From positions 62,001 through 126,000 of IMG/VR virus record IMGVR_UViG_3300032242_000818: a stretch of 64,000 bases of DNA. The stretch is one strand, 5' to 3'. Both the position numbers and the translations under genes were made by a program. This DNA comes from a virus. Under the pieces are notes generated by a model, which ran no database searches, was not told the origin of the DNA, and worked only from the letters and a program-made list of their open reading frames with translations. Positions 1 to 64,000 of the stretch are shown in pieces (position 1 is the stretch's first letter; each line of letters begins with the position of its first letter).

Positions 1-114
1 AGCATGCTCGAAACCTTCATGTCCATGCATCAATGGACGATCTTCAGCATGAGTAATATGCTTTAGTTTTTCGCCTTCAGCTTCTTCTTTTAAAAATGTT
101 TGAAACGATTTCAT
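1..114 (-). CDS. Conserved phage protein, N-terminal 38 residues only
   Basis: An open frame starts with ATG at 114 and runs off the window edge, so only 38 residues are seen. The N-terminus (MKSFQTFLKEE, then KHITHAEDRPLMHG) resembles a family found in T4-like marine phages whose members begin MKSFxxFL and carry the KHITHAEDRP segment. As far as I recall that family has no proven function. It starts 3 bases after the stop of the Dps-like gene, as part of the same transcription unit. The assignment rests on a short stretch recalled from memory. Confidence 0.6.
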   Translation of the reverse strand, partial: MKSFQTFLKEEAEGEKLKHITHAEDRPLMHGHEGFEHA

Positions 115-116
115 AC

Positions 117-563
117 TTACCCTATTTTCTTTGCAGAAGCACGTAAGAACCAACCATGCTTCTGATGCGTATCTATTCTATCAGCAATAAAATTGCAAAT
201 ACCTTGTTGTTTATTCGCATTTGCAATAGTGAACACTTTATTTAGGCTGGCAAGGACTTCGTCGTTTGCCTGTATCAAACTCGCTAGAATATCAGAAAGA
301 AGGATAACTCTAGTTGTTTCTTCTTCTAATGTTTTATATGTGTAAAGTTCATCAATACTAACTGGAGCATACTCATCTAACTTACGTAGTAGTTCAGCAG
401 TTGGATCTACAGAGTTATAAACATCAGTATATATTTCTTCAAAGAATGTATGATACTGAGTAAATTCAATACCTTCTACGTTCCAATGAAACTGGTGTGT
501 CTTATAATACATTACTGTTGCATTAGCCAGTAATACTTTAATTGCTGTTTTTAACTCATCCAT
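117..563 (-). CDS. Dps-like ferritin-fold protein
   Basis: 148 residues, the usual length for a single four-helix ferritin-like domain. The N-terminal helix holds YYKTHQFHWNVEG (about residues 20-32), matching the His/Trp-rich first helix of Dps proteins, and the C-terminal helix holds DTHQKHGWFLRA, as in phage Dps-like proteins. Dps proteins bind and oxidise Fe(II) at dimer interfaces and protect DNA from oxidative damage; the intact helix-1 histidines suggest that iron site is kept. A role in protecting phage or host DNA is inferred. It lies 2 bases downstream of the nucleotidyltransferase gene, in the same run of genes. Confidence 0.8.
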   Translation of the reverse strand: MDELKTAIKVLLANATVMYYKTHQFHWNVEGIEFTQYHTFFEEIYTDVYNSVDPTAELLRKLDEYAPVSIDELYTYKTLEEETTRVILLSDILASLIQANDEVLASLNKVFTIANANKQQGICNFIADRIDTHQKHGWFLRASAKKIG

Positions 564-565
564 TA

Positions 566-1450
566 TTATATTCCAGGTGTAACTGTAGTGTTTGACATAG
601 GGTCAGAAGTCTTAGAAGTAAAGTCCTGTGGACATTCTCCAGTATGTTGCATATTACAAACAGGGCAATAGTTCTTAACAGTAGATTTAAAAGACTTCAA
701 TTTTTTCTTTTCTACTTTCTTCTCTACTAATTTTACATTTTGAAGCCACTTGCTAACTAACTTGCCAGTAGATTCTTTTAATAAAAGGTGATTAGATCCA
801 CGCTTAACAATTTCATATTGTTCGCCATCGGACTCTACTTGCTCACCAACATTAAAGATTTCACCACGGAAATACTGTTCGCGTAGTTCGTCTTTAACTA
901 ATTTAATTTCTTCTTTGATTGGTTCAAGTCCTGAACCAATTCTGATATCATTCATCAATCTACGAGAATCAATGTCGCGAATCGATGATGGTAAATTATT
1001 TTTAAAATCTTCGTATAATCCCTTTACAGCATAACTACGAGTAGCGTCTTCGCTGTCAGGATCTTTTGCAAAAGCTGAAATAACAGTGGCTTCTTTCAAA
1101 GATCTCTTTAATGGGACAACTTTATCCGCACTTGTTACAACTATAACATTACGGTATGTTTCTTTTAATTTAGAAACTACTTCACTTAGGTTATCTGAGT
1201 AAGTAGAGAAAGTAATGTTCGGAAACAACAGATTCAAATACTGTAACTTCTTTTCTACTATTAGAGGATTCTTTTTAGCGTCGCTGATATCGGACGCATA
1301 GATGGCGTAACTAGCATTCTTCTGCTCAGCTACAGATTTGACAGCCTTGATTAAGAGTTCATGTCCGATCGTCGGAGGGTTGAACTTTGAACAGGCTAGA
1401 ACTATCGTTTTACTCGGTAGTTCTCTAATTAATTGTCTATAATCTTTCAT
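566..1450 (-). CDS. Cytidylyltransferase-like nucleotidyltransferase with C-terminal zinc-binding tail
   Basis: 294 residues. The N-terminus reads ACSKFNPPTIGHELLI, the phosphate-binding loop plus the HxGH-type motif (here TIGH) of the nucleotidyltransferase superfamily that includes NadR/CoaD-like enzymes. A second conserved-looking segment, DATRSYAVKGLYEDF (about residues 135-150), fits the C-terminal motif of that superfamily. The middle is charged, and the last 40 residues contain CPVCNMQHTGECP, a likely small zinc knuckle. Similar proteins occur in many T4-like phages; the substrate is unknown. Replacement of the first His of HxGH by Thr may alter activity. A late-type promoter lies 32 bases upstream of the ATG. 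Confidence 0.7.
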   Translation of the reverse strand: MKDYRQLIRELPSKTIVLACSKFNPPTIGHELLIKAVKSVAEQKNASYAIYASDISDAKKNPLIVEKKLQYLNLLFPNITFSTYSDNLSEVVSKLKETYRNVIVVTSADKVVPLKRSLKEATVISAFAKDPDSEDATRSYAVKGLYEDFKNNLPSSIRDIDSRRLMNDIRIGSGLEPIKEEIKLVKDELREQYFRGEIFNVGEQVESDGEQYEIVKRGSNHLLLKESTGKLVSKWLQNVKLVEKKVEKKKLKSFKSTVKNYCPVCNMQHTGECPQDFTSKTSDPMSNTTVTPGI

Positions 1451-1481
1451 TTAATCCATCAATTTAATAGTGTTATATGGT

Positions 1482-1489
1482 TATTTATA
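1482..1489 (-). promoter_or_regulatory. T4-type late promoter -10 box (TATAAATA)
   Basis: On the minus strand the sequence is TATAAATA, identical to the T4 late promoter -10 element recognised by gp55. It lies in the 46-base gap upstream of the nucleotidyltransferase gene, about 32 bases before its ATG. This is the only perfect copy of the T4 box that I noted in an intergenic position. Confidence 0.6.
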
Positions 1490-1496
1490 AGAGGTA

Positions 1497-2864
1497 TTAT
1501 TTCATTGAGAACTTAATACCAGTATTATCCGAGTCTTTGGCGTTCGCTCCATAGGCAAACTTAAAGGTAGCATTAGAGAATAATTTCTTTTCGAAGCCCA
1601 TAGACTCTCCAGGGAATGTTAGATATACCTGTTCTGTCTTCATTTCTCTACTAATATTATTTAAGATCTCCTGATAAATCGGAGTCTTGTTCATATAATC
1701 AACAAGGGCATAGCCCATTGGAGCCAATACTAGAGAATAGTATTTCTTATAAGTTGGGGTGCTAAAAACAACTTTTAAAGAATCATCGGAAGCATTCTTA
1801 CCCAGCGTATCATACACATCTTTAAATTCTGCATTAAAAGATTTCATTCTATTCTCTGCTTTTTTAGAAGCGTCGGCAATCTTTTGAATTTTAGCTGAGA
1901 CATGTTCAATAGTAAAATCTGCTTTTGCTCCAATAGCACTCTTTAGTTTAGTATATGCTGGTAGGTTTAGAGTTTTATATGCAGCAAGAATTTTAGTAGA
2001 AGTATTACCTGAATCAGAAGCAAGTGCTTGGAGAACTCCAATTGCTTTCTTTTCTTCAGCTGTTGGTGTTTTATACACAGTTTTGATATTTTCAACAATC
2101 GCTCCGATAGAAGGAGCAGCACCTGCTTCAAATTTAGCAGATACATCAACAGGAACAATCTTTGTACCTATTTTAATTTTAATAACATAGTCAACTAATG
2201 CAGCGTTACTTTCTAGAGAAAAGTAACACTCAGTCCAACCCTTAGAAAAATTTTGCGTTAGATACCAACGTAAAGAAAGAACTTCCCCAAAGTCTTTACC
2301 AATGGCTTGTTTGTCTTGTTGCTTTACAATTTTAAACGCTTTCTTTGCAGCAGCATTCATAGGAATGTTATCTCTATGAGTTGTATTTGCTGCAACGCTT
2401 TCATATAATGTTTTGATACAATCTTTAACATCATTAGGAACAGATACTGCTTTAATACCAGCATAAACTGCTTTATCAAACTCAGCAAGTGTTTTAAATT
2501 TCTTATCTGTCAATAGAAGTTTATCTGGAGCAAGATCTTTAGTTTTAAGACTACCTTTCTCAGTAAAGGTATTTACAATTAAGAATTGTTCTTTTGCTGC
2601 GCAAGAAGCAACTGCTGTTTTTATTGTTATTAGTTTTGCTTTGTATTTACCCGAAATTGATTTTTCTTCAGTTGGAGTTAAATCTGAAATAGTCCCAACG
2701 ATTTTGGCTTCTTTTAAAAGGGCATCTAAAGATCCAGGGTATGCTACTTCCACTGCATTAATCTGAGTTTGATAACGTGATTTTTTAATTGATGATTTTA
2801 TTTGTTTACCCTTTAAGTAAACATCAATCTTTTTGGCAGTTGCCGTAAGTTTAGTATAATCCAT
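1497..2864 (-). CDS. Unknown 455-residue phage protein
   Basis: I do not recognise a named family. The protein is lysine/alanine-rich and largely helical in appearance. In the middle (about residues 190-255) it has an ordered block: KDFGEVLSLRWYL, then NAALVDYVIKIKIG, then VPVDVSAKFEAGAAPS. The spacing of Glu, Asp and a Ser-x-Lys after beta-like strands is loosely like a PD-(D/E)XK nuclease core, but the usual D/ExK is replaced by SAK, so this is only a suggestion. No signal peptide or membrane segment is seen. It is followed by the nucleotidyltransferase and Dps-like genes and has a late-type box just upstream, which suggests late expression and perhaps virion packaging. Confidence 0.55.
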   Translation of the reverse strand: MDYTKLTATAKKIDVYLKGKQIKSSIKKSRYQTQINAVEVAYPGSLDALLKEAKIVGTISDLTPTEEKSISGKYKAKLITIKTAVASCAAKEQFLIVNTFTEKGSLKTKDLAPDKLLLTDKKFKTLAEFDKAVYAGIKAVSVPNDVKDCIKTLYESVAANTTHRDNIPMNAAAKKAFKIVKQQDKQAIGKDFGEVLSLRWYLTQNFSKGWTECYFSLESNAALVDYVIKIKIGTKIVPVDVSAKFEAGAAPSIGAIVENIKTVYKTPTAEEKKAIGVLQALASDSGNTSTKILAAYKTLNLPAYTKLKSAIGAKADFTIEHVSAKIQKIADASKKAENRMKSFNAEFKDVYDTLGKNASDDSLKVVFSTPTYKKYYSLVLAPMGYALVDYMNKTPIYQEILNNISREMKTEQVYLTFPGESMGFEKKLFSNATFKFAYGANAKDSDNTGIKFSMK

Positions 2865-2889
2865 AGTAACCTAATAATCTATAATTTGA

Positions 2890-2897
2890 TATTTAGG
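2890..2897 (-). promoter_or_regulatory. Late-type promoter box (CCTAAATA)
   Basis: Minus strand reads CCTAAATA about 26 bases before the ATG of the 455-residue protein and overlaps the stop codon of the preceding HExxH gene. The same CTAAATA form occurs before several virion genes in this window, which supports it as a variant late promoter. Confidence 0.4.
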
Positions 2898-3588
2898 TCA
2901 GTCTATTATACTTGCGATCCCATTTACCTATCTGGTCTATGATCTTACGAGTGGCTTGATTGTTTCTTAAATCATAGTTAAATGTTTTTAAGAAATAGTG
3001 AAGTGTAGAAGAATCTCGTTTCTTTAAGTAACGATTCAACAGGATGTTGATATCTACATTTGGTCTGCGCATTTTATAGTCTAGATACACACAATGCGCA
3101 TATGCTTGTATCTCATCAAACTCAGAGAGATATGCTCTCTGTTCATCTTTCTTAGCGTTTCCTACTTTCTTATAGGGAACTACATAATTGCTCCATTCAT
3201 CACCACGTCTATCATATTGCATAAAATGAATCATCTCATGCATCAGAGTTTGTAGTAAACGAAATTTAAATGATGCCCAAGATTTATCGCTGAATGGGAA
3301 TATGTTATATTTTTGTGTATAGATTTGAAGAGTTATCTGGCGTTTTTCTGTGTCATACTCGCCACCGATAGCCACATAGTTTTCAGTCCACTTTGCTTTG
3401 GACTTTTCTTTGCGCCACTCAATTTTAGTGCGCCATTTTCTTACGTAATTTGATAACCCTATTGGATTGTTTTTATAAGAATCTAGATCCACCCATACTT
3501 TTGATGGAATGAGTTTTGCTCTGAATGGACGCTCATAGAAATTGAGTAAGTCCAGCCAGTCGTAAGTTGCGTTCTCTAGGAATTTCAT
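2893..3588 (-). CDS. Putative zinc metallopeptidase-like protein (HExxH)
   Basis: 231 residues with MHEMIHFMQY, an HExxH zinc motif (H117, E118, H121), followed 35 residues later by SEFDEIQAYAH, where E156 or E159 could be a third ligand as in gluzincin-type peptidases. The regions before the motif are beta-rich and basic. Phages commonly encode proteins with this HEMIH...DEIxAYA pattern and none has a firmly known substrate to my knowledge. SprT-like assignment is an alternative, but the Glu-type third ligand argues against it. The gene is 20 bases downstream of the P-loop kinase gene. Confidence 0.6.
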   Translation of the reverse strand: MKFLENATYDWLDLLNFYERPFRAKLIPSKVWVDLDSYKNNPIGLSNYVRKWRTKIEWRKEKSKAKWTENYVAIGGEYDTEKRQITLQIYTQKYNIFPFSDKSWASFKFRLLQTLMHEMIHFMQYDRRGDEWSNYVVPYKKVGNAKKDEQRAYLSEFDEIQAYAHCVYLDYKMRRPNVDINILLNRYLKKRDSSTLHYFLKTFNYDLRNNQATRKIIDQIGKWDRKYNRLT

Positions 3589-3608
3589 GGTTCCCAGAAG
3601 ATACTTGC

Positions 3609-4217
3609 TTAACTAAATTGCTTCTCCAAAAATGCAAGAACCTTCCCCTGCTCCTCTAAGTTAGTATTTGCAAACTCAGTAATATATGGCATAAGGTCAA
3701 AATTAGACATCAAGTTACTATATTTAGTTTCTCTTCCACGTAGGAATTGCTCGGACTGATCGGATCCACGATCTCGATATCTTTGTTCTAGGATATCCTT
3801 TGGAGCCTTTAAAAATACCACTTCTAGTTGGGTGTTCGGGAGACACATACAGAACTCTAGGAATGATTGGTTAAAAACCCTATCTCCCTCGAAAAGGATA
3901 TTACAGTTGTGGGAAGCGACCCATTCTTGAAGAGGTGGTTGAACAGCCATAGAAAGTCGATCGGTTCCAGCAAAGGTTTCGCCCTCGTCATATTTACCGA
4001 GGATGTATAGATCTCGTTCTGTATTATAAGAGGCATTTACTAATTTAGCAGGAGAAACTTCTAGCCAAGTTTTATCTTCCATAAACTTACGGAACAAAGT
4101 AGTCTTGCCAGTTCCAGGAGAACCACCAACTGCGATAATCTTTCTGGTCTTCATAGGATTAGTTACCCTTTCTACATTAATAGTGTCAACTACACCTACG
4201 TTCTCATTAAATGCCAT
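3609..4217 (-). CDS. P-loop kinase, candidate hydroxymethyl-pyrimidine DNA kinase
   Basis: 202 residues from the ATG at 4217, which has a GAGGAAA ribosome site 8-10 bases upstream; the longer ATG at 4232 lacks one. Walker A is GGSPGTGKTT (about residues 31-40) after a short extension. NILFEGDRVF fits a Walker B/acceptor region, and YRDRGSDQ with RGRETKYSN resembles the arginine-rich lid of small-molecule kinases. Phage P-loop kinases of this size next to amino-acid:DNA transferase genes include 5-hydroxymethyluracil-DNA kinases, which phosphorylate the modified base in DNA. I infer that role from the neighbours; a nucleotide or polynucleotide kinase role is the alternative. It overlaps the upstream gene by 11 bases. 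Confidence 0.6.
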   Translation of the reverse strand: MAFNENVGVVDTINVERVTNPMKTRKIIAVGGSPGTGKTTLFRKFMEDKTWLEVSPAKLVNASYNTERDLYILGKYDEGETFAGTDRLSMAVQPPLQEWVASHNCNILFEGDRVFNQSFLEFCMCLPNTQLEVVFLKAPKDILEQRYRDRGSDQSEQFLRGRETKYSNLMSNFDLMPYITEFANTNLEEQGKVLAFLEKQFS

Positions 4218-4623
4218 TTCTAATTTCCTCAATCATTTTAATCAGTTCTTCTTTACTAAAAACCCAAACACGTCCACGAAAAGAATGTGTATCAGTATTC
4301 TGATCAGTTCTCTTTGTAAAGGTCATCTTGTTAGTAACTTCTTCTGAAGCATACTTTGATAGATTACGTTTAATCTCAGTAGCATAATCTACATTACTTT
4401 CACGTAGTTTCATAAGTTCAAACTCTTGAACTCGATGTTCAACAGTCAACTCATTTAGTGAGTAACGATCTAAAATCATTTCAACTGGTGGGCGGACAGC
4501 AATAGTTGCACCAGTGGTATTCATAGTTATAGTATTACCAGTAGTATTTGAAACTGCAATATTATTCATATCTTCCCAGATAGCATTAGTAAGCCCAGTC
4601 ATTTGTCCTTTAGTCACAGCCAT
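4207..4623 (-). CDS. Unknown 138-residue protein
   Basis: Not recognised. The N-terminal third is rich in Thr, Asn and Val (NTTGNTITMNTTGATI), the middle is helical and charged (about residues 60-95), and the C-terminus contains SFRGRVWVFSKEELIKMIEE. It sits between the amino-acid:DNA-transferase-like gene (its start codon touches that gene's stop) and the P-loop kinase, so it is probably co-translated with both and may belong to the same pathway or complex. Confidence 0.55.
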   Translation of the reverse strand: MAVTKGQMTGLTNAIWEDMNNIAVSNTTGNTITMNTTGATIAVRPPVEMILDRYSLNELTVEHRVQEFELMKLRESNVDYATEIKRNLSKYASEEVTNKMTFTKRTDQNTDTHSFRGRVWVFSKEELIKMIEEIRNGI

Positions 4624-5639
4624 TAAAAATTCTCCAATCCAATTAAAACAGGTTCTTCATCATCAAACATCCACTCCAAGTTTTCTATTTTACCTGAACT
4701 TAGGAAAGAAGAAAACTTTTCTTTATCAATTCCTCTTTTGTGATCAAGACGAAAGTCAATAGTCTCTTCACGTGATTGCCAAAGAACATCCCAATCAATA
4801 CCATACCAACCATCGTTTTCTGCTTTAATAATCTCTTCTGCCTGACGATCTAAGTAGTAACCAAGATAACGACCATGATGTTCTCTAAAGATTTTCTTAA
4901 AAGAACATAAGCAGGTTTCCATTGTAAAGAAGTCTACTTGCGTTTCCAAATCTGGGAATCTATCTTTGGTTTCGGTGAGAATATATCTGGCTTCTGACTC
5001 AAGATTCGTATACTCGCTACTAGTGAGTTTTCTATCCATATCGTCGTGTCTGCCGAGGGCGCAAAGTAATCCATTACGATGAGAACGAGAGCCATCAAAA
5101 TCATCCAGCATGAGACTAGTAGGGCTGATGCGAATACCAGCGGTATGCTTAAGATGCTGAAGGTAAAACCAAGTGGAATAACGACCAAACTTATGCAGCC
5201 CAGACTTAACGCTTTCCCACAGATTATCAAAGTTGACTTCCTCATTATCTCCATAAAATCTTTCCAATCTTTCTCGTTGAGATCTGCCACCAATGAACTG
5301 TTGATATGAAGCAAACATGGCAGGTAGATGCCCCTTGTTCCACTTTGTATCAGTTTGGTAGCGTAATCGTTTATAGTTTGTTGCGTTCCACTGCGTAATG
5401 CGATCAACTGTTGCTAATTCAAAATCAGGAAACTCATTCATCAATACCCATGCAGTTGGTAATTGATAAGTGTTGCCGTATAGCCAAGCGAGCCAAAGAC
5501 GTTGTTCATCATTATGCTCGTAACGCTTATTGAGATAGTTCGTGCACCAAACAGCTGGGTCACAATCATCATACTTTAATGACCATGCATACCAGCGGAT
5601 GAACGCTTCTCTATTATTTTGCGGAAGTCTGTAATCCAT
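4623..5639 (-). CDS. Amino-acid:DNA-transferase-like (alpha-glutamyl/putrescinyl-thymine pyrophosphorylase family) protein
   Basis: 338 residues, Trp/Tyr/Arg-rich and all-helical in appearance. The N-terminal block NREAFIRWYAWSL, then DCDPAVW, then LWLAWLYGNTYQLPTAWVLM matches my memory of a family in T4-like phages annotated as amino-acid:DNA transferase. In known systems such enzymes displace pyrophosphate from an activated 5-hydroxymethyl-pyrimidine in DNA and attach an amine or amino acid. Other conserved-looking parts are KFGRYSTWFYLQHLKHT and SLMLDDFDGSRSHRNGL. It sits two genes upstream of a P-loop kinase and in the same cluster as a TET/JBP-like oxygenase, which is the context expected for DNA hypermodification. 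Family membership is recalled, not searched. Confidence 0.6.
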   Translation of the reverse strand: MDYRLPQNNREAFIRWYAWSLKYDDCDPAVWCTNYLNKRYEHNDEQRLWLAWLYGNTYQLPTAWVLMNEFPDFELATVDRITQWNATNYKRLRYQTDTKWNKGHLPAMFASYQQFIGGRSQRERLERFYGDNEEVNFDNLWESVKSGLHKFGRYSTWFYLQHLKHTAGIRISPTSLMLDDFDGSRSHRNGLLCALGRHDDMDRKLTSSEYTNLESEARYILTETKDRFPDLETQVDFFTMETCLCSFKKIFREHHGRYLGYYLDRQAEEIIKAENDGWYGIDWDVLWQSREETIDFRLDHKRGIDKEKFSSFLSSGKIENLEWMFDDEEPVLIGLENF

Positions 5640-5952
5640 CTAGATGTTCAAATTCCATTTTTAATTCATTAATTAACATATTTAATTGCTTGATTGCAGT
5701 TTTCTCTTCACGAATTTCTCTTGCTGCTTTATTCTGATCATCAAAACATACGCAACAATATCCACGAACATCGTTTTTGCGTTTCCTTGTGCTTTGAGAT
5801 TTTAAATAAAATGCGCTTAGTGGTTTATATACCCTACAGCATTTACACCAAGATACTGCTCTTGATTTTGTTCCATCAAGATTAGTTACCCATGCATCTT
5901 CAGCAATTTTCCTCGTAACAACTGCTAAATTTTCTTTTCTTAAGTGTGTCAT
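5614..5952 (-). CDS. Small zinc-ribbon protein
   Basis: 112 residues with two CxxC-type pairs, WCKCCRVYKP and YCCVCFDDQN (about residues 36 and 66), separated by a basic loop, followed by a helical C-terminal tail with coiled-coil character. This is the layout of phage zinc-ribbon proteins related to the metal-binding half of HNH/endonuclease VII-type proteins, but no catalytic His-Asn-His is evident, so a structural or nucleic-acid-binding role is more likely. A sigma70-type promoter lies directly upstream and GGGA precedes the ATG by 7 bases. It overlaps the transferase-like gene by 26 bases. Confidence 0.6.
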   Translation of the reverse strand: MTHLRKENLAVVTRKIAEDAWVTNLDGTKSRAVSWCKCCRVYKPLSAFYLKSQSTRKRKNDVRGYCCVCFDDQNKAAREIREEKTAIKQLNMLINELKMEFEHLDGLQTSAK

Positions 5953-5971
5953 AGTGTGTTCCCAAAATTAT

Positions 5972-6000
5972 ATTTTACTATAAAAATGAATGAAAGTCAA
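5972..6000 (-). promoter_or_regulatory. Sigma70-type promoter upstream of the zinc-ribbon/transferase/kinase unit
   Basis: Minus strand -35 TTGACT and -10 TAAAAT are separated by exactly 17 bases. The promoter overlaps the last codons of the GNAT gene and would drive the zinc-ribbon, transferase-like, unknown and kinase genes separately from the genes upstream. Confidence 0.65.
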
Positions 6001-6532
6001 GTTGTTTTTGATTCTCTGCAAGACTGAATAAGGTTACGCAACCACCCTTACCCTTGCGATTAACAGCCTTATTGATAGTTGTATCAGAGTAATCGTAGTC
6101 AGCATCTGCATAAGTATCTCCACCTATACGAAAGATAGATAACTGACACCCACTCTTTTGAGCACCCCAAAACTTAAATCCAAGTCGTTCATAGAAACCA
6201 ACTGCCGTCTTCTCGGATGATACTCTAAAGTAAAGAGCACCATTAGATCTTGCACGCTTCAATGAATCTTCACATAATAATCTTGCAGAACCTTTGCCTC
6301 TATGTTTTGAAAATGTATGTAAGAGTTGTAAGTTTGCTACGTGAGGTTTGGTCTTTGAGATTGTAGTAATTATGGCAGCAGTTAATTCATTACCATCATA
6401 TACGCCAATACAGCAATTCCATTGATCCTGCATATCTGCTTTGGCAACAAATGTTTTGGCAAAGTTATCTTCTTTGTCTTCAGTAATTGCTGCTATAAAA
6501 TCAGCACGTGAACACTTAGACAACTTCAACAT
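5978..6532 (-). CDS. GNAT-family acetyltransferase
   Basis: 184 residues. The acetyl-CoA pyrophosphate loop is KHRGKGSARLL (R78-x-x-G-x-A) and the C-terminal GNAT signature is AVGFYERLGFKFWG (110-123). The N-terminal part holds the beta strands of the fold (AAIITTI, VANLQLLHTF). After the GNAT core is a 50-residue extension (YADADYDYSD, then a basic KGKGGC stretch) ending LDFHSFL. GNAT enzymes transfer acyl groups to amines. Next to an amidoligase and a glutamine amidotransferase, an amine-acylating or peptide-forming step is plausible. Its start overlaps the amidoligase stop by 17 bases. Confidence 0.75.
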   Translation of the reverse strand: MLKLSKCSRADFIAAITEDKEDNFAKTFVAKADMQDQWNCCIGVYDGNELTAAIITTISKTKPHVANLQLLHTFSKHRGKGSARLLCEDSLKRARSNGALYFRVSSEKTAVGFYERLGFKFWGAQKSGCQLSIFRIGGDTYADADYDYSDTTINKAVNRKGKGGCVTLFSLAENQKQLDFHSFL

Positions 6533-7400
6533 ATGTTCTTACTTTTTCTCCGCGATCTTCTGGATGTTTAGTTTTCTCCCAGCCAATAAACTGAAGTAGA
6601 TCCCACTGCATTGGAGGGAATGTATAATGATTGTTTGAAATTAATTCTAATACACTTTGACCATCATTCAATGCAGCATCAAGGAAGTCTTGAACGAAAC
6701 GAAAACAAGATTCAAGTTCAGTACGATCCATTGTACCACGAAATAATCTAAACTCTACAGTATCAATATGCTTCAGTGCGTACATATTAATAGCGTAGCG
6801 GAATGGGCGACCCATTGATACTCCATCTTTACCAGCAGCGTGCATCTTAATGAATGAATCAAAGTCAGTTGCTTTGTTGATAATGTTATCTGACATATAG
6901 TCAGGCATTGCTCGACCACCATCAAACTTCAAATACATCTTTGCGCCTTTGGCACCTTTCATTTGGTTATGCTCAAAGTAACCATAGACGTGCTCAATAG
7001 TATCTGTTTGGTTTTCTTTAATGTATTTTGTTAATCGTTTCAATGCTTCGATATCGTCCCTAAGACCAGGAACTCTACAATGAATATGAGTGTGAGCGGT
7101 AACACCCACAGTGGGAGGAGTGCCATTATCATCAAACATTTTATAAAGTTCAAAATATCTGTCAACCTGTTCTTCCCAAGTCTTAGTAGGTTTTGTATTA
7201 ATCTCACCACCAACTGGTGGAGTTTCTCCAAGTGGGTCAGCGCAGACATATTTGTATGGTTCTCTTAGGTTAATAATATCTCGTTCTGAGTATTCCCAAG
7301 AACCAAGATGCTCTGGAATGGAAAAAGAGCGAGGAACATCACCCCACTCTATTTCCATACCGTATGTATATTTGTCAGTTGGATATGGTTTCAGTTTCAT
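6516..7400 (-). CDS. Glutamine-synthetase-fold amidoligase
   Basis: 294 residues. Motifs of the GS-like COOH-NH2 ligase (Amidoligase_2) family are visible in order: GMEIEW (14-19, metal-binding Glu), PVGGEINTKP (62-71), HTHIHCRV (103-110) and TVEFRLFRGT (214-223). Such enzymes use ATP to join a carboxylate and an amine. Published surveys of the family report gene neighbourhoods with class II amidotransferases and GNATs, which is exactly the arrangement here. The substrate (free amino compound, protein tail or base-linked adduct) is unknown. It overlaps the glutamine amidotransferase gene by 26 bases, which implies coupled translation. Confidence 0.75.
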   Translation of the reverse strand: MKLKPYPTDKYTYGMEIEWGDVPRSFSIPEHLGSWEYSERDIINLREPYKYVCADPLGETPPVGGEINTKPTKTWEEQVDRYFELYKMFDDNGTPPTVGVTAHTHIHCRVPGLRDDIEALKRLTKYIKENQTDTIEHVYGYFEHNQMKGAKGAKMYLKFDGGRAMPDYMSDNIINKATDFDSFIKMHAAGKDGVSMGRPFRYAINMYALKHIDTVEFRLFRGTMDRTELESCFRFVQDFLDAALNDGQSVLELISNNHYTFPPMQWDLLQFIGWEKTKHPEDRGEKVRTYVEVV

Positions 7401-8082
7401 AATCTACTTTCTGTAAATCTGGTTTGTTAGTTTTAACAAGATTAACATTCATTGTCATATTTGAATCAAATGTCAAGTAAGTGTTCATTGGCACTTCAAC
7501 TGCTGGAATTCTAATACCTGCACGTTTAGGAATATCCGCAGTAGAAGTAATTATAACTCCATTCACTAAAGAAGTCAAATATAATGGACGCTTACCATTT
7601 CTGAAAACAACAAGATGTTTATCATTAACTGATAACTCACAAACTGCCATAGATGCATCTGGATATTCACCAAGAGCATTTGCAGAATGTAAAACAAGTT
7701 CTGAATCATTCTTTGTTTCACAAGGGTAATGAAATAACTTACCCCAATTCTCTGGGAGTTCTTGAGTGATAACTCCGTTGTGAACAATAGAATGTGTTTC
7801 GCTTGCTATCGGCTGGTTATACAATAAATCGCTAGTACTATATCTACAGTGACCAATAAGGTAAAGATTACCGTCATCATTAACCATCTCCTCTAAATTA
7901 TCTAGATGAACAAATTTATCCGCAGGAACTGATTCCTTAAATGTAGTAATCCTACCATCTTTGATATAAGATAAACCAGTTGCATGCATTCCTCTAATCT
8001 TGGACTCGAGGAACACTTTACGGATAGATTCAAAATCCTTGGCAGTAGGATTCTGAATCAAAGCACCAATAACACTACACAT
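7375..8082 (-). CDS. Class II glutamine amidotransferase
   Basis: 235 residues beginning MCSVIGAL, so Cys2 becomes the N-terminal nucleophile after Met removal. RGMHATGLSYI corresponds to the RGxDxxG segment of the family. GHCRYSTSDLLYNQP and HSIVHNGVI match the glutamine-binding segments of GATase II enzymes, and NDSELVLH follows as in PurF/GlmS-type domains. The length fits a stand-alone glutaminase domain without a synthase partner fused to it. It releases ammonia from glutamine, probably for the adjoining amidoligase. An autolytic or regulatory role is the less likely alternative. Confidence 0.8.
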   Translation of the reverse strand: MCSVIGALIQNPTAKDFESIRKVFLESKIRGMHATGLSYIKDGRITTFKESVPADKFVHLDNLEEMVNDDGNLYLIGHCRYSTSDLLYNQPIASETHSIVHNGVITQELPENWGKLFHYPCETKNDSELVLHSANALGEYPDASMAVCELSVNDKHLVVFRNGKRPLYLTSLVNGVIITSTADIPKRAGIRIPAVEVPMNTYLTFDSNMTMNVNLVKTNKPDLQKVDYETETISN

Positions 8083-8678
8083 TATTTTAACTCCAAAAAT
8101 GACATTGTGTTTTCTATACCAATACTTCCTTTAAAGAATGTATTAAAAGATAATGAAATTCTATTTTCAGAAGATAGATTAGTATCTACCGAATGTGTTA
8201 GATCAGAAGGAAACAAAATTAACATACCTTTTTTTACATTTAAATTAAATTTTTTACAATTGAATTGATTAACTATTTTTGTATTATAAAATAAATTATT
8301 TTCTTTTTTCTTGTACAATTTTATGCTTTCTGGGATGTCAGGACTAATATAATAAACTCCACTGATTATACTATTATCGTGTGTATGCATATGGTGTGAT
8401 GTGTTTGGTTTATTAACATTTATCCATGATTGTGTTACTACTAATGATACATCTGTTTCTGGACATAAAACATTTTGAACATATTCATCTAACTTTTCAG
8501 AAATCTTTTCAGATATCTCAGGCATACTATTTAAAACATATGTGTTTAAACTGTAAGAATTCCCAGAATAATGATTAAACTCAGTTTCTAATGAATTAAC
8601 AAATTCTAATTCATTATCGTTTAATAATCCAACATCTTCAATATAAAGTGGAATTGGAAATAATGGCAAGAGAGTCAT
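8082..8678 (-). CDS. 2OG-Fe(II) oxygenase, TIGR02466/PF13759-like
   Basis: 198 residues. The core shows SWINVNKPNTSHHMHTHDN, then ISGVYYI, then MLILFPSDLTHSV and NRISLSFN. These match the iron ligands (an H-rich motif around 95-100 and distal H162) and the 2OG-binding Arg (R173) of the small phage and bacterial oxygenase family whose signature is HxHxN...SGVYY...FPSxLxHSV. The N-terminal third is helical. Substrates of the family are mostly unknown. Codon composition is slightly more AT-rich than in neighbours. Its ATG overlaps the stop of the TET/JBP-like gene. Confidence 0.75.
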   Translation of the reverse strand: MTLLPLFPIPLYIEDVGLLNDNELEFVNSLETEFNHYSGNSYSLNTYVLNSMPEISEKISEKLDEYVQNVLCPETDVSLVVTQSWINVNKPNTSHHMHTHDNSIISGVYYISPDIPESIKLYKKKENNLFYNTKIVNQFNCKKFNLNVKKGMLILFPSDLTHSVDTNLSSENRISLSFNTFFKGSIGIENTMSFLELK

Positions 8679-9991
8679 TAAAAGAAACTTTCTAGTGAAG
8701 AAGCATTAGATTCTGGATGATACTTATGAAGTTCTTCAGTACCAAGTTTAGATTCTACGTAATCATACCATTCTTGAGTAGTCCACATACCCTCAGAAAC
8801 ACCATTCCATAGTGGTTTCCATAAAGGATGTTCTTTATTCAATCTACGAGATTCAACAAAGTTATAACGGCATTCTTCATACTCATGAGAACCAAGATCT
8901 AGCATCTTCTCACGGAAATAACATACCAATGATACACGCTCAGAACCTTCGTCACATTTGATTTCAGTATTACCGTGCATAACTTCATGATTATTAATTA
9001 AGAGCAAGTCACCTGGACGAACATTAACTGCAACACGATACTCAGGGGCAATCAAATATCCTCCAGTATACTTACCATCATTAGATAATGTTAGCAAGTT
9101 AGATAGACCTGAATTCAAATCACCTGCATCATAATGAGCAGCAGTTCTAAATGTTTTATTGACAGTGATAGTTGTAAATGGAGTTCCAGGAACAAGGAAT
9201 CTTGGATCTAGTTTTGATGCTGCTTCCATTTGTGCAGCAAATCGTTCTGGTAAAAGATTCTTAAAACCTTCAGAAAGATTTTGAAGGAATGGATATGACA
9301 TTTGAAACTTCTCAAAATTGTCACGGGTATAAGAAGTTGCACGACCATAAGGGATACGTGGGTAACGATCAAACCAACCAGCAATACCTGAGTTAACAGC
9401 ACTACCATAGGTAGTTGTGCTAACCATCTTCATGACTTCTTCAGTAGCCTTTGCTCGTTCTTCGCGTGTAAAAGTTTTAATTGAATCAAGCCATGCTTCA
9501 AAATCAAACTTACCACGGAAACGAGAGATGACCCATACATTATTTTTACCATCACCACCAGCCATCTTCTTATCTACTTCACGTGGATATTTGGCACGAA
9601 CAGTATCGATGACATCTTCATTATCAAGAGCAGAGTTACGATTCTTAATGAGGGCACGCATCATCTCATCTTGATAGTTTGTTACCCATTCTCTTCCTTC
9701 AGTTGTGGCAAGAATGCCATCTTTGATACCAGAAGCAAGTCCTCGATTCTCTGTTCGAATAGCTGCTTCTCTAAGTCCGACATATGCTGCATCTTGCTGC
9801 TCTTTACTAAAATAATTTTTACGAAACTTCAATACGATTCGTTTTTCTGAGATTGGATCTTCACCAAATTGTGGTGGCATATAAACATCAGTATCTTCTT
9901 CAATAAGAAAATCATAATTTGATTCGTCAACAAACTTACCAAGAAGATGTTCACAATTATGTTTTTGTTCAGCTACAATTATCTTAACCAT
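8678..9991 (-). CDS. TET/JBP-like 2OG-Fe(II) DNA oxygenase
   Basis: 437 residues. The double-stranded beta-helix core lies in about residues 265-360: FTTITVNKTFRTAAHYD (HxD, H286 and D288), KYTGGYLIAPEYRVAV, RPGDLLLINNHEVMHGNT (distal H339) and ERVSLVCYFRE (R352 for 2-oxoglutarate). The GG before a hydrophobic strand, PEYxVA, then RPGDxLxxxxHxxxHxNT and an RxSxVxYxRE strand match the TET/JBP group, which hydroxylates 5-methyl groups of pyrimidines in DNA. About 200 N-terminal residues are helical and may bind DNA. The protein ends SSLESFF, very close to the polymerase C-terminus SSLEDFFG. No cytosine methyltransferase is visible nearby, so thymine is a reasonable target, but this is inference. 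Confidence 0.65.
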   Translation of the reverse strand: MVKIIVAEQKHNCEHLLGKFVDESNYDFLIEEDTDVYMPPQFGEDPISEKRIVLKFRKNYFSKEQQDAAYVGLREAAIRTENRGLASGIKDGILATTEGREWVTNYQDEMMRALIKNRNSALDNEDVIDTVRAKYPREVDKKMAGGDGKNNVWVISRFRGKFDFEAWLDSIKTFTREERAKATEEVMKMVSTTTYGSAVNSGIAGWFDRYPRIPYGRATSYTRDNFEKFQMSYPFLQNLSEGFKNLLPERFAAQMEAASKLDPRFLVPGTPFTTITVNKTFRTAAHYDAGDLNSGLSNLLTLSNDGKYTGGYLIAPEYRVAVNVRPGDLLLINNHEVMHGNTEIKCDEGSERVSLVCYFREKMLDLGSHEYEECRYNFVESRRLNKEHPLWKPLWNGVSEGMWTTQEWYDYVESKLGTEELHKYHPESNASSLESFF

Positions 9992-10000
9992 ATCTTTCTC

Positions 10001-11398
10001 CTAAAACTTAAACCCACTGAAACCTTCTGCTTTCTGTCTCTTTCCAAACTCACTCTTATCAAACATAGGAACATCAACTTCCTTTGTCTGCCCAGAGTCA
10101 GATAAACCTACTTGAGCAGATGCTTCAACATCATATAACTTCATCTTCGCTCGATCAACTCCGATAACAAATCTCTTATAGAAACTAGGATCGTTGTAAC
10201 GATTCTTTAATTGTTTCACAATAATCTGATTCAGTTGTTCAAGTTCTTCATTTGAAACTAACGCAAACATCAAGTCAGCAGTGGCAGGTAATCCAAACGA
10301 TTCAGAAGTATCTTCCAAACCTGGATCGCTATTTGTAAATCCACTTCGAGTAGTTTGTGTGGCTGAAACGATTGGAACATTATATTCAACAGCCAAACCA
10401 CGCAACTCCTCAGCGATGGACTTAATATATGTATAAGAATTAATACTTCCACCTTGCTTCATACGCTGGCTTGCGCAAATGTTTAGATAGTCAATGAAGA
10501 TAATATCAGGTAAGAACTCACGCTTCAACTTCAACTCTTCAAGCAATGCTCTAAAGTGCCCAGCATGCGCACCTGCAGTTGGATATTCTTTAACGATTAA
10601 TTTACCTTGAGTCTTACTTGAGATTTTCTTAATACGATTATCAAAGATATCTTTATCAATAACTTTCAACTCATCCATGGTAAGGTTCAACAAGTTGGCA
10701 TCGATACGTTCAGCGATTCGTTCCTCAGCCATTTCCATAGTAATGTAAAGAACATTCTTACCTTGAACTAAAACACCAGCAGCCACGTGACACATAAACA
10801 AAGATTTACCAACACCAGTGCCAGCCAATACGATGTTAAGGGTTTTCTTCGATAGACCACCCTTAGTGATCTTGTTAAACATATCCAAATCGAAAGGCAA
10901 CTTCTCTTCAACCCTATGATAATATTCATAACGAGCATCACTATCTTCGATATAGTCATGACCAACATGGTTATCAAAAGAAACGGCAAGAGCATCAGAG
11001 AGTATAGAAGGAATTGAGTCCTTGGTGTGGACTTTATCTCCTCCATCGATGATTTTAATAGAGTGTAGAATCGCATTATAAACTGCCTTATCTTTACAAA
11101 ATTTCTCAGTTTGTTCCATCATCCAAGAATCATTAACTTCCTCATGAGTCATTGTTTCTACGTAAGTATTAATGTCAGAAAGTTCTTTGTCATTAATGTC
11201 AGTTCGATTACCAACTTCAATAGAAAGAATTTCTTTTGTTAATGGCTTATTATATTTGGTAAAGAAATCCACAATGATCTTAGCAATGATTGCTTCTTTT
11301 CTTTCAGAGAAATAATCAGTGCGGATAAAAGGGATTACTTTACGACAATATTCTTCATCATATACAAGATTAGTTAAAATCTTTGTTTCAATTCTCAT
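10001..11398 (-). CDS. 41: Replicative DNA helicase, T4 gp41-like (DnaB family)
   Basis: 465 residues, close to the 475 of T4 gp41. An N-terminal helical domain is followed by the RecA-like core with Walker A NIVLAGTGVGKS (about 191-202), ITMEMAEERIAERIDAN as in DnaB motif 1a, Walker B DIIFIDYLNI, and SATQTTRSGF in the H4 region. It forms the hexameric helicase that unwinds the fork on the lagging strand and activates the primase. It lies next to uvsX, as in other T4-like phages of this type. The extreme C-terminus (GFSGFKF) is hydrophobic. Confidence 0.93.
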   Translation of the reverse strand: MRIETKILTNLVYDEEYCRKVIPFIRTDYFSERKEAIIAKIIVDFFTKYNKPLTKEILSIEVGNRTDINDKELSDINTYVETMTHEEVNDSWMMEQTEKFCKDKAVYNAILHSIKIIDGGDKVHTKDSIPSILSDALAVSFDNHVGHDYIEDSDARYEYYHRVEEKLPFDLDMFNKITKGGLSKKTLNIVLAGTGVGKSLFMCHVAAGVLVQGKNVLYITMEMAEERIAERIDANLLNLTMDELKVIDKDIFDNRIKKISSKTQGKLIVKEYPTAGAHAGHFRALLEELKLKREFLPDIIFIDYLNICASQRMKQGGSINSYTYIKSIAEELRGLAVEYNVPIVSATQTTRSGFTNSDPGLEDTSESFGLPATADLMFALVSNEELEQLNQIIVKQLKNRYNDPSFYKRFVIGVDRAKMKLYDVEASAQVGLSDSGQTKEVDVPMFDKSEFGKRQKAEGFSGFKF

Positions 11399-11688
11399 TC
11401 AGTTCCGCCAGTGTAAGTAATGTTGTTTCTTTGTAGTTCTTCTGCCATAATAAACTGAAGAAGTTCACCAATATAGAATTCAAATTCTTCTTTGTTGTAC
11501 TCTATCTGATTGTTATGGACTTCATACTCAAAGTTAAGTTTGCAAGTGTCATCAGGTTGCTCGTCAAACTTAACTTTACCGTAAGAATATATTATACCTT
11601 CAAATGGTCCAGAAGTCAACTTTATCGCATCATGTCCTGTTTTGCGATTCTCAACTAGAATATAAGGTTTCGCAAGATGTTCACTCAT
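11395..11688 (-). CDS. Unknown conserved protein between uvsX and gp41
   Basis: 97 residues from the ATG at 11688 (a TTG lies one codon upstream). The protein is a small alpha/beta type: KPYILVENRKTGHDAIKL, then strands (EGIIYSYGKVKF), then an acidic helical C-terminus. It overlaps the uvsX stop and the gp41 start (ATGA), so it is translationally coupled to both. Its position suggests a replication or recombination accessory role, but nothing in the sequence proves it. Confidence 0.65.
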   Translation of the reverse strand: MSEHLAKPYILVENRKTGHDAIKLTSGPFEGIIYSYGKVKFDEQPDDTCKLNFEYEVHNNQIEYNKEEFEFYIGELLQFIMAEELQRNNITYTGGTE

Positions 11689-12748
11689 CAAATTCTAGAG
11701 CCTCAAGTGCTTCATCAAGATCATCGCGCATCATTACTTCACCCTGACCAATTGAGTATTTGTTCTTAATGAAATCATAGAAGGTTTTGCTTGTGAGAAT
11801 TGATATCCAAAATTCTTTCGAGTCAGTATCTTTAACACGATATTTTTTATCTTCTACAACCCCATCTTGATCCACCTTACTGTACCAGCCGTTCGATGGC
11901 TTGACCACGTGTCCTGACTCAAGTGCAACGTCAAGTAGACCAGACCACTTAGACAAACCACCATCAAAAGTAACACTAACAGGGATTTTGGATTTTTCTT
12001 TGACATAACGACTTTTCTCCACGTTGATAATAAAGTTATAACCAACAATCTCACTACCTTCTTTCTCTTGCTGACGTCCGAGGATATAGACATTGTCTGC
12101 TGAATACATTGCACCAGTACCACCACCAACGATGGCTTTTGGAAATAAACCGATCTCCATATATGTATGGTTGACAACAACCAGTGGAATATCTTTTAAG
12201 TTCAAGTGTGGTGTTACCATACGGAACAAAGACTTCATTTGTTTTGCTCGAGTCATGTCTGCAGTAGACTTACCTTCTAGTGCGTCATCAACTTCTTTCT
12301 TAGAAGCAAGGTTACCGATTGAGTCAATAACAATAATTAAATGATCACCACGCTCTACGTTTTGTAGTTGTTGCATAATGTCAAACTTTAATTGTTCTAC
12401 ATCGGTAAGTGGAGTATGAACAACTCTGGATGTGTCGATCCCGAAAGTATCAAAGTAAGACTGAGGAGTACCGAACTCGCTATCATAAAAAAGTAAAGCA
12501 GCATCTGGATATTTGTCCAAGTAAGATTTTGCCATCAGTAAACTGAAAGCAGTTTTAAAATGTTTTGATGGACCAGCCCACATAGTAATGCCTGGAGTTA
12601 ATCCACCATCAAGGCGACCTGATAGGGCTACGTTGATAATAGGAACAGAAGTAGGAATCATATCCTTCTTCTTAAAGAACTTTGATTCAGATAGAATCGC
12701 AGAGTCTTTGATAGTTGAATTCTTTTTAATTTTGTCTAAGATGCTCAT
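11681..12748 (-). CDS. uvsX: RecA-like recombinase UvsX
   Basis: 355 residues (T4 UvsX has about 390). Walker A is AGPSKHFKT, the unusual GPSKxFKT/S form of UvsX, preceded by LDGGLTPGITMW. LLFYDSEFGTP, Walker B HLIIVIDSIGNL and IPLVVVNHTY follow in RecA order. It catalyses strand exchange in recombination-dependent replication together with UvsY, which is present near 41.1-41.5 kb. It is followed by the small unknown gene and gp41, and preceded by thioredoxin and a hydroxylase-like gene. Confidence 0.95.
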   Translation of the reverse strand: MSILDKIKKNSTIKDSAILSESKFFKKKDMIPTSVPIINVALSGRLDGGLTPGITMWAGPSKHFKTAFSLLMAKSYLDKYPDAALLFYDSEFGTPQSYFDTFGIDTSRVVHTPLTDVEQLKFDIMQQLQNVERGDHLIIVIDSIGNLASKKEVDDALEGKSTADMTRAKQMKSLFRMVTPHLNLKDIPLVVVNHTYMEIGLFPKAIVGGGTGAMYSADNVYILGRQQEKEGSEIVGYNFIINVEKSRYVKEKSKIPVSVTFDGGLSKWSGLLDVALESGHVVKPSNGWYSKVDQDGVVEDKKYRVKDTDSKEFWISILTSKTFYDFIKNKYSIGQGEVMMRDDLDEALEALEFDE

Positions 12749-12749
12749 A

Positions 12750-13001
12750 TTATACCTTTAGAAATTCTAACAATTGTGTTTCATTCATCATACCTGTATG
12801 ACGCTTTATTTCTGTTCCATGTTCATCAAGTAGAATCATAGTAGGAACAGAACGAACCCCATACTCAACTGATGTCATAATTTCATTATCAATATTAATT
12901 TCTTCAATAGGAACAGTAATCTTATCTGCTGCTCCTTTAATAATCATACTTAATCCTTGGCATGGACCGCACCAGTCTGCGTAAAATTTTAATACCTTCA
13001 T
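12750..13001 (-). CDS. Thioredoxin-like protein
   Basis: 83 residues. The active-site motif WCGPC follows the first strand (KVLKFYADWCGPCQGL), and the cis-Pro segment VRSVPTMILL is present. It is shorter than a classical 105-residue thioredoxin, so it is a minimal fold. It could reduce phage ribonucleotide reductase or other disulfides, although no reductase gene lies in this window. It sits between uvsX and a hydroxylase-like gene, with short gaps. Confidence 0.85.
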   Translation of the reverse strand: MKVLKFYADWCGPCQGLSMIIKGAADKITVPIEEINIDNEIMTSVEYGVRSVPTMILLDEHGTEIKRHTGMMNETQLLEFLKV

Positions 13002-13009
13002 ATAATCTC

Positions 13010-13558
13010 CTATGGGTTGCTCTTTGAATGTGGAACATCAAACACAAATGTGATTCTAGTACAGTCTCCAATGTTTTCTGTTCCGTGTAGTAGTTTATTA
13101 TTGAACCAAAGTAAAGTTCCAGGTTCAACATCATAATGTTCATCACCTACAAAATATCTATATCTTCCTTGGATGGATAGATGATAACGATCTCTTGTAA
13201 GGTAATATTTTCCTTCATCAATATGGCGTCCAACATATCCTCCAACTGGAAGAGATAAGAATCCACAACGACTAAATTTTTTAAAGTTTCTTTTAAGGAA
13301 ACCAACTATCTCTGTGTGATGTTTGATTGCTTCAGTTGGTATACATATCTCACTATCGCCAACAAAGTCTTCTAATTTTTCTACGCCACCAACAACAAGC
13401 TGAAGATTGCCAACTGGTATGTCGTCATATCCTCTATCGATAAGTGATTGAGCACCTTCAATACTTTTCTGAGCCATCCAATCTTCAGGATGTTCTTTTA
13501 GTTGTTTCAATATCTTTGAAACATTAATCCCAGTTTTAATGATACGAATATTATCCAA
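13010..13558 (-). CDS. Aspartyl/asparaginyl beta-hydroxylase-like 2OG oxygenase
   Basis: 182 residues. The C-terminal half carries the family pattern: GGYVGRHIDEG (H112, D114), RYHLSIQG (124-131), YDVEPGTLLWFNNKLLHGTEN (H158) and CTRITFVFDV (R168). These correspond to the Fe(II) and 2-oxoglutarate ligands of the cupin-fold Asp/Asn hydroxylases. The N-terminal 90 residues are less conserved-looking. Such genes are common in aquatic T4-like phages; the substrate is unknown. Its stop and the polymerase stop lie in a tight array, and it overlaps the 3' neighbour's reading by 8 bases with gp43 upstream. Confidence 0.75.
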   Translation of the reverse strand: MDNIRIIKTGINVSKILKQLKEHPEDWMAQKSIEGAQSLIDRGYDDIPVGNLQLVVGGVEKLEDFVGDSEICIPTEAIKHHTEIVGFLKRNFKKFSRCGFLSLPVGGYVGRHIDEGKYYLTRDRYHLSIQGRYRYFVGDEHYDVEPGTLLWFNNKLLHGTENIGDCTRITFVFDVPHSKSNP

Positions 13559-16037
13559 AGAAATCCTCTAATGAACTTTGTTCTGATGTATTCCAACCCA
13601 GTGGCTCAATAACAATCTGAAGAGCATCGAGAAATACTTTCTCAAATTGTTTATCATAATCTATGTAGGAATGCAATTCAAACTCTGGTGGCAACTCTTG
13701 ACTAAACGCAATGACATCTTCTTGAAATGGATTTGGTTTACGAACATAGACAAACTTAATCTTATCACCATCACGGATTGGTTGATACTTTTTATCAAGA
13801 CCCATCTTCTTGGTGTAGTGATTAAACAATAATGCGCCACGAACATGAATCGGAGTTCCCTTAGAATAGATAGGTGAACCAGCATACTGTTTCATACCAT
13901 TTACGCCACGAGGGAATGCGATATCTTGAACAGGTAGTTTGTCAAACTCTTTACGGAAATCCATAATATAATTCTGAAGATCTGACTGATTACCTTTAAG
14001 AATAACCTCAATCGAGTCACGCAACTTATCACGAATGACTGCAGGTGTTGAAGACTTGACCATCTCAAGACCCATAACTTTAATCTTAGGTTTCGCATAT
14101 TGAACACCTTCAGAGTTATGAACATTAAGAATATATCTTTTCTTGGCAGTCCAGATACCTTTATCAGCAAGAACTTCTCGCTTCATCTGCATCTTTTGAC
14201 TATACGCATTCATATAGTCAGCGAGTTCTTGATAGCCTGTATCAATAAATGGTTGAAAGATACCCTCACAAACCTTATCCATAAACTTAATCTTTTGTTC
14301 ATCAGTTTGGCCAGCACATGCTTGCTCAACTAGAGTTTCAAGAGTAAGATAGATTGAGTCAGTATCAATCGCAACTACATAATCTTTATCCTCAGTCTTG
14401 AGAGTTTTGTTCATGAACGCATTTAACTTGTTAGCCATCCAGCGAATAGATAACTGACCAGAAGTAGTAATACCTTCAGCCATACGGATATCGAAGTATC
14501 GGAAATACTGATTACCCATGGCACCATAAGCAGAGTTCAAAGCAATCTTCATAGCCATCTGAAGATTATTCAAACGAGAAATATCTTTGAGCAAGTGTTT
14601 TTGAGACTTATCTTTCTCATACTCTTGTTGAACTTTCAGCATTTGTTTCTTAAATTTGCTTCGGTCAACATACATCTTTTCCATTAACTCAGGCATGAAC
14701 CCTTTGAACTCTTTTGTATAAGTCCAACCATTTGCAGTCAAAGCAAGATCTCGTTGCTTAACATAAGTTGTATCAATTTCTTGATTCAAAAGTTTGTCAA
14801 CAGTCACGCTAATCTTTTCAGAAGTCAAAGTCTCAGGACTGATATTATACTGCATAATCAAATGCGGATATAATGAGTTCAAATCAAATGAAGCCATCCA
14901 TTTATGAAGACCAATGATTGGATCTTTAACGTACGCACCCTCGAACTGAGCATCTTTACCAGAGTGTGACTTCGCAGGAACAACAATACCCTTCTTGCGT
15001 AAATGGTTATAGATGATTGTATCCCACATACGAACCTGCGAATAAACATCTTCGAAATTAATCTTAGCGTTATATGCCATGGTTAAATGCAGTTCAATCA
15101 AACGCATCTTATCTTCTAGTTTGTCAACCAACTCTACGTCATGAATATTATAATCTACGAATTGTTGCCAGTGATTAGTATAGAAATCCTTGAAAGATTC
15201 TCCTGGATTAACCTTCTTCTTGTCACCAAGTTCTTGTTCAGCGATATAATCAAGGCGATACGATTCTTGTTTAGAATATGTATATTTCTTATACAGTTCA
15301 AGATAATCCAACTGAGCGATACCAATAATGTCATAGTGAATCTCTTCATTACCTTTAATGAAAGTCTTGCGTTCATTGACATAACCCCATGGACTCAATT
15401 TATTAGATTCACCATCACCAAGTTCACGTTCAATCCTACGGATAAGATACGGCATGTCAAAGAAGTCAGTATTCCAACCAGTGATAACATCGGGATGACT
15501 CTTAGTCCAAAACTCTAGAAATTGAATAAGAAGATTATGTTCATCTTTACAGTTAACATAGATTACATCTTCGCGTGGATTGACGTATGCTTTGCTACCA
15601 AAAGTAATAATTCGTTTAGTAGAAAGTTCCTTAACAGTGATTAATAGGATCTCTTCATTGGCAGACTTGATATCAGGGAAACCATTCTCAGTTGAAGTCT
15701 CAATGTCAATGGTAAATACTTTAATCTGCTCCATATCCCAATTGATATCATGGGAATAATTGTCGCTGATGTATTGGTATGCGTAGTTTGAGTTTCCATA
15801 AACATCAAACCCCTGAACACCCTCATATCGTTTAATGAAGTCGCGTGTTTCTTTAATAGTCCCAGGTTGGACTTCATCAACGAATGTTCCCTCCAGTGTC
15901 TTCCACTTGGAGGGTTTCTTTGAAGTTACGTAAAGGGTAGGACTGAAGTCTAGTTTACGTTGGTAGCGTTTACCATTCTCCACACCACGAATGAAAATTC
16001 GATCTCCAATCGGATGCACCGAAGTATAAAATTCCAT
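13551..16037 (-). CDS. 43: Family B DNA polymerase gp43
   Basis: 828 residues (T4 gp43 has 898). The exonuclease motifs are DIETS (111-115), NTDFFDMPYL (189-198) and YNIHDVELV (296-304). The polymerase motifs are DLNSLYPHLI (385-394, motif A), KIALNSAYG (497-505, motif B) and AIDTDSIYL (556-564, motif C). All catalytic acids are present, so both activities should be intact. The C-terminus SSLEDFFG resembles the clamp-binding tail of T4-type polymerases. It is the replicative polymerase, working with gp45, gp44/gp62 and gp41 encoded in this window. Confidence 0.97.
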   Translation of the reverse strand: MEFYTSVHPIGDRIFIRGVENGKRYQRKLDFSPTLYVTSKKPSKWKTLEGTFVDEVQPGTIKETRDFIKRYEGVQGFDVYGNSNYAYQYISDNYSHDINWDMEQIKVFTIDIETSTENGFPDIKSANEEILLITVKELSTKRIITFGSKAYVNPREDVIYVNCKDEHNLLIQFLEFWTKSHPDVITGWNTDFFDMPYLIRRIERELGDGESNKLSPWGYVNERKTFIKGNEEIHYDIIGIAQLDYLELYKKYTYSKQESYRLDYIAEQELGDKKKVNPGESFKDFYTNHWQQFVDYNIHDVELVDKLEDKMRLIELHLTMAYNAKINFEDVYSQVRMWDTIIYNHLRKKGIVVPAKSHSGKDAQFEGAYVKDPIIGLHKWMASFDLNSLYPHLIMQYNISPETLTSEKISVTVDKLLNQEIDTTYVKQRDLALTANGWTYTKEFKGFMPELMEKMYVDRSKFKKQMLKVQQEYEKDKSQKHLLKDISRLNNLQMAMKIALNSAYGAMGNQYFRYFDIRMAEGITTSGQLSIRWMANKLNAFMNKTLKTEDKDYVVAIDTDSIYLTLETLVEQACAGQTDEQKIKFMDKVCEGIFQPFIDTGYQELADYMNAYSQKMQMKREVLADKGIWTAKKRYILNVHNSEGVQYAKPKIKVMGLEMVKSSTPAVIRDKLRDSIEVILKGNQSDLQNYIMDFRKEFDKLPVQDIAFPRGVNGMKQYAGSPIYSKGTPIHVRGALLFNHYTKKMGLDKKYQPIRDGDKIKFVYVRKPNPFQEDVIAFSQELPPEFELHSYIDYDKQFEKVFLDALQIVIEPLGWNTSEQSSLEDFFG

Positions 16038-16438
16038 TATTTTGTTTTCTCAGCTAATTCTTTATACCCTGCCCATGATGGATGGACACCATCTGGTTGC
16101 ATACGATCTGTTCTTAGAATAACATCGTTATATTCGTTTGCCACATGCCAGACTGCTGACTGCGCCTTTGGAAACTTATCACTTGGCATTACCCAGTAAA
16201 CTCTCTGAGCATTTGTTAGTTGACGGATAGTTCGTAATTCTTCTTCAGTGTTCTTTACGTATGCGTCATTTGAACCAAGTGAGATAATAACATGACGTGC
16301 TTGAAGTGGTGTGTTCTTAATATTTGTATTTAACCATTGATGAGAATTAATTCCACCTTTAGAATACGAAACACATTCTTTCCTTACGTTGGCAATTCCA
16401 ACTGCTATTGAATCTCCTGCAATTAAACATTCTAACAT
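16037..16438 (-). CDS. Small SGNH/GDSL-type hydrolase-like protein
   Basis: 133 residues with the three blocks of the SGNH fold: block I AGDSIAVG (nucleophile Ser), block III VIISLGSNDAYV (Gly and Asn of the oxyanion hole) and block V DGVHPSWAGY (catalytic Asp/His). It is shorter than typical GDSL esterases (about 200) and near the minimum for the fold. No signal peptide is seen, so it is probably cytoplasmic. The target could be an acyl or acetyl ester. It is tightly coupled with gp43 and the DexA-like exonuclease, an odd place for an esterase. Confidence 0.7.
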   Translation of the reverse strand: MLECLIAGDSIAVGIANVRKECVSYSKGGINSHQWLNTNIKNTPLQARHVIISLGSNDAYVKNTEEELRTIRQLTNAQRVYWVMPSDKFPKAQSAVWHVANEYNDVILRTDRMQPDGVHPSWAGYKELAEKTK

Positions 16439-17007
16439 TAGTTTTTCCCATACATTAACATCATAGCATCAAGAGCACAGTCATGAACAGGGTGATGCTT
16501 AATGACTTGTGCTCGCTCAAATAAAGGATGGTTCACTTCACAATAACCATTAGTTCCACCACTGAGTAAATCAACAGCAGTTCTAACATCCCTCCACATA
16601 TTATACCCAGTAATAGGTTGCATGTCAAGTTTTTTAGCGAGAGAATCAATAGCCATCTGATCAAGAGAACCTCTTGCCCACATAGTCTGACCATTTGCAT
16701 TAATAAACTTGTTCATATAGTTATGCAATTCTTTAAGTGCATCTTCTGCAAACATATCTACTGAGTTTGCATCAAACGATACGCTGCGAACATATTCATG
16801 CTGGTTCGCCCACCATTCTAGTGTTCCAACATCAACAGTTCGACCAAGACGTTTCGCTTGATCCTTTGCGTTTAACTTAACAAAGCAAGCACTATCTAAC
16901 AAGTCTTGGTAGGTTGGACGTTTCTCTGGATCAAAGTGAATCAATGCTGCTGAAAGAATAACTGCATTAGATTCAACACCCAAAGTTTCTACGTCAAATA
17001 TAAACAT
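16438..17007 (-). CDS. dexA: DexA-like 3'-5' exonuclease
   Basis: 189 residues. Exo I is MFIFDVETLGV, Exo II lies around MWARGSLDQMAID, and Exo III is HHPVHDCALDAM (HxxxxD arrangement), which fits the DEDDh exonuclease group. Length and the WWxxQ segment (LEWWANQHE) resemble T4 DexA (227 residues). It degrades DNA from 3' ends and in T4 is non-essential. The genes overlap by one base on each side. Confidence 0.8.
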   Translation of the reverse strand: MFIFDVETLGVESNAVILSAALIHFDPEKRPTYQDLLDSACFVKLNAKDQAKRLGRTVDVGTLEWWANQHEYVRSVSFDANSVDMFAEDALKELHNYMNKFINANGQTMWARGSLDQMAIDSLAKKLDMQPITGYNMWRDVRTAVDLLSGGTNGYCEVNHPLFERAQVIKHHPVHDCALDAMMLMYGKN

Positions 17008-17297
17008 TAAAAGTCCCTCGTTTCACCATCTTTAGTAAAGAATGCTTTGATCTTTTGTTCTTCTGTCCAGCCTTGACAATAATCATTATCTACATCACAA
17101 ATATCAAGTGCTTCTAGTTCTGAAACTACTCGATGACTTGTGATTGTTTCACCAAGATATTTCTGAGAGAATTCTTTTGGACGCTCCATTGTTACATCAT
17201 CAAGTGCATATTCTGGATGCGCTTGATCAACTTCAACCATATATCGTTGACGAAACATTCCAATCGTCTCAACCATAACCCATACTTTATCACTCAT
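17007..17297 (-). CDS. Unknown small conserved protein
   Basis: 96 residues from the ATG at 17297; one TTG codon lies upstream. It starts with strands (VWVMVETIGMFRQRYMVEV), suggesting a small beta-rich domain, and has an acidic middle (DICDVDNDYCQGW). It is overlapped by the exonuclease gene and by the next small gene, so it belongs to a coupled array. No function can be assigned. Confidence 0.6.
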   Translation of the reverse strand: MSDKVWVMVETIGMFRQRYMVEVDQAHPEYALDDVTMERPKEFSQKYLGETITSHRVVSELEALDICDVDNDYCQGWTEEQKIKAFFTKDGETRDF

Positions 17298-17658
17298 CAA
17301 TCATCTCCTTAGTTAAAGCCAGCGAGTTTTTCAATGCCTTTTCAGCAACTCGCAATCCATATTCCATCTCATGATTCTTTCGTCTAGCAAGTCTCAAATC
17401 ATTACGAGTTTTTTGATTCTCTTCATACAACTCTGTGGTATCTTTCTTAAGTTTCTCAACCCAATCATTTACTTTATGAATTGTTACCCAAGTACCATCT
17501 GCTAGTTTAGTATGACCATCACGAATACGAAATTCGTCAGTCCATCTTTCAGTATTTTTATAACTTGGCATTGGTTCAAACAAAAACAATTCTTGTTGCT
17601 GTAGTTTCTGTAAAAGAACATCAAAGTTCTTTTCCATATTTTCTTTACCATAAAACAT
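17290..17658 (-). CDS. Unknown coiled-coil protein
   Basis: 122 residues. The C-terminal half is a long charged helix with heptad-like spacing (KLKKDTTELYEENQKTRNDL and onward), suggesting a coiled coil. The N-terminal half contains SYKNTERWTDEFRIRDG. The gene overlaps the genes on both sides by a few bases. It is conserved-looking, with unknown function. Confidence 0.55.
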   Translation of the reverse strand: MFYGKENMEKNFDVLLQKLQQQELFLFEPMPSYKNTERWTDEFRIRDGHTKLADGTWVTIHKVNDWVEKLKKDTTELYEENQKTRNDLRLARRKNHEMEYGLRVAEKALKNSLALTKEMIDE

Positions 17659-18194
17659 TATTCATCTCCTTCATCTTCATCAGACTGATATTCTTCAGTA
17701 CGACCAGCCATTGCTGCATGGATATCGCAAAGAGTACGATGCCAACCATCAGTATAAGTTTTACCTGGACTACCGCATTCTTCACAAGTGCGATAACTAA
17801 AATTCTCAGCAACTGAAATATAATTCCAGTGCTTATCGGTTGCTCCATTAACATAGAAACGAAGTCCACCGAACTTTTCTTTTACTTGAGAAGCCACTGG
17901 AACCTTAACAGTTTCTTCATCAAGTTTTGCTTTGGCTTCATCGATTGCTTCTTGTGTTACGAGTTTAGTGCCATAGAGAACACCACCAACACCAACATCA
18001 ACAAGATAATCATAACGACTCTTCGCTTGGCGATAATCACCATACAACATCCCACAAAGAACATCAAGGATATTATACCAACCATCACCATGTGAGAAAC
18101 CCCAGCACATGGCTGTGTGTTGCATATTCTCATTTCGATCTTTAAAGATCAGCGGATATTTTGCACAGAGTGCTTCATCAAGTTCTTTTCTCAT
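17658..18194 (-). CDS. Unknown protein with C-terminal zinc finger
   Basis: 178 residues. The N-terminal part has CWGFSHGDGWYNILDVLCG and VKEKFGGLRFYVNGATDKHWNYI, a pattern I recall from conserved phage proteins of unknown function. Near the C-terminus RTCEECGSPGKTYTDGWHRTLCDIH offers two CxxC/CxxH pairs for zinc. It overlaps the radical SAM gene by 4 bases. A nucleic-acid-binding role is possible but not shown. Confidence 0.6.
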   Translation of the reverse strand: MRKELDEALCAKYPLIFKDRNENMQHTAMCWGFSHGDGWYNILDVLCGMLYGDYRQAKSRYDYLVDVGVGGVLYGTKLVTQEAIDEAKAKLDEETVKVPVASQVKEKFGGLRFYVNGATDKHWNYISVAENFSYRTCEECGSPGKTYTDGWHRTLCDIHAAMAGRTEEYQSDEDEGDE

Positions 18195-19702
18195 ACTGCT
18201 CCAATCATTTGTTTATACATCATCAATCTCATATCATTCAATACTGGAATATTATACATTCTCTGCAATTCAACTTCAGTATAGGTGGTAATATGTTCAA
18301 GGGGGATACCCAGAGCAAGATATGATATTACTTGAAAATCTGGAACTAAAGTTTTATTACCCATACTTCTGCTAAAGTTATCTGCAATCTGAGAACACAT
18401 TCTAAAATTTAAACCCTGTTCTTCATGAACCCATCCATCATTATTAAATGTGTAACCATAGATTTCAGGATTCATTGCAAACTCAGAACCATAAAGATTA
18501 ACACCTTTTGTTTTATCTGTTATGTGTAAAGCATTAAATGATGTATGTTGTACTGGGTATTCATCGCTATGGACATATTCCCAAAGTTCTTCAAAATATT
18601 TTTCATCATCATATGGCAATCCGATAATTAAACCTACACCAGTATTAACTTTACCTTTCCATTTTTCACGAACCCATTTTAATCTTTCTTTAACTCTATC
18701 TGGATGAAGTCCTTTACCAATTGCTTTTGCGCTCTTATGATTAAACGATTCAATACCAAAGAAGTTGCCAACTAATCCTGCCTCAAGAAGTAAATCTGCT
18801 TGGTGTGGGAACCTATCAATCAAATCAAGTCTTAAGAATGCAGAAAATTTTGGTTTGAATGGCAATGATGTAAACAACTTATAAAATTCTTCCATCTTAT
18901 CATTATCATCATTGAAGGTATCGTCAGTTATGTAATATGAATCAGTTCCTCTAGTTTCCCAGAGTTTAACTAACTCATCACGAACCTCTTCCATATCTCT
19001 AATGTAAGTGCCTTTCTTTTTACCAAGTAAAGGATAAGAACAAAATTTACATTTGAAAATACAACCACGAGCAAATTCAATAGGCAATCCCTCACCTGGA
19101 AGAAGATGCACATCATCATCATGATAAAATGTTTGTAACTGATCCATTTGTGGTTCTGGATATTTACCTGAGTCTATAATGATAGAAGTCTTACCATCAA
19201 TAACCTTCTCAGTAAAATTTTCTAGTTTATCTTTTTTACCAGCAAGAAAATTAGTAAGATCAACTGAAGACACATCCCCATATCCAGCAACATAATAATC
19301 TACCTGATGATCCGCATGAGCAAGTAAAGCATATGCGCCACCAAAAACAATCTTGGCTGAACTGGTAGCCTTAACATAATCATAGATTTTAGAAATCTTT
19401 TCATATGATGTACTTTGATACATCTTTAAAAGATTATCATTGATCATGGCTACCTTACCATCTCTACGTGCATAGAAGAAGGTAGAAGAGTATCCAACCC
19501 AAAGAGTTTCTGGTGTAAGAACTTTTTCTATTGCATTAATGACTTCTTCAGCAGACATATACTGAGTATAGTCAATAACAACTGCACTATACCCATGCTT
19601 CTTCAATTCTGATGTAATCCTGTAAGGTCCAAGAGACCTTTGAATCCTAGGAAAGATTGGGTCATTATGTTTAGACCCACTCAGAATAATTACATCTGCC
19701 AT
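18191..19702 (-). CDS. B12-binding-type radical SAM protein
   Basis: 503 residues from the ATG at 19702, whose A is also the last base of the upstream TGA; an in-frame TTG 9 bases earlier is less likely. The N-terminal 150 residues look like the Rossmann-type cobalamin-binding half of these enzymes (ADVIILSGSKHND, LWVGYSS, AKIVFGGAYA). The radical SAM core has ARGCIFKCKFCSYPLLG, the Cx3Cx2C [4Fe-4S] motif, followed by TDDTFNDD and GVGLIIGLPYDDEKYF. Members methylate or rearrange unactivated carbons; the substrate is unknown. It is unusual among replication genes and could act on DNA bases, peptides or a cofactor. Confidence 0.8.
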   Translation of the reverse strand: MADVIILSGSKHNDPIFPRIQRSLGPYRITSELKKHGYSAVVIDYTQYMSAEEVINAIEKVLTPETLWVGYSSTFFYARRDGKVAMINDNLLKMYQSTSYEKISKIYDYVKATSSAKIVFGGAYALLAHADHQVDYYVAGYGDVSSVDLTNFLAGKKDKLENFTEKVIDGKTSIIIDSGKYPEPQMDQLQTFYHDDDVHLLPGEGLPIEFARGCIFKCKFCSYPLLGKKKGTYIRDMEEVRDELVKLWETRGTDSYYITDDTFNDDNDKMEEFYKLFTSLPFKPKFSAFLRLDLIDRFPHQADLLLEAGLVGNFFGIESFNHKSAKAIGKGLHPDRVKERLKWVREKWKGKVNTGVGLIIGLPYDDEKYFEELWEYVHSDEYPVQHTSFNALHITDKTKGVNLYGSEFAMNPEIYGYTFNNDGWVHEEQGLNFRMCSQIADNFSRSMGNKTLVPDFQVISYLALGIPLEHITTYTEVELQRMYNIPVLNDMRLMMYKQMIGAV

Positions 19703-20061
19703 CAACCCCAAGTCCTATGATTTTCTGCTACGTGTTCCATTCCATCATAGTCGTGGATATGCCATTCCACATCGTCAGGAATTTCAACGATAGCAATATC
19801 CGCAGCCCAACTATTTGCTGCAGTGCCCATCTCTTCAATAACTGCGATCAAATCTGGATCAGATCTATTGTTACAGAAGTCATAGTCGCTTAGATAATGA
19901 TCATCGTCGCCAGAATGACCTGCTTCAAAATAAGAGTTACCCAACAGTCTGGATTCATTCTCTACTTTGTCAAAGGCAATACCTTTACGATCAAGTAGTT
20001 TCTCAAATGCTTCATTTGAGATACCAAACCCACCAAAACAACGATTGATTGCTACTTTCAT
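19702..20061 (-). CDS. Conserved phage protein (MKVAINRCFGGFGIS type)
   Basis: 119 residues. The start KVAINRCFGGFGISNEA is a signature I recall in small phage proteins of unknown function. The rest is acidic (LSDYDFCNNRSDPDLIAVIEE) and ends with VEWHIHDYDGMEHVAE. The gene overlaps the ligase stop region by 4 bases and the radical SAM start by one base. No enzymatic motif is evident. Confidence 0.7.
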   Translation of the reverse strand: MKVAINRCFGGFGISNEAFEKLLDRKGIAFDKVENESRLLGNSYFEAGHSGDDDHYLSDYDFCNNRSDPDLIAVIEEMGTAANSWAADIAIVEIPDDVEWHIHDYDGMEHVAENHRTWG

Positions 20062-21356
20062 TTTATATCCTTTGAATAATCTGCTTCATCTTTATCATCA
20101 CGAATCTCAACAAAGATTGGCAGGAATAAACTTTCATCACCCAACTTGTTCTTAATTCTACAATTATACTTGATTGAAACAATTTTGTCAACTATTTCTT
20201 GACCATAACTCTTGCGTTGAGCATCAGTCAATCCAGAACCTACACTTACCTTAACTATACCATCAGCTGATTCGCAAATTAAAGAACCAAGCATTCCTGC
20301 ATACTTACCAGTGCCTTCTTCGATTGCAACAATCTTAAGATCGCATTCTAGTTCACCTTTGAATTTAATCTGATGCTTTGCACGCTTATCTTCCCATGGA
20401 CCACTACCATCTTTGAGAATAATGCCTTCATAACCCTCTGAAAGATATTGTTCAAAAATAACAAACGCTTCTCTATATGTTTGCACAATGGTACTGGTCA
20501 CAGTCCAAATCTTTTTACCTTCAGACTTTTGGTTTGATACAATCGCTTCAAGGGTTGAGAATCGTTTTGAGTATGGGGTTAGGCATTTACCATCAGCAAA
20601 GTATGCATAAGGAATTAAATCCCAAACAGAAGCATGAACCATTGCTGCTTCTTCTTCAGAGATAGTTCCTTTGTTGGCTTTGTTTAAGATTCCATTGCCA
20701 GTCTGGCGATCAGCAAACTGATAATCACCATCAAGCATAACCAATAACTCACCATCGAACACACAATCGACAGAGCCAGCAAGAGCAATAAATTCTTGCT
20801 CAAGGTTACCAAGTAATAAAATTTCTTTTCCATTTCTACTCCTAAATTCACATTTACCATCTCTGACGATTGCGTTGAAGCGCATGCCGTCCATTTTCAT
20901 TTGTGCGTACGCTGGGAAATTTATCTTGTCTACGAGTTTCTGCTCGAATGGGCTGCACAACATTACGGGATATTCGCTCACCAAACCAGTCCACACTGCG
21001 TTTGCGGTTGATACTTGAACCCCACATTTTAAATCCTTTTGAATAATTCGCTCAATAACTTTAGCATTACAAGAATCTAAGTCGCTTAGAATCTCAGTCA
21101 ATCGTTGAATTGCTGCATTACCTGTAACTTCTCTACTGGATAAATCATAAAGACTATCAATTGCGTGCTTCAAACAACCCTTGCCGTTGGCAGTATATGC
21201 AGGAATCTTGCGCTGATAGAATTGAGTGAATGGATCAAGAGCCAAACGAATGACTTCTCGAAGCATCTCATTATCTTTATTCTTTTCCAACTGCTCAATT
21301 TTGTAATTACGTGATGCATTTGCAGCAAGATCATTTAAAAAAATATTGATATTCAT
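20058..21356 (-). CDS. 30: ATP-dependent DNA ligase, T4 gp30-like
   Basis: 432 residues (T4 gp30 has 487). The adenylation motif is AYAQMKMDGMRFNAIV (KxDG, about residues 153-168), followed by FRSRNGKEI (motif Ia/III area), VFDGELLV (motif III), EGIILKDGSG (motif IV, EGxIxK) and HQIKFKGELECDLKIV (motif V). The N-terminal helical region resembles the DNA-binding domain of phage ligases. It seals nicks on the lagging strand. It overlaps neighbours by 4 bases. Confidence 0.93.
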   Translation of the reverse strand: MNINIFLNDLAANASRNYKIEQLEKNKDNEMLREVIRLALDPFTQFYQRKIPAYTANGKGCLKHAIDSLYDLSSREVTGNAAIQRLTEILSDLDSCNAKVIERIIQKDLKCGVQVSTANAVWTGLVSEYPVMLCSPFEQKLVDKINFPAYAQMKMDGMRFNAIVRDGKCEFRSRNGKEILLLGNLEQEFIALAGSVDCVFDGELLVMLDGDYQFADRQTGNGILNKANKGTISEEEAAMVHASVWDLIPYAYFADGKCLTPYSKRFSTLEAIVSNQKSEGKKIWTVTSTIVQTYREAFVIFEQYLSEGYEGIILKDGSGPWEDKRAKHQIKFKGELECDLKIVAIEEGTGKYAGMLGSLICESADGIVKVSVGSGLTDAQRKSYGQEIVDKIVSIKYNCRIKNKLGDESLFLPIFVEIRDDKDEADYSKDIK

Positions 21357-21541
21357 TTATGTTTCAACTCCTTGAATTTTCTATATCTCATATCAAAACG
21401 AATTGGCTTGATAAACTTCTTTACCTCACCAGTGTTCACATTATAGAAAGCAACCATCTTTGACTTATCATCAGTCAAGTAATAGATATGGTTGGTTACG
21501 TTCCCAACCCAATCTGAAGTTATCTCTTGGAAGACCCTCAT
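21353..21541 (-). CDS. Unknown small basic protein
   Basis: 62 residues from the ATG at 21541, which forms an ATGA overlap with the upstream stop; a longer frame to 21586 would overlap the upstream gene and is unlikely. The sequence MRVFQEITSDWVGN then beta-type segments NHIYYLTDDKSKMVAFYNV and a basic C-terminus suggests a small beta-sheet domain. Function unknown. Confidence 0.6.
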   Translation of the reverse strand: MRVFQEITSDWVGNVTNHIYYLTDDKSKMVAFYNVNTGEVKKFIKPIRFDMRYRKFKELKHK

Positions 21542-21900
21542 GCTACTTCCTTGAGATAACCATAAGGTAAGCCAAACAAGTAGCAAGCATACTCAGCATC
21601 ACCACCTGCGTCAACAGAATCCATGAGCCAAGCGATAACACGAGCACGATTAGTGCCAGTGTGCATAAGGTTGGTGACCTTATCTTCAAATTTGAGGATC
21701 GCTTCTGCCTCATCAATTTTGCGACAAAGTTCTTCGTGCTCAATAGCAGTAGCGAGGACTTCAAATTCTTTCTCGAAGTCTTCCAGCGTCCACTCGCTGG
21801 TATCGATGCCACGTGGTCGAGTGCCGTAAGCATCTTTATACATATCCCAATAAGTGCATTGGGCTTGTTCAAGAGGTGACATTTCATTCCATGATAGCAT
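21538..21900 (-). CDS. Unknown conserved protein
   Basis: 120 residues, helical and acidic. The pattern LSWNEMSPLEQAQCTYWDMYKDAYG followed by RPRGIDTSEWTLEDFE, and the tail YLFGLPYGYLKEV, looks like a conserved phage family. The N-terminus has the form (MSPLEQAQCxYxD) of small phage proteins from several groups. No function is known to me. Confidence 0.65.
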   Translation of the reverse strand: MLSWNEMSPLEQAQCTYWDMYKDAYGTRPRGIDTSEWTLEDFEKEFEVLATAIEHEELCRKIDEAEAILKFEDKVTNLMHTGTNRARVIAWLMDSVDAGGDAEYACYLFGLPYGYLKEVA

Positions 21901-21914
21901 AGCGATCTCCTAGA

Positions 21915-22109
21915 TTAAACGAAAGACTTACGTGGAAAACCAACAGCGAAACCCGATGTTCCAGTGGAAGCAACTCGAGTTGTTTTTCCACGCATCAACA
22001 TCTTAGGTGCTTTACGGGATTTTACAACCTCAATAGAACCACCTTGTTTCAAAAACTTCTTCAGTGCTTTTTCAGTCTCAGCACGTAACTCGGTTTTGGA
22101 TTTATACAT
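21915..22109 (-). CDS. Unknown small basic protein
   Basis: 64 residues from the ATG at 22109, chosen because AGGA lies 7 bases upstream; the ATG at 22115 is too close to it. The protein has a charged helix (ELRAETEKALKKFLKQGG) followed by a basic, Gly/Thr-rich tail. A sigma70-type promoter lies about 30 bases upstream, so it is the first gene of the unit running through the ligase. Confidence 0.6.
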   Translation of the reverse strand: MYKSKTELRAETEKALKKFLKQGGSIEVVKSRKAPKMLMRGKTTRVASTGTSGFAVGFPRKSFV

Positions 22110-22139
22110 AGTCATTTCCTTTTCATCATTTATACAACT

Positions 22140-22168
22140 ATTATACTCCAAGGTTGCATTAAAGTAAA
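22140..22168 (-). promoter_or_regulatory. Sigma70-type promoter before the ligase unit
   Basis: Minus strand -35 TTTACT and -10 TATAAT with a 17-base spacer. The segment GCTTTACTTTAATGCAA is shared with the promoters at 31729 and (one base different) 34184, and TTGTATAA follows the -10 box as it does at 34184. Confidence 0.75.
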
Positions 22169-22180
22169 GCGAAATGTTGA

Positions 22181-22205
22181 AAAACCCTACTAAAAGTAGG
22201 GTTTT
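22181..22205 (-). terminator. Intrinsic terminator hairpin
   Basis: An 11-bp perfect stem (AAAACCCTACT / AGTAGGGTTTT) with a 3-base loop, ending in a run of five T on the minus strand. It lies just upstream of the promoter at 22140 and separates the Sm-like/rubrerythrin unit from the ligase unit. Confidence 0.75.
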
Positions 22206-22206
22206 G

Positions 22207-22300
22207 TAAGTTCTTGAAAAGTAAACCTTTTTTATTACTTTTTATAGCCCGAGAGAGCCTCTAGGCAGGTAGGGGTGGGTTATCCCCTGTTAGAAACCGT
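22207..22300. other. Intergenic segment of higher G+C, no gene seen
   Basis: Between two hairpins. It contains the palindrome GCCTCTAGGC and short G- and C-runs, unlike the AT-rich surroundings. I see no open frame with a ribosome site and no tRNA-like cloverleaf. Confidence 0.4.
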
Positions 22301-22322
22301 AAAACGTCCCTACGGTCGTTTT
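22301..22322 (-). terminator. Hairpin after the Sm-like gene
   Basis: Minus strand AAAACGACC pairs with GGGACGTTTT through one mismatch around a 4-base loop, 9 bases after the stop codon at 22331. The T-run is short, so terminator strength is uncertain. Confidence 0.45.
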
Positions 22323-22330
22323 GGCACGTC

Positions 22331-22633
22331 CTACGAGACGATTTTTAGTCCGCTCAGGGCACTGGCGGAAACGACCTCAATACCCGAGCCAAAGATTCGG
22401 TTATATTCGTTCGCCATATTTGGGGCTGGGATACCCTCAGTGGCGATTGCGGTAGCGTAAAGGGTAATGTCGCTTTCAGCGTATGGCATGTATGGAGCAA
22501 GTCCAACACCAACACCTTTTTCTGTTTGCTGAATTACGATTGCAGCTGGATCGCTTAATGTATAACCAAGTTCAGTTAATTCAGTCTTGGCGATAATCTC
22601 TTCACCATTCAATAGTTTAAAAACTTTAATCAT
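22331..22633 (-). CDS. Sm-like (LSm fold) phage protein
   Basis: 100 residues. It opens with MIKVFKLLNGEEIIAKTE, the first strands of an Sm-like beta barrel as seen in short phage LSm-like proteins, followed by LSDPAAIVIQQ and a region (LAPYMPYAESDITLY) that matches the second half of such proteins. Phage Sm-like proteins are thought to bind RNA, but their role is unproven. A second, longer protein with a similar opening lies at 39179-39628. The C-terminal codons are more G+C-rich than the rest. Confidence 0.65.
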   Translation of the reverse strand: MIKVFKLLNGEEIIAKTELTELGYTLSDPAAIVIQQTEKGVGVGLAPYMPYAESDITLYATAIATEGIPAPNMANEYNRIFGSGIEVVSASALSGLKIVS

Positions 22634-22634
22634 A

Positions 22635-22775
22635 TTATTCCTCTATCATGTATTCAATAAAATCTGCTGCTTGGTTTTGATCATGGAAGTATTGCATAAC
22701 AATTTTATCCATATCATATACATGTTGCATAAAAACTAGAATCTGTTTATTTTTATAAACAGATACCTTGAGCAT
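22635..22775 (-). CDS. Unknown small protein
   Basis: 46 residues from the ATG at 22775, which is preceded by GAGGGA at a good distance. An in-frame ATG at 22838 exists but has no ribosome site and lies only 7 bases from the late-type promoter box. The sequence LKVSVYKNKQILVFMQHVYDMD followed by a helix looks like a small alpha/beta domain. The stop is one base from the Sm-like gene's start region, so the two are co-expressed. Confidence 0.55.
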   Translation of the reverse strand: MLKVSVYKNKQILVFMQHVYDMDKIVMQYFHDQNQAADFIEYMIEE

Positions 22776-22844
22776 CCAATTCCCTCTGCGAACCAGAAAG
22801 AAAGAGATTAGGTTTGGTGATAGTTTTGCTTTCATCATAACAAG

Positions 22845-22851
22845 TATTTAG
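22845..22851 (-). promoter_or_regulatory. Late-type promoter box (CTAAATA)
   Basis: Minus strand CTAAATA directly follows the UUCG hairpin after rubredoxin and precedes the small protein/Sm-like pair. It has the same form as boxes upstream of virion genes. The first good start codon is 70 bases downstream. Confidence 0.45.
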
Positions 22852-22870
22852 GGGAACTCGAAAGTCCCCC
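22851..22870 (-). terminator. UUCG-tetraloop hairpin after rubredoxin
   Basis: Minus strand GGGGACT-TTCG-AGTTCCCC forms a stem of about 8 bp (one G-U pair) closed on a TTCG loop, 17 bases after the rubredoxin stop codon. A T-run is absent; the late promoter box follows at once. Confidence 0.65.
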
Positions 22871-22886
22871 TACTTGCTACGATTAC

Positions 22887-23024
22887 TTACAAAGTTTCGT
22901 ATTCGTCTTTGCCAACACCACACTCAGGACATTCAAAGTCAGCAGGAAGTTCATCCCACTTACCTTCTAAGTCTTCATCATGAACGTGACCACAGACTAT
23001 ACACATACGTACTAGTTCCATCAT
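22887..23024 (-). CDS. Rubredoxin
   Basis: 45 residues. MCIVCGHVHDED and FECPECGVGKDEYE supply the two CxxC pairs of the Fe(Cys)4 site with rubredoxin-like flanks (CGH in the first pair, CPxCG...K in the second). It is slightly shorter than free rubredoxins (about 52). The start ATG at 23024 overlaps the rubrerythrin stop (ATGA), so the two are made together. It probably delivers electrons to the rubrerythrin diiron centre, in place of the C-terminal rubredoxin domain that most rubrerythrins carry. Confidence 0.85.
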   Translation of the reverse strand: MMELVRMCIVCGHVHDEDLEGKWDELPADFECPECGVGKDEYETL

Positions 23025-23473
23025 AAATCCTCCAAGACTTTTTTATAAGCATTAGCATGGCGCTCTTCAACTTTCTTTAAAGCATTGAAACGCTTTTCAG
23101 CTTTTGCTAAAACAGCCTTGAACTCTTGCGCATGTTCAAAAGATTCTTGGATCTGTCCACGCATTTCTTTTTCTGCATGCAGGTCTCCCTCTGAAACTGC
23201 AATCGCTTGGAACTGTGGATACATTTCTGTATACTCATAAGTCTCACCATCAATTGCTTTTTGTAAACATTCCTTAGTGGATGGTTTACCGATTAGCAAT
23301 TCTAGATGACCCCAAGCATGTTTAATCTCTTGATCAGCAGTATGTTCAAAGTGTTTTGCAACATCTTCGAATCCTTCTTCACGAGCGATCTTAGCAAAAT
23401 AACGATACTTGATATGAGCCATTGACTCACCAGCAAGCGCACTTTCAAGATTCTTTAATGTTGCAGAAGTCAT
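23021..23473 (-). CDS. Rubrerythrin, ferritin-like domain only
   Basis: 150 residues of four-helix ferritin-like fold. Diiron-type motifs are visible: ALAGESMAHIKYRYFA (Glu in helix 1), FEHTADQEIKHAWGH (ExxH, helix 2), GDLHAEKEMRGQ and VEERHANAYKKVL (ExxH, helix 4). Canonical rubrerythrin adds a C-terminal rubredoxin domain; here the chain stops and a separate rubredoxin gene follows with a 4-base overlap. Rubrerythrins reduce peroxide in low-oxygen conditions. Peroxide defence of the infected host is the inferred role. Confidence 0.88.
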   Translation of the reverse strand: MTSATLKNLESALAGESMAHIKYRYFAKIAREEGFEDVAKHFEHTADQEIKHAWGHLELLIGKPSTKECLQKAIDGETYEYTEMYPQFQAIAVSEGDLHAEKEMRGQIQESFEHAQEFKAVLAKAEKRFNALKKVEERHANAYKKVLEDL

Positions 23474-23622
23474 AGAAACCTCGACTTGTTATCATAAAAG
23501 TAACGAGTCCAATGTTCTACATCTGCAGCACTTGTTGGACGTTTGCTATTAATAAATTGTTCAAGCGCAGATTGCTCTCTTGGAAGGGTAAAGAAACTCT
23601 TTATTAGATCTAGAAAATTCAT
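23470..23622 (-). CDS. Unknown 50-residue protein
   Basis: The frame starts with ATG at 23622 and ends with a TGA overlapping the rubrerythrin start (ATGA). It contains an amphipathic N-terminus (NFLDLIKSFFTLPRE) and the segment KRPTSAADVEHWTRYFYDNK. It is linked by 4-base overlaps to the genes on both sides, which supports it as a real gene. Function unknown. Confidence 0.65.
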   Translation of the reverse strand: MNFLDLIKSFFTLPREQSALEQFINSKRPTSAADVEHWTRYFYDNKSRFL

Positions 23623-23726
23623 CTTCCGATCCCCCTTGTGATTGCTTCTGCTCTTGCTTTACGTGCCTCAGCGATAGATTCAAACATTGACATAGCAAAT
23701 CTTTTTAAAAATTTTAAAAATGCCAT
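23619..23726 (-). CDS. Unknown 35-residue peptide
   Basis: A short frame (MAFLKFLKRFAMSMFESI then EARKARAEAITRGIGR) with a GGAG site upstream and an ATGA overlap with the next gene. The N-terminal half is a basic amphipathic helix that could bind membrane. The tight coupling argues that it is translated. Confidence 0.55.
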   Translation of the reverse strand: MAFLKFLKRFAMSMFESIAEARKARAEAITRGIGR

Positions 23727-23727
23727 A

Positions 23728-24222
23728 TTATTCTCCTTCGTTAAGAACCTGTGGCTTACCAGCAGTTTTAATCTTAACTTTCTTTGGCTTTTGTTCTTCT
23801 GGAACTAAACGCTCCAAAGCAATCTTAAGCATACCATTGAACATTTCTGCGTTCTTTACTTCGATGTGATCATCGATAGCAAATGCGCGAGTAAAGGCAC
23901 GAGTAGCAATACCTTTGAACAAGAAGTTATCTTCTAGTGCATCAGTAGCTGCATCAACATTACCTTTAACAATCAACTTACCACCATCAATCTCAATATC
24001 GATCTCAGACTCACCGAAACCAGCAACTGCGATTTCAATCGTGTATGAGTTCTCATTATTCTTGCGAATGTTGTATGGTGGGTAGTTGGGGATATTTTTA
24101 GTTAGATCAGCATGCAATGTTTGGAATTGCTTTGCAGAATCTTCAAAACCGACAAAGAATTTGTCGAAATCTTTAAATGCATCTTGTGAAAAGAATGCGG
24201 GTACAAAAGTCTTATTGACCAT
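23728..24222 (-). CDS. hsp20: Small heat-shock protein Hsp20
   Basis: 164 residues. The alpha-crystallin domain spans about residues 47-140: YNIRKNNENSYTIEIAVAGFGESEIDIEIDGG in outline, with the A-x-x-x-GML motif as NAEMFNGMLKIAL, followed by a C-terminal extension ending in the charged KPKKVKIK region. The N-terminal arm has a Phe-rich segment. It is an ATP-independent holdase and a common T4-like aquatic phage gene, perhaps aiding head assembly. TAGGAG precedes the ATG. Confidence 0.92.
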   Translation of the reverse strand: MVNKTFVPAFFSQDAFKDFDKFFVGFEDSAKQFQTLHADLTKNIPNYPPYNIRKNNENSYTIEIAVAGFGESEIDIEIDGGKLIVKGNVDAATDALEDNFLFKGIATRAFTRAFAIDDHIEVKNAEMFNGMLKIALERLVPEEQKPKKVKIKTAGKPQVLNEGE

Positions 24223-24253
24223 GAGTTTCTCCTATTAAGCGAGTAATAAATTT

Positions 24254-24353
24254 GACACCCCGAAGGCATGTCGATTAAATGCTGGTTACTGGTTCCAGCG
24301 ACAGCTTAACGTACTGACAGCTTTACCAACGATTCGTACTTAGCGGTCCTAAG
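24254..24353 (-). other. Structured non-coding segment upstream of hsp20
   Basis: This 139-base gap (24224-24362) is less AT-rich than its flanks and can form three separate hairpins: 24254-24272 (UUCG-type loop with one bulge), 24281-24299 (GCTGG/CCAGC) and 24339-24353 (CTTAG/CTAAG). An 8-base direct repeat GACAGCTT occurs at 24300 and 24316. It could be a terminator plus a leader RNA for hsp20, or a small RNA. I see no tRNA fold. Confidence 0.4.
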
Positions 24354-24362
24354 GTGAATACT

Positions 24363-24524
24363 TTACGCAGCTGGTGTTTCAGCAGCTGCAGCAATTGCTT
24401 CTGCTTGTGGGTCGCCTTGGTTTTTAATTTTAACAACCAATGAGGCAACTTCCTCGAAAGGATGCTTACCCAACACTGCAAGAATCATATTTACTTCATT
24501 AATTTCAAGTTCAAGTTTAATCAT
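24363..24524 (-). CDS. Small conserved phage protein (53 residues)
   Basis: It starts MIKLELEINEVNMILAVLGKHPFEEVASLV and ends in an Ala-rich tail. The LxLxExNxILxxLGxxPFExV pattern is one I recall from many tiny T4-like and other phage proteins of unknown function. The start overlaps the RegA stop (ATGA). The two predicted segments are a short strand and a helix. Confidence 0.7.
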   Translation of the reverse strand: MIKLELEINEVNMILAVLGKHPFEEVASLVVKIKNQGDPQAEAIAAAAETPAA

Positions 24525-24940
24525 TTTGATTTTTTTCCTATGTTATATTTCGGTACTAGTTCCCATTGATCCTTCTCTTTGAAGGACACAACTTTGATTT
24601 GCGAAAGAGATGCTTTCTGATCCGCTTGAGAATTATTTAGGATCTTTAATAGATCCCAATCCTGAAGCAACCCAGTAATCGCATTTCTACGCTCAATATC
24701 ACCTGCAGTGATATTCGATTCCTTACCGTCCAAAGCAAAGAGTTCTTTGAAATGAACGATAAAATACCTACCTTGCTTATGCAAGATATGGCAGGATTGG
24801 TATAATTTGTTTTCTTTCCTAGACGCGATTCCAATGCGAGTCAAAGTTTCACGAACCTTTAGGAAGTTGTCAGGTTCAGGTAAAACCACTTCAAGCATGG
24901 ACTCAGGGGTCCAGTCGTAATAAATCATTTCAACAGTCAT
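24521..24940 (-). CDS. regA: Translational repressor RegA
   Basis: 139 residues (T4 RegA has 122). The segments PDNFLKVRETLTRIGIAS, LYQSCHILHKQGRYFIVHFKE and WELVPKYNIG align closely with remembered T4 RegA sequence, including the LYQSCHIL and VHFKE core. RegA binds ribosome sites of early phage mRNAs and represses their translation. A 10-residue N-terminal extension is present. It follows gp62, as in T4 order. Confidence 0.93.
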   Translation of the reverse strand: MTVEMIYYDWTPESMLEVVLPEPDNFLKVRETLTRIGIASRKENKLYQSCHILHKQGRYFIVHFKELFALDGKESNITAGDIERRNAITGLLQDWDLLKILNNSQADQKASLSQIKVVSFKEKDQWELVPKYNIGKKSK

Positions 24941-25320
24941 GATTTTCCACCTTTATATAGTTTTTCTTTTATCATAATCAAGTTCTCTTCGGATAGCACT
25001 TTGAGTGCTTCATTCGCTTTCTCACTTGAATACCCATAATACTCTTTAACAAGGTCAAGCGATTCAGTAGTTTCATCCTTTTTGGACCATTTACTAAAAC
25101 GCTTTTTCCTCGAAATAATATTTAGGAAAAAGAAAAACTGCATATCCTTATCCAAACCTGGATGTTGATTCATCTGGTTGGCATAGAATACAGTGTCTGG
25201 AAAATATGATAACCCTCTATTTATAAGGAAAGGTTTATAATCCTTACCTGCTTGTGAATCCTTTTCAAATAAATTTTCTTTGGTAGTGTTTATAGCATTT
25301 AAAAAATCAAAGGGGCTCAT
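24937..25320 (-). CDS. 62: Clamp loader small subunit gp62
   Basis: 127 residues, shorter than T4 gp62 (187) but similar to gp62 of marine T4-like phages. It has SPFDFLNAINTTKENLF at the start, then FLINRGLSYFPDTVFYANQMNQ and FFFFLNIISRKKRFSKWSK, which correspond to the conserved SxFPdxvxxaNxMN and RxKRxxKW segments. It partners gp44 to load gp45 on DNA. It overlaps regA by 4 bases and the upstream gene by 14. Confidence 0.85.
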   Translation of the reverse strand: MSPFDFLNAINTTKENLFEKDSQAGKDYKPFLINRGLSYFPDTVFYANQMNQHPGLDKDMQFFFFLNIISRKKRFSKWSKKDETTESLDLVKEYYGYSSEKANEALKVLSEENLIMIKEKLYKGGKS

Positions 25321-25639
25321 TGAACACCTTTAGATTTTCTGTAGATGCCGCAAATCTTTTATCAGGAAATCTTTTTGCAAGAGCATCTTCTAACTGTCTA
25401 CGAGTTCCTCCCTGTGCCATAAATTCATGAGTCTCTTTATTGAATACAAGGAAACCACCATTATAATTTTCAATAGTAATAGGAATTACAGAATCTTTAA
25501 CAACTTCTACTTCTTCATCAACAAACTGAGTAATGAAACGATCGATAGTTCTTTTTGCGTGGCGTTCTCTGGCATGCCAACCATAAACTGCACCCATGAT
25601 CCAAAATACAAGCCACAGCAAATAATCATATATGTCCAT
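25307..25639 (-). CDS. Unknown single-TM protein between gp44 and gp62
   Basis: 110 residues with an N-terminal membrane segment (YLLWLVFWIMGAVYGWHA), a basic stretch right after it (RERHAKRT), then a soluble domain with GGFLVFNKETHEFMAQG and a helix (RRQLEDALAKRFP). The topology suggests a short N-terminal anchor with the domain in the cytoplasm. It is embedded in the clamp-loader operon, a hint of a replisome-membrane link that nothing else proves. Confidence 0.65.
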   Translation of the reverse strand: MDIYDYLLWLVFWIMGAVYGWHARERHAKRTIDRFITQFVDEEVEVVKDSVIPITIENYNGGFLVFNKETHEFMAQGGTRRQLEDALAKRFPDKRFAASTENLKVFNEPL

Positions 25640-25646
25640 ACCAACC

Positions 25647-26597
25647 TCACTTAAACTTACAGTTGGCCATAATCTCAGTCAACGCTGCCATAATATTTAA
25701 TTCATGATCAGCTACGAATGCTGCTTTGTATTGATAGTCAGCAAGAACCAAAACTAAAGATGGGATACTTTCTGGAACCATATATGATACTGAAGTATCA
25801 TAGAGTTCACGGAACAATGCTACTGTGTCTGAATCAGAATTCTTACCGACCCACTTACGAACATTGGTGAAATCTTTTTCTTTCATTAACTTGATTAAGT
25901 CTTTGAAAGACTCTTGACTCATGTTAACTAAAATACCTGAATCGATCTTACCAGAAACACTATAACGCTGAAGTTCATTTAGAACCCTACGATAATCTGG
26001 AAAGTGTTTAGTAATAAGTTCGGCAACTACTTTCTGATCAAACTCAATATTCTCCTGTTTAAGAATTTGAGATGCTCGTTTAAAGAATTGACCAAGAAGA
26101 ACCTGCTTATCTTTAGCATCAATCTTAAAGTCGATACAAGCGCAACGAGAATGAATCGCTTCTAAGATACGATTCTTAAAGTTACAAGTAAAGATAAAAC
26201 GACAGTTAGCTGAAAACTCTTCAATGAAACTACGCAATGCTGGTTGAGTAGAGTTGGCTTGAAGATAATCTGCCTCATCGATAATAATAATCTTTGGGGA
26301 ATCAGTCAAAGATACGGTAGAAGCAAATCCCTTAATCTTAGTTCGGAGAGTATCAATACCTGATTCCTCTGAGCCGTTGATCATAATGTAATCAGCATTA
26401 ATTTCATAACATAGTGCTTTGGCAATAGTAGTTTTACCAATACCTGCAGTTCCCGATAGTAGGAAGTGTGGTAGTTCCCCCTGTGTTACATATTGTTTAA
26501 AAGTTTCCTTCAACGCATCAGGAAGAACACAGTCATCAATTTTCTGTGGGCGATATTTCTCTACCCAAAGAAATTGGTCATCACGAAAATCAATCAT
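25647..26597 (-). CDS. 44: Clamp loader large subunit gp44
   Basis: 316 residues from the ATG at 26597, with GGAG 6 bases upstream; a GTG one codon earlier is less likely. AAA+ motifs: Walker A LLSGTAGIGKTT (about 46-57), Walker B IIIIDEADYL and the arginine-finger SRC motif in HSRCACIDF. It is the ATPase of the clamp loader, with gp62 encoded two genes downstream. Sequence length matches T4 gp44 (319). Confidence 0.95.
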   Translation of the reverse strand: MIDFRDDQFLWVEKYRPQKIDDCVLPDALKETFKQYVTQGELPHFLLSGTAGIGKTTIAKALCYEINADYIMINGSEESGIDTLRTKIKGFASTVSLTDSPKIIIIDEADYLQANSTQPALRSFIEEFSANCRFIFTCNFKNRILEAIHSRCACIDFKIDAKDKQVLLGQFFKRASQILKQENIEFDQKVVAELITKHFPDYRRVLNELQRYSVSGKIDSGILVNMSQESFKDLIKLMKEKDFTNVRKWVGKNSDSDTVALFRELYDTSVSYMVPESIPSLVLVLADYQYKAAFVADHELNIMAALTEIMANCKFK

Positions 26598-26608
26598 CAC
26601 TTACTCCA

Positions 26609-28099
26609 TTATTTAATATAATCAAATTTAACAACAATGTTATTTTGTTCGAGCAATACCTTATGATCAATATAACTCGCTACTTGGATATCTTCCAAGT
26701 AACTATTATACTTCATTAATTCTTGCTCCACAAGTTTTTCACCATAGGTTTTTGTTAAGTTCTGCAGGATATATTCACGATCAAACATATCCATACCTGC
26801 CATAACCTGAGCATAACTATACGCATTAAACAAATTGTATTCATTCAAGAAATATGTCTTTGATGGTAAAGTCTTTTTCCAAATATCTAAATGCTCTTTA
26901 TTAAAATCAGTAACAGTCATAATCTCTGGAATTGTTTTCCAGAAATCGCTATCTTTTCTTTTACCAAGATAATGTATCTGAATGAAATCAACAATGTTAT
27001 CAAAACATTCAGTAAATCTTTTATTATATTGTTTAGTAATTTTATCTCGTTCAACTTCCCAAACTGGTAACATTCTAACGAAACCAAATGCTTGCATAAT
27101 CGAGTTTCCGATACTAGATGCTTCTAAAGGCTCAACAAATGAAGCAGATAATCCAATACTTACGCAATTGTTTATCCAAAATTGGTCAACTCTTCCAGCA
27201 TCAAACTTAATATCCTTTGCGACATTAACTTTCTCAGAATAGTGAGATTGAATCTCATCGTGGGCTTGAGTTGCGTTAATAAAATCATCACAGAAAACAT
27301 ACCCATTACCATATCTTCCCTGAGTTGGAATTCTCCAATTCCATCCAGAGGATAATGCTTTAGATAATGTATATGGTTTAAGTTCAGTAATATTTTCAGT
27401 AGGAAATGCCAAAGCATGATTCATTGGTAGGTACTTTTTGTATGATACCCACTTAGAACCTAATTTTGTTGATATGATCCTTTTGAATCCACTACTATCA
27501 ATAAAGAAATCTGCGTTATGCAAAGTTCCGCTTTCACCAACTAGAGCAGAAACATCTCCATTATCAGAAACCATAACATCAGTTACAGTTGTCTTTACAA
27601 AATTAATACTTGCTTCTTCACAAACTTTGTGTAGAAACTCGTTCAACTTGAATGTATTAAATTGATATTGATTAACTGAATTAAGACCAAATGATGTATT
27701 AATTAAATTGGTTTCATTAAGAACATCTTCAGTCTTAATGTTATTTCCAATTAAGGTTTTAATAAAAGTTAATTTCTCTGATAAATCATCAGCAGAAGTA
27801 TATTCACTATAAAATGGATCAACGATTGCATGGAAATAACTTTTTCCATCACCATTCCAATTTTCAAACTTGATACCTTTCTTTAAGGTACCATGAGTTT
27901 CTCTAACTAATCGTTGCATTGAAATGCCACAATATTCTGCGAATATTCTCCAATGCTCAGTTGAGCCTTCACCAACTCCAATAATACCGATTGAATCTGA
28001 TTCAATTACAGTAACATTACAAAGAGGAAATGACTTTTTAATTATAAGTGCTGAAACTAACCCAGCAGTTCCAGCACCGAGAACAATAATGTTTTCCAT
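26609..28099 (-). CDS. Flavin-dependent tryptophan-halogenase-like protein
   Basis: 496 residues. The FAD-binding GxGxxG is VLGAGTAGLV (8-13), GVGEGST (41-47) follows, and the halogenase signature WxWxIP is present as WNWRIP (253-258). TLKKGIKFENW has the Lys (K73 by alignment with PrnA K79) that carries the halogenating intermediate, and FVEPLEASSI matches the region with the substrate-positioning Glu. The enzyme would need FADH2 from a reductase. The substrate is unknown; related genes occur in cyanophages. It lies between clamp (gp45) and clamp loader (gp44), an unusual site for an accessory gene. Confidence 0.85.
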   Translation of the reverse strand: MENIIVLGAGTAGLVSALIIKKSFPLCNVTVIESDSIGIIGVGEGSTEHWRIFAEYCGISMQRLVRETHGTLKKGIKFENWNGDGKSYFHAIVDPFYSEYTSADDLSEKLTFIKTLIGNNIKTEDVLNETNLINTSFGLNSVNQYQFNTFKLNEFLHKVCEEASINFVKTTVTDVMVSDNGDVSALVGESGTLHNADFFIDSSGFKRIISTKLGSKWVSYKKYLPMNHALAFPTENITELKPYTLSKALSSGWNWRIPTQGRYGNGYVFCDDFINATQAHDEIQSHYSEKVNVAKDIKFDAGRVDQFWINNCVSIGLSASFVEPLEASSIGNSIMQAFGFVRMLPVWEVERDKITKQYNKRFTECFDNIVDFIQIHYLGKRKDSDFWKTIPEIMTVTDFNKEHLDIWKKTLPSKTYFLNEYNLFNAYSYAQVMAGMDMFDREYILQNLTKTYGEKLVEQELMKYNSYLEDIQVASYIDHKVLLEQNNIVVKFDYIK

Positions 28100-28755
28100 T
28101 AAAACTCGAAAGAAGAATCTGCCTCAACTGCTACATAATAAACCAAATCACCTGCGCCTTTAAAACGAGAGATCTTCTTGCTCGAAACACTAACAGCATA
28201 ATCACCTGGGATCATCTTTAGATTTTCTACTTTCAAATTAACTTTGAATTTCTTATCGCTCGCGCCAACAGTAGAGTTATAAGAGTTACCAGTGGCGTTC
28301 TTTTTGTCGCCAACCACAACAGTCATAGTTGAACCATCACCAACGATTGATACATCAGAAGCACGCAATACTGAAGCAGTACGTTGGATCATACTGAGCA
28401 TATTTGCGCTCATGTTAAATTCAATTTCTGGATCAGGGAATGTAATTGCTTTCTGTGGTGCAGTTAGTACGCTTGCATCTGCTGCAAAGTATTTGATGCT
28501 GTTGCCACCTTGCTCGATAGTAACCCATTTGTCATTGAATGTCAATTCTGGATCTTCAAACAAAGACATCGCACCCAAGAACTCATTGAGGTCGTAGATA
28601 CCAAAGTCTGGGAAAGTTTCAGTAACAACTGCATCAGCCATTACATTCTTTTGAGCCGAGATAGTGGCTAGTTTATTGCCAGACTTCAAAAGTAAATTGC
28701 TATTAATACCAGCAAAGTTCTTGATCAAGCCTACAGTTTCTTTACTTAATTTCAT
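28099..28755 (-). CDS. 45: Sliding clamp gp45
   Basis: 218 residues (T4 gp45 has 228). The order of strands and helices is that of a two-domain clamp subunit: LSKETVGLIKNFAGINSNLLLKSGN at the start, then YDLNEFLGAMSLFEDPELTF and a C-terminal strand with YYVAVEADSSFEF. The trimeric ring tethers gp43 to DNA and, with gp55, activates late transcription. A sigma70-type promoter lies 32 bases upstream, and its stop touches the halogenase start. Confidence 0.93.
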   Translation of the reverse strand: MKLSKETVGLIKNFAGINSNLLLKSGNKLATISAQKNVMADAVVTETFPDFGIYDLNEFLGAMSLFEDPELTFNDKWVTIEQGGNSIKYFAADASVLTAPQKAITFPDPEIEFNMSANMLSMIQRTASVLRASDVSIVGDGSTMTVVVGDKKNATGNSYNSTVGASDKKFKVNLKVENLKMIPGDYAVSVSSKKISRFKGAGDLVYYVAVEADSSFEF

Positions 28756-28786
28756 AGTTTCTCCAAGTTATAATATATGTATAAAA

Positions 28787-28815
28787 ATTATACATCAAAA
28801 TTGACATTTTTTCAA
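28787..28815 (-). promoter_or_regulatory. Sigma70-type promoter for gp45
   Basis: Minus strand -35 TTGAAA and -10 TATAAT with a 17-base spacer, 32 bases upstream of the gp45 ATG and after the stop of the membrane protein gene. It would drive clamp, halogenase, gp44, gp62 and regA. Confidence 0.7.
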
Positions 28816-28817
28816 AT

Positions 28818-29171
28818 TTATTTGATTAAATGTTGAGCCAAAACCATGCAGCTGATCCAAGTCCAAAGGGTATTGAATGCTACAAGAGTAGGTAGAAGTT
28901 TCTTATTGCTTGCCCAAATTAATGATACGCTTGTTGCTAGAGTCAAGAAATATAACCACCAAATCTGAATACCAAAGATAAGTCCAGGAACAATAATCAT
29001 TGCTTTAGTAAACCAACTGGCAAATTCAACTCGATTATAGTCAGTCCAATACTCTTTAGTGAACCACATCTTATAGCAATCAAGAATTGCTGACCAGTTA
29101 CTGTGTGTGTAAGAAACACCAATCAATACTGCCCATACTACTGTTGCTACTAAGATCTGTTCTATTGTCAT
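28818..29171 (-). CDS. Unknown membrane protein
   Basis: 117 residues with about four hydrophobic segments (QILVATVVWAVLIGVSYT, AMIIVPGLIFGIQIWWLYF, LTLATSVSLIWA and LVAFNTLWTWISCMVLA), so a polytopic inner-membrane protein. No transport signature is visible. It overlaps the next gene by 4 bases. Confidence 0.65.
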   Translation of the reverse strand: MTIEQILVATVVWAVLIGVSYTHSNWSAILDCYKMWFTKEYWTDYNRVEFASWFTKAMIIVPGLIFGIQIWWLYFLTLATSVSLIWASNKKLLPTLVAFNTLWTWISCMVLAQHLIK

Positions 29172-29509
29172 TTCTTTTCCTCGACAGAATAGTATACATC
29201 ATGTTCATACAAGAACATTAAGCAACACATTGCATGCGCCAAATGATTCTTTCCAGTTTCGGGATCGTTTTGCTCTCCCTCTTTCCATGCCCAAAGATGT
29301 CTTTGCATTGCGTCAAAGTATCTGCGTTTTGAGTCAGGAACATTCTTCCAATTATTTGGCTCGTATTTCTCTGCACCAAATGTTAAAATTTCCACAGTTG
29401 CTTTTAATGCAAGTGGAGGTAGTAAACCATATTGTAGTTTACCACCATCAAATTTGCGTCCACCAGTAGTGGCAGTTTGAGATTTCTTTACGTCTTCTTT
29501 AGTCGCCAT
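29168..29509 (-). CDS. dATP/dGTP diphosphohydrolase-like (DUF5664) protein
   Basis: 113 residues. It has the remembered family pattern GRKFDGGKLQYGLLPPLAL, TFGAEKYEPNNWK, and DAMQRHLWAWKEGEQNDPETGKNHLAHAMCCLMFL, including the DxGK.xxxLLPxxAL start and the helical HlxAxxxGexxDxETGxxHlaH metal-binding end. Family members are annotated as diphosphohydrolases of dATP/dGTP and may shape the nucleotide pool. Only the family resemblance is seen here. Confidence 0.7.
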   Translation of the reverse strand: MATKEDVKKSQTATTGGRKFDGGKLQYGLLPPLALKATVEILTFGAEKYEPNNWKNVPDSKRRYFDAMQRHLWAWKEGEQNDPETGKNHLAHAMCCLMFLYEHDVYYSVEEKK

Positions 29510-29610
29510 TAATCCTCCGATGTCTCACTATGATTTTTCATACAAGAAATTCCCTTGTATACAATATAGATAACGGCAAGAAATGCAATACTAAAAATAA
29601 TTTCAATCAT
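29509..29610 (-). CDS. Small single-TM peptide (33 residues)
   Basis: A frame of 33 residues starts with ATG at 29610 and ends TAATG, sharing bases with the next start. It has a hydrophobic segment (IIFSIAFLAVIYIVY) and a polar tail. The GGAGG before the next gene lies within its end. Translation is plausible from the coupling; function unknown. Confidence 0.5.
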   Translation of the reverse strand: MIEIIFSIAFLAVIYIVYKGISCMKNHSETSED

Positions 29611-29656
29611 AACCATCCTAAAATAATTTGGGGTTGGACCGCAACCCCAATCTCAT

Positions 29657-29920
29657 TTACTTCTGTGCAGTAAAGATGCTTGCGCCAAATACGGCATTAG
29701 CAATACGAACCATGCGCTTGCTTGGTTGACCAAGGCGATACTTAGTTACTGGCGTACCATCAGCGAGTTTGCTGGCGTTGCTATAAATTGCGTAACCTTG
29801 CTCACGTAAATTACGAACAGCGGATGCTGGATGAGCGATACGGAAAGAGCCTTTGATCTGCGCAGCAGTCAACTCTTTACCAGCCTGAAAGTTCTTCAAC
29901 AACTGATCTTGTTTTGACAT
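29657..29920 (-). CDS. Winged-helix DNA-binding protein
   Basis: 87 residues from the ATG at 29920 (MSKQDQLLKNF); an earlier in-frame codon is unlikely. The region LTAAQIKGSFRIAHPASAVRNLREQGYAIY is a helix-turn-helix with a recognition helix, followed by a wing (TPVTKYRLGQP). I recall this HTH type in phage and bacterial regulators. It might regulate the nearby phage genes. A strong terminator lies just upstream. Confidence 0.75.
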   Translation of the reverse strand: MSKQDQLLKNFQAGKELTAAQIKGSFRIAHPASAVRNLREQGYAIYSNASKLADGTPVTKYRLGQPSKRMVRIANAVFGASIFTAQK

Positions 29921-29960
29921 TAAAAATATCTCCATAATTAAACCATCATAAATGAAAAAA

Positions 29961-29990
29961 CCAGAGGGGAGATGGCAGTAACCCCTCTGG
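29961..29990 (-). terminator. Strong intrinsic terminator
   Basis: A perfect 9-bp stem (CCAGAGGGG / CCCCTCTGG) with a 12-base loop, followed on the minus strand by TTTTTT. It ends the transcript of the 30005-30463 gene. Confidence 0.9.
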
Positions 29991-30004
29991 TGAAAAGACG
30001 TGAG

Positions 30005-30463
30005 TTAGACTTCGATGCCGTTCTCACGTAGAATCTGATTGAAGTCTTCGACATCAGCGTCAACTTCAACAGAGTCATTAATAATCTTTTCAAGACGACT
30101 AGTCTCGGAAAGATCCGTAGTTGAGGTAACTGGCTTGGCAGTCTTAACCTTAACTAATTTTTTATTCTTAACAATCTTGCTACTAGCAGGTTTGCTTGTT
30201 AGATCTTTTGTGTACTGAGAAAGTTCAGCAGCAGTTGGAACTGGTAGTTGATACATACCACGCTCAACTTTATTAGTCTTGAACAACCAGTTAGGATATC
30301 CAATCTTTGGCGCACCTGCACTACGCTTCGCAGCCAAATCTTGAGTAATACTAACAACTTCTTTCAAAGAGATCTTACTATTTTTCTTAAGAGATGGTTG
30401 CGCTTCAATCAAAGCAACAACGCATTTCTTTTGAGCCATGCTCAGGTCAGCGAATTTCAACAT
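30005..30463 (-). CDS. Unknown protein with a domain shared with the CobS-like ATPase
   Basis: 152 residues from the ATG at 30463, which has AAGGA upstream; a TTG start at 30487 is less likely. Its middle, YPNWLFKTNKVERGMYQLP, resembles PKWLMVNKVSRGLYAID near the N-terminus of the CobS-like gene upstream. A Lys-rich linker (SKIVKNKKLVKVKTAKP) precedes an acidic C-terminus. A sigma70-type promoter precedes it and a strong terminator follows, so it can be expressed alone. A DNA or protein adaptor role is possible. Confidence 0.65.
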   Translation of the reverse strand: MLKFADLSMAQKKCVVALIEAQPSLKKNSKISLKEVVSITQDLAAKRSAGAPKIGYPNWLFKTNKVERGMYQLPVPTAAELSQYTKDLTSKPASSKIVKNKKLVKVKTAKPVTSTTDLSETSRLEKIINDSVEVDADVEDFNQILRENGIEV

Positions 30464-30492
30464 AATCAATTTCCTTTTCAGTTTCAAATAAT

Positions 30493-30521
30493 ATTATACT
30501 ACAAATTTACCTGCAAAGCAA
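30493..30521 (-). promoter_or_regulatory. Sigma70-type promoter for the 30005-30463 gene
   Basis: Minus strand -35 TTGCTT, 17-base spacer, -10 TATAAT, located between the CobS-like stop (30524) and the start of the next gene. Confidence 0.7.
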
Positions 30522-30523
30522 AT

Positions 30524-31678
30524 TTAAAATGGAACTTCATCACTTGCAGGGGCTACAACCTCAGGTGTTACTACCTCAGGTGCAGGGTTTGCAACTTTTT
30601 CATAGAGATCGATGAACGCAGACTTGGTTGCAGAGTCGAAACGATTGCAACAAAGTTCAACAGCCTTCTCACGCTTCTTGAAAATTGCATAAGCACGGAC
30701 GATATGAATCATACGACGAGTCGTAATAGTTTCGTCCACACCACCATCAGCAAACGTGCGACGGATTGCGTCAGCCCATTTGACTAATGTCTCAGCAAAC
30801 TCTTTATCGGGACAACCAAAAGAGTCCATAAGATTCTCGATGATCTTCAGCTCGATCTTTGCATTAGGATAATCCTGTTCAAAGGTTACAGCAAATCGTT
30901 CCAAGAATGCTTCATTCAGTACGTTGGTACCGATATAACGACCATCATCTGAACCCTTACCCTTGGTATTCGCAGTCGCAAAGACATTGAATCCAGGAGC
31001 AGGAACGATCATCTCGTTTTTAAGTTTGAAGTAATAAGGTTTACCCTCAAGGATCGGTTGCAAGCAAAGCAAAGTATTTGCTGAGCCAGCGTCAATCTCA
31101 TCAAGAAGCAAAGTGCAACCAGTTCGCATAGCGATAAGAACTGGACCTTCAACAATTTCCACGTTACCATCTTCAAGAGTTTTGGTACCGATGAGTTGTT
31201 CTTCGTCAGTCATCATGTTCAGATTAACACGAATCAGCGGACGTTTGTGTTTGGCACAAATCTGTTCGATCATAGTTGACTTGCCATTCCCAGTTGGACC
31301 AGAGATATAAGCAGGATAGAAGATCTTTGCTTTGATAATATTCTCAAGATCAGCATAGTTGCCAAATGGAACAAAGTTTTCATCCTTGGAAGGAATCAAT
31401 GAAGTTACATCAGTATAATCCACAGTGAATGACTCAGGTTGTGGCTGAGGTTTCAACGCAGTGTTACCAACAACCATAGGTTTCGAACCATCGATGGCAT
31501 ACAAGCCACGACTTACTTTATTTACCATCAACCACTTGGGTGATGTTTTGGTGTTAAGAACACGCATGGTTTCTAGCAGTTGCGCATTTTGAACAACACC
31601 CTCTGTCTTAACATCGGGAAATAATTCAAAAAGTTTTGATTCAAACTCAGCCTGAAACACGGGATCAATTTTAGCCAT
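30524..31678 (-). CDS. cobS: CobS/MoxR-like AAA+ ATPase
   Basis: 384 residues from the ATG at 31678, preceded by GAG at a usual distance; an ATG one codon earlier also exists. The Walker A is YISGPTGNGKSTMIEQI (about residues 124-140), Walker B is GCTLLLDEIDAGS, and FATANTKGKGSDDG and GRYIGTNVLNEAFLERF fit sensor and arginine-finger regions of the cobaltochelatase CobS/MoxR group. The N-terminal 75 residues share a WL..NKVSRGLYAI motif with the next gene. The partner is the VWA protein at 31819. A cobalamin role is unproven in phages; unfolding or remodelling is likely. Confidence 0.8.
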   Translation of the reverse strand: MAKIDPVFQAEFESKLFELFPDVKTEGVVQNAQLLETMRVLNTKTSPKWLMVNKVSRGLYAIDGSKPMVVGNTALKPQPQPESFTVDYTDVTSLIPSKDENFVPFGNYADLENIIKAKIFYPAYISGPTGNGKSTMIEQICAKHKRPLIRVNLNMMTDEEQLIGTKTLEDGNVEIVEGPVLIAMRTGCTLLLDEIDAGSANTLLCLQPILEGKPYYFKLKNEMIVPAPGFNVFATANTKGKGSDDGRYIGTNVLNEAFLERFAVTFEQDYPNAKIELKIIENLMDSFGCPDKEFAETLVKWADAIRRTFADGGVDETITTRRMIHIVRAYAIFKKREKAVELCCNRFDSATKSAFIDLYEKVANPAPEVVTPEVVAPASDEVPF

Positions 31679-31728
31679 CATATATCTCACTTTCAAAAAA
31701 ACATAATAATTAACGAACTAATACAATA

Positions 31729-31757
31729 ATTATACGCCAACTTTGCATTAAAGTAAA
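31729..31757 (-). promoter_or_regulatory. Sigma70-type promoter for the CobS-like gene
   Basis: Minus strand -35 TTTACT, 17-base spacer, -10 TATAAT followed by TATTGTATT. It shares GCTTTACTTTAATGCAA with the promoter at 22140. Confidence 0.8.
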
Positions 31758-31771
31758 GCGATATTTTGTAT

Positions 31772-31805
31772 AACCCTACAGGGTTGAGGGGATTAAAATC
31801 CCCTC
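31772..31805 (-). terminator. Double hairpin terminator after the CobT-like gene
   Basis: Two adjacent palindromes: 31786-31805 (GAGGGG...CCCCTC with an AT-rich loop) and 31772-31785 (AACCCT-AC-AGGGTT). They lie between the CobT-like stop (31819) and the promoter at 31729, so the CobT unit ends here and the CobS unit starts. Confidence 0.6.
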
Positions 31806-31818
31806 ATAAATCAACAAC

Positions 31819-33993
31819 TTACGCAACGTAGCCAACGAATTGGTTCAAGAGGACACGAGAGGTCTTCTTTACGTTGAGAAATTTGCTGAAATCACGAGCA
31901 ATAACCTTTGCATTCGCATCGGCTTTCACATCTAATTCACCCTCAACAATCTTCGTTGCAGTTTGAGGAATTAGGAACAAGTCATCACGACCAGTATTCT
32001 TGATTGAAGCAAACCCTTGGTCGCGGAATGATTTTCTCCAAGAATCAATTTGCGCTTCAACCTGACCTTTGAACTCAGGAAGATTAGCATTCAAAGCAGA
32101 GTGCAAATCACGACGAGCATTGCGGCAGATATAGAAACCAACAATATTAATATTGTGACGATCTTTAATCATACGCAAGTATGTGTTTGTCTGTGGACCA
32201 GAATATCGGCTCAACTGATAAGTCTTTTGAGTAACTTCATCACGGATAAAATGTTTCTGTTTGACTTTCTTAGGAAGACCATTGTTATCATAAGAATATC
32301 TTTGATCAGATAAGTCGCCATTGCTAGAGTATAAAGATCCACCCTCACCATCGGTCAAAGTAATCAGAGTCAATTTCTCAATTGAATTTTGTTTGATATA
32401 CTTGTCGATGTTAAGATACATCCAAACCAATGCTTCATTCAGCGGAGTACCACCAGTGTTGTAACCATCATTCCATTGGAAGCGACGATCGATAACACGT
32501 TTTGCCATAGAATGGAATTCGCTGGTAGTCATCTTGCTAGAGAACAACTCAAGCAAATTAAAACAGGTACTAGCATTTGTAAGAATACTTTTACCTTCGT
32601 TACGAGCATTCTTGGCAACAGTAAAATCACGATGTGCAATACGCTCAGACTCAGATGGATAACGACGATCGTTATATTGTGAAGTAAAAGCCATAACACG
32701 ATATGGAATTTGGATACGATTACAGAACATAGCCAAATTGATAACTTGTTTCAGGGTATCTTCCAACACGTGATCCATAGAACCAGACCAGTCAAGCAAG
32801 AATAACATGCCGTGGTTTTTACCTTGAGGTAAAACAGTAACACGTTTGAACAAATCGTCTTGCAACTTATAAGACCAGATACGCTTCATATCCAATGTGC
32901 CAGACTTTGAGATCGCAGCACGTTTGTATAGGGCTGCAGATTTACGCATCTCAAATTCTTTGACCAAATAGTTTACAGCACTAGTAGTCTCAGATTTGAA
33001 CTTCTCGTATTCAGCAGCACGCAATGCGGCATACTTACGATCTTCTTCAGTGTTCTCGCTAGAAACCCATACTGGACGTGTTTCACTGAGCACTGTACGA
33101 TAGTCAATAACTGGATCTTTGAAGAAGTCCTTGTCAAACTCATGGTACAAATATTCAGTGCTTTCGTCAGCGAGATCTTCTAATTTATCAGCAAATGCTT
33201 TATCGGTTTTTGACTCTAGTTCTTGATCACCAGCAGAAGGCGATTCCTGCTCTTCATTCTTTTCTTCTTCAGAAGAAGATTTTTGTTTCGCTGGTTTCAA
33301 TTCTTGATCTTGTTCTTCATCAGTTTCTTCGAAATTGTCAAAGTCAATATCGTCATCATCAAACTCGCCTTTGGTATCTTCTTCTAAGTCTTCAAGATCT
33401 TCAGGTGTTGCATTTTGCAATGCTTGTTTCTTCTTTTCTTCGAGTTGTTGTTTTGAGTAAGCCCAAATTTCTTCAGCCAATGAAATTACTTCGTCAACAG
33501 TCTCGGTACGTTCAGCACGATTAGCAAAATCTTTTTCATCGGAGTTGAACTTAACACCACAAGAAAATCCTGCTTTGAAGTATAGATTGATTTTGTCGAT
33601 CAACAATAGATCATCAAGATTCTGAACTTGTTTAACACCAAAGAAGTCGCGATCGTTCAGTTGTTTATATCCTTCATTCATACGCTTACGCAGACCTGGA
33701 TATTTGCGTTTGATGAGTTTCTCAATACGCACATCTTCTAGTACGTTGAGGTATGACATCATTTTAGGGTTTTCCTGAATAGGAATAAAATAATCATCGG
33801 TCGTGTATAAGGCATGACCAACTTCATGACCCACGAGCATGTCTTCAATCTCGGGTGTCATATCTTTCCATAGGGGTAAAGTTAGAACACGATTCTTAAC
33901 ATCGAAAGATGCAGTACGAGTTGGAGCACGTTGGACTGAAAGGTTTTCAGTAGCAAGTAATCGTGCGGATAGATCTGATGCTTTGATATCCAT
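31819..33993 (-). CDS. cobT: CobT-like protein with HExxH domain and C-terminal VWA domain
   Basis: 724 residues. The N-terminus has VGHEVGHALYTT (HEVGH, residues 56-60), a zincin-like motif. Residues about 195-275 are strongly acidic and Gln/Glu-rich. The C-terminal half holds a von Willebrand factor A domain with the MIDAS motif LFLLDWSGSMD, a TGGTPL element and TLITLTDGEGG. This is the layout of the phage CobT-like partner of CobS-type ATPases, which act as a motor with a VWA subunit. The HExxH part hints at proteolysis. Whether it still chelates cobalt is doubtful. Confidence 0.8.
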   Translation of the reverse strand: MDIKASDLSARLLATENLSVQRAPTRTASFDVKNRVLTLPLWKDMTPEIEDMLVGHEVGHALYTTDDYFIPIQENPKMMSYLNVLEDVRIEKLIKRKYPGLRKRMNEGYKQLNDRDFFGVKQVQNLDDLLLIDKINLYFKAGFSCGVKFNSDEKDFANRAERTETVDEVISLAEEIWAYSKQQLEEKKKQALQNATPEDLEDLEEDTKGEFDDDDIDFDNFEETDEEQDQELKPAKQKSSSEEEKNEEQESPSAGDQELESKTDKAFADKLEDLADESTEYLYHEFDKDFFKDPVIDYRTVLSETRPVWVSSENTEEDRKYAALRAAEYEKFKSETTSAVNYLVKEFEMRKSAALYKRAAISKSGTLDMKRIWSYKLQDDLFKRVTVLPQGKNHGMLFLLDWSGSMDHVLEDTLKQVINLAMFCNRIQIPYRVMAFTSQYNDRRYPSESERIAHRDFTVAKNARNEGKSILTNASTCFNLLELFSSKMTTSEFHSMAKRVIDRRFQWNDGYNTGGTPLNEALVWMYLNIDKYIKQNSIEKLTLITLTDGEGGSLYSSNGDLSDQRYSYDNNGLPKKVKQKHFIRDEVTQKTYQLSRYSGPQTNTYLRMIKDRHNINIVGFYICRNARRDLHSALNANLPEFKGQVEAQIDSWRKSFRDQGFASIKNTGRDDLFLIPQTATKIVEGELDVKADANAKVIARDFSKFLNVKKTSRVLLNQFVGYVA

Positions 33994-33994
33994 A

Positions 33995-34153
33995 TTATTC
34001 TCCGAATGCTTCTTCTAACTCATACTCAGTCAAGAACTTCTCAACTTCATCACGATTAGCCAATGAAAGATCGCCTGAAAAAACCAACAGGTCTTCTAGA
34101 CCATAACGACCAGCCAACTCGGCTAGTTCGAAGTCACTAAAATCATTCCACAT
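33995..34153 (-). CDS. Small acidic conserved protein (52 residues)
   Basis: The frame starts with MWNDFSDFELAELAGRYGLEDL and continues NRDEVEKFLTEYELEEAF. It is acidic and helical, with the WxDFxDFELAxLAxxYGLE pattern that I recall from small T4-like phage proteins. A sigma70-type promoter lies 30 bases upstream and the CobT-like gene follows at once. Function unknown. Confidence 0.7.
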   Translation of the reverse strand: MWNDFSDFELAELAGRYGLEDLLVFSGDLSLANRDEVEKFLTEYELEEAFGE

Positions 34154-34183
34154 AATATAACCTTTCACTCAATTTATACAATA

Positions 34184-34212
34184 ATTATACTACAACATTG
34201 CATGAAAGTAAA
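34184..34212 (-). promoter_or_regulatory. Sigma70-type promoter for the CobT unit
   Basis: Minus strand -35 TTTACT, 17-base spacer, -10 TATAAT. It shares CGCTTTACTTT and ATGCAA with the promoters at 22140 and 31729. Confidence 0.8.
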
Positions 34213-34248
34213 GCGAAACTTGACGAGCACGTAAGTTGTTGATTTATA

Positions 34249-34264
34249 AGGGGATAATTCCCCT
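34249..34264 (-). terminator. Weak hairpin after the 49-residue gene
   Basis: Stem AGGGG/CCCCT with a 6-base AT loop, 6 bases after the stop codon of the small gene at 34271. Only a short T-containing tail follows. Confidence 0.4.
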
Positions 34265-34270
34265 CAAGTT

Positions 34271-34420
34271 TCAAAGGTAATCTTCGATATCCGCCATTTT
34301 TATAGAAATTTTAGCGTCGTCCGCCCCTTCGCCGAAAACGACCTCGCTAAAAAATTCTTCTATTTCAGAAAATTTTTGGAAAACGAAAGTATTATCGTCG
34401 TTAAGAGTGACTTCAAACAT
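34271..34420 (-). CDS. Small acidic protein (49 residues)
   Basis: It starts MFEVTLNDDNTFVFQKFSEIEEFF and has an acidic Gly-Glu-Gly stretch, then IKMADIEDYL. AGGAGAAACCT precedes the ATG, and a sigma70-type promoter lies just upstream. Predicted strands and a helix suggest a small alpha/beta protein. Function unknown. Confidence 0.65.
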   Translation of the reverse strand: MFEVTLNDDNTFVFQKFSEIEEFFSEVVFGEGADDAKISIKMADIEDYL

Positions 34421-34442
34421 AGGTTTCTCCTGTTAAAAGATA

Positions 34443-34471
34443 ATTATACTATGTAAGATATTTAAAGTAAA
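34443..34471 (-). promoter_or_regulatory. Sigma70-type promoter for the 49-residue gene
   Basis: Minus strand -35 TTTACT, 17-base spacer, -10 TATAAT, between the gp46 stop (34496) and the small gene. The -35 box overlaps the GGGTTT of a weak AACCC...GGGTT hairpin that could end the gp46 transcript. Confidence 0.75.
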
Positions 34472-34495
34472 CCCATTCCCCTCAGCAGTGTAGGG

Positions 34496-36208
34496 TTATA
34501 CTATGACTGAAAAGTCATTTCGTTTCTCAAATTTAATCACTGATCTAAACTTATCAAACAACTGATCGCCTTTGTGACTGATGACAAAGATATTTGATTG
34601 CTCACCGAGAGTGTTCATAAGATTCAAGAAGTAATCAGTTCCCGCTGTATCTAAACTTGAATCAAAGATTTCATCAAGTAGAAGTAGGTTAGTATTGACT
34701 GAGTTCTTCATCTTAGCAATTGAACGCCAAGTAAAAAGAATAGCCAAATCGATACGCATCTTCTCACCTTCAGAGAAACTTGCATAAGTAAACTCATCAC
34801 GGAAACGAGACTTAATCTTTTCGTTGAATGCTTCATCAAGTTCAAAGTGAATGTAAGTATCCATTGCGTTTAAATACTTATTGATTAACTTATTCATAGA
34901 TGGTAGATACTCGCGAATAATCGCAGTCTTGATACCAGTATCTTTTAATAAGACAGCAGAAACTTCTTCAATGTTACGATGCTCAAGCAAATGACTTTTT
35001 TGACTAATCTTAGCAAGGGCATCGGTGGCAAGTTCTTTTAACTTCCCCTTCTCCTCATCGATGTTAGTTGTGTCAGATTTAACTCTTTGGGTCTCAGCTT
35101 CAAGTTCTTTGTTTTGTTTGTTGAGTAAGGTGATAGTAGAGTTCCTTGTAGATAACTCAATGTTCTTATCGGTAATTTGCCCAACCACTTCGTTAATTTG
35201 CGTGAGTTTCGCGTTGAGATTGGTGAGTACGCTTTCAAGTTCTGCGATCTTTGAGTTATTATCCAACATTTTCTCATTAAGATCTTTGACAATGTTCTCT
35301 TTGTATTCCTCTGCGATATCTTGGTTACACGACGGACAAACATCGTGTTCGCTAAAAAACTCTGTGTGGTGCTCGCAAGTTTCGATCTTCTGGAGCAACT
35401 TACTTCTGATTGACTTTGCTTTGTCGATGTCTTCAGTAACATTGTCTTTATCATTGATGCTTCCTTTAAGAGTATCGATCTCCGAAACGATAAGTTCGAT
35501 CTCGCCCTCTGTCTGTAAAATTTCAGCATTGTTAGCAGATATCTTTGATAAGATATTGTTGATGCTTTCAGTCTTGGCTTCGGTGATCGTTTTGATAATA
35601 GTCTGTTGGCTTTCAACCTTATCCTTTGCGCTTTTAATCTCATTCTCGGTGCGTAGTATGGCATCTTTAGTCTCCTGCGCTTTTTCTTTCAAAAGCGAAT
35701 TCATTGTAGAGAAAATTCTAATATCTAAAATATCTTCAATCACTTCTCTACGTTGCGCTGAAGATAGTTGCATAAATGGAACAAAAGAAGCAGAACCAAG
35801 AATAACAACTTGAGTAAATGTTTTATAGTTTAGTCGGAGGATTTGTTGTTCAAGGATCTTTTGATAGTCACGAGAAGCAGCATCCTGATTAATCATTTCA
35901 TTATCGCACCAAATCTCAAATACGTTTGGTTTGATACCACGAATAATTTTATACTCTTTGCCATTAACTTCAAACTCAACCTCAACCAAACAACCCTTAC
36001 CATTGATAGAGTTAATCAGCTGACCTTTGTTAACATTACGAAAGGGTTTACCAAACAATGAAAAGCACAATGCATCTAAGATTGTGCTTTTACCTTCACC
36101 ATTCTTGCCGATGATTAAAGTAGTTTGCGATTTGTTTAAGAGAACCTTATTAGGTGAGTTGCCAGTAGAAAGAAAGTTCTTCCAGCTTACACTTTTAAAT
36201 ACAATCAT
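34496..36208 (-). CDS. 46: Recombination exonuclease subunit gp46 (SbcC/Rad50-like)
   Basis: 570 residues (T4 gp46 has 560). Walker A is LIIGKNGEGKSTILDAL (about 31-47), then a long coiled coil with the zinc-hook motif DVCPSCNQD near its middle (CxxC). The C-terminal part carries the ABC signature FSEGEKMRIDLAILF and Walker B NLLLLDEIFDSSLD with the D-loop. Together with gp47 it resects DNA ends for recombination-dependent replication. The coiled coil is short compared with cellular SbcC. Confidence 0.95.
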   Translation of the reverse strand: MIVFKSVSWKNFLSTGNSPNKVLLNKSQTTLIIGKNGEGKSTILDALCFSLFGKPFRNVNKGQLINSINGKGCLVEVEFEVNGKEYKIIRGIKPNVFEIWCDNEMINQDAASRDYQKILEQQILRLNYKTFTQVVILGSASFVPFMQLSSAQRREVIEDILDIRIFSTMNSLLKEKAQETKDAILRTENEIKSAKDKVESQQTIIKTITEAKTESINNILSKISANNAEILQTEGEIELIVSEIDTLKGSINDKDNVTEDIDKAKSIRSKLLQKIETCEHHTEFFSEHDVCPSCNQDIAEEYKENIVKDLNEKMLDNNSKIAELESVLTNLNAKLTQINEVVGQITDKNIELSTRNSTITLLNKQNKELEAETQRVKSDTTNIDEEKGKLKELATDALAKISQKSHLLEHRNIEEVSAVLLKDTGIKTAIIREYLPSMNKLINKYLNAMDTYIHFELDEAFNEKIKSRFRDEFTYASFSEGEKMRIDLAILFTWRSIAKMKNSVNTNLLLLDEIFDSSLDTAGTDYFLNLMNTLGEQSNIFVISHKGDQLFDKFRSVIKFEKRNDFSVIV

Positions 36209-36258
36209 TCAAATAATTCCCTTTGCATCCATTGTCCAAAATCAAGTTCTAATTGCAT
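36205..36258 (-). CDS. 17-residue micro-ORF between gp47 and gp46
   Basis: The frame MQLELDFGQWMQRELFE starts in a TAATG overlap with the gp47 stop and ends in an ATGA overlap with the gp46 start. Both junctions are the type used throughout this genome for translational coupling, and there are no gap bases left over. It may be a real micropeptide or only a ribosome-transfer device. Confidence 0.45.
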   Translation of the reverse strand: MQLELDFGQWMQRELFE

Positions 36259-37313
36259 TAGATTACCTCTATGTTAATCGCCTCAGTATATAAGCCACGC
36301 ATATATGACTTAACTTTTTCTTTATCAACATCGGTTTCAATTGATTCAATATAATTAGAAAGAACAGAAACTGTATCTTCTAAGTTAATCTCTTCATTGA
36401 TTTCACCTTCTTGAAATTCAGAGAAGTCTTCCACAATTTTAATTTCGTGGCATCCTTTATTATATAACTTCTGAATGAACTTGTCAAATTTATAAAAGTC
36501 AGTTTTTTCCAAAACAACTAACTTTACATATTTGTCTTTTAAGTCTAACTGATCAAGGTCGATCGGCTCGATTTCTTTATCGGAGTACTCGAGTCTTTCG
36601 AACATTCGATAAGGATTTTCAATGAAGTCGAGTTGTCTTGTAGCGAAGTCGAACAAGTGGAATCCTCTGGGATCGTTATAATCCTGCCAAGTAAGTTCGT
36701 ACGGATTTCCCAAATAGTAAATATTGCGGTCGTTACTACGATGATGATAATGACCACTAAAGACCAAATCAAATTTGCTGAAAGTTTCTGCAGAAAATCC
36801 TTCATGACTTTCCATTCCTCTGTACATTGAGAATCCAGCAATCTCAAGATGCCCCATGCATAATGTAGAAGTGGTATTCTTTATTTCATTAATACTAGCA
36901 TCGTAGTTTTCAGGACAAATCCAAGGCAACATACAAACCTCGAAACCATTTACATTGATTGTTTTTGGTTCATCAATAACTTCGATGTTACCATATTCAG
37001 CCAATAGTAAATCAGGGGAGTTTACTTCATTAGTGTTTTTATAGTAAGTGTCGTGATTGCCAGCCAGCATATAAACACTAATACCCATACTCTCCAATTT
37101 ATCGAAGAACATTTCTTTGGCTCTTTGGAGCGAGTAGAAGTTGACATATTTGCGTCTATCAAAGGTGTCACCAAGAATAAGAACAGTATCAATCCTATGA
37201 AGTTCAAGAGCAGGAAAGAAAGTATTGTCATAAAACTTTTGGTAAAAATCTAAAAATGCAATACTATCATTACGAGCACCAAAATGCTGATCAGTGATAA
37301 TTGCTACTTTCAA
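36258..37313 (-). CDS. 47: Recombination nuclease subunit gp47 (SbcD/Mre11-like)
   Basis: 351 residues (T4 gp47 has 339). The metallophosphoesterase motifs are AIITDQHFGARND (D/H), VLILGDTFDRR (GDxxD/R), AGNHDTYY (GNHD), TLCMGHLEIAG and FSGHYHHR (GHxH). All metal ligands are visible. The C-terminal region is acidic. It is the nuclease partner of gp46 and overlaps the AAA ATPase gene by 4 bases. Confidence 0.95.
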   Translation of the reverse strand: MKVAIITDQHFGARNDSIAFLDFYQKFYDNTFFPALELHRIDTVLILGDTFDRRKYVNFYSLQRAKEMFFDKLESMGISVYMLAGNHDTYYKNTNEVNSPDLLLAEYGNIEVIDEPKTINVNGFEVCMLPWICPENYDASINEIKNTTSTLCMGHLEIAGFSMYRGMESHEGFSAETFSKFDLVFSGHYHHRSNDRNIYYLGNPYELTWQDYNDPRGFHLFDFATRQLDFIENPYRMFERLEYSDKEIEPIDLDQLDLKDKYVKLVVLEKTDFYKFDKFIQKLYNKGCHEIKIVEDFSEFQEGEINEEINLEDTVSVLSNYIESIETDVDKEKVKSYMRGLYTEAINIEVI

Positions 37314-38314
37314 ATGAAACCTACCTTTCTTTCTGTTGGTTTATTTGTTTGCGTATTAAAGATTTCGGCAATTGAAAATTCCAAAGAACCACTAGTGCGT
37401 TCAGGAACATTACCACCAAGTTTCTTTGCGAGTTTATCTGCATCAAGTGCTGATAGTGGTTTGAATTCAACGATGTCAAAACAACGACCTGGACGAGTTA
37501 GTGCTGAATCAATATCACGGATAGATGGCAGATTGGTAGAGAAAATCATTTTCTTACCTTTAGTTGTAACAAGACCATCACCCACATTAAGGAAACGATG
37601 CATCATTGTGTTACCATCACTTCGTGGTTTAAGGAATGCGTCACTATCTTCAAGAACCATGATACTTTCATCGCCTTCAATAAAGCGAGCAAAGAATCCA
37701 TCTTTATCTAAGATGCCTGAATCATAAGAAACAATTGCTGATGAATTTGTGTGCGCAAGTAGACCACGGATAAATGTAGTCTTACCAGTTCCAGGTGGAC
37801 CAATCAACAGCAGAATATTTGCTGACGATTCCATATAACGATCGTAGTAGTCTCCAAGAGGTTCACCATTAAGGAAAGGATACATCTCATCAACAGGAAG
37901 GCGATCACGATTCAACGGCACATTAACTGATTCACCATTGCTACCATAAACCCATTCGATATGACAAGTAACAAGATCAAATTTTGATTCAACCAACGCA
38001 ACAATTGAATCAGCAAAATCAACGTCACCATAAGCACGAACTGACGTTGTGTTACTATTAACATCGAACTTGATATAGTTATTAGTATCACGCTCAATGA
38101 TAAAACCATTAGAAGAATTGCCTTGGACGTGTAGGTCGTTCTTAAAAGTTTCTTCAGCCCATTCAGCCCAGTGTTCACGATTGCATAGAACATTAGTATC
38201 ACGATGAACAGTGCGTTCTCCTGCTTCAACACGACGCTTCAGGATCTCTGAAGTAATCAAGTCATCAAAGTCAGTAACACCTAAAAAGATTTTTTCGTTT
38301 GTTGTTTCGTTCAT
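37310..38314 (-). CDS. AAA+ ATPase (BCS1/Cdc48-like phage family)
   Basis: 334 residues from the ATG at 38314. The same frame is open up to an ATG at 38500, but that would overlap gp55 by 116 bases; neither start has a clear ribosome site. Walker A is LLLIGPPGTGKTTFIRG, Walker B is SIMVLEDSDAF, and FSTNLPSIRDIDSALTRPGRC supplies sensor 1 and the arginine finger. The N-terminal domain is not recognised. Such AAA proteins occur next to gp47 in T4-like aquatic phages; the role is unknown. Confidence 0.75.
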   Translation of the reverse strand: MNETTNEKIFLGVTDFDDLITSEILKRRVEAGERTVHRDTNVLCNREHWAEWAEETFKNDLHVQGNSSNGFIIERDTNNYIKFDVNSNTTSVRAYGDVDFADSIVALVESKFDLVTCHIEWVYGSNGESVNVPLNRDRLPVDEMYPFLNGEPLGDYYDRYMESSANILLLIGPPGTGKTTFIRGLLAHTNSSAIVSYDSGILDKDGFFARFIEGDESIMVLEDSDAFLKPRSDGNTMMHRFLNVGDGLVTTKGKKMIFSTNLPSIRDIDSALTRPGRCFDIVEFKPLSALDADKLAKKLGGNVPERTSGSLEFSIAEIFNTQTNKPTERKVGFI

Positions 38315-38384
38315 AATTTTATTCAAAGGTAAAACATTATCAGGAGCAAGCCAAGCGTGACTCTTAATAGTTCTAGCGATTCTT

Positions 38385-39023
38385 CTATTTCTTTTCCTGC
38401 GACTCGGGCGTATCGAAGGGTAACTCCGAATCGCTACTGATGACTTGTTCAAACTCGCTATGAATTGTTGTAGTGATTGACTCATTTGGATTCTCATCAT
38501 CTATAAATGCATTCAATGTATTTTCCATTTTCTTCTTGGCTGCTTTTTCTTTCTTGCGACCAATAAAATCATCGAATGTATTATTCTGTTGCATAAACTC
38601 AAGATAAGCATTATGGAATTCACCAGTCTCATCTTGCTCTTGTAACTCAAACATTTCAAAGGGCATGTTCTGAATCAACTTACCTTTAATATAAGATTGT
38701 TTCTTTTCTTTGGCAATGCGTCTTAGAAATGCATAGTAAATAATTTGTGTAAAATAAGCAAAAGGATTACTAGACTTTGCTGGATCAAAGTTATCAATAT
38801 ACTGAATGCAGTTTTCAATTCCATCTAAAATCATATCATCACGATACGAGTAATTAATGAAGTTGGGTTTGTATGATAAGTGCGTTGCTATCTTTAAAAT
38901 ACATTCACCAATATAATTACTAATAACTGGCTTTGGTAAACCATTCTCTTCAGCATGTTTAACTTTTTCTTTCATCTCAACGATTGCTGCGAGAAAGTCT
39001 TTATTGTTTACGTAATGAGCCAT
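38385..39023 (-). CDS. 55: Late-transcription sigma factor gp55
   Basis: 212 residues (T4 gp55 has 185). It starts MAHYVNNKDFLAAI, matching T4 gp55's YVNNKELLQAI, and contains the sigma-region-2-like core: RDDMILDGIENCIQYIDNFDPAKSSNPFAYFTQIIYYAF. The lysine-rich tail after it is longer than in T4. gp55 directs host RNA polymerase to TATAAATA late promoters, which occur in this window. It has a promoter of its own at 39062. Confidence 0.93.
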   Translation of the reverse strand: MAHYVNNKDFLAAIVEMKEKVKHAEENGLPKPVISNYIGECILKIATHLSYKPNFINYSYRDDMILDGIENCIQYIDNFDPAKSSNPFAYFTQIIYYAFLRRIAKEKKQSYIKGKLIQNMPFEMFELQEQDETGEFHNAYLEFMQQNNTFDDFIGRKKEKAAKKKMENTLNAFIDDENPNESITTTIHSEFEQVISSDSELPFDTPESQEKK

Positions 39024-39061
39024 AGCATTATTTGCTTCCTTAAAATTATCAACATATCCAT

Positions 39062-39090
39062 AGTATACCTTATGTAATGATGAAAAGCAA
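39062..39090 (-). promoter_or_regulatory. Sigma70-type promoter for gp55
   Basis: Minus strand -35 TTGCTT, 17-base spacer, -10 TATACT, 39 bases upstream of the gp55 ATG. Confidence 0.65.
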
Positions 39091-39125
39091 ACTCATTTGA
39101 CTACGCATCTTGCAGTCATTTAAAT

Positions 39126-39154
39126 TTGCCTTGTGTGCCGAACAGTTGTATAAT
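39126..39154 (+). promoter_or_regulatory. Possible plus-strand sigma70 promoter
   Basis: On the plus strand TTGCCT and a perfect TATAAT are separated by exactly 17 bases, in the 155-base gap between gp55 and the Sm-like gene. Transcription would run antisense to the Sm-like and uvsW genes. No plus-strand gene follows, so it could give an antisense RNA or be a chance match. Confidence 0.3.
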
Positions 39155-39178
39155 AACCATGTCGGGTTTGATATTGAG

Positions 39179-39628
39179 TTAATGTTTAGTATCGTTTCCT
39201 TCAATGAACCAACCTTCTGGTTCTGCTTTCTCTTCTCCAAGAACTTCCTCTAGTTCTTCTCCAAAGATATTCGCCAGCATCTTAATTCTCTTTCTGGCTT
39301 CTTCTGCAGTAATTCTTTCTGCTTCTTGGACTTCCCCCTCTGCATTATGTTGCATAACAATTTTTTGATAGTGGGGAATCATAATCTCTTTCATTCGCTT
39401 AACAAAGATTATATTCTTTTTATCTATATCAAAAACATTATCATCAGTAAATTGGCAATAAGGGTGGGCAGTTATATGCTCTTTACCTTCATTTATTATA
39501 GGAATCGTTTTGATTATCATTGGATCTAAGATTTGCATGTGAGTTGCGTCTTCTTGCTCCAACACACACATAAGTTGTTCACCAGTAGTAAGTTTCATAA
39601 TAATATAAGATTCGTTACCAGTTAACAT
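39179..39628 (-). CDS. Sm-like protein with C-terminal extension
   Basis: 149 residues from the ATG at 39628, which has GAGG 7 bases upstream inside the end of uvsW. IIMKLTTGEQLMCVLEQEDATHMQILDPMII opens as in small LSm-like barrels (a strand, a G, then strands and a loop), and NIIFVKRMKEI adds the last strand. A helical, acidic C-terminus of 50 residues follows. It resembles the protein at 22331. RNA binding is assumed from fold only. Confidence 0.65.
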   Translation of the reverse strand: MLTGNESYIIMKLTTGEQLMCVLEQEDATHMQILDPMIIKTIPIINEGKEHITAHPYCQFTDDNVFDIDKKNIIFVKRMKEIMIPHYQKIVMQHNAEGEVQEAERITAEEARKRIKMLANIFGEELEEVLGEEKAEPEGWFIEGNDTKH

Positions 39629-41097
39629 AAGTCTACCTCAACCAGTTTAATTTTAAATTCTTCTTCAGCATAAGTTTTATATCGCTCAGCTGCATGATTT
39701 AAAGTATGATTCTTCCATGATTTCCAATGCAGGTCATCAGCGAGGTCAAATAGATTACAAGTAGTTTTACCATCTTTCAAACGCAACCCACGACCAATAC
39801 TTTGTAAGTTACGAATTTTACTTTTAGATGGCGACGCAAAAATAACATTCTCTAAAGAAGGTATATTAATACCAGTAGAGAAAGTTCCGAAAGAAGCAAT
39901 AATAATAGCATCTGATTCGCCTTCAGTTATATGACGAATTGCTTCTCTATCTGTAGTCTCAGTTCCACCATAAACAAAGAAAACTTTTCTTTTATCATGG
40001 ACTTTATTTTTAATAAGTTCGTAAAGAACTTTACCGTGCTTTTCAACGTATTGAAAAAGGACTAGCGTATTACCTTTAGAATTTACTGCCAAGTTTCGGA
40101 TAAATTTATTTCTTGGTTCACAAGAAACTAGCCAATCCATTTCTTCTTGGTACGTTTTATTTTTACGCTCTTTACGAATTTCTTCATTATACTTTAATAG
40201 TACACACATTATATTTAGTTCAGCAAGTTTCCCACTATCCATTAACTTCTTGGTAGTAGTAACTCTATGCACTGGACCAAACATACCTTCAAGCACTAAT
40301 TTATGGATCTTCTTATTATCTAATGTTCCCGTGGTGCCAATGCGGTAGCGGATCTTATCCATCTTTTCCATAACTGTGGTAAGAGACTTTGCTTTAAATT
40401 GATGCGCTTCATCACCAAAAACAACATTGAATTGAGCAAACCAAGATTTAGGTTGTAGATAAACCGATTGCCAAGTTGTAATTAAAACTTCTTTGGTAAA
40501 GTCTTTAGAGAATCCTGCATATAATTTTTGACAGTGTTCCTGTGTTGACCAACCATTTACCTTTGAGTAATCTTCAAAGTCAGTATATAATTGTTCAACC
40601 AGTGAAGTTGTTGGCACTATAATAATACATTTACGTCCTTCGCTTAAATGCCAACGCATAATAGAATAAATGATAAATGACTTACCAGAAGCAGTTGGTG
40701 ATAATAAAAGTGTGCGTTCTTTAGATAAAGCAGTTGTCATTGCTTCTATTTGATAATCGCGAATCTCAATTTTTTCTGGTAACTCTAATACCTTTACAAA
40801 CTCTTCTAAATCAGAAGTTGTTAAAACATTAATATTTGATACAGTATTTACATATTCAACAGCATAACCATTAGTTGTTGCAAAATGTTCAACGTAAGAA
40901 ACTAAACCAAGATAAAGTGTTTTACGTATACCATCGTATAAGCGAACCTTACCATCCCAAAGACGTGCTCTAAACTGAGGTGTAAACCTAGCACCTGGAT
41001 ATTCATATGTAAAGAAGTCTGCTAGTTCTTTCTCAACGCTTGGGTCAGAAAATACACGAACATAAACTTCATCAAGTTTTTCAATTTTTAAAATCAT
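39622..41097 (-). CDS. uvsW: UvsW DNA/RNA helicase
   Basis: 491 residues from the ATG at 41097, which overlaps the uvsY stop (TGATG). The SF2 helicase motifs are Q-motif-like RDYQIEAM, Walker A LLLSPTASGKSF (motif I), VPTTSLVEQL (Ia), GDEAHQFKA (DEAH, motif II), TTGTLDN (motif III) and IGRGLRLKDGKT (motif VI). The N-terminal 100 residues match the substrate-binding domain of T4 UvsW. It unwinds R-loops and branched DNA and helps switch from origin to recombination-dependent replication. Confidence 0.95.
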   Translation of the reverse strand: MILKIEKLDEVYVRVFSDPSVEKELADFFTYEYPGARFTPQFRARLWDGKVRLYDGIRKTLYLGLVSYVEHFATTNGYAVEYVNTVSNINVLTTSDLEEFVKVLELPEKIEIRDYQIEAMTTALSKERTLLLSPTASGKSFIIYSIMRWHLSEGRKCIIIVPTTSLVEQLYTDFEDYSKVNGWSTQEHCQKLYAGFSKDFTKEVLITTWQSVYLQPKSWFAQFNVVFGDEAHQFKAKSLTTVMEKMDKIRYRIGTTGTLDNKKIHKLVLEGMFGPVHRVTTTKKLMDSGKLAELNIMCVLLKYNEEIRKERKNKTYQEEMDWLVSCEPRNKFIRNLAVNSKGNTLVLFQYVEKHGKVLYELIKNKVHDKRKVFFVYGGTETTDREAIRHITEGESDAIIIASFGTFSTGINIPSLENVIFASPSKSKIRNLQSIGRGLRLKDGKTTCNLFDLADDLHWKSWKNHTLNHAAERYKTYAEEEFKIKLVEVDLC

Positions 41098-41534
41098 CAC
41101 ATTCCAGCGAGGAACTTCTTCCATTCAACAGCAGTTTTAATCTGCCAGTCTCTTGCTTTAATTTGACCAAGAACTGACTCAAGGAAATATATCATTGTTT
41201 CTAGATAATCAATTTTTATCTTTAAGGTATTTAGTTCAGTATCTCCCTGTAGAAATTCATCCATTTCATTCTTTAATGGCTTAACACCTTGCCATTGTTC
41301 CCATCCAAGTGTTGTTAATTCTTCTCGTGATAATTCACCACGATACAAACGAAATTTATTTTTACGAAGGATGTTACAGTCAGAACTCAACTTAGTATGT
41401 TTGAGTTTGACATTGACAAGTAGTTTTAAATACTTAGCGTGGAGTTTGGGGGTTGCTGTGGTTGTTTCACCAAGATAGTTATCATCTATCTGGCAATCAA
41501 CATCCCACATATCTTGCAATTGTTCTATATTCAT
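41097..41534 (-). CDS. uvsY: Recombination mediator UvsY
   Basis: 145 residues (T4 UvsY has 137). NIEQLQDMWDVDCQID at the start and the C-terminal stretch VLGQIKARDWQIKTAVEWKKFLAGM match the T4 UvsY ends (the AIKSRGFAIK...FxAGK pattern). It loads UvsX on single-stranded DNA coated with gp32. Preceded by a strong sigma70-type promoter. Confidence 0.85.
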   Translation of the reverse strand: MNIEQLQDMWDVDCQIDDNYLGETTTATPKLHAKYLKLLVNVKLKHTKLSSDCNILRKNKFRLYRGELSREELTTLGWEQWQGVKPLKNEMDEFLQGDTELNTLKIKIDYLETMIYFLESVLGQIKARDWQIKTAVEWKKFLAGM

Positions 41535-41551
41535 AATAACCTCAAAATAAC

Positions 41552-41580
41552 ATTATACTACGAATCTGCAAAAAAGTCAA
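41552..41580 (-). promoter_or_regulatory. Strong sigma70-type promoter for uvsY
   Basis: Minus strand -35 TTGACT, 17-base spacer, -10 TATAAT, the closest match to the sigma70 consensus in this window. It sits between the tube-like gene and uvsY. Confidence 0.85.
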
Positions 41581-41585
41581 ATTAA

Positions 41586-42104
41586 TTATGCAAACTTGTA
41601 GTGTCCAAATTTAAATGTAGCACTACCAACCATGTAAGAAACATCATTGTTAGTAGAAGCAAATGTAAGAGTCTCTAGAGATGTTGGGAATAAATCATAA
41701 AATGTAACACTTCTAATAGGATTATTATTAGAATCAAGAATTTGCAAAATACCATCAGAATAGTTTTTTGCCAATTCATCATATTGAACATTGTCACCAG
41801 AAAGTAATGTTGTATACTGTTGATATGATTCAGGGAAACCTAAAGCAACAATCCAGTTATAGATGATGTTATAATTCAACATTTGTTCATCAATTAAGAA
41901 TTGAACTTGCAATGGTTCATACGAAAGCGTATCTCCAGGCAATGGTTGCGTAGAGAATGGGGTTGAAAAACTTGGATCACCTAATGTAAGCCCAGGAAGA
42001 CTTGCTTGCTGACAAAAGAATGTAACATTCGGAACCTTAGATATACTAAAGTTAAACCCATTAGGCGATAATGGGTTTAATCCAGCTGGAATAGAAATTG
42101 TCAT
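41586..42104 (-). CDS. Tail-tube-like (gp19 fold) virion protein
   Basis: 172 residues. NFSISKVPNVTFFCQQASLPGLTLG followed by PFSTQPLPGDTLSYEPLQVQFLID is the pattern of a tube-like beta barrel seen in T4-like phage virion proteins, and SVTFYDLFPTSLETLTFAS matches its second half. It is distinct from the main tube gp19 at 48201. It follows a 46-residue Pro/Glu-rich gene in a late unit. Confidence 0.7.
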   Translation of the reverse strand: MTISIPAGLNPLSPNGFNFSISKVPNVTFFCQQASLPGLTLGDPSFSTPFSTQPLPGDTLSYEPLQVQFLIDEQMLNYNIIYNWIVALGFPESYQQYTTLLSGDNVQYDELAKNYSDGILQILDSNNNPIRSVTFYDLFPTSLETLTFASTNNDVSYMVGSATFKFGHYKFA

Positions 42105-42244
42105 TATTTTTGTTGCGCAGAAGCTGCAATATCAGAATCAGGATTATTTTGATTGTGCTCTTCAGTATCAACAGTATGGTGCTCATCCCCTTCTGGTGGG
42201 GTTAATGGTGTTAATTCTGCTGCAGGTTTTGTTGAAATTGGCAT
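42104..42244 (-). CDS. Small disordered protein (46 residues)
   Basis: The frame starts with ATG at 42244 with AAAGGAG upstream and a late-type box 30 bases before. It is Pro, Glu, His and Asn rich (TPPEGDEHHTVDTEEHNQNN), so probably disordered. It ends TAATG, sharing a base with the tube-like gene's start. Function unknown. Confidence 0.6.
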   Translation of the reverse strand: MPISTKPAAELTPLTPPEGDEHHTVDTEEHNQNNPDSDIAASAQQK

Positions 42245-42273
42245 TTTAAACTCCTTTGAGTAGGTTATTTTAT

Positions 42274-42281
42274 TATTTAGG
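42274..42281 (-). promoter_or_regulatory. Late-type promoter box (CCTAAATA)
   Basis: Minus strand CCTAAATA, 30 bases upstream of the 46-residue gene and just after the terminator of gp23. Confidence 0.5.
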
Positions 42282-42286
42282 AAGAA

Positions 42287-42313
42287 AAAAAGGGGAACCG
42301 AAGTCCCCCTTTT
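42287..42313 (-). terminator. UUCG-tetraloop terminator after gp23
   Basis: Minus strand AAAAGGGGGAC-TTCG-GTTCCCCTTTTTTT: a stem of GC pairs closed on a TTCG loop and flanked by complementary A and T runs, 40 bases after the gp23 stop. This is a typical strong terminator after a highly expressed capsid gene. Confidence 0.9.
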
Positions 42314-42353
42314 AAATACCGCTTCTATGTCGGCTTAGTAGCCAACTCGATGA

Positions 42354-43634
42354 TTACATCAAGTTAGTAACTTTTACGCGACGGTAGTAGTAGTTCTCGT
42401 TAGCAGTTAGACCGCCAGTACCATCCAATGAAACGAATGGGTTAGCAACCATGCCATAACGAGTCTTGAAACCAATCTTTGGTTGGAAGCTGTTAGGATC
42501 AACAGCACGAACCATTTGTAGAGGTACGTATGGGCAGTAGAACAAACCAGCGTCAAAAGCTGATTGACCTTTGTAACCAACTACGAAGAATTGGTTAGCA
42601 GACACGTTTGCAGAATATGGATCAACATAAACTTTATACTTGCCATTTAGAACACCAGCGAAAGTAGTGCTTGTATCATCAACAGTTAGATTGTTCTTTC
42701 CAGATAGACCAGATTGATAATCCAACACACCAGCCATTGCTAGAGCAGAAGCAACGTCAGCTGAAGTGATGATAAAGTTACCACGACCACGACGAGTTTG
42801 TTGACCGATAGCATTGGCTTCACGTTCGATTTGGAACATTAGACCTTTGAATTTCTCAACAGACCAACGACCATTAGAGTCAACGTCTAGGTCAAAAGTA
42901 CCAGCAGTAGCAGTACCAACTTGAGCACCTGGCTTAGCAGTAGTGTAAACTGTACGAACAACTTCACGGTTGATCTCAGCAAGAATCTCAGTAGAAAGAA
43001 TGTTGCTTAGTTCGCCTTCAGCGTCAAGACCATGAACAGCCTTCAAGTCTTGTGCTAGTTCAACTGAGTATTCAGCTTTCAAAGCACGAGTCTTAGCAGT
43101 TACAGAAGTCTTTTCGATTGAGAAAGCCATTTGACCGAAAGAACCGTCACCAGTTCCGCCTTGGCCAAGACGTTCAGCTGCAGCAGTAGTAATACCAGTA
43201 CCAGTAGTTACGTCACCACCAGCAACAGTACCACCTTGAGTACCAGTACCAGCCTTAGTAGTATCGGCTTCGTTGAACAATGCCTCAGTACCACCTTGTG
43301 TAGAGTAGCGTGACTTCATTGCGAAAATCAAGCCAGTTGGCTGAGTCATTGGTTGTACACCAGCGATATCATAAGCGATAAGTTGTGGCATTGCACGACG
43401 TACCAATGAGATCAATACTGGGTCAAACTTAGCGATACCGCCAGTGTCACCATAAGAGCCAACAGCGTTAGTAGGAGCAGCTTCGAAAAGTGCTTCTTGT
43501 TGTTTGCCCATTTCGCGTTCTTGGTTTTCTAGAAGAACGGCAGTTACTTCACGCTTGTATGCGCTGTCGATTGGAGCAGAGCCTTCGTGATTTAACACTG
43601 GTGCCCATTTTTCCATTAATTGTTTGCGATCCAT
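42354..43634 (-). CDS. 23: Major capsid protein gp23
   Basis: 426 residues (T4 gp23 has 521 before cleavage). It starts DRKQLMEKWAPVLNHEG, matching remembered gp23 N-termini, has FALPLI-like RRAMPQLIAYDIAGVQPM, and ends in KIGFKTRYGMVANPFV, a hallmark of gp23. A protease cleavage near residue 60 is expected, after a Glu in the AAP-like region, as with gp21 in T4. It forms the hexameric shell. Confidence 0.96.
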   Translation of the reverse strand: MDRKQLMEKWAPVLNHEGSAPIDSAYKREVTAVLLENQEREMGKQQEALFEAAPTNAVGSYGDTGGIAKFDPVLISLVRRAMPQLIAYDIAGVQPMTQPTGLIFAMKSRYSTQGGTEALFNEADTTKAGTGTQGGTVAGGDVTTGTGITTAAAERLGQGGTGDGSFGQMAFSIEKTSVTAKTRALKAEYSVELAQDLKAVHGLDAEGELSNILSTEILAEINREVVRTVYTTAKPGAQVGTATAGTFDLDVDSNGRWSVEKFKGLMFQIEREANAIGQQTRRGRGNFIITSADVASALAMAGVLDYQSGLSGKNNLTVDDTSTTFAGVLNGKYKVYVDPYSANVSANQFFVVGYKGQSAFDAGLFYCPYVPLQMVRAVDPNSFQPKIGFKTRYGMVANPFVSLDGTGGLTANENYYYRRVKVTNLM

Positions 43635-43655
43635 TTTGGATTTCCTTTTAAAAAT

Positions 43656-44675
43656 TTATTTGTTGTTGAGTACTGATAGGTATGCAGACATTTTAGCATC
43701 TACAACTTTTGATCCAGCTTCAGTGATAACTTCAACTGGAGTATCAGTTACAACAGATGTTACACCTGATGTAGTTTTAGTAGTGAAATAAGATTCACGT
43801 AAAGTCTTGACTTTAGTTTCATAAGTTTCAGCGTCTTCGAAAGCAACTTCAGCAACTAGACCAGCAAACTTTTCAGCTTCTGTATCAGTCAAACCTTCGC
43901 TAACTGTCTTAACAACTTCGCTTCGTTTTGCTTCATTGATAGATTTTGTCAATTCAATGTTAGCAGCAACTTGTTCATCAATCTTAGATTTAAGTGCACT
44001 GATCTGGTCTTCCATGTCGCCAAGTAGGTCATACTTTTCTTCAGGAACATCAATATAGTGTTCTTCGAATAGTCCTTTCAGACCATCAACGAAACTTTCT
44101 AAAATGTCAGACTTAATACCACGCTCAAGGGCAATTTCATTCTGTGTCATCCACTGCTCAGCAATATAGCCGAGGTATCCATCAACTTGCTCAACAATAC
44201 CCTCAATTTCTTCAGCAACAGTAGTAGCTACTTTTGCTTCGAACTCTTCTTCTAAACGTGCAACTTCAGCAGTTACACGGGACATAACTGCAGATTCAAA
44301 AATCGTAGCAGCTTTAGTCTTGAATTCTTCTGAAAGTTCATCAGTGCCAAACATAGCATCTAGATCTTCTTTCATACCTTTAACAGCATTACCATTACGC
44401 ACTGGCTTTTGATCACCATTGTGTGGGTTCATAGAACCAGTAGGTGCATCTTCTGCATCCTTTTCGTCAGTAACATTGTTACGTGCATTATCTGGGTTTG
44501 GTGTTTCGCCACCATTTGGTACAGCGTTACCTTGGCGAATTGGTTCTTTATCGCCACCTGCAGAATTTGCAGTAACGTCTTTTTTACCTGTTTCAGCGCC
44601 AGCCAATTTGGCTTCGTCTAATTGCTTTGCTTTAGACTCTGCTAAAATTTCAGCGATTTTTTGTTCGATTGACAT
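43656..44675 (-). CDS. 22: Prohead core scaffold gp22
   Basis: 339 residues (T4 gp22 has 269). Ala/Glu/Lys-rich with long helical regions typical of a scaffold; the middle has MFGTDELSEEFKTKAATIFE, a conserved segment of marine gp22 proteins. The first 100 residues are Gly/Asn/Pro-rich with repeats of the type GDKEPIRQGNAVPNGG and GDQKPVRNGNAVKG, an internal duplication. gp21 degrades the core during maturation. Late-type boxes lie upstream. Confidence 0.85.
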   Translation of the reverse strand: MSIEQKIAEILAESKAKQLDEAKLAGAETGKKDVTANSAGGDKEPIRQGNAVPNGGETPNPDNARNNVTDEKDAEDAPTGSMNPHNGDQKPVRNGNAVKGMKEDLDAMFGTDELSEEFKTKAATIFESAVMSRVTAEVARLEEEFEAKVATTVAEEIEGIVEQVDGYLGYIAEQWMTQNEIALERGIKSDILESFVDGLKGLFEEHYIDVPEEKYDLLGDMEDQISALKSKIDEQVAANIELTKSINEAKRSEVVKTVSEGLTDTEAEKFAGLVAEVAFEDAETYETKVKTLRESYFTTKTTSGVTSVVTDTPVEVITEAGSKVVDAKMSAYLSVLNNK

Positions 44676-44703
44676 CTTTGTTCTCCTAACTGGATAGTTC
44701 TGT

Positions 44704-44711
44704 TATTTATT
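44704..44711 (-). promoter_or_regulatory. Late-type promoter box (AATAAATA) for gp22
   Basis: Minus strand AATAAATA, 29 bases upstream of the gp22 ATG. A second overlapping copy lies 4 bases away. Confidence 0.55.
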
Positions 44712-44717
44712 TATTAA

Positions 44718-45371
44718 TTATCTGATTTTACTCAGAAAGTGTTGGAAAGCCTTAATCTTTGCTTCCTCTAGATTTCTAGAAGAAGTTTTCTTAATGAAAG
44801 ATTTTACCTCTTCAATGTTTTGTTCCACAAACTTTCCATCAACAAATGTCCATTCCTTACCTTCCATAATGCCACGTACGTAAGCATCAGGGGCTGAAGG
44901 ATCAGCAACGATATCAGCTGCAGTAGACAGCATGAAGTCGTCTTGAACAACTTGTACACCTTCGTTATTAGTCTTAAGTGAACCCATTGCTCTTGAAGAA
45001 ACACCAAGGTTTGCGCCACCTTCTAAAAGACCTCTAGCGATTTGACCCATTGGAGTTTCTAAAATCTTGGCACGACCAATATAGTTCGTACCTTCTTTGC
45101 GTAAAGAAGTAATCATATGTGATACACGATCAAGATTAATACCTGGACCTTCTGGGTGACCAAGTTCACCATATGCGCGATTATTCTCTACAGCTTCTTT
45201 AATGTAACGACCAACTTCACGATCCATTGTACTTTCTTTATACATGCGACCATTGCGGTTAGTAATTTCTGATTGAAGGAAAACACCTTCAATAAAATAT
45301 TGCTTTGGCTTACCTAATTTCTCTTCAACGATTATATTAGTAGTATCAAAGACTTCTCTAATTAGTTTCAT
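44718..45371 (-). CDS. 21: Prohead protease gp21
   Basis: 217 residues (T4 gp21 has 212). The herpesvirus-type serine protease fold is indicated by YFIEGVFLQSEITNRNGRMY, YGELGHPEGPGINLDRVSHMI (catalytic His) and GGANLGVSSRAMGSL (catalytic Ser), then DFMLSTAADIVADPSAPDAYV. It cleaves gp22, gp23 and itself after Glu during maturation. It is tightly linked to the next gene. Confidence 0.94.
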   Translation of the reverse strand: MKLIREVFDTTNIIVEEKLGKPKQYFIEGVFLQSEITNRNGRMYKESTMDREVGRYIKEAVENNRAYGELGHPEGPGINLDRVSHMITSLRKEGTNYIGRAKILETPMGQIARGLLEGGANLGVSSRAMGSLKTNNEGVQVVQDDFMLSTAADIVADPSAPDAYVRGIMEGKEWTFVDGKFVEQNIEEVKSFIKKTSSRNLEEAKIKAFQHFLSKIR

Positions 45372-45373
45372 AG

Positions 45374-45838
45374 TTAGACCTTATCTGGAGAACCACTAAC
45401 AGTGGTAGAAGCACCAACACGAGTAACGTCGTCGTAAGCACCATAAGTAGCAGGCTCAACTTTAGTATCCCAACCAGCTAATTTACGTAGAACTAGATAA
45501 CCAGTTGACGCAGCACCTGTTGTAGTGATAACGATATTTTGAGTATTCTGAATGCCATCACTAATACCATTTTGAGTTAAATCTAATACTGGAGCATTTT
45601 CAGGCGCAGCTGCTAGAATAGAAACACCATTTCTTACAATTTGTACGCCAGAAGTTAATAAACCCATTGAAATAAACTTAACAATGTTTACTGTTGGAGT
45701 ATCAGAATTTCTTGCTTGAGTAGTAGCAGCTAGTGTAGAGATATCAATAGTTGCAGCAGTATCAGTTGAACTACCTTCATACTTAATGATAGTCTCTTGG
45801 TTAGTATTTCTAATTATTGTGGTTCTAGTAGCAGCCAT
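45374..45838 (-). CDS. Unknown virion-region protein
   Basis: 154 residues, Thr/Ala/Gly-rich, beta-rich in appearance: TIIRNTNQETIIKYEGSS, VKFISMGLLTSGVQIVRNG and GYLVLRKLAGWDTKVEPA. I recall similar structural proteins beside gp21 in aquatic T4-like phages. A role in the head is inferred from position. Confidence 0.55.
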   Translation of the reverse strand: MAATRTTIIRNTNQETIIKYEGSSTDTAATIDISTLAATTQARNSDTPTVNIVKFISMGLLTSGVQIVRNGVSILAAAPENAPVLDLTQNGISDGIQNTQNIVITTTGAASTGYLVLRKLAGWDTKVEPATYGAYDDVTRVGASTTVSGSPDKV

Positions 45839-45840
45839 CT

Positions 45841-46386
45841 TTATTCCTCTATTTGTTCAAGCACATGAAAGAAGTTCTCTTTTGACTCTCTCATATACTC
45901 GACTATTTCTTTTTGATTATTCAATAACTTATTTAGGATATCTTGCGTATCTTCATTTATTGCAACAGTAGAGTTGTCTGCAAGAATATAATGTAATTTA
46001 CCTTCAACGATTCTATCAAGTTTATTCAAAGAACGAATTTTATGAACGACTGGATCAACACTAAACATATTTGAAGAAGCAAGTTCTACGTATGATTCTA
46101 TTAATGTATCAGTAACTTTAATATCGTGATGTTCTTTAATAATACTAGCCACTGTATGTTCTGAAATTTCTTGATAAGTGTCTTTTGCTATTTTATCAGC
46201 CAGTTGATGTGTATCGTAATTTTCTTTAATATATTTTCTTGCTTCTTCAATCGTTTTAAATTTAGCGTCTAAACCATTAATTAAAATCTTACCTTCGTCA
46301 GTTTTTTCAATTAACTGGCGATAAGATCTAACACTTTCAACAATGTTAGATTTTTTAAGAAAAGATTTTAATTCGTAGTATTTCAT
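45841..46386 (-). CDS. Unknown head-region protein
   Basis: 181 residues, mostly helical and charged. It starts MKYYELKSFLKKSNIVE, with a middle segment DTYQEISEHTVASIIKEHHDI and a C-terminal coiled-coil-like stretch. Placed between the prohead core-like gene and the virion protein; it overlaps the former by 4 bases. Not assigned. Confidence 0.55.
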   Translation of the reverse strand: MKYYELKSFLKKSNIVESVRSYRQLIEKTDEGKILINGLDAKFKTIEEARKYIKENYDTHQLADKIAKDTYQEISEHTVASIIKEHHDIKVTDTLIESYVELASSNMFSVDPVVHKIRSLNKLDRIVEGKLHYILADNSTVAINEDTQDILNKLLNNQKEIVEYMRESKENFFHVLEQIEE

Positions 46387-46574
46387 TCTTCTGAATTATT
46401 TGGCTCTTCAACTGTTATATCTGGTTGTTTAAACATGCTTTGTGCAACAGCAGTATGCATGTCTTCTAAACGTGCTGCAATTTTTTCAGCCATAGCTGCA
46501 TTAAAAGCATCTTCAATTCCAGTAGCATCTTTATTGACAATTGCTGAAACTAAATCTAAAGTATGTTCACTCAT
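46383..46574 (-). CDS. Small prohead-core-like protein
   Basis: 63 residues with the segment FNAAMAEKIAARLEDMHTAVAQSMF, a helix pattern I recall from small prohead core proteins (gp67-like) of T4-like phages that have xAMAxKIAxxLE. It ends in an acidic tail. Position between portal and protease fits the T4 head cluster. Low identity is expected for gp67, so this is only tentative. Confidence 0.55.
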   Translation of the reverse strand: MSEHTLDLVSAIVNKDATGIEDAFNAAMAEKIAARLEDMHTAVAQSMFKQPDITVEEPNNSEE

Positions 46575-46583
46575 AATATCTCC

Positions 46584-48173
46584 TTATTGACCAGCAGGTT
46601 TTGGTGCATCAGCAGTTGGTGCTTCAACAGCCTGTGGCGCATTTGCTTGTAAAAAATTCTGTTGGGCAGCTTGGGTAACACCAGCAAGTTGTCCAGTACG
46701 TTCTGCATCGCTTACATGGTATTCTTCATCTTGATCCATCTGACTTTGCATTTCTTCAATTTCATCCTCAGTCTGCATAAGAACATTTTTCTTAACCCAG
46801 TCCATTGAATAAAATTTACCAAGATATGGTTCAATTAATTGTAAAGCATTTAAACGACCCATCAACACTTCATTATCTTTTAACTCAGCGTAATGATTAT
46901 CGATTACGTAGTTATAACGAATGTCTTGTTTAATTAATTCCCAGTCCTCTGGGCGCATAATATTTTTAGCGATTAACTGAACACGCAATGCGTCAGTAAA
47001 TATATGACTAAACTTTTGACGGAGTCTTACAATAAACTTATTAAACTTAACCTCATCACGACTAATTTCTTGTGCACGACCAATACTAAAACCACCTTCT
47101 TGCTGAAGACGACCAATTGGTACATTTAGAGCACGATATAATTTTTGCTGGAAGTATTCAATATCTTGGATCTCACCAAGATTTTGACCACCTGGAAGAG
47201 TAGTAATTTCAGTACCCTTACCACCTTCACGACGTGGCATCCAGAAGTCTTCCATCATTGACAAGTGGCGACGATCATCTCTGACCTCGCCTGTCGTTGC
47301 ATCATAAACAATCTTATTACGGAACTTGTTCATGATATCGTTTACGTATTGTTCTGCCTTAACCTTTGGCAAGTTACCTACGTCAACATAAAATATTCTA
47401 CGCTCAGGTGCACGACTAATACGATAGATAACTAAACTATCTTCAATCATCTTCAACTGGTTTGTTGGCTTAATTGCTTTGTGCAAATAAGACATCATCA
47501 TACCAGAGTTAGCATCTAGGAAACCAGATGGAACATAAACAACAGAATCAAGGGAGAGTTTAACACCTTGAGTTGTTTGTTCAGTAATACCTTTGTCATT
47601 GTAAAGATAGTATTCTTGTACTTCTTTAACAACCTCAACACCTTGAGGAGTTCTTGACTTAATTACATTTTTAATCCTACGAATCTTACGTGGATCAATG
47701 TAACGTAACTCAACAATTCCTTGTTTTAAATTTTTTTCATCTAATAGAATATGAAAATATAAACGACCATCAACATACCAAGTTCTAAAGATCTCATGAC
47801 CACGTTCTTGGAATTTTAATAGTTTAACTATCTCATCAAATTCAACACGAATTTTTTTCTTAATTGTTTCAGAAACATCAACATCATCTAAGTTAATAGT
47901 AACTGTTTGATCTTCTTCATCATAAACAATTGCTTCACTAACAATATCTTCAATTGCACCATCACAGTCACTGTAAGTAGCAACTTCACGATAACGACGG
48001 ATTAGGTCGTTTTCGTTTTTAATTACACCATCTAAATCCATGACCATACCGTAGTAACCACCAGCATTTACGCCAGTGTTTACTACAGTCGATCCATCTT
48101 GAGGATTAGGCGCAACAATACTGTCAATCGCACTATCCTTTTTTCTTAGGATTTCAAATCCAAATAATTGCAT
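46584..48173 (-). CDS. 20: Portal protein gp20
   Basis: 529 residues (T4 gp20 has 524). Portal segments: DSAIDSIVAPN, AIEDIVSEAIVYD (an early conserved block of gp20), IELRYIDPRKIR-like VELRYIDPRKIRRI, ISRAPERRIFYVDVGNLPK and MPRREGGKGTEITTLPGG, which are classic gp20 marker sequences used in surveys. It forms the dodecameric portal for packaging. The Pro/Ala/Gln-rich C-terminus is variable. Confidence 0.97.
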   Translation of the reverse strand: MQLFGFEILRKKDSAIDSIVAPNPQDGSTVVNTGVNAGGYYGMVMDLDGVIKNENDLIRRYREVATYSDCDGAIEDIVSEAIVYDEEDQTVTINLDDVDVSETIKKKIRVEFDEIVKLLKFQERGHEIFRTWYVDGRLYFHILLDEKNLKQGIVELRYIDPRKIRRIKNVIKSRTPQGVEVVKEVQEYYLYNDKGITEQTTQGVKLSLDSVVYVPSGFLDANSGMMMSYLHKAIKPTNQLKMIEDSLVIYRISRAPERRIFYVDVGNLPKVKAEQYVNDIMNKFRNKIVYDATTGEVRDDRRHLSMMEDFWMPRREGGKGTEITTLPGGQNLGEIQDIEYFQQKLYRALNVPIGRLQQEGGFSIGRAQEISRDEVKFNKFIVRLRQKFSHIFTDALRVQLIAKNIMRPEDWELIKQDIRYNYVIDNHYAELKDNEVLMGRLNALQLIEPYLGKFYSMDWVKKNVLMQTEDEIEEMQSQMDQDEEYHVSDAERTGQLAGVTQAAQQNFLQANAPQAVEAPTADAPKPAGQ

Positions 48174-48200
48174 TATATAATACCTTCAGGTAAATTAATA

Positions 48201-48788
48201 TTATAGTGGGAAACTACCAACTGGAGTATCAACAGAAACATTAACACCAAAGCCAGCAGCTGCGCCAGTAGCAGATGTAAAGAAGTTGTATTGGAACTCT
48301 ACATCAAACTGTTCGATAGCATTTTGTTGTTCGTAATCTAAACCGATTGCAGAAACAGTAGTTGGATAAGCATCAACAAACTTATAAGTCTTGATAATTG
48401 AACCACTACGATCTAATTGGTGTACTTGTAAGTCAACTTGGTAATCTTCAGGATTAACACGACCAGAAGTAGTATCATAGTTCTGAATACCAGATTGCCA
48501 TTGCTCTAGTGCATTACGGATACCAAAAGTAGTATCGTTGTAAATTGTCACAGTCCATGGTTGGAATGTACGCTCACCAGCAAAGTTAACTGGGCGACCA
48601 CGATAGAGAACACCGATGTTCTCAATAGTAGAAGCAGGTAACTGAGCAGCTTTACACAAGAACTGTGCACGCTGACCAGCTACTGGACCAAGAGTAACGA
48701 AACTTGGAAAGGTTAGTTCAACACGGAATTGGTTTGGGCGAGCACCGCCACCCAACATCTGCGCTTTAAAATCAGCAATATTTGCCAT
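48201..48788 (-). CDS. 19: Tail tube protein gp19
   Basis: 195 residues (T4 gp19 has 163). NQFRVELTFPSFV, AAQLPASTIENIGVLYRGRPVNFAGERTF and PWTVTIYNDTTFGIRNALEQW are the conserved gp19 segments. The main tube of the contractile tail is made of stacked hexamers. It sits between portal and sheath genes and has a late-type box just upstream. Confidence 0.93.
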   Translation of the reverse strand: MANIADFKAQMLGGGARPNQFRVELTFPSFVTLGPVAGQRAQFLCKAAQLPASTIENIGVLYRGRPVNFAGERTFQPWTVTIYNDTTFGIRNALEQWQSGIQNYDTTSGRVNPEDYQVDLQVHQLDRSGSIIKTYKFVDAYPTTVSAIGLDYEQQNAIEQFDVEFQYNFFTSATGAAAGFGVNVSVDTPVGSFPL

Positions 48789-48808
48789 TTATTTCTCCTT
48801 AGTTCTTT

Positions 48809-48816
48809 TATTTATC
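48809..48816 (-). promoter_or_regulatory. Late-type promoter box (GATAAATA) for gp19
   Basis: Minus strand GATAAATA, 21 bases upstream of the gp19 ATG and after the gp18 stop. Confidence 0.55.
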
Positions 48817-48821
48817 TACTA

Positions 48822-50996
48822 TTAAGCACCGACTTCAGTAAAGCTGATAGAAGAACGAGCAGCAATAAAGTTCAGAGTAATGTAGTTGATAGAACGATTT
48901 GGCTTAACATAGATGTCAGCAACAAAGTTATTAGAATCAATAACTTCACCAGTGTTGTTAGATCCATCGCATACTACTTTAAAATCAGTAATACCACGAC
49001 GACCTTGTACACCACGTAAGAATGGTTCTACTAGGTTACGGAATTGTGCTTGAGTAAAGCTGTCGTTGAATTCAAACAACTGGAACTTAGCAGCAGTAGC
49101 AATTGATTTTTCCATAACGATGAATAGACGACGTACGTTAATACGATCGAAAGCAGATGGTTTAGCAAGCAATGTCTTGTCACCGAATAGAACAGTACCT
49201 TCACCTGGGAAAGTAACAACTGGGTTAACACCAGCAGCGTAAAGAACATCACGATCTGCTTTAGTTGGATTAACTGCCAATTTAACTACGTTCTTAATCT
49301 GACCACGATTTAAACCACCTGGAGAGAACCATGGGTCATTAGTGTTGTCAGTACGAGCGCATAGACCAGCAACGTCGCCATTCAAAGGAACAAAACGATA
49401 TACGTCATTGTAACGATCGTATTGGTATTTGTAACCAGAATCCATAACAGCATATGAAGTGCTAGAGATTGCATTACGGAAAGCAACTAGAGGAGTTGTG
49501 GCAGTAGAGCCATTTCCAGTAATCGGAGCACCAGTAGACAAGTTTTGTGGAGATACGAATGCTACGCAGTCAAGACGTGTTTCACAGATATTAGAAATAA
49601 TATACTGAGCAACAGTAGCAGTAACACCACCGCATGGAACTAAAGAGATGTCATAAGTGGCATCATCAGCATATAATGACCATGCAGTTTGTAGTTGACC
49701 ATCAGTAGCTGCAAGATCATCAACACCACCAGATAGTGAACGATCAATAGGAGCAGATAAGTTTACAAAAGTTTTGGCAGTTGAAGACGTACCCCAATTT
49801 GTACCAGAAGTAGGGTGATCCATCCAGTAGATATATTTAGAATCACCATTAATTACGTTAGCGTAATAGTTGCTAGTACCATTTGGTAATTTACCATCAG
49901 ATGATTTAGAAACATAAGCAAATTTTTCTAAAATAGATCCTGGAACACCAGTCCATAAACCATCTTCATCGATAACGATTACGTGTAATTCGTCTTGTGA
50001 ACCACCAACACTAGTAGCCCAAGTAGATGTACCTGGAGCAGTATTAAAGTTAGAAGCGTATGTCCAAGTAGAGAAACCTACTGAATCACACATAGAAACT
50101 TTTAATGAGTTACCTAATGTTCCTGGATACTTAGCAGCCCACTCACCAACAGTACCTGCGCCTGTTGAGTATGTGTTTAGATAATCTGTGGTATTATTAA
50201 TTTTTACGCCACCAGTAGTTACAGCAGCAGTAAATGTAGCACCAGTACCGCCACCACCAGAAATAGTAACTGTAGGAGTAAGAGTATAACCTGTACCTGG
50301 ATTAGTAATAGTAATAGAAGCAACAGTAGAAGAAGAGATTGTAACAGTTCCAAGGGTAGCATTAATACCAGAGCCTACGTTACCAAGAGTAGCAGTAGGC
50401 GCAGAAGTATATCCTGACCCACCAGAAATAACTACGATACCAGTAATTGCGCCACCAGAAACAGTAACAGTACCTGTAGCAGTAGTACCACCAACAACTT
50501 GAGGAGCACTAAATGTTACGATAACACCAGAAACATATCCTGAACCACCAGCAGAAACAGTTACAGCAGTAACAGCGCCACCAGAAAGAACAGCAGTACC
50601 AGTTGCTTGAACACCACCAGAAACATCTGGAGTATTAAACGTAACTGTAGGGACAGAAGTATATCCTGATCCAGGAGCAGTTCTAGTTACAGAAGTTACA
50701 GTGCCAGATAGAGTAGCAACAGCATTACGTGCATTAGTTGTATCCGCACGAGTTACTAATAAAGCATTAGTATAAGATAGGAAGTTTGCTGCAGTAAAGA
50801 AAGATTTATAATTAACATCATTTGGTTTACCAAAGAGAGAAACTAGTTCGTTCTCTGAAGTAACCTGAGTTGGGGACATAACTGGACCCCATTGGAAAGC
50901 ACCAGCAAAAGCACCACGGCTTGTAGATACTGCTGGAACGATCGCTGAAAAATCTTTTTCTACGACTGCAACGCCTGGAGATAATTGGAAAGGCAT
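48822..50996 (-). CDS. 18: Tail sheath protein gp18
   Basis: 724 residues (T4 gp18 has 659). N-terminus FQLSPGVAVVEKDFSAIVPAVSTSRGAF is typical. The C-terminal domain has the conserved TKADRDVLYAAGVNPV, FGDKTLL, FDRINVRRLFIVMEKSI and AQFRNLVEPFLRGVQGRRGI, the handshake region that links sheath rings. Residues about 98-262 form an insert of four GSGYTS repeats not part of the T4 sheath. It contracts to drive the tube. Confidence 0.96.
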   Translation of the reverse strand: MPFQLSPGVAVVEKDFSAIVPAVSTSRGAFAGAFQWGPVMSPTQVTSENELVSLFGKPNDVNYKSFFTAANFLSYTNALLVTRADTTNARNAVATLSGTVTSVTRTAPGSGYTSVPTVTFNTPDVSGGVQATGTAVLSGGAVTAVTVSAGGSGYVSGVIVTFSAPQVVGGTTATGTVTVSGGAITGIVVISGGSGYTSAPTATLGNVGSGINATLGTVTISSSTVASITITNPGTGYTLTPTVTISGGGGTGATFTAAVTTGGVKINNTTDYLNTYSTGAGTVGEWAAKYPGTLGNSLKVSMCDSVGFSTWTYASNFNTAPGTSTWATSVGGSQDELHVIVIDEDGLWTGVPGSILEKFAYVSKSSDGKLPNGTSNYYANVINGDSKYIYWMDHPTSGTNWGTSSTAKTFVNLSAPIDRSLSGGVDDLAATDGQLQTAWSLYADDATYDISLVPCGGVTATVAQYIISNICETRLDCVAFVSPQNLSTGAPITGNGSTATTPLVAFRNAISSTSYAVMDSGYKYQYDRYNDVYRFVPLNGDVAGLCARTDNTNDPWFSPGGLNRGQIKNVVKLAVNPTKADRDVLYAAGVNPVVTFPGEGTVLFGDKTLLAKPSAFDRINVRRLFIVMEKSIATAAKFQLFEFNDSFTQAQFRNLVEPFLRGVQGRRGITDFKVVCDGSNNTGEVIDSNNFVADIYVKPNRSINYITLNFIAARSSISFTEVGA
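50211..50705 (-). repeat. Four-copy ~42-residue GSGYTS repeat insert in gp18
   Basis: Within the sheath gene, four units of 41-42 residues carry GSGYTS, GSGYVS, GSGYTS and GTGYTL at residues 109, 151, 193 and 234, each followed by a PTVTF-type strand and a Gly/Thr-rich turn. The units diverge in DNA sequence, so they are old duplications, not recent copies. They look like small all-beta modules displayed on the sheath surface. Confidence 0.8.
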
Positions 50997-51027
50997 TGTA
51001 ATTCTCCTTGTTAATAAGTTTTACTTT

Positions 51028-51046
51028 TAGACAGAAATCTTGTCTA
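51028..51046 (-). promoter_or_regulatory. Leader hairpin before gp18
   Basis: A 6-bp stem TAGACA/TGTCTA with a 7-base loop in the 5' leader of the sheath gene, between the late-type box at 51052 and the GGAG site. It may affect mRNA stability or translation. Confidence 0.4.
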
Positions 51047-51051
51047 CCATT

Positions 51052-51058
51052 TATTTAG
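51052..51058 (-). promoter_or_regulatory. Late-type promoter box (CTAAATA) for gp18
   Basis: Minus strand CTAAATA, 56 bases upstream of the gp18 ATG, in the gap after the terminase stop. Confidence 0.5.
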
Positions 51059-51073
51059 TTTTTATTGGTTTTC

Positions 51074-52651
51074 TCAAAAATTCAATGGATCTTTTTCGCC
51101 ATTTCCATCATCATAGAACCCAAAGGGAGTAAGTTCATCCTCAATCGCTTGAATCTGTTTCTCGTACATAATAGTTCTTAGGTTTATGTTATTTAGGTCT
51201 TTAAAATATGGCTGAGTTGTAAGCCATCCGAAAAGAACTAAAGGCATAACCAAGTCATCATGGTATCCCTCATCTGCCTCATACGAACCTTTTTTCTCAA
51301 TAAAAGTAGAGATTTCAGAGATCGTATCCGCATCAGTGATTAATAATTTATTTTCTTCGACTAAAGACTTGAAGTTATGACACCCAATTCGTTTAATCTT
51401 TTTATCAGTGTTAACTCCAAGTTGTGTTTTACCACCACCGAAACCAGCACCAACATATTGCCCATTAGTATGTCTATTAACAAACAGGATATTCTCATAT
51501 TCTAATTCATTGTATATGATATGGGCAACCTGTTCGCTAACATTTATCTCAATTAAGAGATATGCTTCATTATATTCTTTACCTATTTTGTATAAAATGT
51601 TTGGATATAGTAGAGGACTAATGTCATTCTTTCTATACTTTGCAACAATTCTATATGGTGATTCAGTAATATCAATAACCTGAAATGCTGAGTAGTCGCC
51701 ACCAACACCTTTTGCGACGTCAGCCACTAAACAATATGTATGACCTTTTTGTGGTCTTACATAAACATCCAATCCATCTTTTTCGTAGATCTTTGGATCA
51801 ATAGGCATTCTAGCAATAACATCGGCATTGATCAATGTTAAACTAGAACCTAAGAATTTACAAGTAACCTCTTGGTTATATTTAAGTTCACCAAGCATTG
51901 CCTTTTGTTCAGCTGCCCATTTTTCATCACGACCTGGAATTTCCCAATAAGGAATAAACAATGGAGTAAAACCATTACGACCATTCTCAGCATCATTCCA
52001 GAATTTCCAGAAGTGATTATAACCAAGTGGTGTTGAACTCAGCAGAATCTTAGTTGTTTCACCAGCAGAAATAGTTGGGTAAACAGAAGTAAAGAATTCT
52101 TCAGCTACGTTATTAGGAATAATCGCAGCCTCATCAACGTAAAGCATGTTAACAGACTTACCACGGATACCAGAAGTAGAAGTTGCAGCAGTAAATACTT
52201 TGCTACCATTTTCTAATTCAATATCACCTTTGTTCCAAGTAGTAACACCTTGTTGCATCCAAATAGGCAGCATCTCATACATAGTTTGATAACGATCTAG
52301 TACTTCTCTTGCAGATGGTGCTTTATTAGCCAATATGGCAACAGTTTTATTTGCTTGGAATAAAGTATACCATAAGATATATGCGGCAGAAGTAGTAGTC
52401 TTACCTTGTTGACGACCTTCCATAAGAATGATGCGTCGGTTATTATGAATAACATCCAACTTTTTCTTTTGACACTCATATAACTTAAACAGCTGAAGAC
52501 CATGGTCAAGCGTAACAATATAGCAATAATTTTCTACAAAGTAAATATAATCCTGAGCACATTTCATATACTCACGAATATTATCTGGTGTAAAATCAAC
52601 AGTAACACCAGCAGCTTTTAAGTTCGAATTCGAATTATATATTTCTGCCAT
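51074..52651 (-). CDS. 17: Terminase large subunit gp17
   Basis: 525 residues (T4 gp17 has 610). The ATPase has Walker A LMEGRQQGKTTTSA (about 72-85), Walker B NMLYVDEAAII and coupling motif LLSSTPLGYNHFW. The nuclease domain begins with LVADVAKGVGGDYSAFQVID (metal-binding Asp), followed by LLIEINVSEQ and DLVMPLVLFGW. It cuts and pumps DNA into the prohead through gp20. It is next to the sheath in T4 order. Confidence 0.96.
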   Translation of the reverse strand: MAEIYNSNSNLKAAGVTVDFTPDNIREYMKCAQDYIYFVENYCYIVTLDHGLQLFKLYECQKKKLDVIHNNRRIILMEGRQQGKTTTSAAYILWYTLFQANKTVAILANKAPSAREVLDRYQTMYEMLPIWMQQGVTTWNKGDIELENGSKVFTAATSTSGIRGKSVNMLYVDEAAIIPNNVAEEFFTSVYPTISAGETTKILLSSTPLGYNHFWKFWNDAENGRNGFTPLFIPYWEIPGRDEKWAAEQKAMLGELKYNQEVTCKFLGSSLTLINADVIARMPIDPKIYEKDGLDVYVRPQKGHTYCLVADVAKGVGGDYSAFQVIDITESPYRIVAKYRKNDISPLLYPNILYKIGKEYNEAYLLIEINVSEQVAHIIYNELEYENILFVNRHTNGQYVGAGFGGGKTQLGVNTDKKIKRIGCHNFKSLVEENKLLITDADTISEISTFIEKKGSYEADEGYHDDLVMPLVLFGWLTTQPYFKDLNNINLRTIMYEKQIQAIEDELTPFGFYDDGNGEKDPLNF

Positions 52652-53401
52652 TTATAAACCTTGGCCAGTCCACTGCTCCGAAGTAACTGTTGCACTAGTC
52701 AAATCGCCTTGCGCAACATAAACTCTATGAGCACCAGCAACTTCATTCTCTCCAATATTAGCATTAACCTGAGTAATAATATTTTGACCAGAAACTGGAC
52801 CGTATAGATTAAGTTTCATTTCAAAGTTAAGTGTATGAGTAACAAATCTTCTATCTGTAAATGAACCATCATACTCATCAACAACTGATACACTATTTAA
52901 AATAACTGGAACATCCATGGTAATCCCCATCTCAGGAACCATGTTAATTGTTAAATTATATTCAGGTGTAAAAGTAGGAAGGATCTGTTCAATAATTTGC
53001 ATACCATCTTCTTGTGTTTTTGTTAACACATAAAGGGACAAATCTAAATTATATGGAACAGGGGTATATACAGTTGGCTTAGTTGAAGCAGATGCATCTG
53101 ATTGAATCTGCTGCATACGATTTAGTTTACGAGAAGAATCATAAGTATAACCCATAATCTCAAAAGACATTCTTGGTAAAGAAATCATAGTTGTGTTATT
53201 TTCTAAATCAGACTGCTGATCTAAACGAACTAACCATTTTTCTTTTGGTGCATATGAAAGAGGAACTTGTAAACGCTGAATAGTATCACCATTAACAGAG
53301 TCGCCTTGTTTGCGATCAATATAAACATCGCTGAATAAACGACCGAATGCTACGATCGCCTTTCTTATAGAACCATGATAGTAAACATTTCCATTAAGCA
53401 T
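52652..53401 (-). CDS. 15: Tail sheath stabiliser/completion protein gp15
   Basis: 249 residues (T4 gp15 has 272). VYYHGSIRKAIVAFGRLFSDVYIDR at the start, then PLSYAPKEKWLVRLDQQ and LPRMSFEIMGYTYDSSRKLNRM, are the conserved gp15 segments. It caps the tail and stabilises the sheath. It lies in the gp13-gp14-gp15-gp17 block. Confidence 0.9.
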   Translation of the reverse strand: MLNGNVYYHGSIRKAIVAFGRLFSDVYIDRKQGDSVNGDTIQRLQVPLSYAPKEKWLVRLDQQSDLENNTTMISLPRMSFEIMGYTYDSSRKLNRMQQIQSDASASTKPTVYTPVPYNLDLSLYVLTKTQEDGMQIIEQILPTFTPEYNLTINMVPEMGITMDVPVILNSVSVVDEYDGSFTDRRFVTHTLNFEMKLNLYGPVSGQNIITQVNANIGENEVAGAHRVYVAQGDLTSATVTSEQWTGQGL

Positions 53402-54323
53402 TGTTTATTTCTCCGAATGGATTATGTTCGTCAAAGTTTATTACACCAGTTGCTGCAGTTTTAAATGTATCATTCTCACCAAAACCATCAGAAGATTTAT
53501 TGATATCAATATCAATGGTTGTCGTTGCAGCAGCACCACTTCCACCGCCACCAATAAAACTTACAGTTGGAGCAATAGAATAACCAGTACCTGCGTTTGT
53601 GATAGTTATCCCAGTAATCTTATTTAAAGTTGCACCAGTTGTTCCTCTAATTGCAGTAGCCGCAGCACCGATTCCAGAAGAACTAGTAAATACAACAGTT
53701 GGAACAGAAGTATATCCTGAACCACTATTTGTTAATGTAATAGTATGCACACGACCATGAATGTTTCTAGTAGTATTAGTACTGAATGTTTTAAGAGATT
53801 CAAATGCATCAACCTCAGCAATACCAGTATCAATTCTTTCTGAAGAGTACTGGAATAATTCAACTTGAAGTTTATAAACATATAGTTTACCGAGTTGATA
53901 AAATGGATCTAGATGTTGAACAAATTTAAGTTCAAACAAACCACCAGTAAGCGGGAAGTAAATTAAATCACCTTCATTTGGGCGAGAAGGAATTGTAGTT
54001 GCACCATAACGACCAACCAATTGATTCCAACGTCTACGAGCAACTACTAAAGTTGCAGACTGTTCAATCATTAAACCAAACTTCTGAATGAAAGCACCCT
54101 GACCACCAAATGAGTCTACGTTCTCAAAATACATTTCGATAGGAAATGCAGTTTTAAATTGAGAAAGGCGATCTTCACCTAGAACATTATCCTTAGATAC
54201 TAAGGATCTTGGAATGTAGAATACCTCATTACCATAAATCTTTAATGATTCAATGATAATATCTTCAATCAGGTACTGTTCGTTTTTAGTTCCCTGAGAA
54301 AAATATACATTTACTGTAGACAT
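53394..54323 (-). CDS. 14: Neck protein gp14 with inserted repeats
   Basis: 309 residues (T4 gp14 has 256). Conserved parts: EQYLIEDIIIESLKIYGNEVFYIPR, YFENVDSFGGQGAFIQKFG and DLIYFPLTGGLFELKFVQH, and the ending FDEHNPFGEI. Between residues about 188 and 270 is an insert with two GSGYTSVPTV-type repeats like those in gp18. It helps join head and tail. It overlaps gp15 by 8 bases. Confidence 0.92.
   Translation of the reverse strand: MSTVNVYFSQGTKNEQYLIEDIIIESLKIYGNEVFYIPRSLVSKDNVLGEDRLSQFKTAFPIEMYFENVDSFGGQGAFIQKFGLMIEQSATLVVARRRWNQLVGRYGATTIPSRPNEGDLIYFPLTGGLFELKFVQHLDPFYQLGKLYVYKLQVELFQYSSERIDTGIAEVDAFESLKTFSTNTTRNIHGRVHTITLTNSGSGYTSVPTVVFTSSSGIGAAATAIRGTTGATLNKITGITITNAGTGYSIAPTVSFIGGGGSGAAATTTIDIDINKSSDGFGENDTFKTAATGVINFDEHNPFGEINNA
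53514..53762 (-). repeat. Two-copy GSGYTS repeat insert in gp14
   Basis: Residues about 188-270 of gp14 contain TNSGSGYTSVPTVVF and TNAGTGYSIAPTVSF, units 44 residues apart, of the same type as the four copies in the sheath. Confidence 0.75.
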
Positions 54324-54324
54324 T

Positions 54325-55290
54325 TTATCCTAAGAAGAATTCTAGCGGAGCTGATTTATTTTGTAATTCGTCTTCTAAGGTTTGAATTTCATTCATGGCT
54401 TCAGCATATAACTTATCGCCATCTAATGTTACGCCACCTGGAAGTTGAAGACCTGTAAATTTCTTTAGGTTAGTACCCCATTGACGTTTGAATTGAGCAG
54501 TAGTATAACGCTTGATCCAGTTTTCATTCCAAACCTTTGAGAACTCAGCTGGGTCAAGAGCACGATATGCTTGAACAATAATATAGTCCCCAAACTGAAC
54601 ATCAGTTGCCCAGTTAATATCTAAGTAAAGACGATTTTGTAAACGATTAAAGCGATATAGCGTATGTCCATTCAACTCTAAATCTAACAGAGCCAAATGA
54701 GACATAACAGTTTTAAAGTAAATGATAGATGTAGATGTTAAATCATACAAGTCATTTAAACGTAATTGATATTGCAAATCAAAGATATTCTTAGAAGAAG
54801 ATGCTTGACCAATGGATAGCACTTTTTGTACACCGTAAACAGCATCGGGAATATCTATGTATTTCTTATCGTACTCACCAAGCGTACAAGGAGTACCTGA
54901 ACCAAGAGTAGCAGTAACACCGCCACCAGTAATAGTTTCACCAGCAATAAAAGTACCAACTACGTTTTTAACAAGTAGTGTATTACCAGTAGAAGCAACT
55001 GAGTTTTCTCTAGTTACTGTTGCCTTTGCGCCAGAAGTCCCACCAACGATTGGTTGTTCTAAACCAAACGATGCAGCATTACCTGTAGTAAGAGTAATAG
55101 TTGAAGCGTGGATTTGACACTTAAGATATATTTGTTCTATACCCTCATAGTGATATAGACGCCAGTAATCTAGCACCTGATCAATACGATCTTCTAACTG
55201 ATCATCGTCTACGTTAATCTCCAAAACTGGAGCACCTAGATCTCTGAGGCAGTATTGCTTTAGATCTTCTCTACTTGTTGGGATTGCCAT
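54325..55290 (-). CDS. 13: Neck protein gp13 with inserted domain
   Basis: 321 residues (T4 gp13 has 309). Conserved gp13 parts: MAIPTSREDLKQYCLRDLG, VDDDQLEDRIDQVLDYWRLYHYEG and KYIDIPDAVYGVQKV at the joins, later RALDPAEFSKVWNENWIKRYTTAQFKRQWGTNL (shown in part). Residues about 62-137 hold an extra Gly/Thr/Val-rich beta domain (VVGTFIAGETITGGG). gp13 with gp14 forms the neck collar between portal and tail. Confidence 0.92.
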   Translation of the reverse strand: MAIPTSREDLKQYCLRDLGAPVLEINVDDDQLEDRIDQVLDYWRLYHYEGIEQIYLKCQIHASTITLTTGNAASFGLEQPIVGGTSGAKATVTRENSVASTGNTLLVKNVVGTFIAGETITGGGVTATLGSGTPCTLGEYDKKYIDIPDAVYGVQKVLSIGQASSSKNIFDLQYQLRLNDLYDLTSTSIIYFKTVMSHLALLDLELNGHTLYRFNRLQNRLYLDINWATDVQFGDYIIVQAYRALDPAEFSKVWNENWIKRYTTAQFKRQWGTNLKKFTGLQLPGGVTLDGDKLYAEAMNEIQTLEDELQNKSAPLEFFLG

Positions 55291-55301
55291 TTAATTATAC
55301 C

Positions 55302-56888
55302 TTAGATCTTAAATGCGAGTGCTTCACCTTTAATTACTGCTGTTCCAGAAGAACAAGTAGCATAAATGGTTAGAGTATTGGAAGAAATAGTTGCAGTAAA
55401 CGTAGTATTAGTTGCACCAGTTTGAATTTCAACTGCAGTTAAGTAGTTGTCAGACAAAGTTACGGTAGTACCATCATGAACAAACATTAAACGCAAAACT
55501 CTATATGCAGTACCATTGGTAACTAACATTTCAATAGTGCCACCACGATGAACTGTTTTATCAAAAGTAGTAATAGCAGTTGCACCAGTTCCAGAAGTAG
55601 TACCTGTAAATGTTTTTAAACTTCTAATACTATCTTCAATATCAGAAGTATTAATTTGTGTAATAACTGTTTCAGTATTAACAGTACTAGTTGTACCTTG
55701 AACTGTTAAGTTACCAGCGATAGTAACGCCAGAATTGGTAATACCCATTGCTTTCTGCGCAGCATTACCAGCTACGTTCTGAACAAAGAATTCCAATTCA
55801 CCGTTGGCAGCACCAGCAGAAGTTTCTGCTCTGATGTAAGTATATTTGTTAACAGAAGAAACACCACCAAGTGAAGACCAAGCACCAGAAGAATATCCCT
55901 CGAAAGAAACTTGATCGCTATTGTAGCGGATCATACCAGTTGCTGGAGTCCAAGAACGCTGAGCAGTTGTGCCGACTGGAACTTGTAAATAACCAAGAAC
56001 AGTAATACCAGTAATACTACCAGCAGTTGGAGTTGTGCCACCAGTAACTGTAACAGTAATACTTGTTGAAGAAACAATACTTGCAATTACTACGCTAGTA
56101 GGTGAATTATATAAAGTCCCAGTTCCTCCAGTTACTTTAATTTCTTGACCAACAGAAAGACCAGTTGTTGATGACATACCAGTAACTGTTACTGTCCATG
56201 GACCAGAACCAGTAATATTTGGAGAAGTAATTGTACCATTACCAAAACTACCATTACCCATTATTAGGTTGGTTAAACCAGAGAACGTAGTTACTGTTCC
56301 ACCAAGAGGAACAGCAGTAGATCCAAGAATAACTTGACCAGCTGCCCAAGTAGGAGAATAACCAGCACCAGCTGATTGTAAGAACGTACCAGATGCGCCA
56401 GCAGTAATGAATGTAGTTAAAGATGTATCAGACTGAATCAATAACTGACCAGCAGAACCACCAGTAATGTTAGAAGCAGAAGTAGCAGTAGTAGCATTAC
56501 CAGCAGTAACAGAGGAAGCGTTAACCCAAACTGGAGAACCTGTACCACCAGAAACTAAAATTTGTCCAGAAGTACCTGCAGCAGAAAGAGCTAAACCAGA
56601 AGCACCAGAATAAGCAATCGCACCAGCAACACCACTCAATGAAGATCCTGTACCACCATATGCTAACCCAACAGCTGTACCAGTCCAAACAGAACCAGTA
56701 CTAAAAGTTTTATTGAGAGCAGTCTGGGCAGTAGTAGTGTTCAGCATAATCGCTGCGCCACCACCAGTCACACCATCGTGAAGTCGGATTGTTTTTACAT
56801 CGGTATCGATCGAGATCTCACCATTCGCCCCAGTGAACGCATTGTTCTGGGTAGTAGTTCCTCGTCTAAATTGTACTTGTGTTGACAT
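55302..56888 (-). CDS. Tail-fibre-like protein with Mtd_N-type N-terminus
   Basis: 528 residues. The first 50 residues (QVQFRRGTTTQNNAF, GEISIDTDVKTIRLHDG) match an N-terminal domain seen in phage fibre/tropism proteins, with the RRGT...TGxxGEx..D...xxLHDG pattern. The rest is Gly/Ser/Thr-rich, repetitive and beta-structured. The C-terminal region has a strand-rich part TGTTSGTGATAITTFDKT. It is likely a tail or neck fibre. A paralogous N-terminus begins the gene at 59798. Confidence 0.7.
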   Translation of the reverse strand: MSTQVQFRRGTTTQNNAFTGANGEISIDTDVKTIRLHDGVTGGGAAIMLNTTTAQTALNKTFSTGSVWTGTAVGLAYGGTGSSLSGVAGAIAYSGASGLALSAAGTSGQILVSGGTGSPVWVNASSVTAGNATTATSASNITGGSAGQLLIQSDTSLTTFITAGASGTFLQSAGAGYSPTWAAGQVILGSTAVPLGGTVTTFSGLTNLIMGNGSFGNGTITSPNITGSGPWTVTVTGMSSTTGLSVGQEIKVTGGTGTLYNSPTSVVIASIVSSTSITVTVTGGTTPTAGSITGITVLGYLQVPVGTTAQRSWTPATGMIRYNSDQVSFEGYSSGAWSSLGGVSSVNKYTYIRAETSAGAANGELEFFVQNVAGNAAQKAMGITNSGVTIAGNLTVQGTTSTVNTETVITQINTSDIEDSIRSLKTFTGTTSGTGATAITTFDKTVHRGGTIEMLVTNGTAYRVLRLMFVHDGTTVTLSDNYLTAVEIQTGATNTTFTATISSNTLTIYATCSSGTAVIKGEALAFKI

Positions 56889-56908
56889 AGTCTTCCTCTA
56901 TTTTTGTA

Positions 56909-56916
56909 TATTTATG
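56909..56916 (-). promoter_or_regulatory. Late-type promoter box (CATAAATA)
   Basis: Minus strand CATAAATA, 21 bases upstream of the ATG at 56888, overlapping the stop region of the next upstream gene. Confidence 0.55.
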
Positions 56917-59788
56917 CCTGTGCTTCAGACCAGAATAAGTTAATATTAGTGTTAGAAGTAGTTGTTGAAAGATTCTTAACAACTACCGCAAGAACGTCTG
57001 GACCATCTGGGTAATTTGAATAACCACCAATGGCAGAGTTTGTTAATTCTTTTAGGTTTGACAAGTCAATCTGCGCAAACCCTCCAGGTTGACCCAATGT
57101 ACTAAAGTTTTGTTCACCTGGAGTCGCAGCAGTAGTAGTACTTGTAGAAACCTGAGCAAACGAAGGTTGAGAACCTAAAGCAATAGTATTAACCGCATTC
57201 CAAGTTAATGATGAAGCATCAATATTACCTGGATTTAAAATACCATATACCTGAATAGACTGATCGCCTTGAACTTGTAACTGTTGAAGTAGTAACTGCG
57301 CACGATTAATAAGGTCGCGATCACCGAACTGACCAGCAATTGAGTTTGATACAGATGGTGCTAATCTTAAGAAGAATGCAGTCTTAGATTGTCCTGATGT
57401 TAATGAAATACCAGTTGCAGCGTAGTTAAAGTAGTAACCACGATCTGAATCAAATCCGCCATCCATAATATAAGAAGAACCCCAGTGGTTAACAATTGGT
57501 GAACAAGTACAAGTAATTAAAGTTACCGCAGTGTATCCATTACCAACAGCATGACTCGCTGCAGCGCCACCAGAGAATGTCTTATTAGAACCACCAACGA
57601 ACATTGAGAATGATGCACCACGAGTACATCCAGTTAATGTATTACCTGCTTTACCAGTATAATTAATATATTCATTTTCAATAAGAATAGTACCACCAGT
57701 AGCTGGGAAACGAGAAGCATCATATAATACAACTGAAGTAACAGAAGTATTCATGGCAGTTGCTAAACGATCGCGAGCTGATTCATTAATCGCTTGATAG
57801 CGAACTGCACTGTTACCAGTACGCATATATGCTTCATCGTTCACGTTGTTTTGTTTCATACGATGAACAGGAATCATATTACCATCTGGACCACGTAGCA
57901 TAAAGTCAATAAAACCAGCACCATACCAAGAGAATGAAACCCCAAGCATTTGCATTTTGTTTAGGTTAACTGCATAACCAGAAATACCAGTACCATCAAT
58001 CTTATCAAAGTTAAACTGAGATTGTGGAACACGTGTATCAATAATTTGAGCAATCTTGATACCTGAAGAGGCATTAACACCACGATACTCTGGGTTAATA
58101 GACATAGTAGTATCATCAGTAATAGAACCAACACGATATGTCATACCACGAATAACAATACTATCGCCTTGTTTTAACTGTTGAGTAAAACGAGTTGATG
58201 TGCCAGTAATTGCCTGAGACCCTGGAGTAACAGAAATAAATCCTGATAACTGATATGTTGCAGAACGCTTAACAACTGCTAATTCTTGCCCATCAAATTC
58301 CCAGAATAATCCATTTTGATCATCGAATGGACCGCATCGAGTACTTGCACCAATCCAATTCTTAACTGTAACACGTGGTAAGTTAGTAATAACAGCAGAA
58401 GTGCTACCAAGAACTGCTTGGGCATTAACTGTGAACGTAGATTCGTTAATAATAGAAACTACACCATATGTACCATTGTAACCAGAAGTAACAACACCTG
58501 CAATCTCAACAGTACAACCAGATTGTAAACCATGGTCAACTTCAGTTGAAACTGTAATTGCTGAACCAACAGTTGTAGCAGCTGCAGAGATTTGGTCAAG
58601 GTTTAAAACTGGATTGAATAAAACACCAGAAGTCCAAAGAATACCTTTACCTGATTGGTAACGCATATACTTTTTAGTTTGACGAGCAACAGATGCGCCA
58701 TGTGAAGGTAAGAATGTACCAATGTTAACACCACCATCGAATGGTCTATGTTGAACATAAGCATCAGAACGAGTGAATGTATTTGCAACAATACTAGAGT
58801 TTTGTACTGCGCCACCAACTCGAGCAGTAAATGTAAACGTAGTTGCAGAAGGTACTGTTTCAACGAAAAAGTTACCATTCATTAAACTGTGATAAGTTCC
58901 AGTAGAAGTAACTACGTTAACAATAGGCGCACCAGCAATTAAACCATGGTTTGCTGATAAAGTTACTGTAATTTTTGAAGGAGAGTTACCATCAGAAGTA
59001 TAACCAGTAACTGGTAAATTTGCACCAGCATAGAAACCACCACGACGTGCGTAAGTAGATTGGTTAAAAACAGAAGTTCCGCTAGTTCCTACAATACCTT
59101 TAGCAAAGTAAGTAAACGAATTATTATCAGGAACAGAGGTAATAACGAACGCACCTTCAGCACGAGCAGCAGCAGAAGTTCCTGCGCAACCGAATACAAT
59201 AACTGGAGTAGCAATTGAGAGACCGTGAGCCTGTGAAGTGGTAACAGTCATAACAGATGGGTTACCACCATCTGATGTAATATTAGTTACGAACAAGTCA
59301 AGACCTGGTTTTTCGTAGATACCTGGAATACCACGGATATCTGAATAGTTCTGCCACTTAGTAGGCTGTAAACCATATTCAAAGTCAGCGTCAATTAATG
59401 ATTGTGGATTAGCAACACGTTGGCGTTCAATAGCATCAACACCAAAAGCATATGGGCGAGTAATGTTACCAACATATTTTGGAGCATCAGAGTAAATAGC
59501 CAACTTATCAGTTGACAACATTGTTGAAGTATCAGCTGCAAAAGTTACAGTAGTTACACCAACCTGTTCAGAATATTGAGCAGTACCACCCATAAAAGTA
59601 GTATCAGTAGCATCATATGCAATCGTACCATTCTTTGTTGGGTCACCAATAGCGTAGATGTTTGTTTGCTGAGTTTTATTCGCAATAATCAAAAGCTGAG
59701 TTAAATCAACTTTACCAGGGAACTTAACAGTTCCTGATCCCGCTATGTTTGGTGAGAAAATATATTTTTCAACTAACTGACGTGCCAT
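56912..59788 (-). CDS. Large virion structural protein (958 residues)
   Basis: The N-terminal 160 residues (RQLVEKYIFSPNIAGSGTVKFPGKVDL, then the PYAFGVDAIERQRVANPQSLIDADFEYG segment) look like a conserved virion domain; similar proteins exist in T4-like aquatic phages near the neck genes. The body has repeated strands with TVTTSQAHGLSIATPVIV and TLSANHGLIAGAPIV, which form a recurrent module, and a VKNWIGASTRCGPFDDQNGLFWEFDGQ stretch. Probably a tail-associated or fibre-anchoring protein; no direct T4 counterpart is recognised. Confidence 0.65.
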   Translation of the reverse strand: MARQLVEKYIFSPNIAGSGTVKFPGKVDLTQLLIIANKTQQTNIYAIGDPTKNGTIAYDATDTTFMGGTAQYSEQVGVTTVTFAADTSTMLSTDKLAIYSDAPKYVGNITRPYAFGVDAIERQRVANPQSLIDADFEYGLQPTKWQNYSDIRGIPGIYEKPGLDLFVTNITSDGGNPSVMTVTTSQAHGLSIATPVIVFGCAGTSAAARAEGAFVITSVPDNNSFTYFAKGIVGTSGTSVFNQSTYARRGGFYAGANLPVTGYTSDGNSPSKITVTLSANHGLIAGAPIVNVVTSTGTYHSLMNGNFFVETVPSATTFTFTARVGGAVQNSSIVANTFTRSDAYVQHRPFDGGVNIGTFLPSHGASVARQTKKYMRYQSGKGILWTSGVLFNPVLNLDQISAAATTVGSAITVSTEVDHGLQSGCTVEIAGVVTSGYNGTYGVVSIINESTFTVNAQAVLGSTSAVITNLPRVTVKNWIGASTRCGPFDDQNGLFWEFDGQELAVVKRSATYQLSGFISVTPGSQAITGTSTRFTQQLKQGDSIVIRGMTYRVGSITDDTTMSINPEYRGVNASSGIKIAQIIDTRVPQSQFNFDKIDGTGISGYAVNLNKMQMLGVSFSWYGAGFIDFMLRGPDGNMIPVHRMKQNNVNDEAYMRTGNSAVRYQAINESARDRLATAMNTSVTSVVLYDASRFPATGGTILIENEYINYTGKAGNTLTGCTRGASFSMFVGGSNKTFSGGAAASHAVGNGYTAVTLITCTCSPIVNHWGSSYIMDGGFDSDRGYYFNYAATGISLTSGQSKTAFFLRLAPSVSNSIAGQFGDRDLINRAQLLLQQLQVQGDQSIQVYGILNPGNIDASSLTWNAVNTIALGSQPSFAQVSTSTTTAATPGEQNFSTLGQPGGFAQIDLSNLKELTNSAIGGYSNYPDGPDVLAVVVKNLSTTTSNTNINLFWSEAQA

Positions 59789-59797
59789 GTTATATCC

Positions 59798-60949
59798 TTA
59801 GAATCCGAAAATAATTGAGTAACCAAGATAATCTGACTTCACAGATTGATCAAGGTTGTTAATAGAAACAATACCGTCTAATCGCAATACACCGCAATCA
59901 TACGAAAGTGGAACTGAACCACCGACTGAGCCTAGATCTTCTGTTGCAATAATATTGGAATCATATACATAACCAAGATCTGAAGTTGCTTGAGCTGCGA
60001 AGGTTGCCGAAGAACCAGAAGTACCAGTGTATCCAATTTGAATACCACCACTGGTATTAGTAATTTGAATATATGAACCAGCACTAATACGGTTCAGAGT
60101 AAATCCATTTGAGGAATTACCGATTAAAATTTGACCAACTTCAGGTAGAGTTGTTTGGCCAGTACCACCCTGCGCAATACCCAATTGAGTAGTCAGAGTT
60201 AAAGAATTAAGAGTTGTATCACCAGCATTAAGTGTACTACTTAAAGTAGTTGCACCAGTAACACCCAGTGTGCCACCGATAGTAGTATTACCAGTAATCC
60301 CCATAGTTGATGAGAACGTACCAGTTGTGCCAGTAATACCAGCTGCAACAATATTAGCAAGAGTTCCAGTAATTACTTCAGAACTATTGGTTGTATTTAA
60401 TAGGAAACGAATATCACCAGTTGCTTGTTTATAACCGATAAAACCGTATCTGTTAGCACCAGAATAATAATTGAATTCTAGACCACGATCTTTACTATCA
60501 TTAGAAGATAGTGTGCCACCACCAACAGCAGTACCAATTCTAATAATTGGATCAACAATAGTAGTTACTGTTGAGTTAATTGTTTCAGTAGTACCATTAA
60601 GTGTAATATTTCCAGTTACAGTTAATGATCCACTGATGGTAGTATTACCAGTAACACCAAGAGTGCCACCAATAGTAGTATTACCAGTAACACCTAATGT
60701 TCCACCAACTGTGGCATTACCACTTAACCCTAATGTTGCTCCAGTGAAACCACCTGCACCAAGTGCAAGATTAGAACCTGAGATTACGTTTGTTAGATTC
60801 GCACGAGCAGTTTCATGACCACCAGCAGAAGAACCATCATGGATATGCAATGACTGGTTAGTAGTATCAAGCGTGAGTTCTCCCGCAGCACCAGTAAATG
60901 TGGTGTGTTGGGCAGCAGTACCTCTTCTAACTTGTAATTGAATGGCCAT
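59798..60949 (-). CDS. Tail-fibre-like protein with Mtd_N-type N-terminus
   Basis: 383 residues. The start QLQVRRGTAAQHTTF and GELTLDTTNQSLHIHDG are related to the N-terminus of the gene at 55302. Residues about 75-115 contain tandem TGNTTIGGTLGV repeats. The C-terminal part has SDLGYVYDSNIIATEDLGSV, which resembles the end of the next upstream protein. A fibre or fibre-tip protein is the likely role. Confidence 0.7.
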   Translation of the reverse strand: MAIQLQVRRGTAAQHTTFTGAAGELTLDTTNQSLHIHDGSSAGGHETARANLTNVISGSNLALGAGGFTGATLGLSGNATVGGTLGVTGNTTIGGTLGVTGNTTISGSLTVTGNITLNGTTETINSTVTTIVDPIIRIGTAVGGGTLSSNDSKDRGLEFNYYSGANRYGFIGYKQATGDIRFLLNTTNSSEVITGTLANIVAAGITGTTGTFSSTMGITGNTTIGGTLGVTGATTLSSTLNAGDTTLNSLTLTTQLGIAQGGTGQTTLPEVGQILIGNSSNGFTLNRISAGSYIQITNTSGGIQIGYTGTSGSSATFAAQATSDLGYVYDSNIIATEDLGSVGGSVPLSYDCGVLRLDGIVSINNLDQSVKSDYLGYSIIFGF

Positions 60950-60960
60950 ATATTATTCTC

Positions 60961-63522
60961 TTATACTATTGAACCATGGTCTTGCATGGTCATAACTGTT
61001 TCCGTGATATATCCAAAATCGTAGGGAACAACCCCTGAGGCAGTTGATCCACTTGCTCCAGTAACAGCAACAGTGCCATCACCTGCGATTTGTAAACCAC
61101 TACCAATTTTAATACCACCAAGTACCGAACTGGAAGCGATTGGAAGAGTATAACTTCCACCACCACCTCCAGAAGACGCAGCCCACTGAACACCAGATCC
61201 AGTAGATGTTAAAACATAACCGCTTGTACCAGTACTACCGTCAGCAGTTAATGAACCAGTAATTATTGGACTATTTAGTGTTTTATTAGTTAGTGTTTGA
61301 GAACCAGTATTTGTAGTTACAACTGAGGTATCTACAGAAATAGTTCCAGTTGTAGTAATTGCGCTACCAGTAGAACTTGTTAAACCAGTTCCAGCTGTAA
61401 TAGAAGTTACTGTTCCAGAACCACCACTAGAAGCAGTTGAACTAATAACACCACTACCATCGATAGTAATTGTAGTACCATCAACTTTAACAGCACCAAA
61501 TGCACTTGTTGTTGCAACAGGTAATCTAGCAGCAGCGATAGTACCAGTAAGATTACTTGCAGCTAAAGAACCAGAAAGAGTAGTTGCGCTGAAAGTTCCA
61601 CTTAATGCTAAAGTAGTTGTGCCAGAAGTCCAAGATAACGCAGTAAGTGGACTAACAGCAGTTGTTGAACTTGCATAATATGCTAGTTGGCCAGCAGTAC
61701 CTGCGTTAACAGTACCTGAACCAGTACCACCACTACCTGACGAACTAATAATACCATTGGCATCAATAGTAATAGAAGATCCATCAACACGAACCGCACC
61801 TAATGCACCAGTAGTTGCTTTAGGCAATGATGATGATTGGATAGTTCCAACGATATTTGCAGCAGTAACAGAACCAGCAGATCCAGAAACTGAACCAGTA
61901 ATTGTATTAGTAACTGTTAAGTTTGTAAGCGTACCAACAGAAGTTAAACTTGAGTTGACTACGTTGGCTGCTAATGTTGTTCCTGTTAATTGACCAGCTG
62001 CTGCAGCACCAACTGGAGCAGAAGCAGTAATAACACCATTGGTAATTGTAATAGAAGTACCATCAATCTTAACCGCACCAAGTGTAGTTGTTGTTGCGAC
62101 TGGTAATCTAGCAGCAGGTAATGTTCCGCTAGTTATATTTGAAGCATCAGTTGTATCAGTGGTTGCTGACGTAGCAAGACCAGTGATTTTACTTCCTGCT
62201 AAACTTGTAATCCAAGTAGGGTTAGCGTATGATACTGTTGTATAAACACCATTAGTAACAGAACCAGCATTTCCAGTAACACTACCAGAAATTGGGTTAG
62301 TAACAGTAAGGTTTGCTAATGTACCAACAGAAGTTAAACTTGACGAAACTACGTTTGAAGCAAGAGTAGTTCCTGTTAATGCTGAAGCTGGGGCAGTAAT
62401 ACCAGATTGAGTAACAGAAATAATACCACTGGAAATACCGATAGTAGTTCCATCAACTTTAACACCACCAAGTTGTGTTGCTGAAGCAGTCGCTAAACCA
62501 ATAGTTCCACTAGTATTTGTAATTCCACTAGTACCAACTACTGGAATAATTACGCCACCAAGCGTTGTGGTAGTTGCAGCACCAAGCGTATATGAACTTG
62601 TGCCAGTAATTGTTAATGTTTTGGTTGAACTATTTGTTGTTAAAGTAATACCAGTGCCAGCTGCTACTGTTAGCGTATCAGTTGCAGAACCAGCAGTAAT
62701 ATTTGTTTGACCTGAAACTGCAACTGTAGAAAATATTGCAGAGGGTATAGTTGGTTTATTTGTTAGATCAGTATATGAGCCACTAAACAAAGTAGGTTTG
62801 TTTATAAGGTCAGTATAAGATCCAGATGTAGCAACAGTTGCTAATGAAGGCGCACCAGATAAACTAGAATATGCACCATCAAAAACTGTGGAAATAGTAC
62901 CAGCTGTTACTGATAAACCACTACCAACAATTACACCACCAAGTGTAGTTATCGTTGCAGCTGGAAGAGTATATGATGCAGGAAGTGCTGCCCAAGCAAC
63001 ACCAGTTCCAGTAGATTTTAAATAATATCCATTAGTACCTACTGAACCACCAGCAGATAATGTGCCTGTTAAAACTGCGTTACCAATAGATGGTGCAGTT
63101 AAAGTTTTATTTGTTAGGGTTTGTGAAGAAGTAAGTTCAACTAAAGTTTTGCGACCACTACCAGTACCTATTGTAAGAGTACCAATAGAAGAATCATAAA
63201 CTGCTGATGCAACATCAGTCTGACTAGCAGAAGTTGATGTTGGTAGGATTAATATACCTTGATCAAGCGTGACAGTACCTTGACTAATACTTGGTGTATT
63301 AAGTACTGGACTTGTAAGGGTTTTATTTGTTAGAGTTTGTGTTGCTGTTAGTGTAACTATACCAGAGTTATACGCAGCAAAGGATTGGATAATGTTATTA
63401 GCATTTTTGAAATACAGTAAGCCATCAGCATAGTTTAATGCCAATTCACCGTAGTCCAAGTCAGTCGTTGCTGGGGCTTTGCCCACTACAGACGACTTCT
63501 TGAGTAAAACTTTATTACTCAT
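60961..63522 (-). CDS. Repetitive tail-fibre protein (853 residues)
   Basis: It starts NKVLLKKSSVVGKAPATTDLDYGELALNYADGLLYFKN, a common start of T4-like fibre proteins. The body contains repeated units LTNKTLTSPVLN and seven LG-[GA]-V-x-V-DGTTI-type repeats (for example LGGVKVDGTTIGIS and FGAVKVDGTTITID), typical of beta-helical fibre shafts. It ends YDFGYITETVMTMQDHGSIV. It probably binds the host or joins a fibre. Confidence 0.75.
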   Translation of the reverse strand: MSNKVLLKKSSVVGKAPATTDLDYGELALNYADGLLYFKNANNIIQSFAAYNSGIVTLTATQTLTNKTLTSPVLNTPSISQGTVTLDQGILILPTSTSASQTDVASAVYDSSIGTLTIGTGSGRKTLVELTSSQTLTNKTLTAPSIGNAVLTGTLSAGGSVGTNGYYLKSTGTGVAWAALPASYTLPAATITTLGGVIVGSGLSVTAGTISTVFDGAYSSLSGAPSLATVATSGSYTDLINKPTLFSGSYTDLTNKPTIPSAIFSTVAVSGQTNITAGSATDTLTVAAGTGITLTTNSSTKTLTITGTSSYTLGAATTTTLGGVIIPVVGTSGITNTSGTIGLATASATQLGGVKVDGTTIGISSGIISVTQSGITAPASALTGTTLASNVVSSSLTSVGTLANLTVTNPISGSVTGNAGSVTNGVYTTVSYANPTWITSLAGSKITGLATSATTDTTDASNITSGTLPAARLPVATTTTLGAVKIDGTSITITNGVITASAPVGAAAAGQLTGTTLAANVVNSSLTSVGTLTNLTVTNTITGSVSGSAGSVTAANIVGTIQSSSLPKATTGALGAVRVDGSSITIDANGIISSSGSGGTGSGTVNAGTAGQLAYYASSTTAVSPLTALSWTSGTTTLALSGTFSATTLSGSLAASNLTGTIAAARLPVATTSAFGAVKVDGTTITIDGSGVISSTASSGGSGTVTSITAGTGLTSSTGSAITTTGTISVDTSVVTTNTGSQTLTNKTLNSPIITGSLTADGSTGTSGYVLTSTGSGVQWAASSGGGGGSYTLPIASSSVLGGIKIGSGLQIAGDGTVAVTGASGSTASGVVPYDFGYITETVMTMQDHGSIV

Positions 63523-63543
63523 CCATATCCCTAAAAAGGTTAG

Positions 63544-63563
63544 CTGGGGATAAAAATCCCCAG
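63544..63563 (-). terminator. Hairpin between fibre genes
   Basis: A 7-bp GC-rich stem CTGGGGA/TCCCCAG with a 6-base A/T loop between the upstream fibre gene and the 853-residue fibre gene. No T-run follows directly, so termination is uncertain. Confidence 0.45.
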
Positions 63564-63573
63564 TGTTATACTA

Positions 63574-63580
63574 TATTTAG
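63574..63580 (-). promoter_or_regulatory. Late-type promoter box (CTAAATA)
   Basis: Minus strand CTAAATA right after the stop codon at 63581 and about 52 bases before the ATG of the 853-residue fibre gene. Confidence 0.5.
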
Positions 63581-64000
63581 TTAGTACGTACCACCATCAA
63601 TTTGGAAACCATCCAAAGTTGATGTCGTTGCGCCAGCACCAGTAATGTTGGTACCAACGTAGATTGCTTTAGTTACTGCCAAACCACCAGACATAACAAC
63701 ACCAGCAGTTGTTAAGTTAGTAGCATCAGTACTATTTGTTAGAGTAACTAGACCAGAAGCAGCAAGAGTTGTACCACTAAAACTAGAAGCAGTAATTGTT
63801 TTATTGCTTAATGCTTCAGTTCCTGCTAAAGTAGCAAGAGTACCACTTGTTGGTAGAGTTACTGAAGTATTACCAGTAACAGCGATTGCAGTGCTAAATG
63901 CACCTGTTAAAGATAATGAACCAGCAGTAGAAACATTACCACCTAGAGTAATAGTATATGATCCATTATTAACACCAGTACCACCATAAGTTGGTCCAAT
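63581..64000 (-). CDS. Fibre-like protein, C-terminal 139 residues only
   Basis: The frame is open from the window edge to the TAA at 63581. It contains GGTGVNNGSYTITLGGNV, TLPTSGTLATLAGTEALSNK and GLVTLTNSTDATNLTT, the same classes of Gly/Thr repeats (LSNKTIT, TSGTLAT) as other phage fibre or structural proteins. It ends DGFQIDGGTY. It may be part of a large repetitive virion protein that continues beyond the window. Confidence 0.65.
   Translation of the reverse strand: MGPTYGGTGVNNGSYTITLGGNVSTAGSLSLTGAFSTAIAVTGNTSVTLPTSGTLATLAGTEALSNKTITASSFSGTTLAASGLVTLTNSTDATNLTTAGVVMSGGLAVTKAIYVGTNITGAGATTSTLDGFQIDGGTY

Follow-up and report, generated by a model that had tools for sequence, protein, structure and literature searches.

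A TET/JBP locus of T4-like phages with exchangeable cassettes and its putative role in thymine hypermodification

A freshwater, T4-like phage carries a minus-strand operon whose products very probably oxidise a pyrimidine of the completed DNA, thymine being the likeliest one, and subsequently couple an amine to that base. In related phages the site behind the TET gene holds either the genes of this operon or a glycosyltransferase or glycosyltransferase-like cassette, with a single locus holding other proteins. We regard it as quite possible, if short of probable, that this is a T4-like TET locus with exchangeable cassettes, where TET would oxidise thymine in finished DNA and a swap of the cassette would switch the DNA coat between aminated thymine (GATase-ADDT-kinase cassette) and glycosylated thymine, which would be the phage equivalent of base J. 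The window, i.e., the whole stretch of 64,000 nt analysed, corresponds to positions 62001–126000 of a virus record of 164,717 b (G000). This record is probably complete, because 104 b are repeated exactly and in direct orientation at both of its ends (bases 1–104 and 164614–164717, outside the window).

Gene content and order of the operon

Read on the minus strand from position 9991 to 3609, the operon encodes a TET/JBP Fe(II)/2-oxoglutarate DNA oxygenase (8678–9991, 437 aa; PF12851), a second Fe(II)/2OG oxygenase of the 2OG-FeII_Oxy_5 type (8082–8678; PF13759, 5.8e-22; phrog_81, 4e-38), a standalone class II glutamine amidotransferase (GATase II) with the glutaminase domain only (7375–8082), an amidoligase-like (COOH-NH2 ligase) protein (6516–7400), a GNAT acyltransferase (5978–6532), a small endonuclease VII/HNH-like protein (5614–5952; phrog_1035, 1.1e-4), an amino-acid:DNA transferase (ADDT; 4623–5639), a small conserved protein without a family match over the cut-off in Pfam or PHROG (4207–4623), and a P-loop kinase related to 5-hydroxymethyl-dU (5-hmdU) DNA kinases (3609–4232). 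According to their coordinates, neighbouring genes overlap by 1 to 26 b, as in a translationally coupled operon, which the arrangement resembles, except for a gap of 25 b between the GNAT gene and the small endonuclease-like gene. The genes named in a preliminary description of this DNA all have intact open reading frames; the second oxygenase, situated between TET and the glutaminase, was missing from its list.

The order of the gene set is kept across dozens of distinct viral contigs and the set is thus far beyond chance. Together with the co-segregation of the genes, described below, this conserved order supports the earlier proposal of a single modification operon, and the cluster may be complete as a hypermodification pathway, as also proposed. 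Conversely, it is improbable that TET, ADDT and the kinase are functionally unlinked or act on RNA or protein: although the 2OG oxygenases at 8082–8678 and 13010–13558 of the window belong to families without known DNA-base oxidases, this reading is at odds both with the many loci in which the genes keep their order and segregate together and with the adjacent ParB-TET-ADDT-kinase genes of an independent lineage, Coopervirus.

Several genes of the operon show variable occupancy among relatives. The second oxygenase is probably accessory, since it was detected only in a minority of related cassettes, and the endonuclease VII/HNH-like gene, replaced in some relatives by a ParB-like gene, is probably an insertion. 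The earlier reading of a glutamine amidotransferase, a GNAT and an amidoligase between the core genes stood for the first two (PF13522, GATase_6, 3e-9, and PF13673, 1.8e-11, respectively), whereas the amidoligase-like protein remained below the cut-off for PF12224 (0.0071; 16.7 bits vs a cut-off of 22); its positional homologue in locus L142, 29 % identical, scored just above it (22.7 bits). In the glutaminase, Cys2, R80, N102-G103 and D126, as well as the motifs HCRYSTSD, HNG and KND, are invariant in relatives.

Two further genes of the window deserve mention. One, at 13010–13558, between thioredoxin-like and DNA polymerase genes, codes for an aspartyl/asparaginyl beta-hydroxylase-like protein (1.9e-7), the third Fe/2OG-type enzyme of the region; the other, at 18191–19711, near replication genes, codes for a protein of the radical SAM type (1.3e-16), which matches B12-binding domains weakly in its N-terminal part and has no clear PHROG.

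Oxygenase, transferase, kinase and the proposed chemistry

The product of 8678–9991, previously described as a TET/JBP-like oxygenase, indeed matches the Tet_JBP profile PF12851 (9.6e-25; 87.1 bits, cut-off 34.9), and its HxD...H iron triad and 2OG-binding Arg (H286, D288, H339 and R352) are invariant in 125 of 125 homologues. The family profile retrieved human TET2 at 7e-8 from PDB sequences, and the 26 best PDB matches of an AlphaFold2 model of moderate confidence (mean pLDDT 76.8) were all TET-family proteins (CcTet, TET2, NgTet1 and CMD1), with TM-scores of about 0.2–0.5. In existing annotations, TET/JBP proteins appear mislabelled as "SNF2 DNA repair protein" or "queuine tRNA-ribosyltransferase".

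The assignment of 4623–5639 as an amino-acid:DNA-transferase-like protein was likewise confirmed by the ADDT profile PF18724 (3.5e-24; 86.2 bits, cut-off 26.2). It also belongs to phrog_3271 (3.3e-55), in common with the ADDTs of Salmonella phage ViI, Caulobacter phage Cr30 and Mycobacterium phage Zemanar. Residues W157, E241, C245 and K248 are invariant down to 17 % identity, and the E-C-K motif is common to the proteins of ViI, M6, Cr30 and Zemanar.

The kinase falls within a P-loop kinase family, as proposed, matching PF18751 (Ploopntkinase3; 1.3e-6, 28.5 bits, cut-off 27), which is also the family of the Zemanar cluster kinase, and phrog_800 (7.3e-14), whose members include the ViI and M6 proteins recognised by Pfam HMUDK_HMUD1. 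A profile-profile alignment with the ViI/M6 5-hmdU kinases (hhalign) gave 95.7 % and an E value of 9e-9. On the other hand, neither the kinase nor any other part of the record matched the Pfam 5-hmdU kinase model PF18748 at E ≤ 1, and the start first proposed, an ATG at 4217, lies inside an open reading frame that begins with a TTG at 4232. Although it holds the ViI/M6 5-hmdU DNA kinases, phrog_800 is named "terminase small subunit" in PHROG, apparently in error, and genome annotations have taken the name over (L176:38203-38865, L175:16686-17249 and L250:2875-3465).

From these sequence relationships we consider it rather probable that the operon directs a post-replicative hypermodification, in which TET would oxidise thymine, the kinase would phosphorylate the product and ADDT would aminate it. 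The TET/JBP enzyme, whose class is established and whose substrate is predicted, would convert thymine in the phage DNA into 5-hydroxymethyluracil by hydroxylating its 5-methyl group. Judging by kinship, the kinase would then phosphorylate the hydroxymethyl group and ADDT would displace the phosphate with an amine. In the last and weakest step, the glutaminase would release ammonia, and the amidoligase-like protein and/or the GNAT might amidate or acylate the side group. Since ADDT has the glutaminase at its side also in cassettes without a detected amidoligase, the ADDT reaction may itself be a recipient of the ammonia. In relatives, the same TET product would be passed to a glycosyltransferase instead. 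The purpose of the modification is presumably to hide the DNA from host nucleases.

Source of the hydroxymethyl group

Searches across the whole 164,717-b record found neither a C5-cytosine methyltransferase (PF00145) nor a ThyA-family dUMP hydroxymethylase (PF00303), and identified a single ThyX (flavin-dependent thymidylate synthase), which lies beyond the window. The absence of thymidylate-synthase homologues and cytosine methyltransferases noted in the preliminary description thus extends to the entire record for the ThyA family and the C5-methyltransferases, and has to be qualified for ThyX. PF00145 was also absent from 38 other viral records in which the presence of TET was checked, including those of the cultured phages DLP6, Cr30, Zemanar, P12024L, HTVC112P and S-CBWM1; many of these records are fragments, in which each single absence is weak, and it is the full-length ones that carry the argument. 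In control genomes the search for C5-methyltransferases succeeded in 10 of 14 cases, and a TET lineage with such an enzyme, sought as a positive control, was found in 0 of 39 TET-bearing records, including our own. PF00303 was present in one (Cr30) of the 23 TET-bearing records tested. Since no C5-methyltransferase was found in the record, and ThyX is present, thymine is the only 5-methyl pyrimidine whose synthesis can be attributed to the phage's own genes. The missing C5-methyltransferase and ThyA genes support, without proving, the oxidation of thymine already in DNA.

An unlikely alternative is that TET acts on 5-methylcytosine produced by a methyltransferase of the host, or by an unrecognised one of the phage, and that the kinase and ADDT decorate 5-hydroxymethylcytosine. 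The active site would be compatible with thymine as well as with 5-methylcytosine: D291 and R360 align with N1387 and H1904 of TET2, which we take to be its base-facing residues, and either base could pair with D291/R360. The phage TETs whose activity has been proven to date use 5-methylcytosine, and a C5-methyltransferase and glycosyltransferases are frequently encoded alongside them, at least among those covered by Burke 2021 as relayed in PMC12730594. These C5-methyltransferase-TET-glycosyltransferase systems resemble the window in that a TET-made hydroxymethyl handle is then decorated, but the window lacks the C5-methyltransferase, and the kinase and ADDT take the place of the glycosyltransferases. 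Against a 5-methylcytosine substrate stand the lack of PF00145 in all 39 TET-bearing records, the sparse modification that host methylation at a few motifs would leave, and the ties of the ADDT and 5-hmdU kinase families with thymine derivatives in ViI and M6.

It is most improbable that the hydroxymethyl group has another source and that TET oxidises it further, for instance to a formyl or carboxyl group, the latter being amidated by the amidoligase-like protein. Stepwise oxidation is possible for TET enzymes, and a phage amide ligase acting on the carboxyl of a DNA base is known, namely CmoY on 5-carboxymethylcytosine (PMC12783734). Nevertheless, the record contains ThyX as opposed to a ThyA-family hydroxymethylase, and the carboxyl route needs no kinase, yet among the 52 related cassettes with ADDT the kinase is present in all and an amidoligase was detected in only 25.

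Cassette exchange behind TET

Loci were fetched by similarity to TET, ADDT and a glycosyltransferase, and are therefore not a random sample. The interval from TET to a SprT-like gene was visible in 87 distinct loci, with the fixed arrangement helicase-TET-cassette-SprT. In 52 of them the cassette comprised ADDT, GATase and kinase, whereas 34 contained a glycosyltransferase or glycosyltransferase-like cassette, and the remaining locus a kinase with two different proteins, of which one belongs to the same PHROG as the ADDT of M6. The larger part of the second group (29 loci) carried a group 1 glycosyltransferase, designated GT_B (Pfam, 3e-9). The other five carried GT_C, a protein of 335 aa accompanied by a small HAD-like protein, whose reading as a putative glycosyltransferase comes from its sequence and position; it showed no match in Pfam or PHROG and no profile match to the TET-associated glycosyltransferase-like protein of Cr30, and the confidence of its structure model (pLDDT 44.6) was too low for fold comparison.

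ADDT did not occur together with GT_B or GT_C in any of the 87 loci. This extended to long records: PF18724 was absent from five long GT_B records and from the GT_C record, and GT_B from our own record and three other long ADDT records. The glutaminase tracked ADDT, being present in all 52 loci with ADDT and in none of the 35 without it, and ADDT, GATase II and the kinase travel as a unit. Their companions varied: 27 of the ADDT cassettes had a second type of GNAT and no detected amidoligase, 19 had amidoligase and GNAT, and six had amidoligase and, in place of GNAT, a low-molecular-weight phosphatase-like gene (LMWPc, 3.8e-17, in L142:2974-3396). The small protein (4207–4623 in the window) is kept with ADDT and with some of the GT cassettes, adjoining GT_B in loci L108, L111 and L122.

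For a tree of 100 TETs, from which misread sequences and very long ones (L029, L229, L084 and others) were excluded, 11 changes of cassette label are required in all, and branches with good support make at least six changes of the ADDT label unavoidable. Such a swap at one site is expected if TET makes a hydroxyl handle shared by the different cassettes.

Outside these 87 loci, a glycosyltransferase or glycosyltransferase-like gene and ADDT can co-occur, as in L195 and near the TET of Cr30. Both L195 (7404–14260) and Cr30 (L009:12001-20894) contain in one region TET, the glycosyltransferase(-like) gene, ADDT, an inositol-1-phosphate synthase, assigned in L195 by reading of the sequence, and a phrog_800-type kinase, a content that suggests an inositol-containing decoration. 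The TET-associated glycosyltransferase family PF20691, already known in Pfam, adjoins the TETs of P12024L and S-CBWM1 and is weakly matched in Cr30.

The combination of TET/JBP, ADDT and kinase is already known from Coopervirus and Tonitrus. In the Coopervirus Zemanar, genes 2–4 code for TET/JBP, phrog_3271 (ADDT) and phrog_800 (kinase) and are adjacent, and, as in our record, there is no C5-methyltransferase or ThyA-family gene. However, its proteins are distant, with a TET/JBP match below the Pfam cut-off, a ParB-like gene comes first, and no glutaminase, amidoligase or GNAT is annotated in its first 9 kb. Rhodococcus phage Tonitrus likewise has a TET-like JBP, an aGPT-PPlase2/ADDT-type protein and a 5-hmU DNA kinase adjacent, but with a ParB-like gene and without reported glutaminase, amidoligase or GNAT; its cluster was published as a putative thymidine hypermodification system, on inferred function only (PMC11955845).

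What is new is a populous T4-like group that yielded no C5-methyltransferase, with the glutaminase as constant partner and a repeated exchange of putative amine and sugar cassettes behind one TET. To our knowledge, in those phage thymine hypermodifications whose chemistry is known, the starting point is 5-hmdU synthesised at the nucleotide level. Phages ViI, M6 and phiW-14 follow this course, and the DNA of ViI and M6 carries thymines derived from 5-hmdU (PMC6449724). ViI and M6 share the ADDT and P-loop kinase families with the window, but they carry a ThyA-family gene and their 5-hmdU is thought to be made as a nucleotide, whereas here TET/JBP would form it in DNA. A TET/JBP that oxidises thymine would, if true, be a second, post-replicative entry to these modifications, open to sequence-selective modification. 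It would also be a bacterial-virus parallel to the base J pathway (JBP1/2 plus a glucosyltransferase), with which it would share the oxidation of thymine in DNA and, in sibling phages, the addition of a glycosyltransferase, while differing in that the operon of the window would use a phosphate intermediate to introduce an amine. Up to 2019, no phage had been reported to contain glucosylated 5hmdU (PMC6449724). The swap at a fixed site would amount to a natural series of enzymes that place different decorations on one handle, and could help both to discover further chemistry of DNA modification and to explain how the DNA coat of phages shifts in response to host defences.
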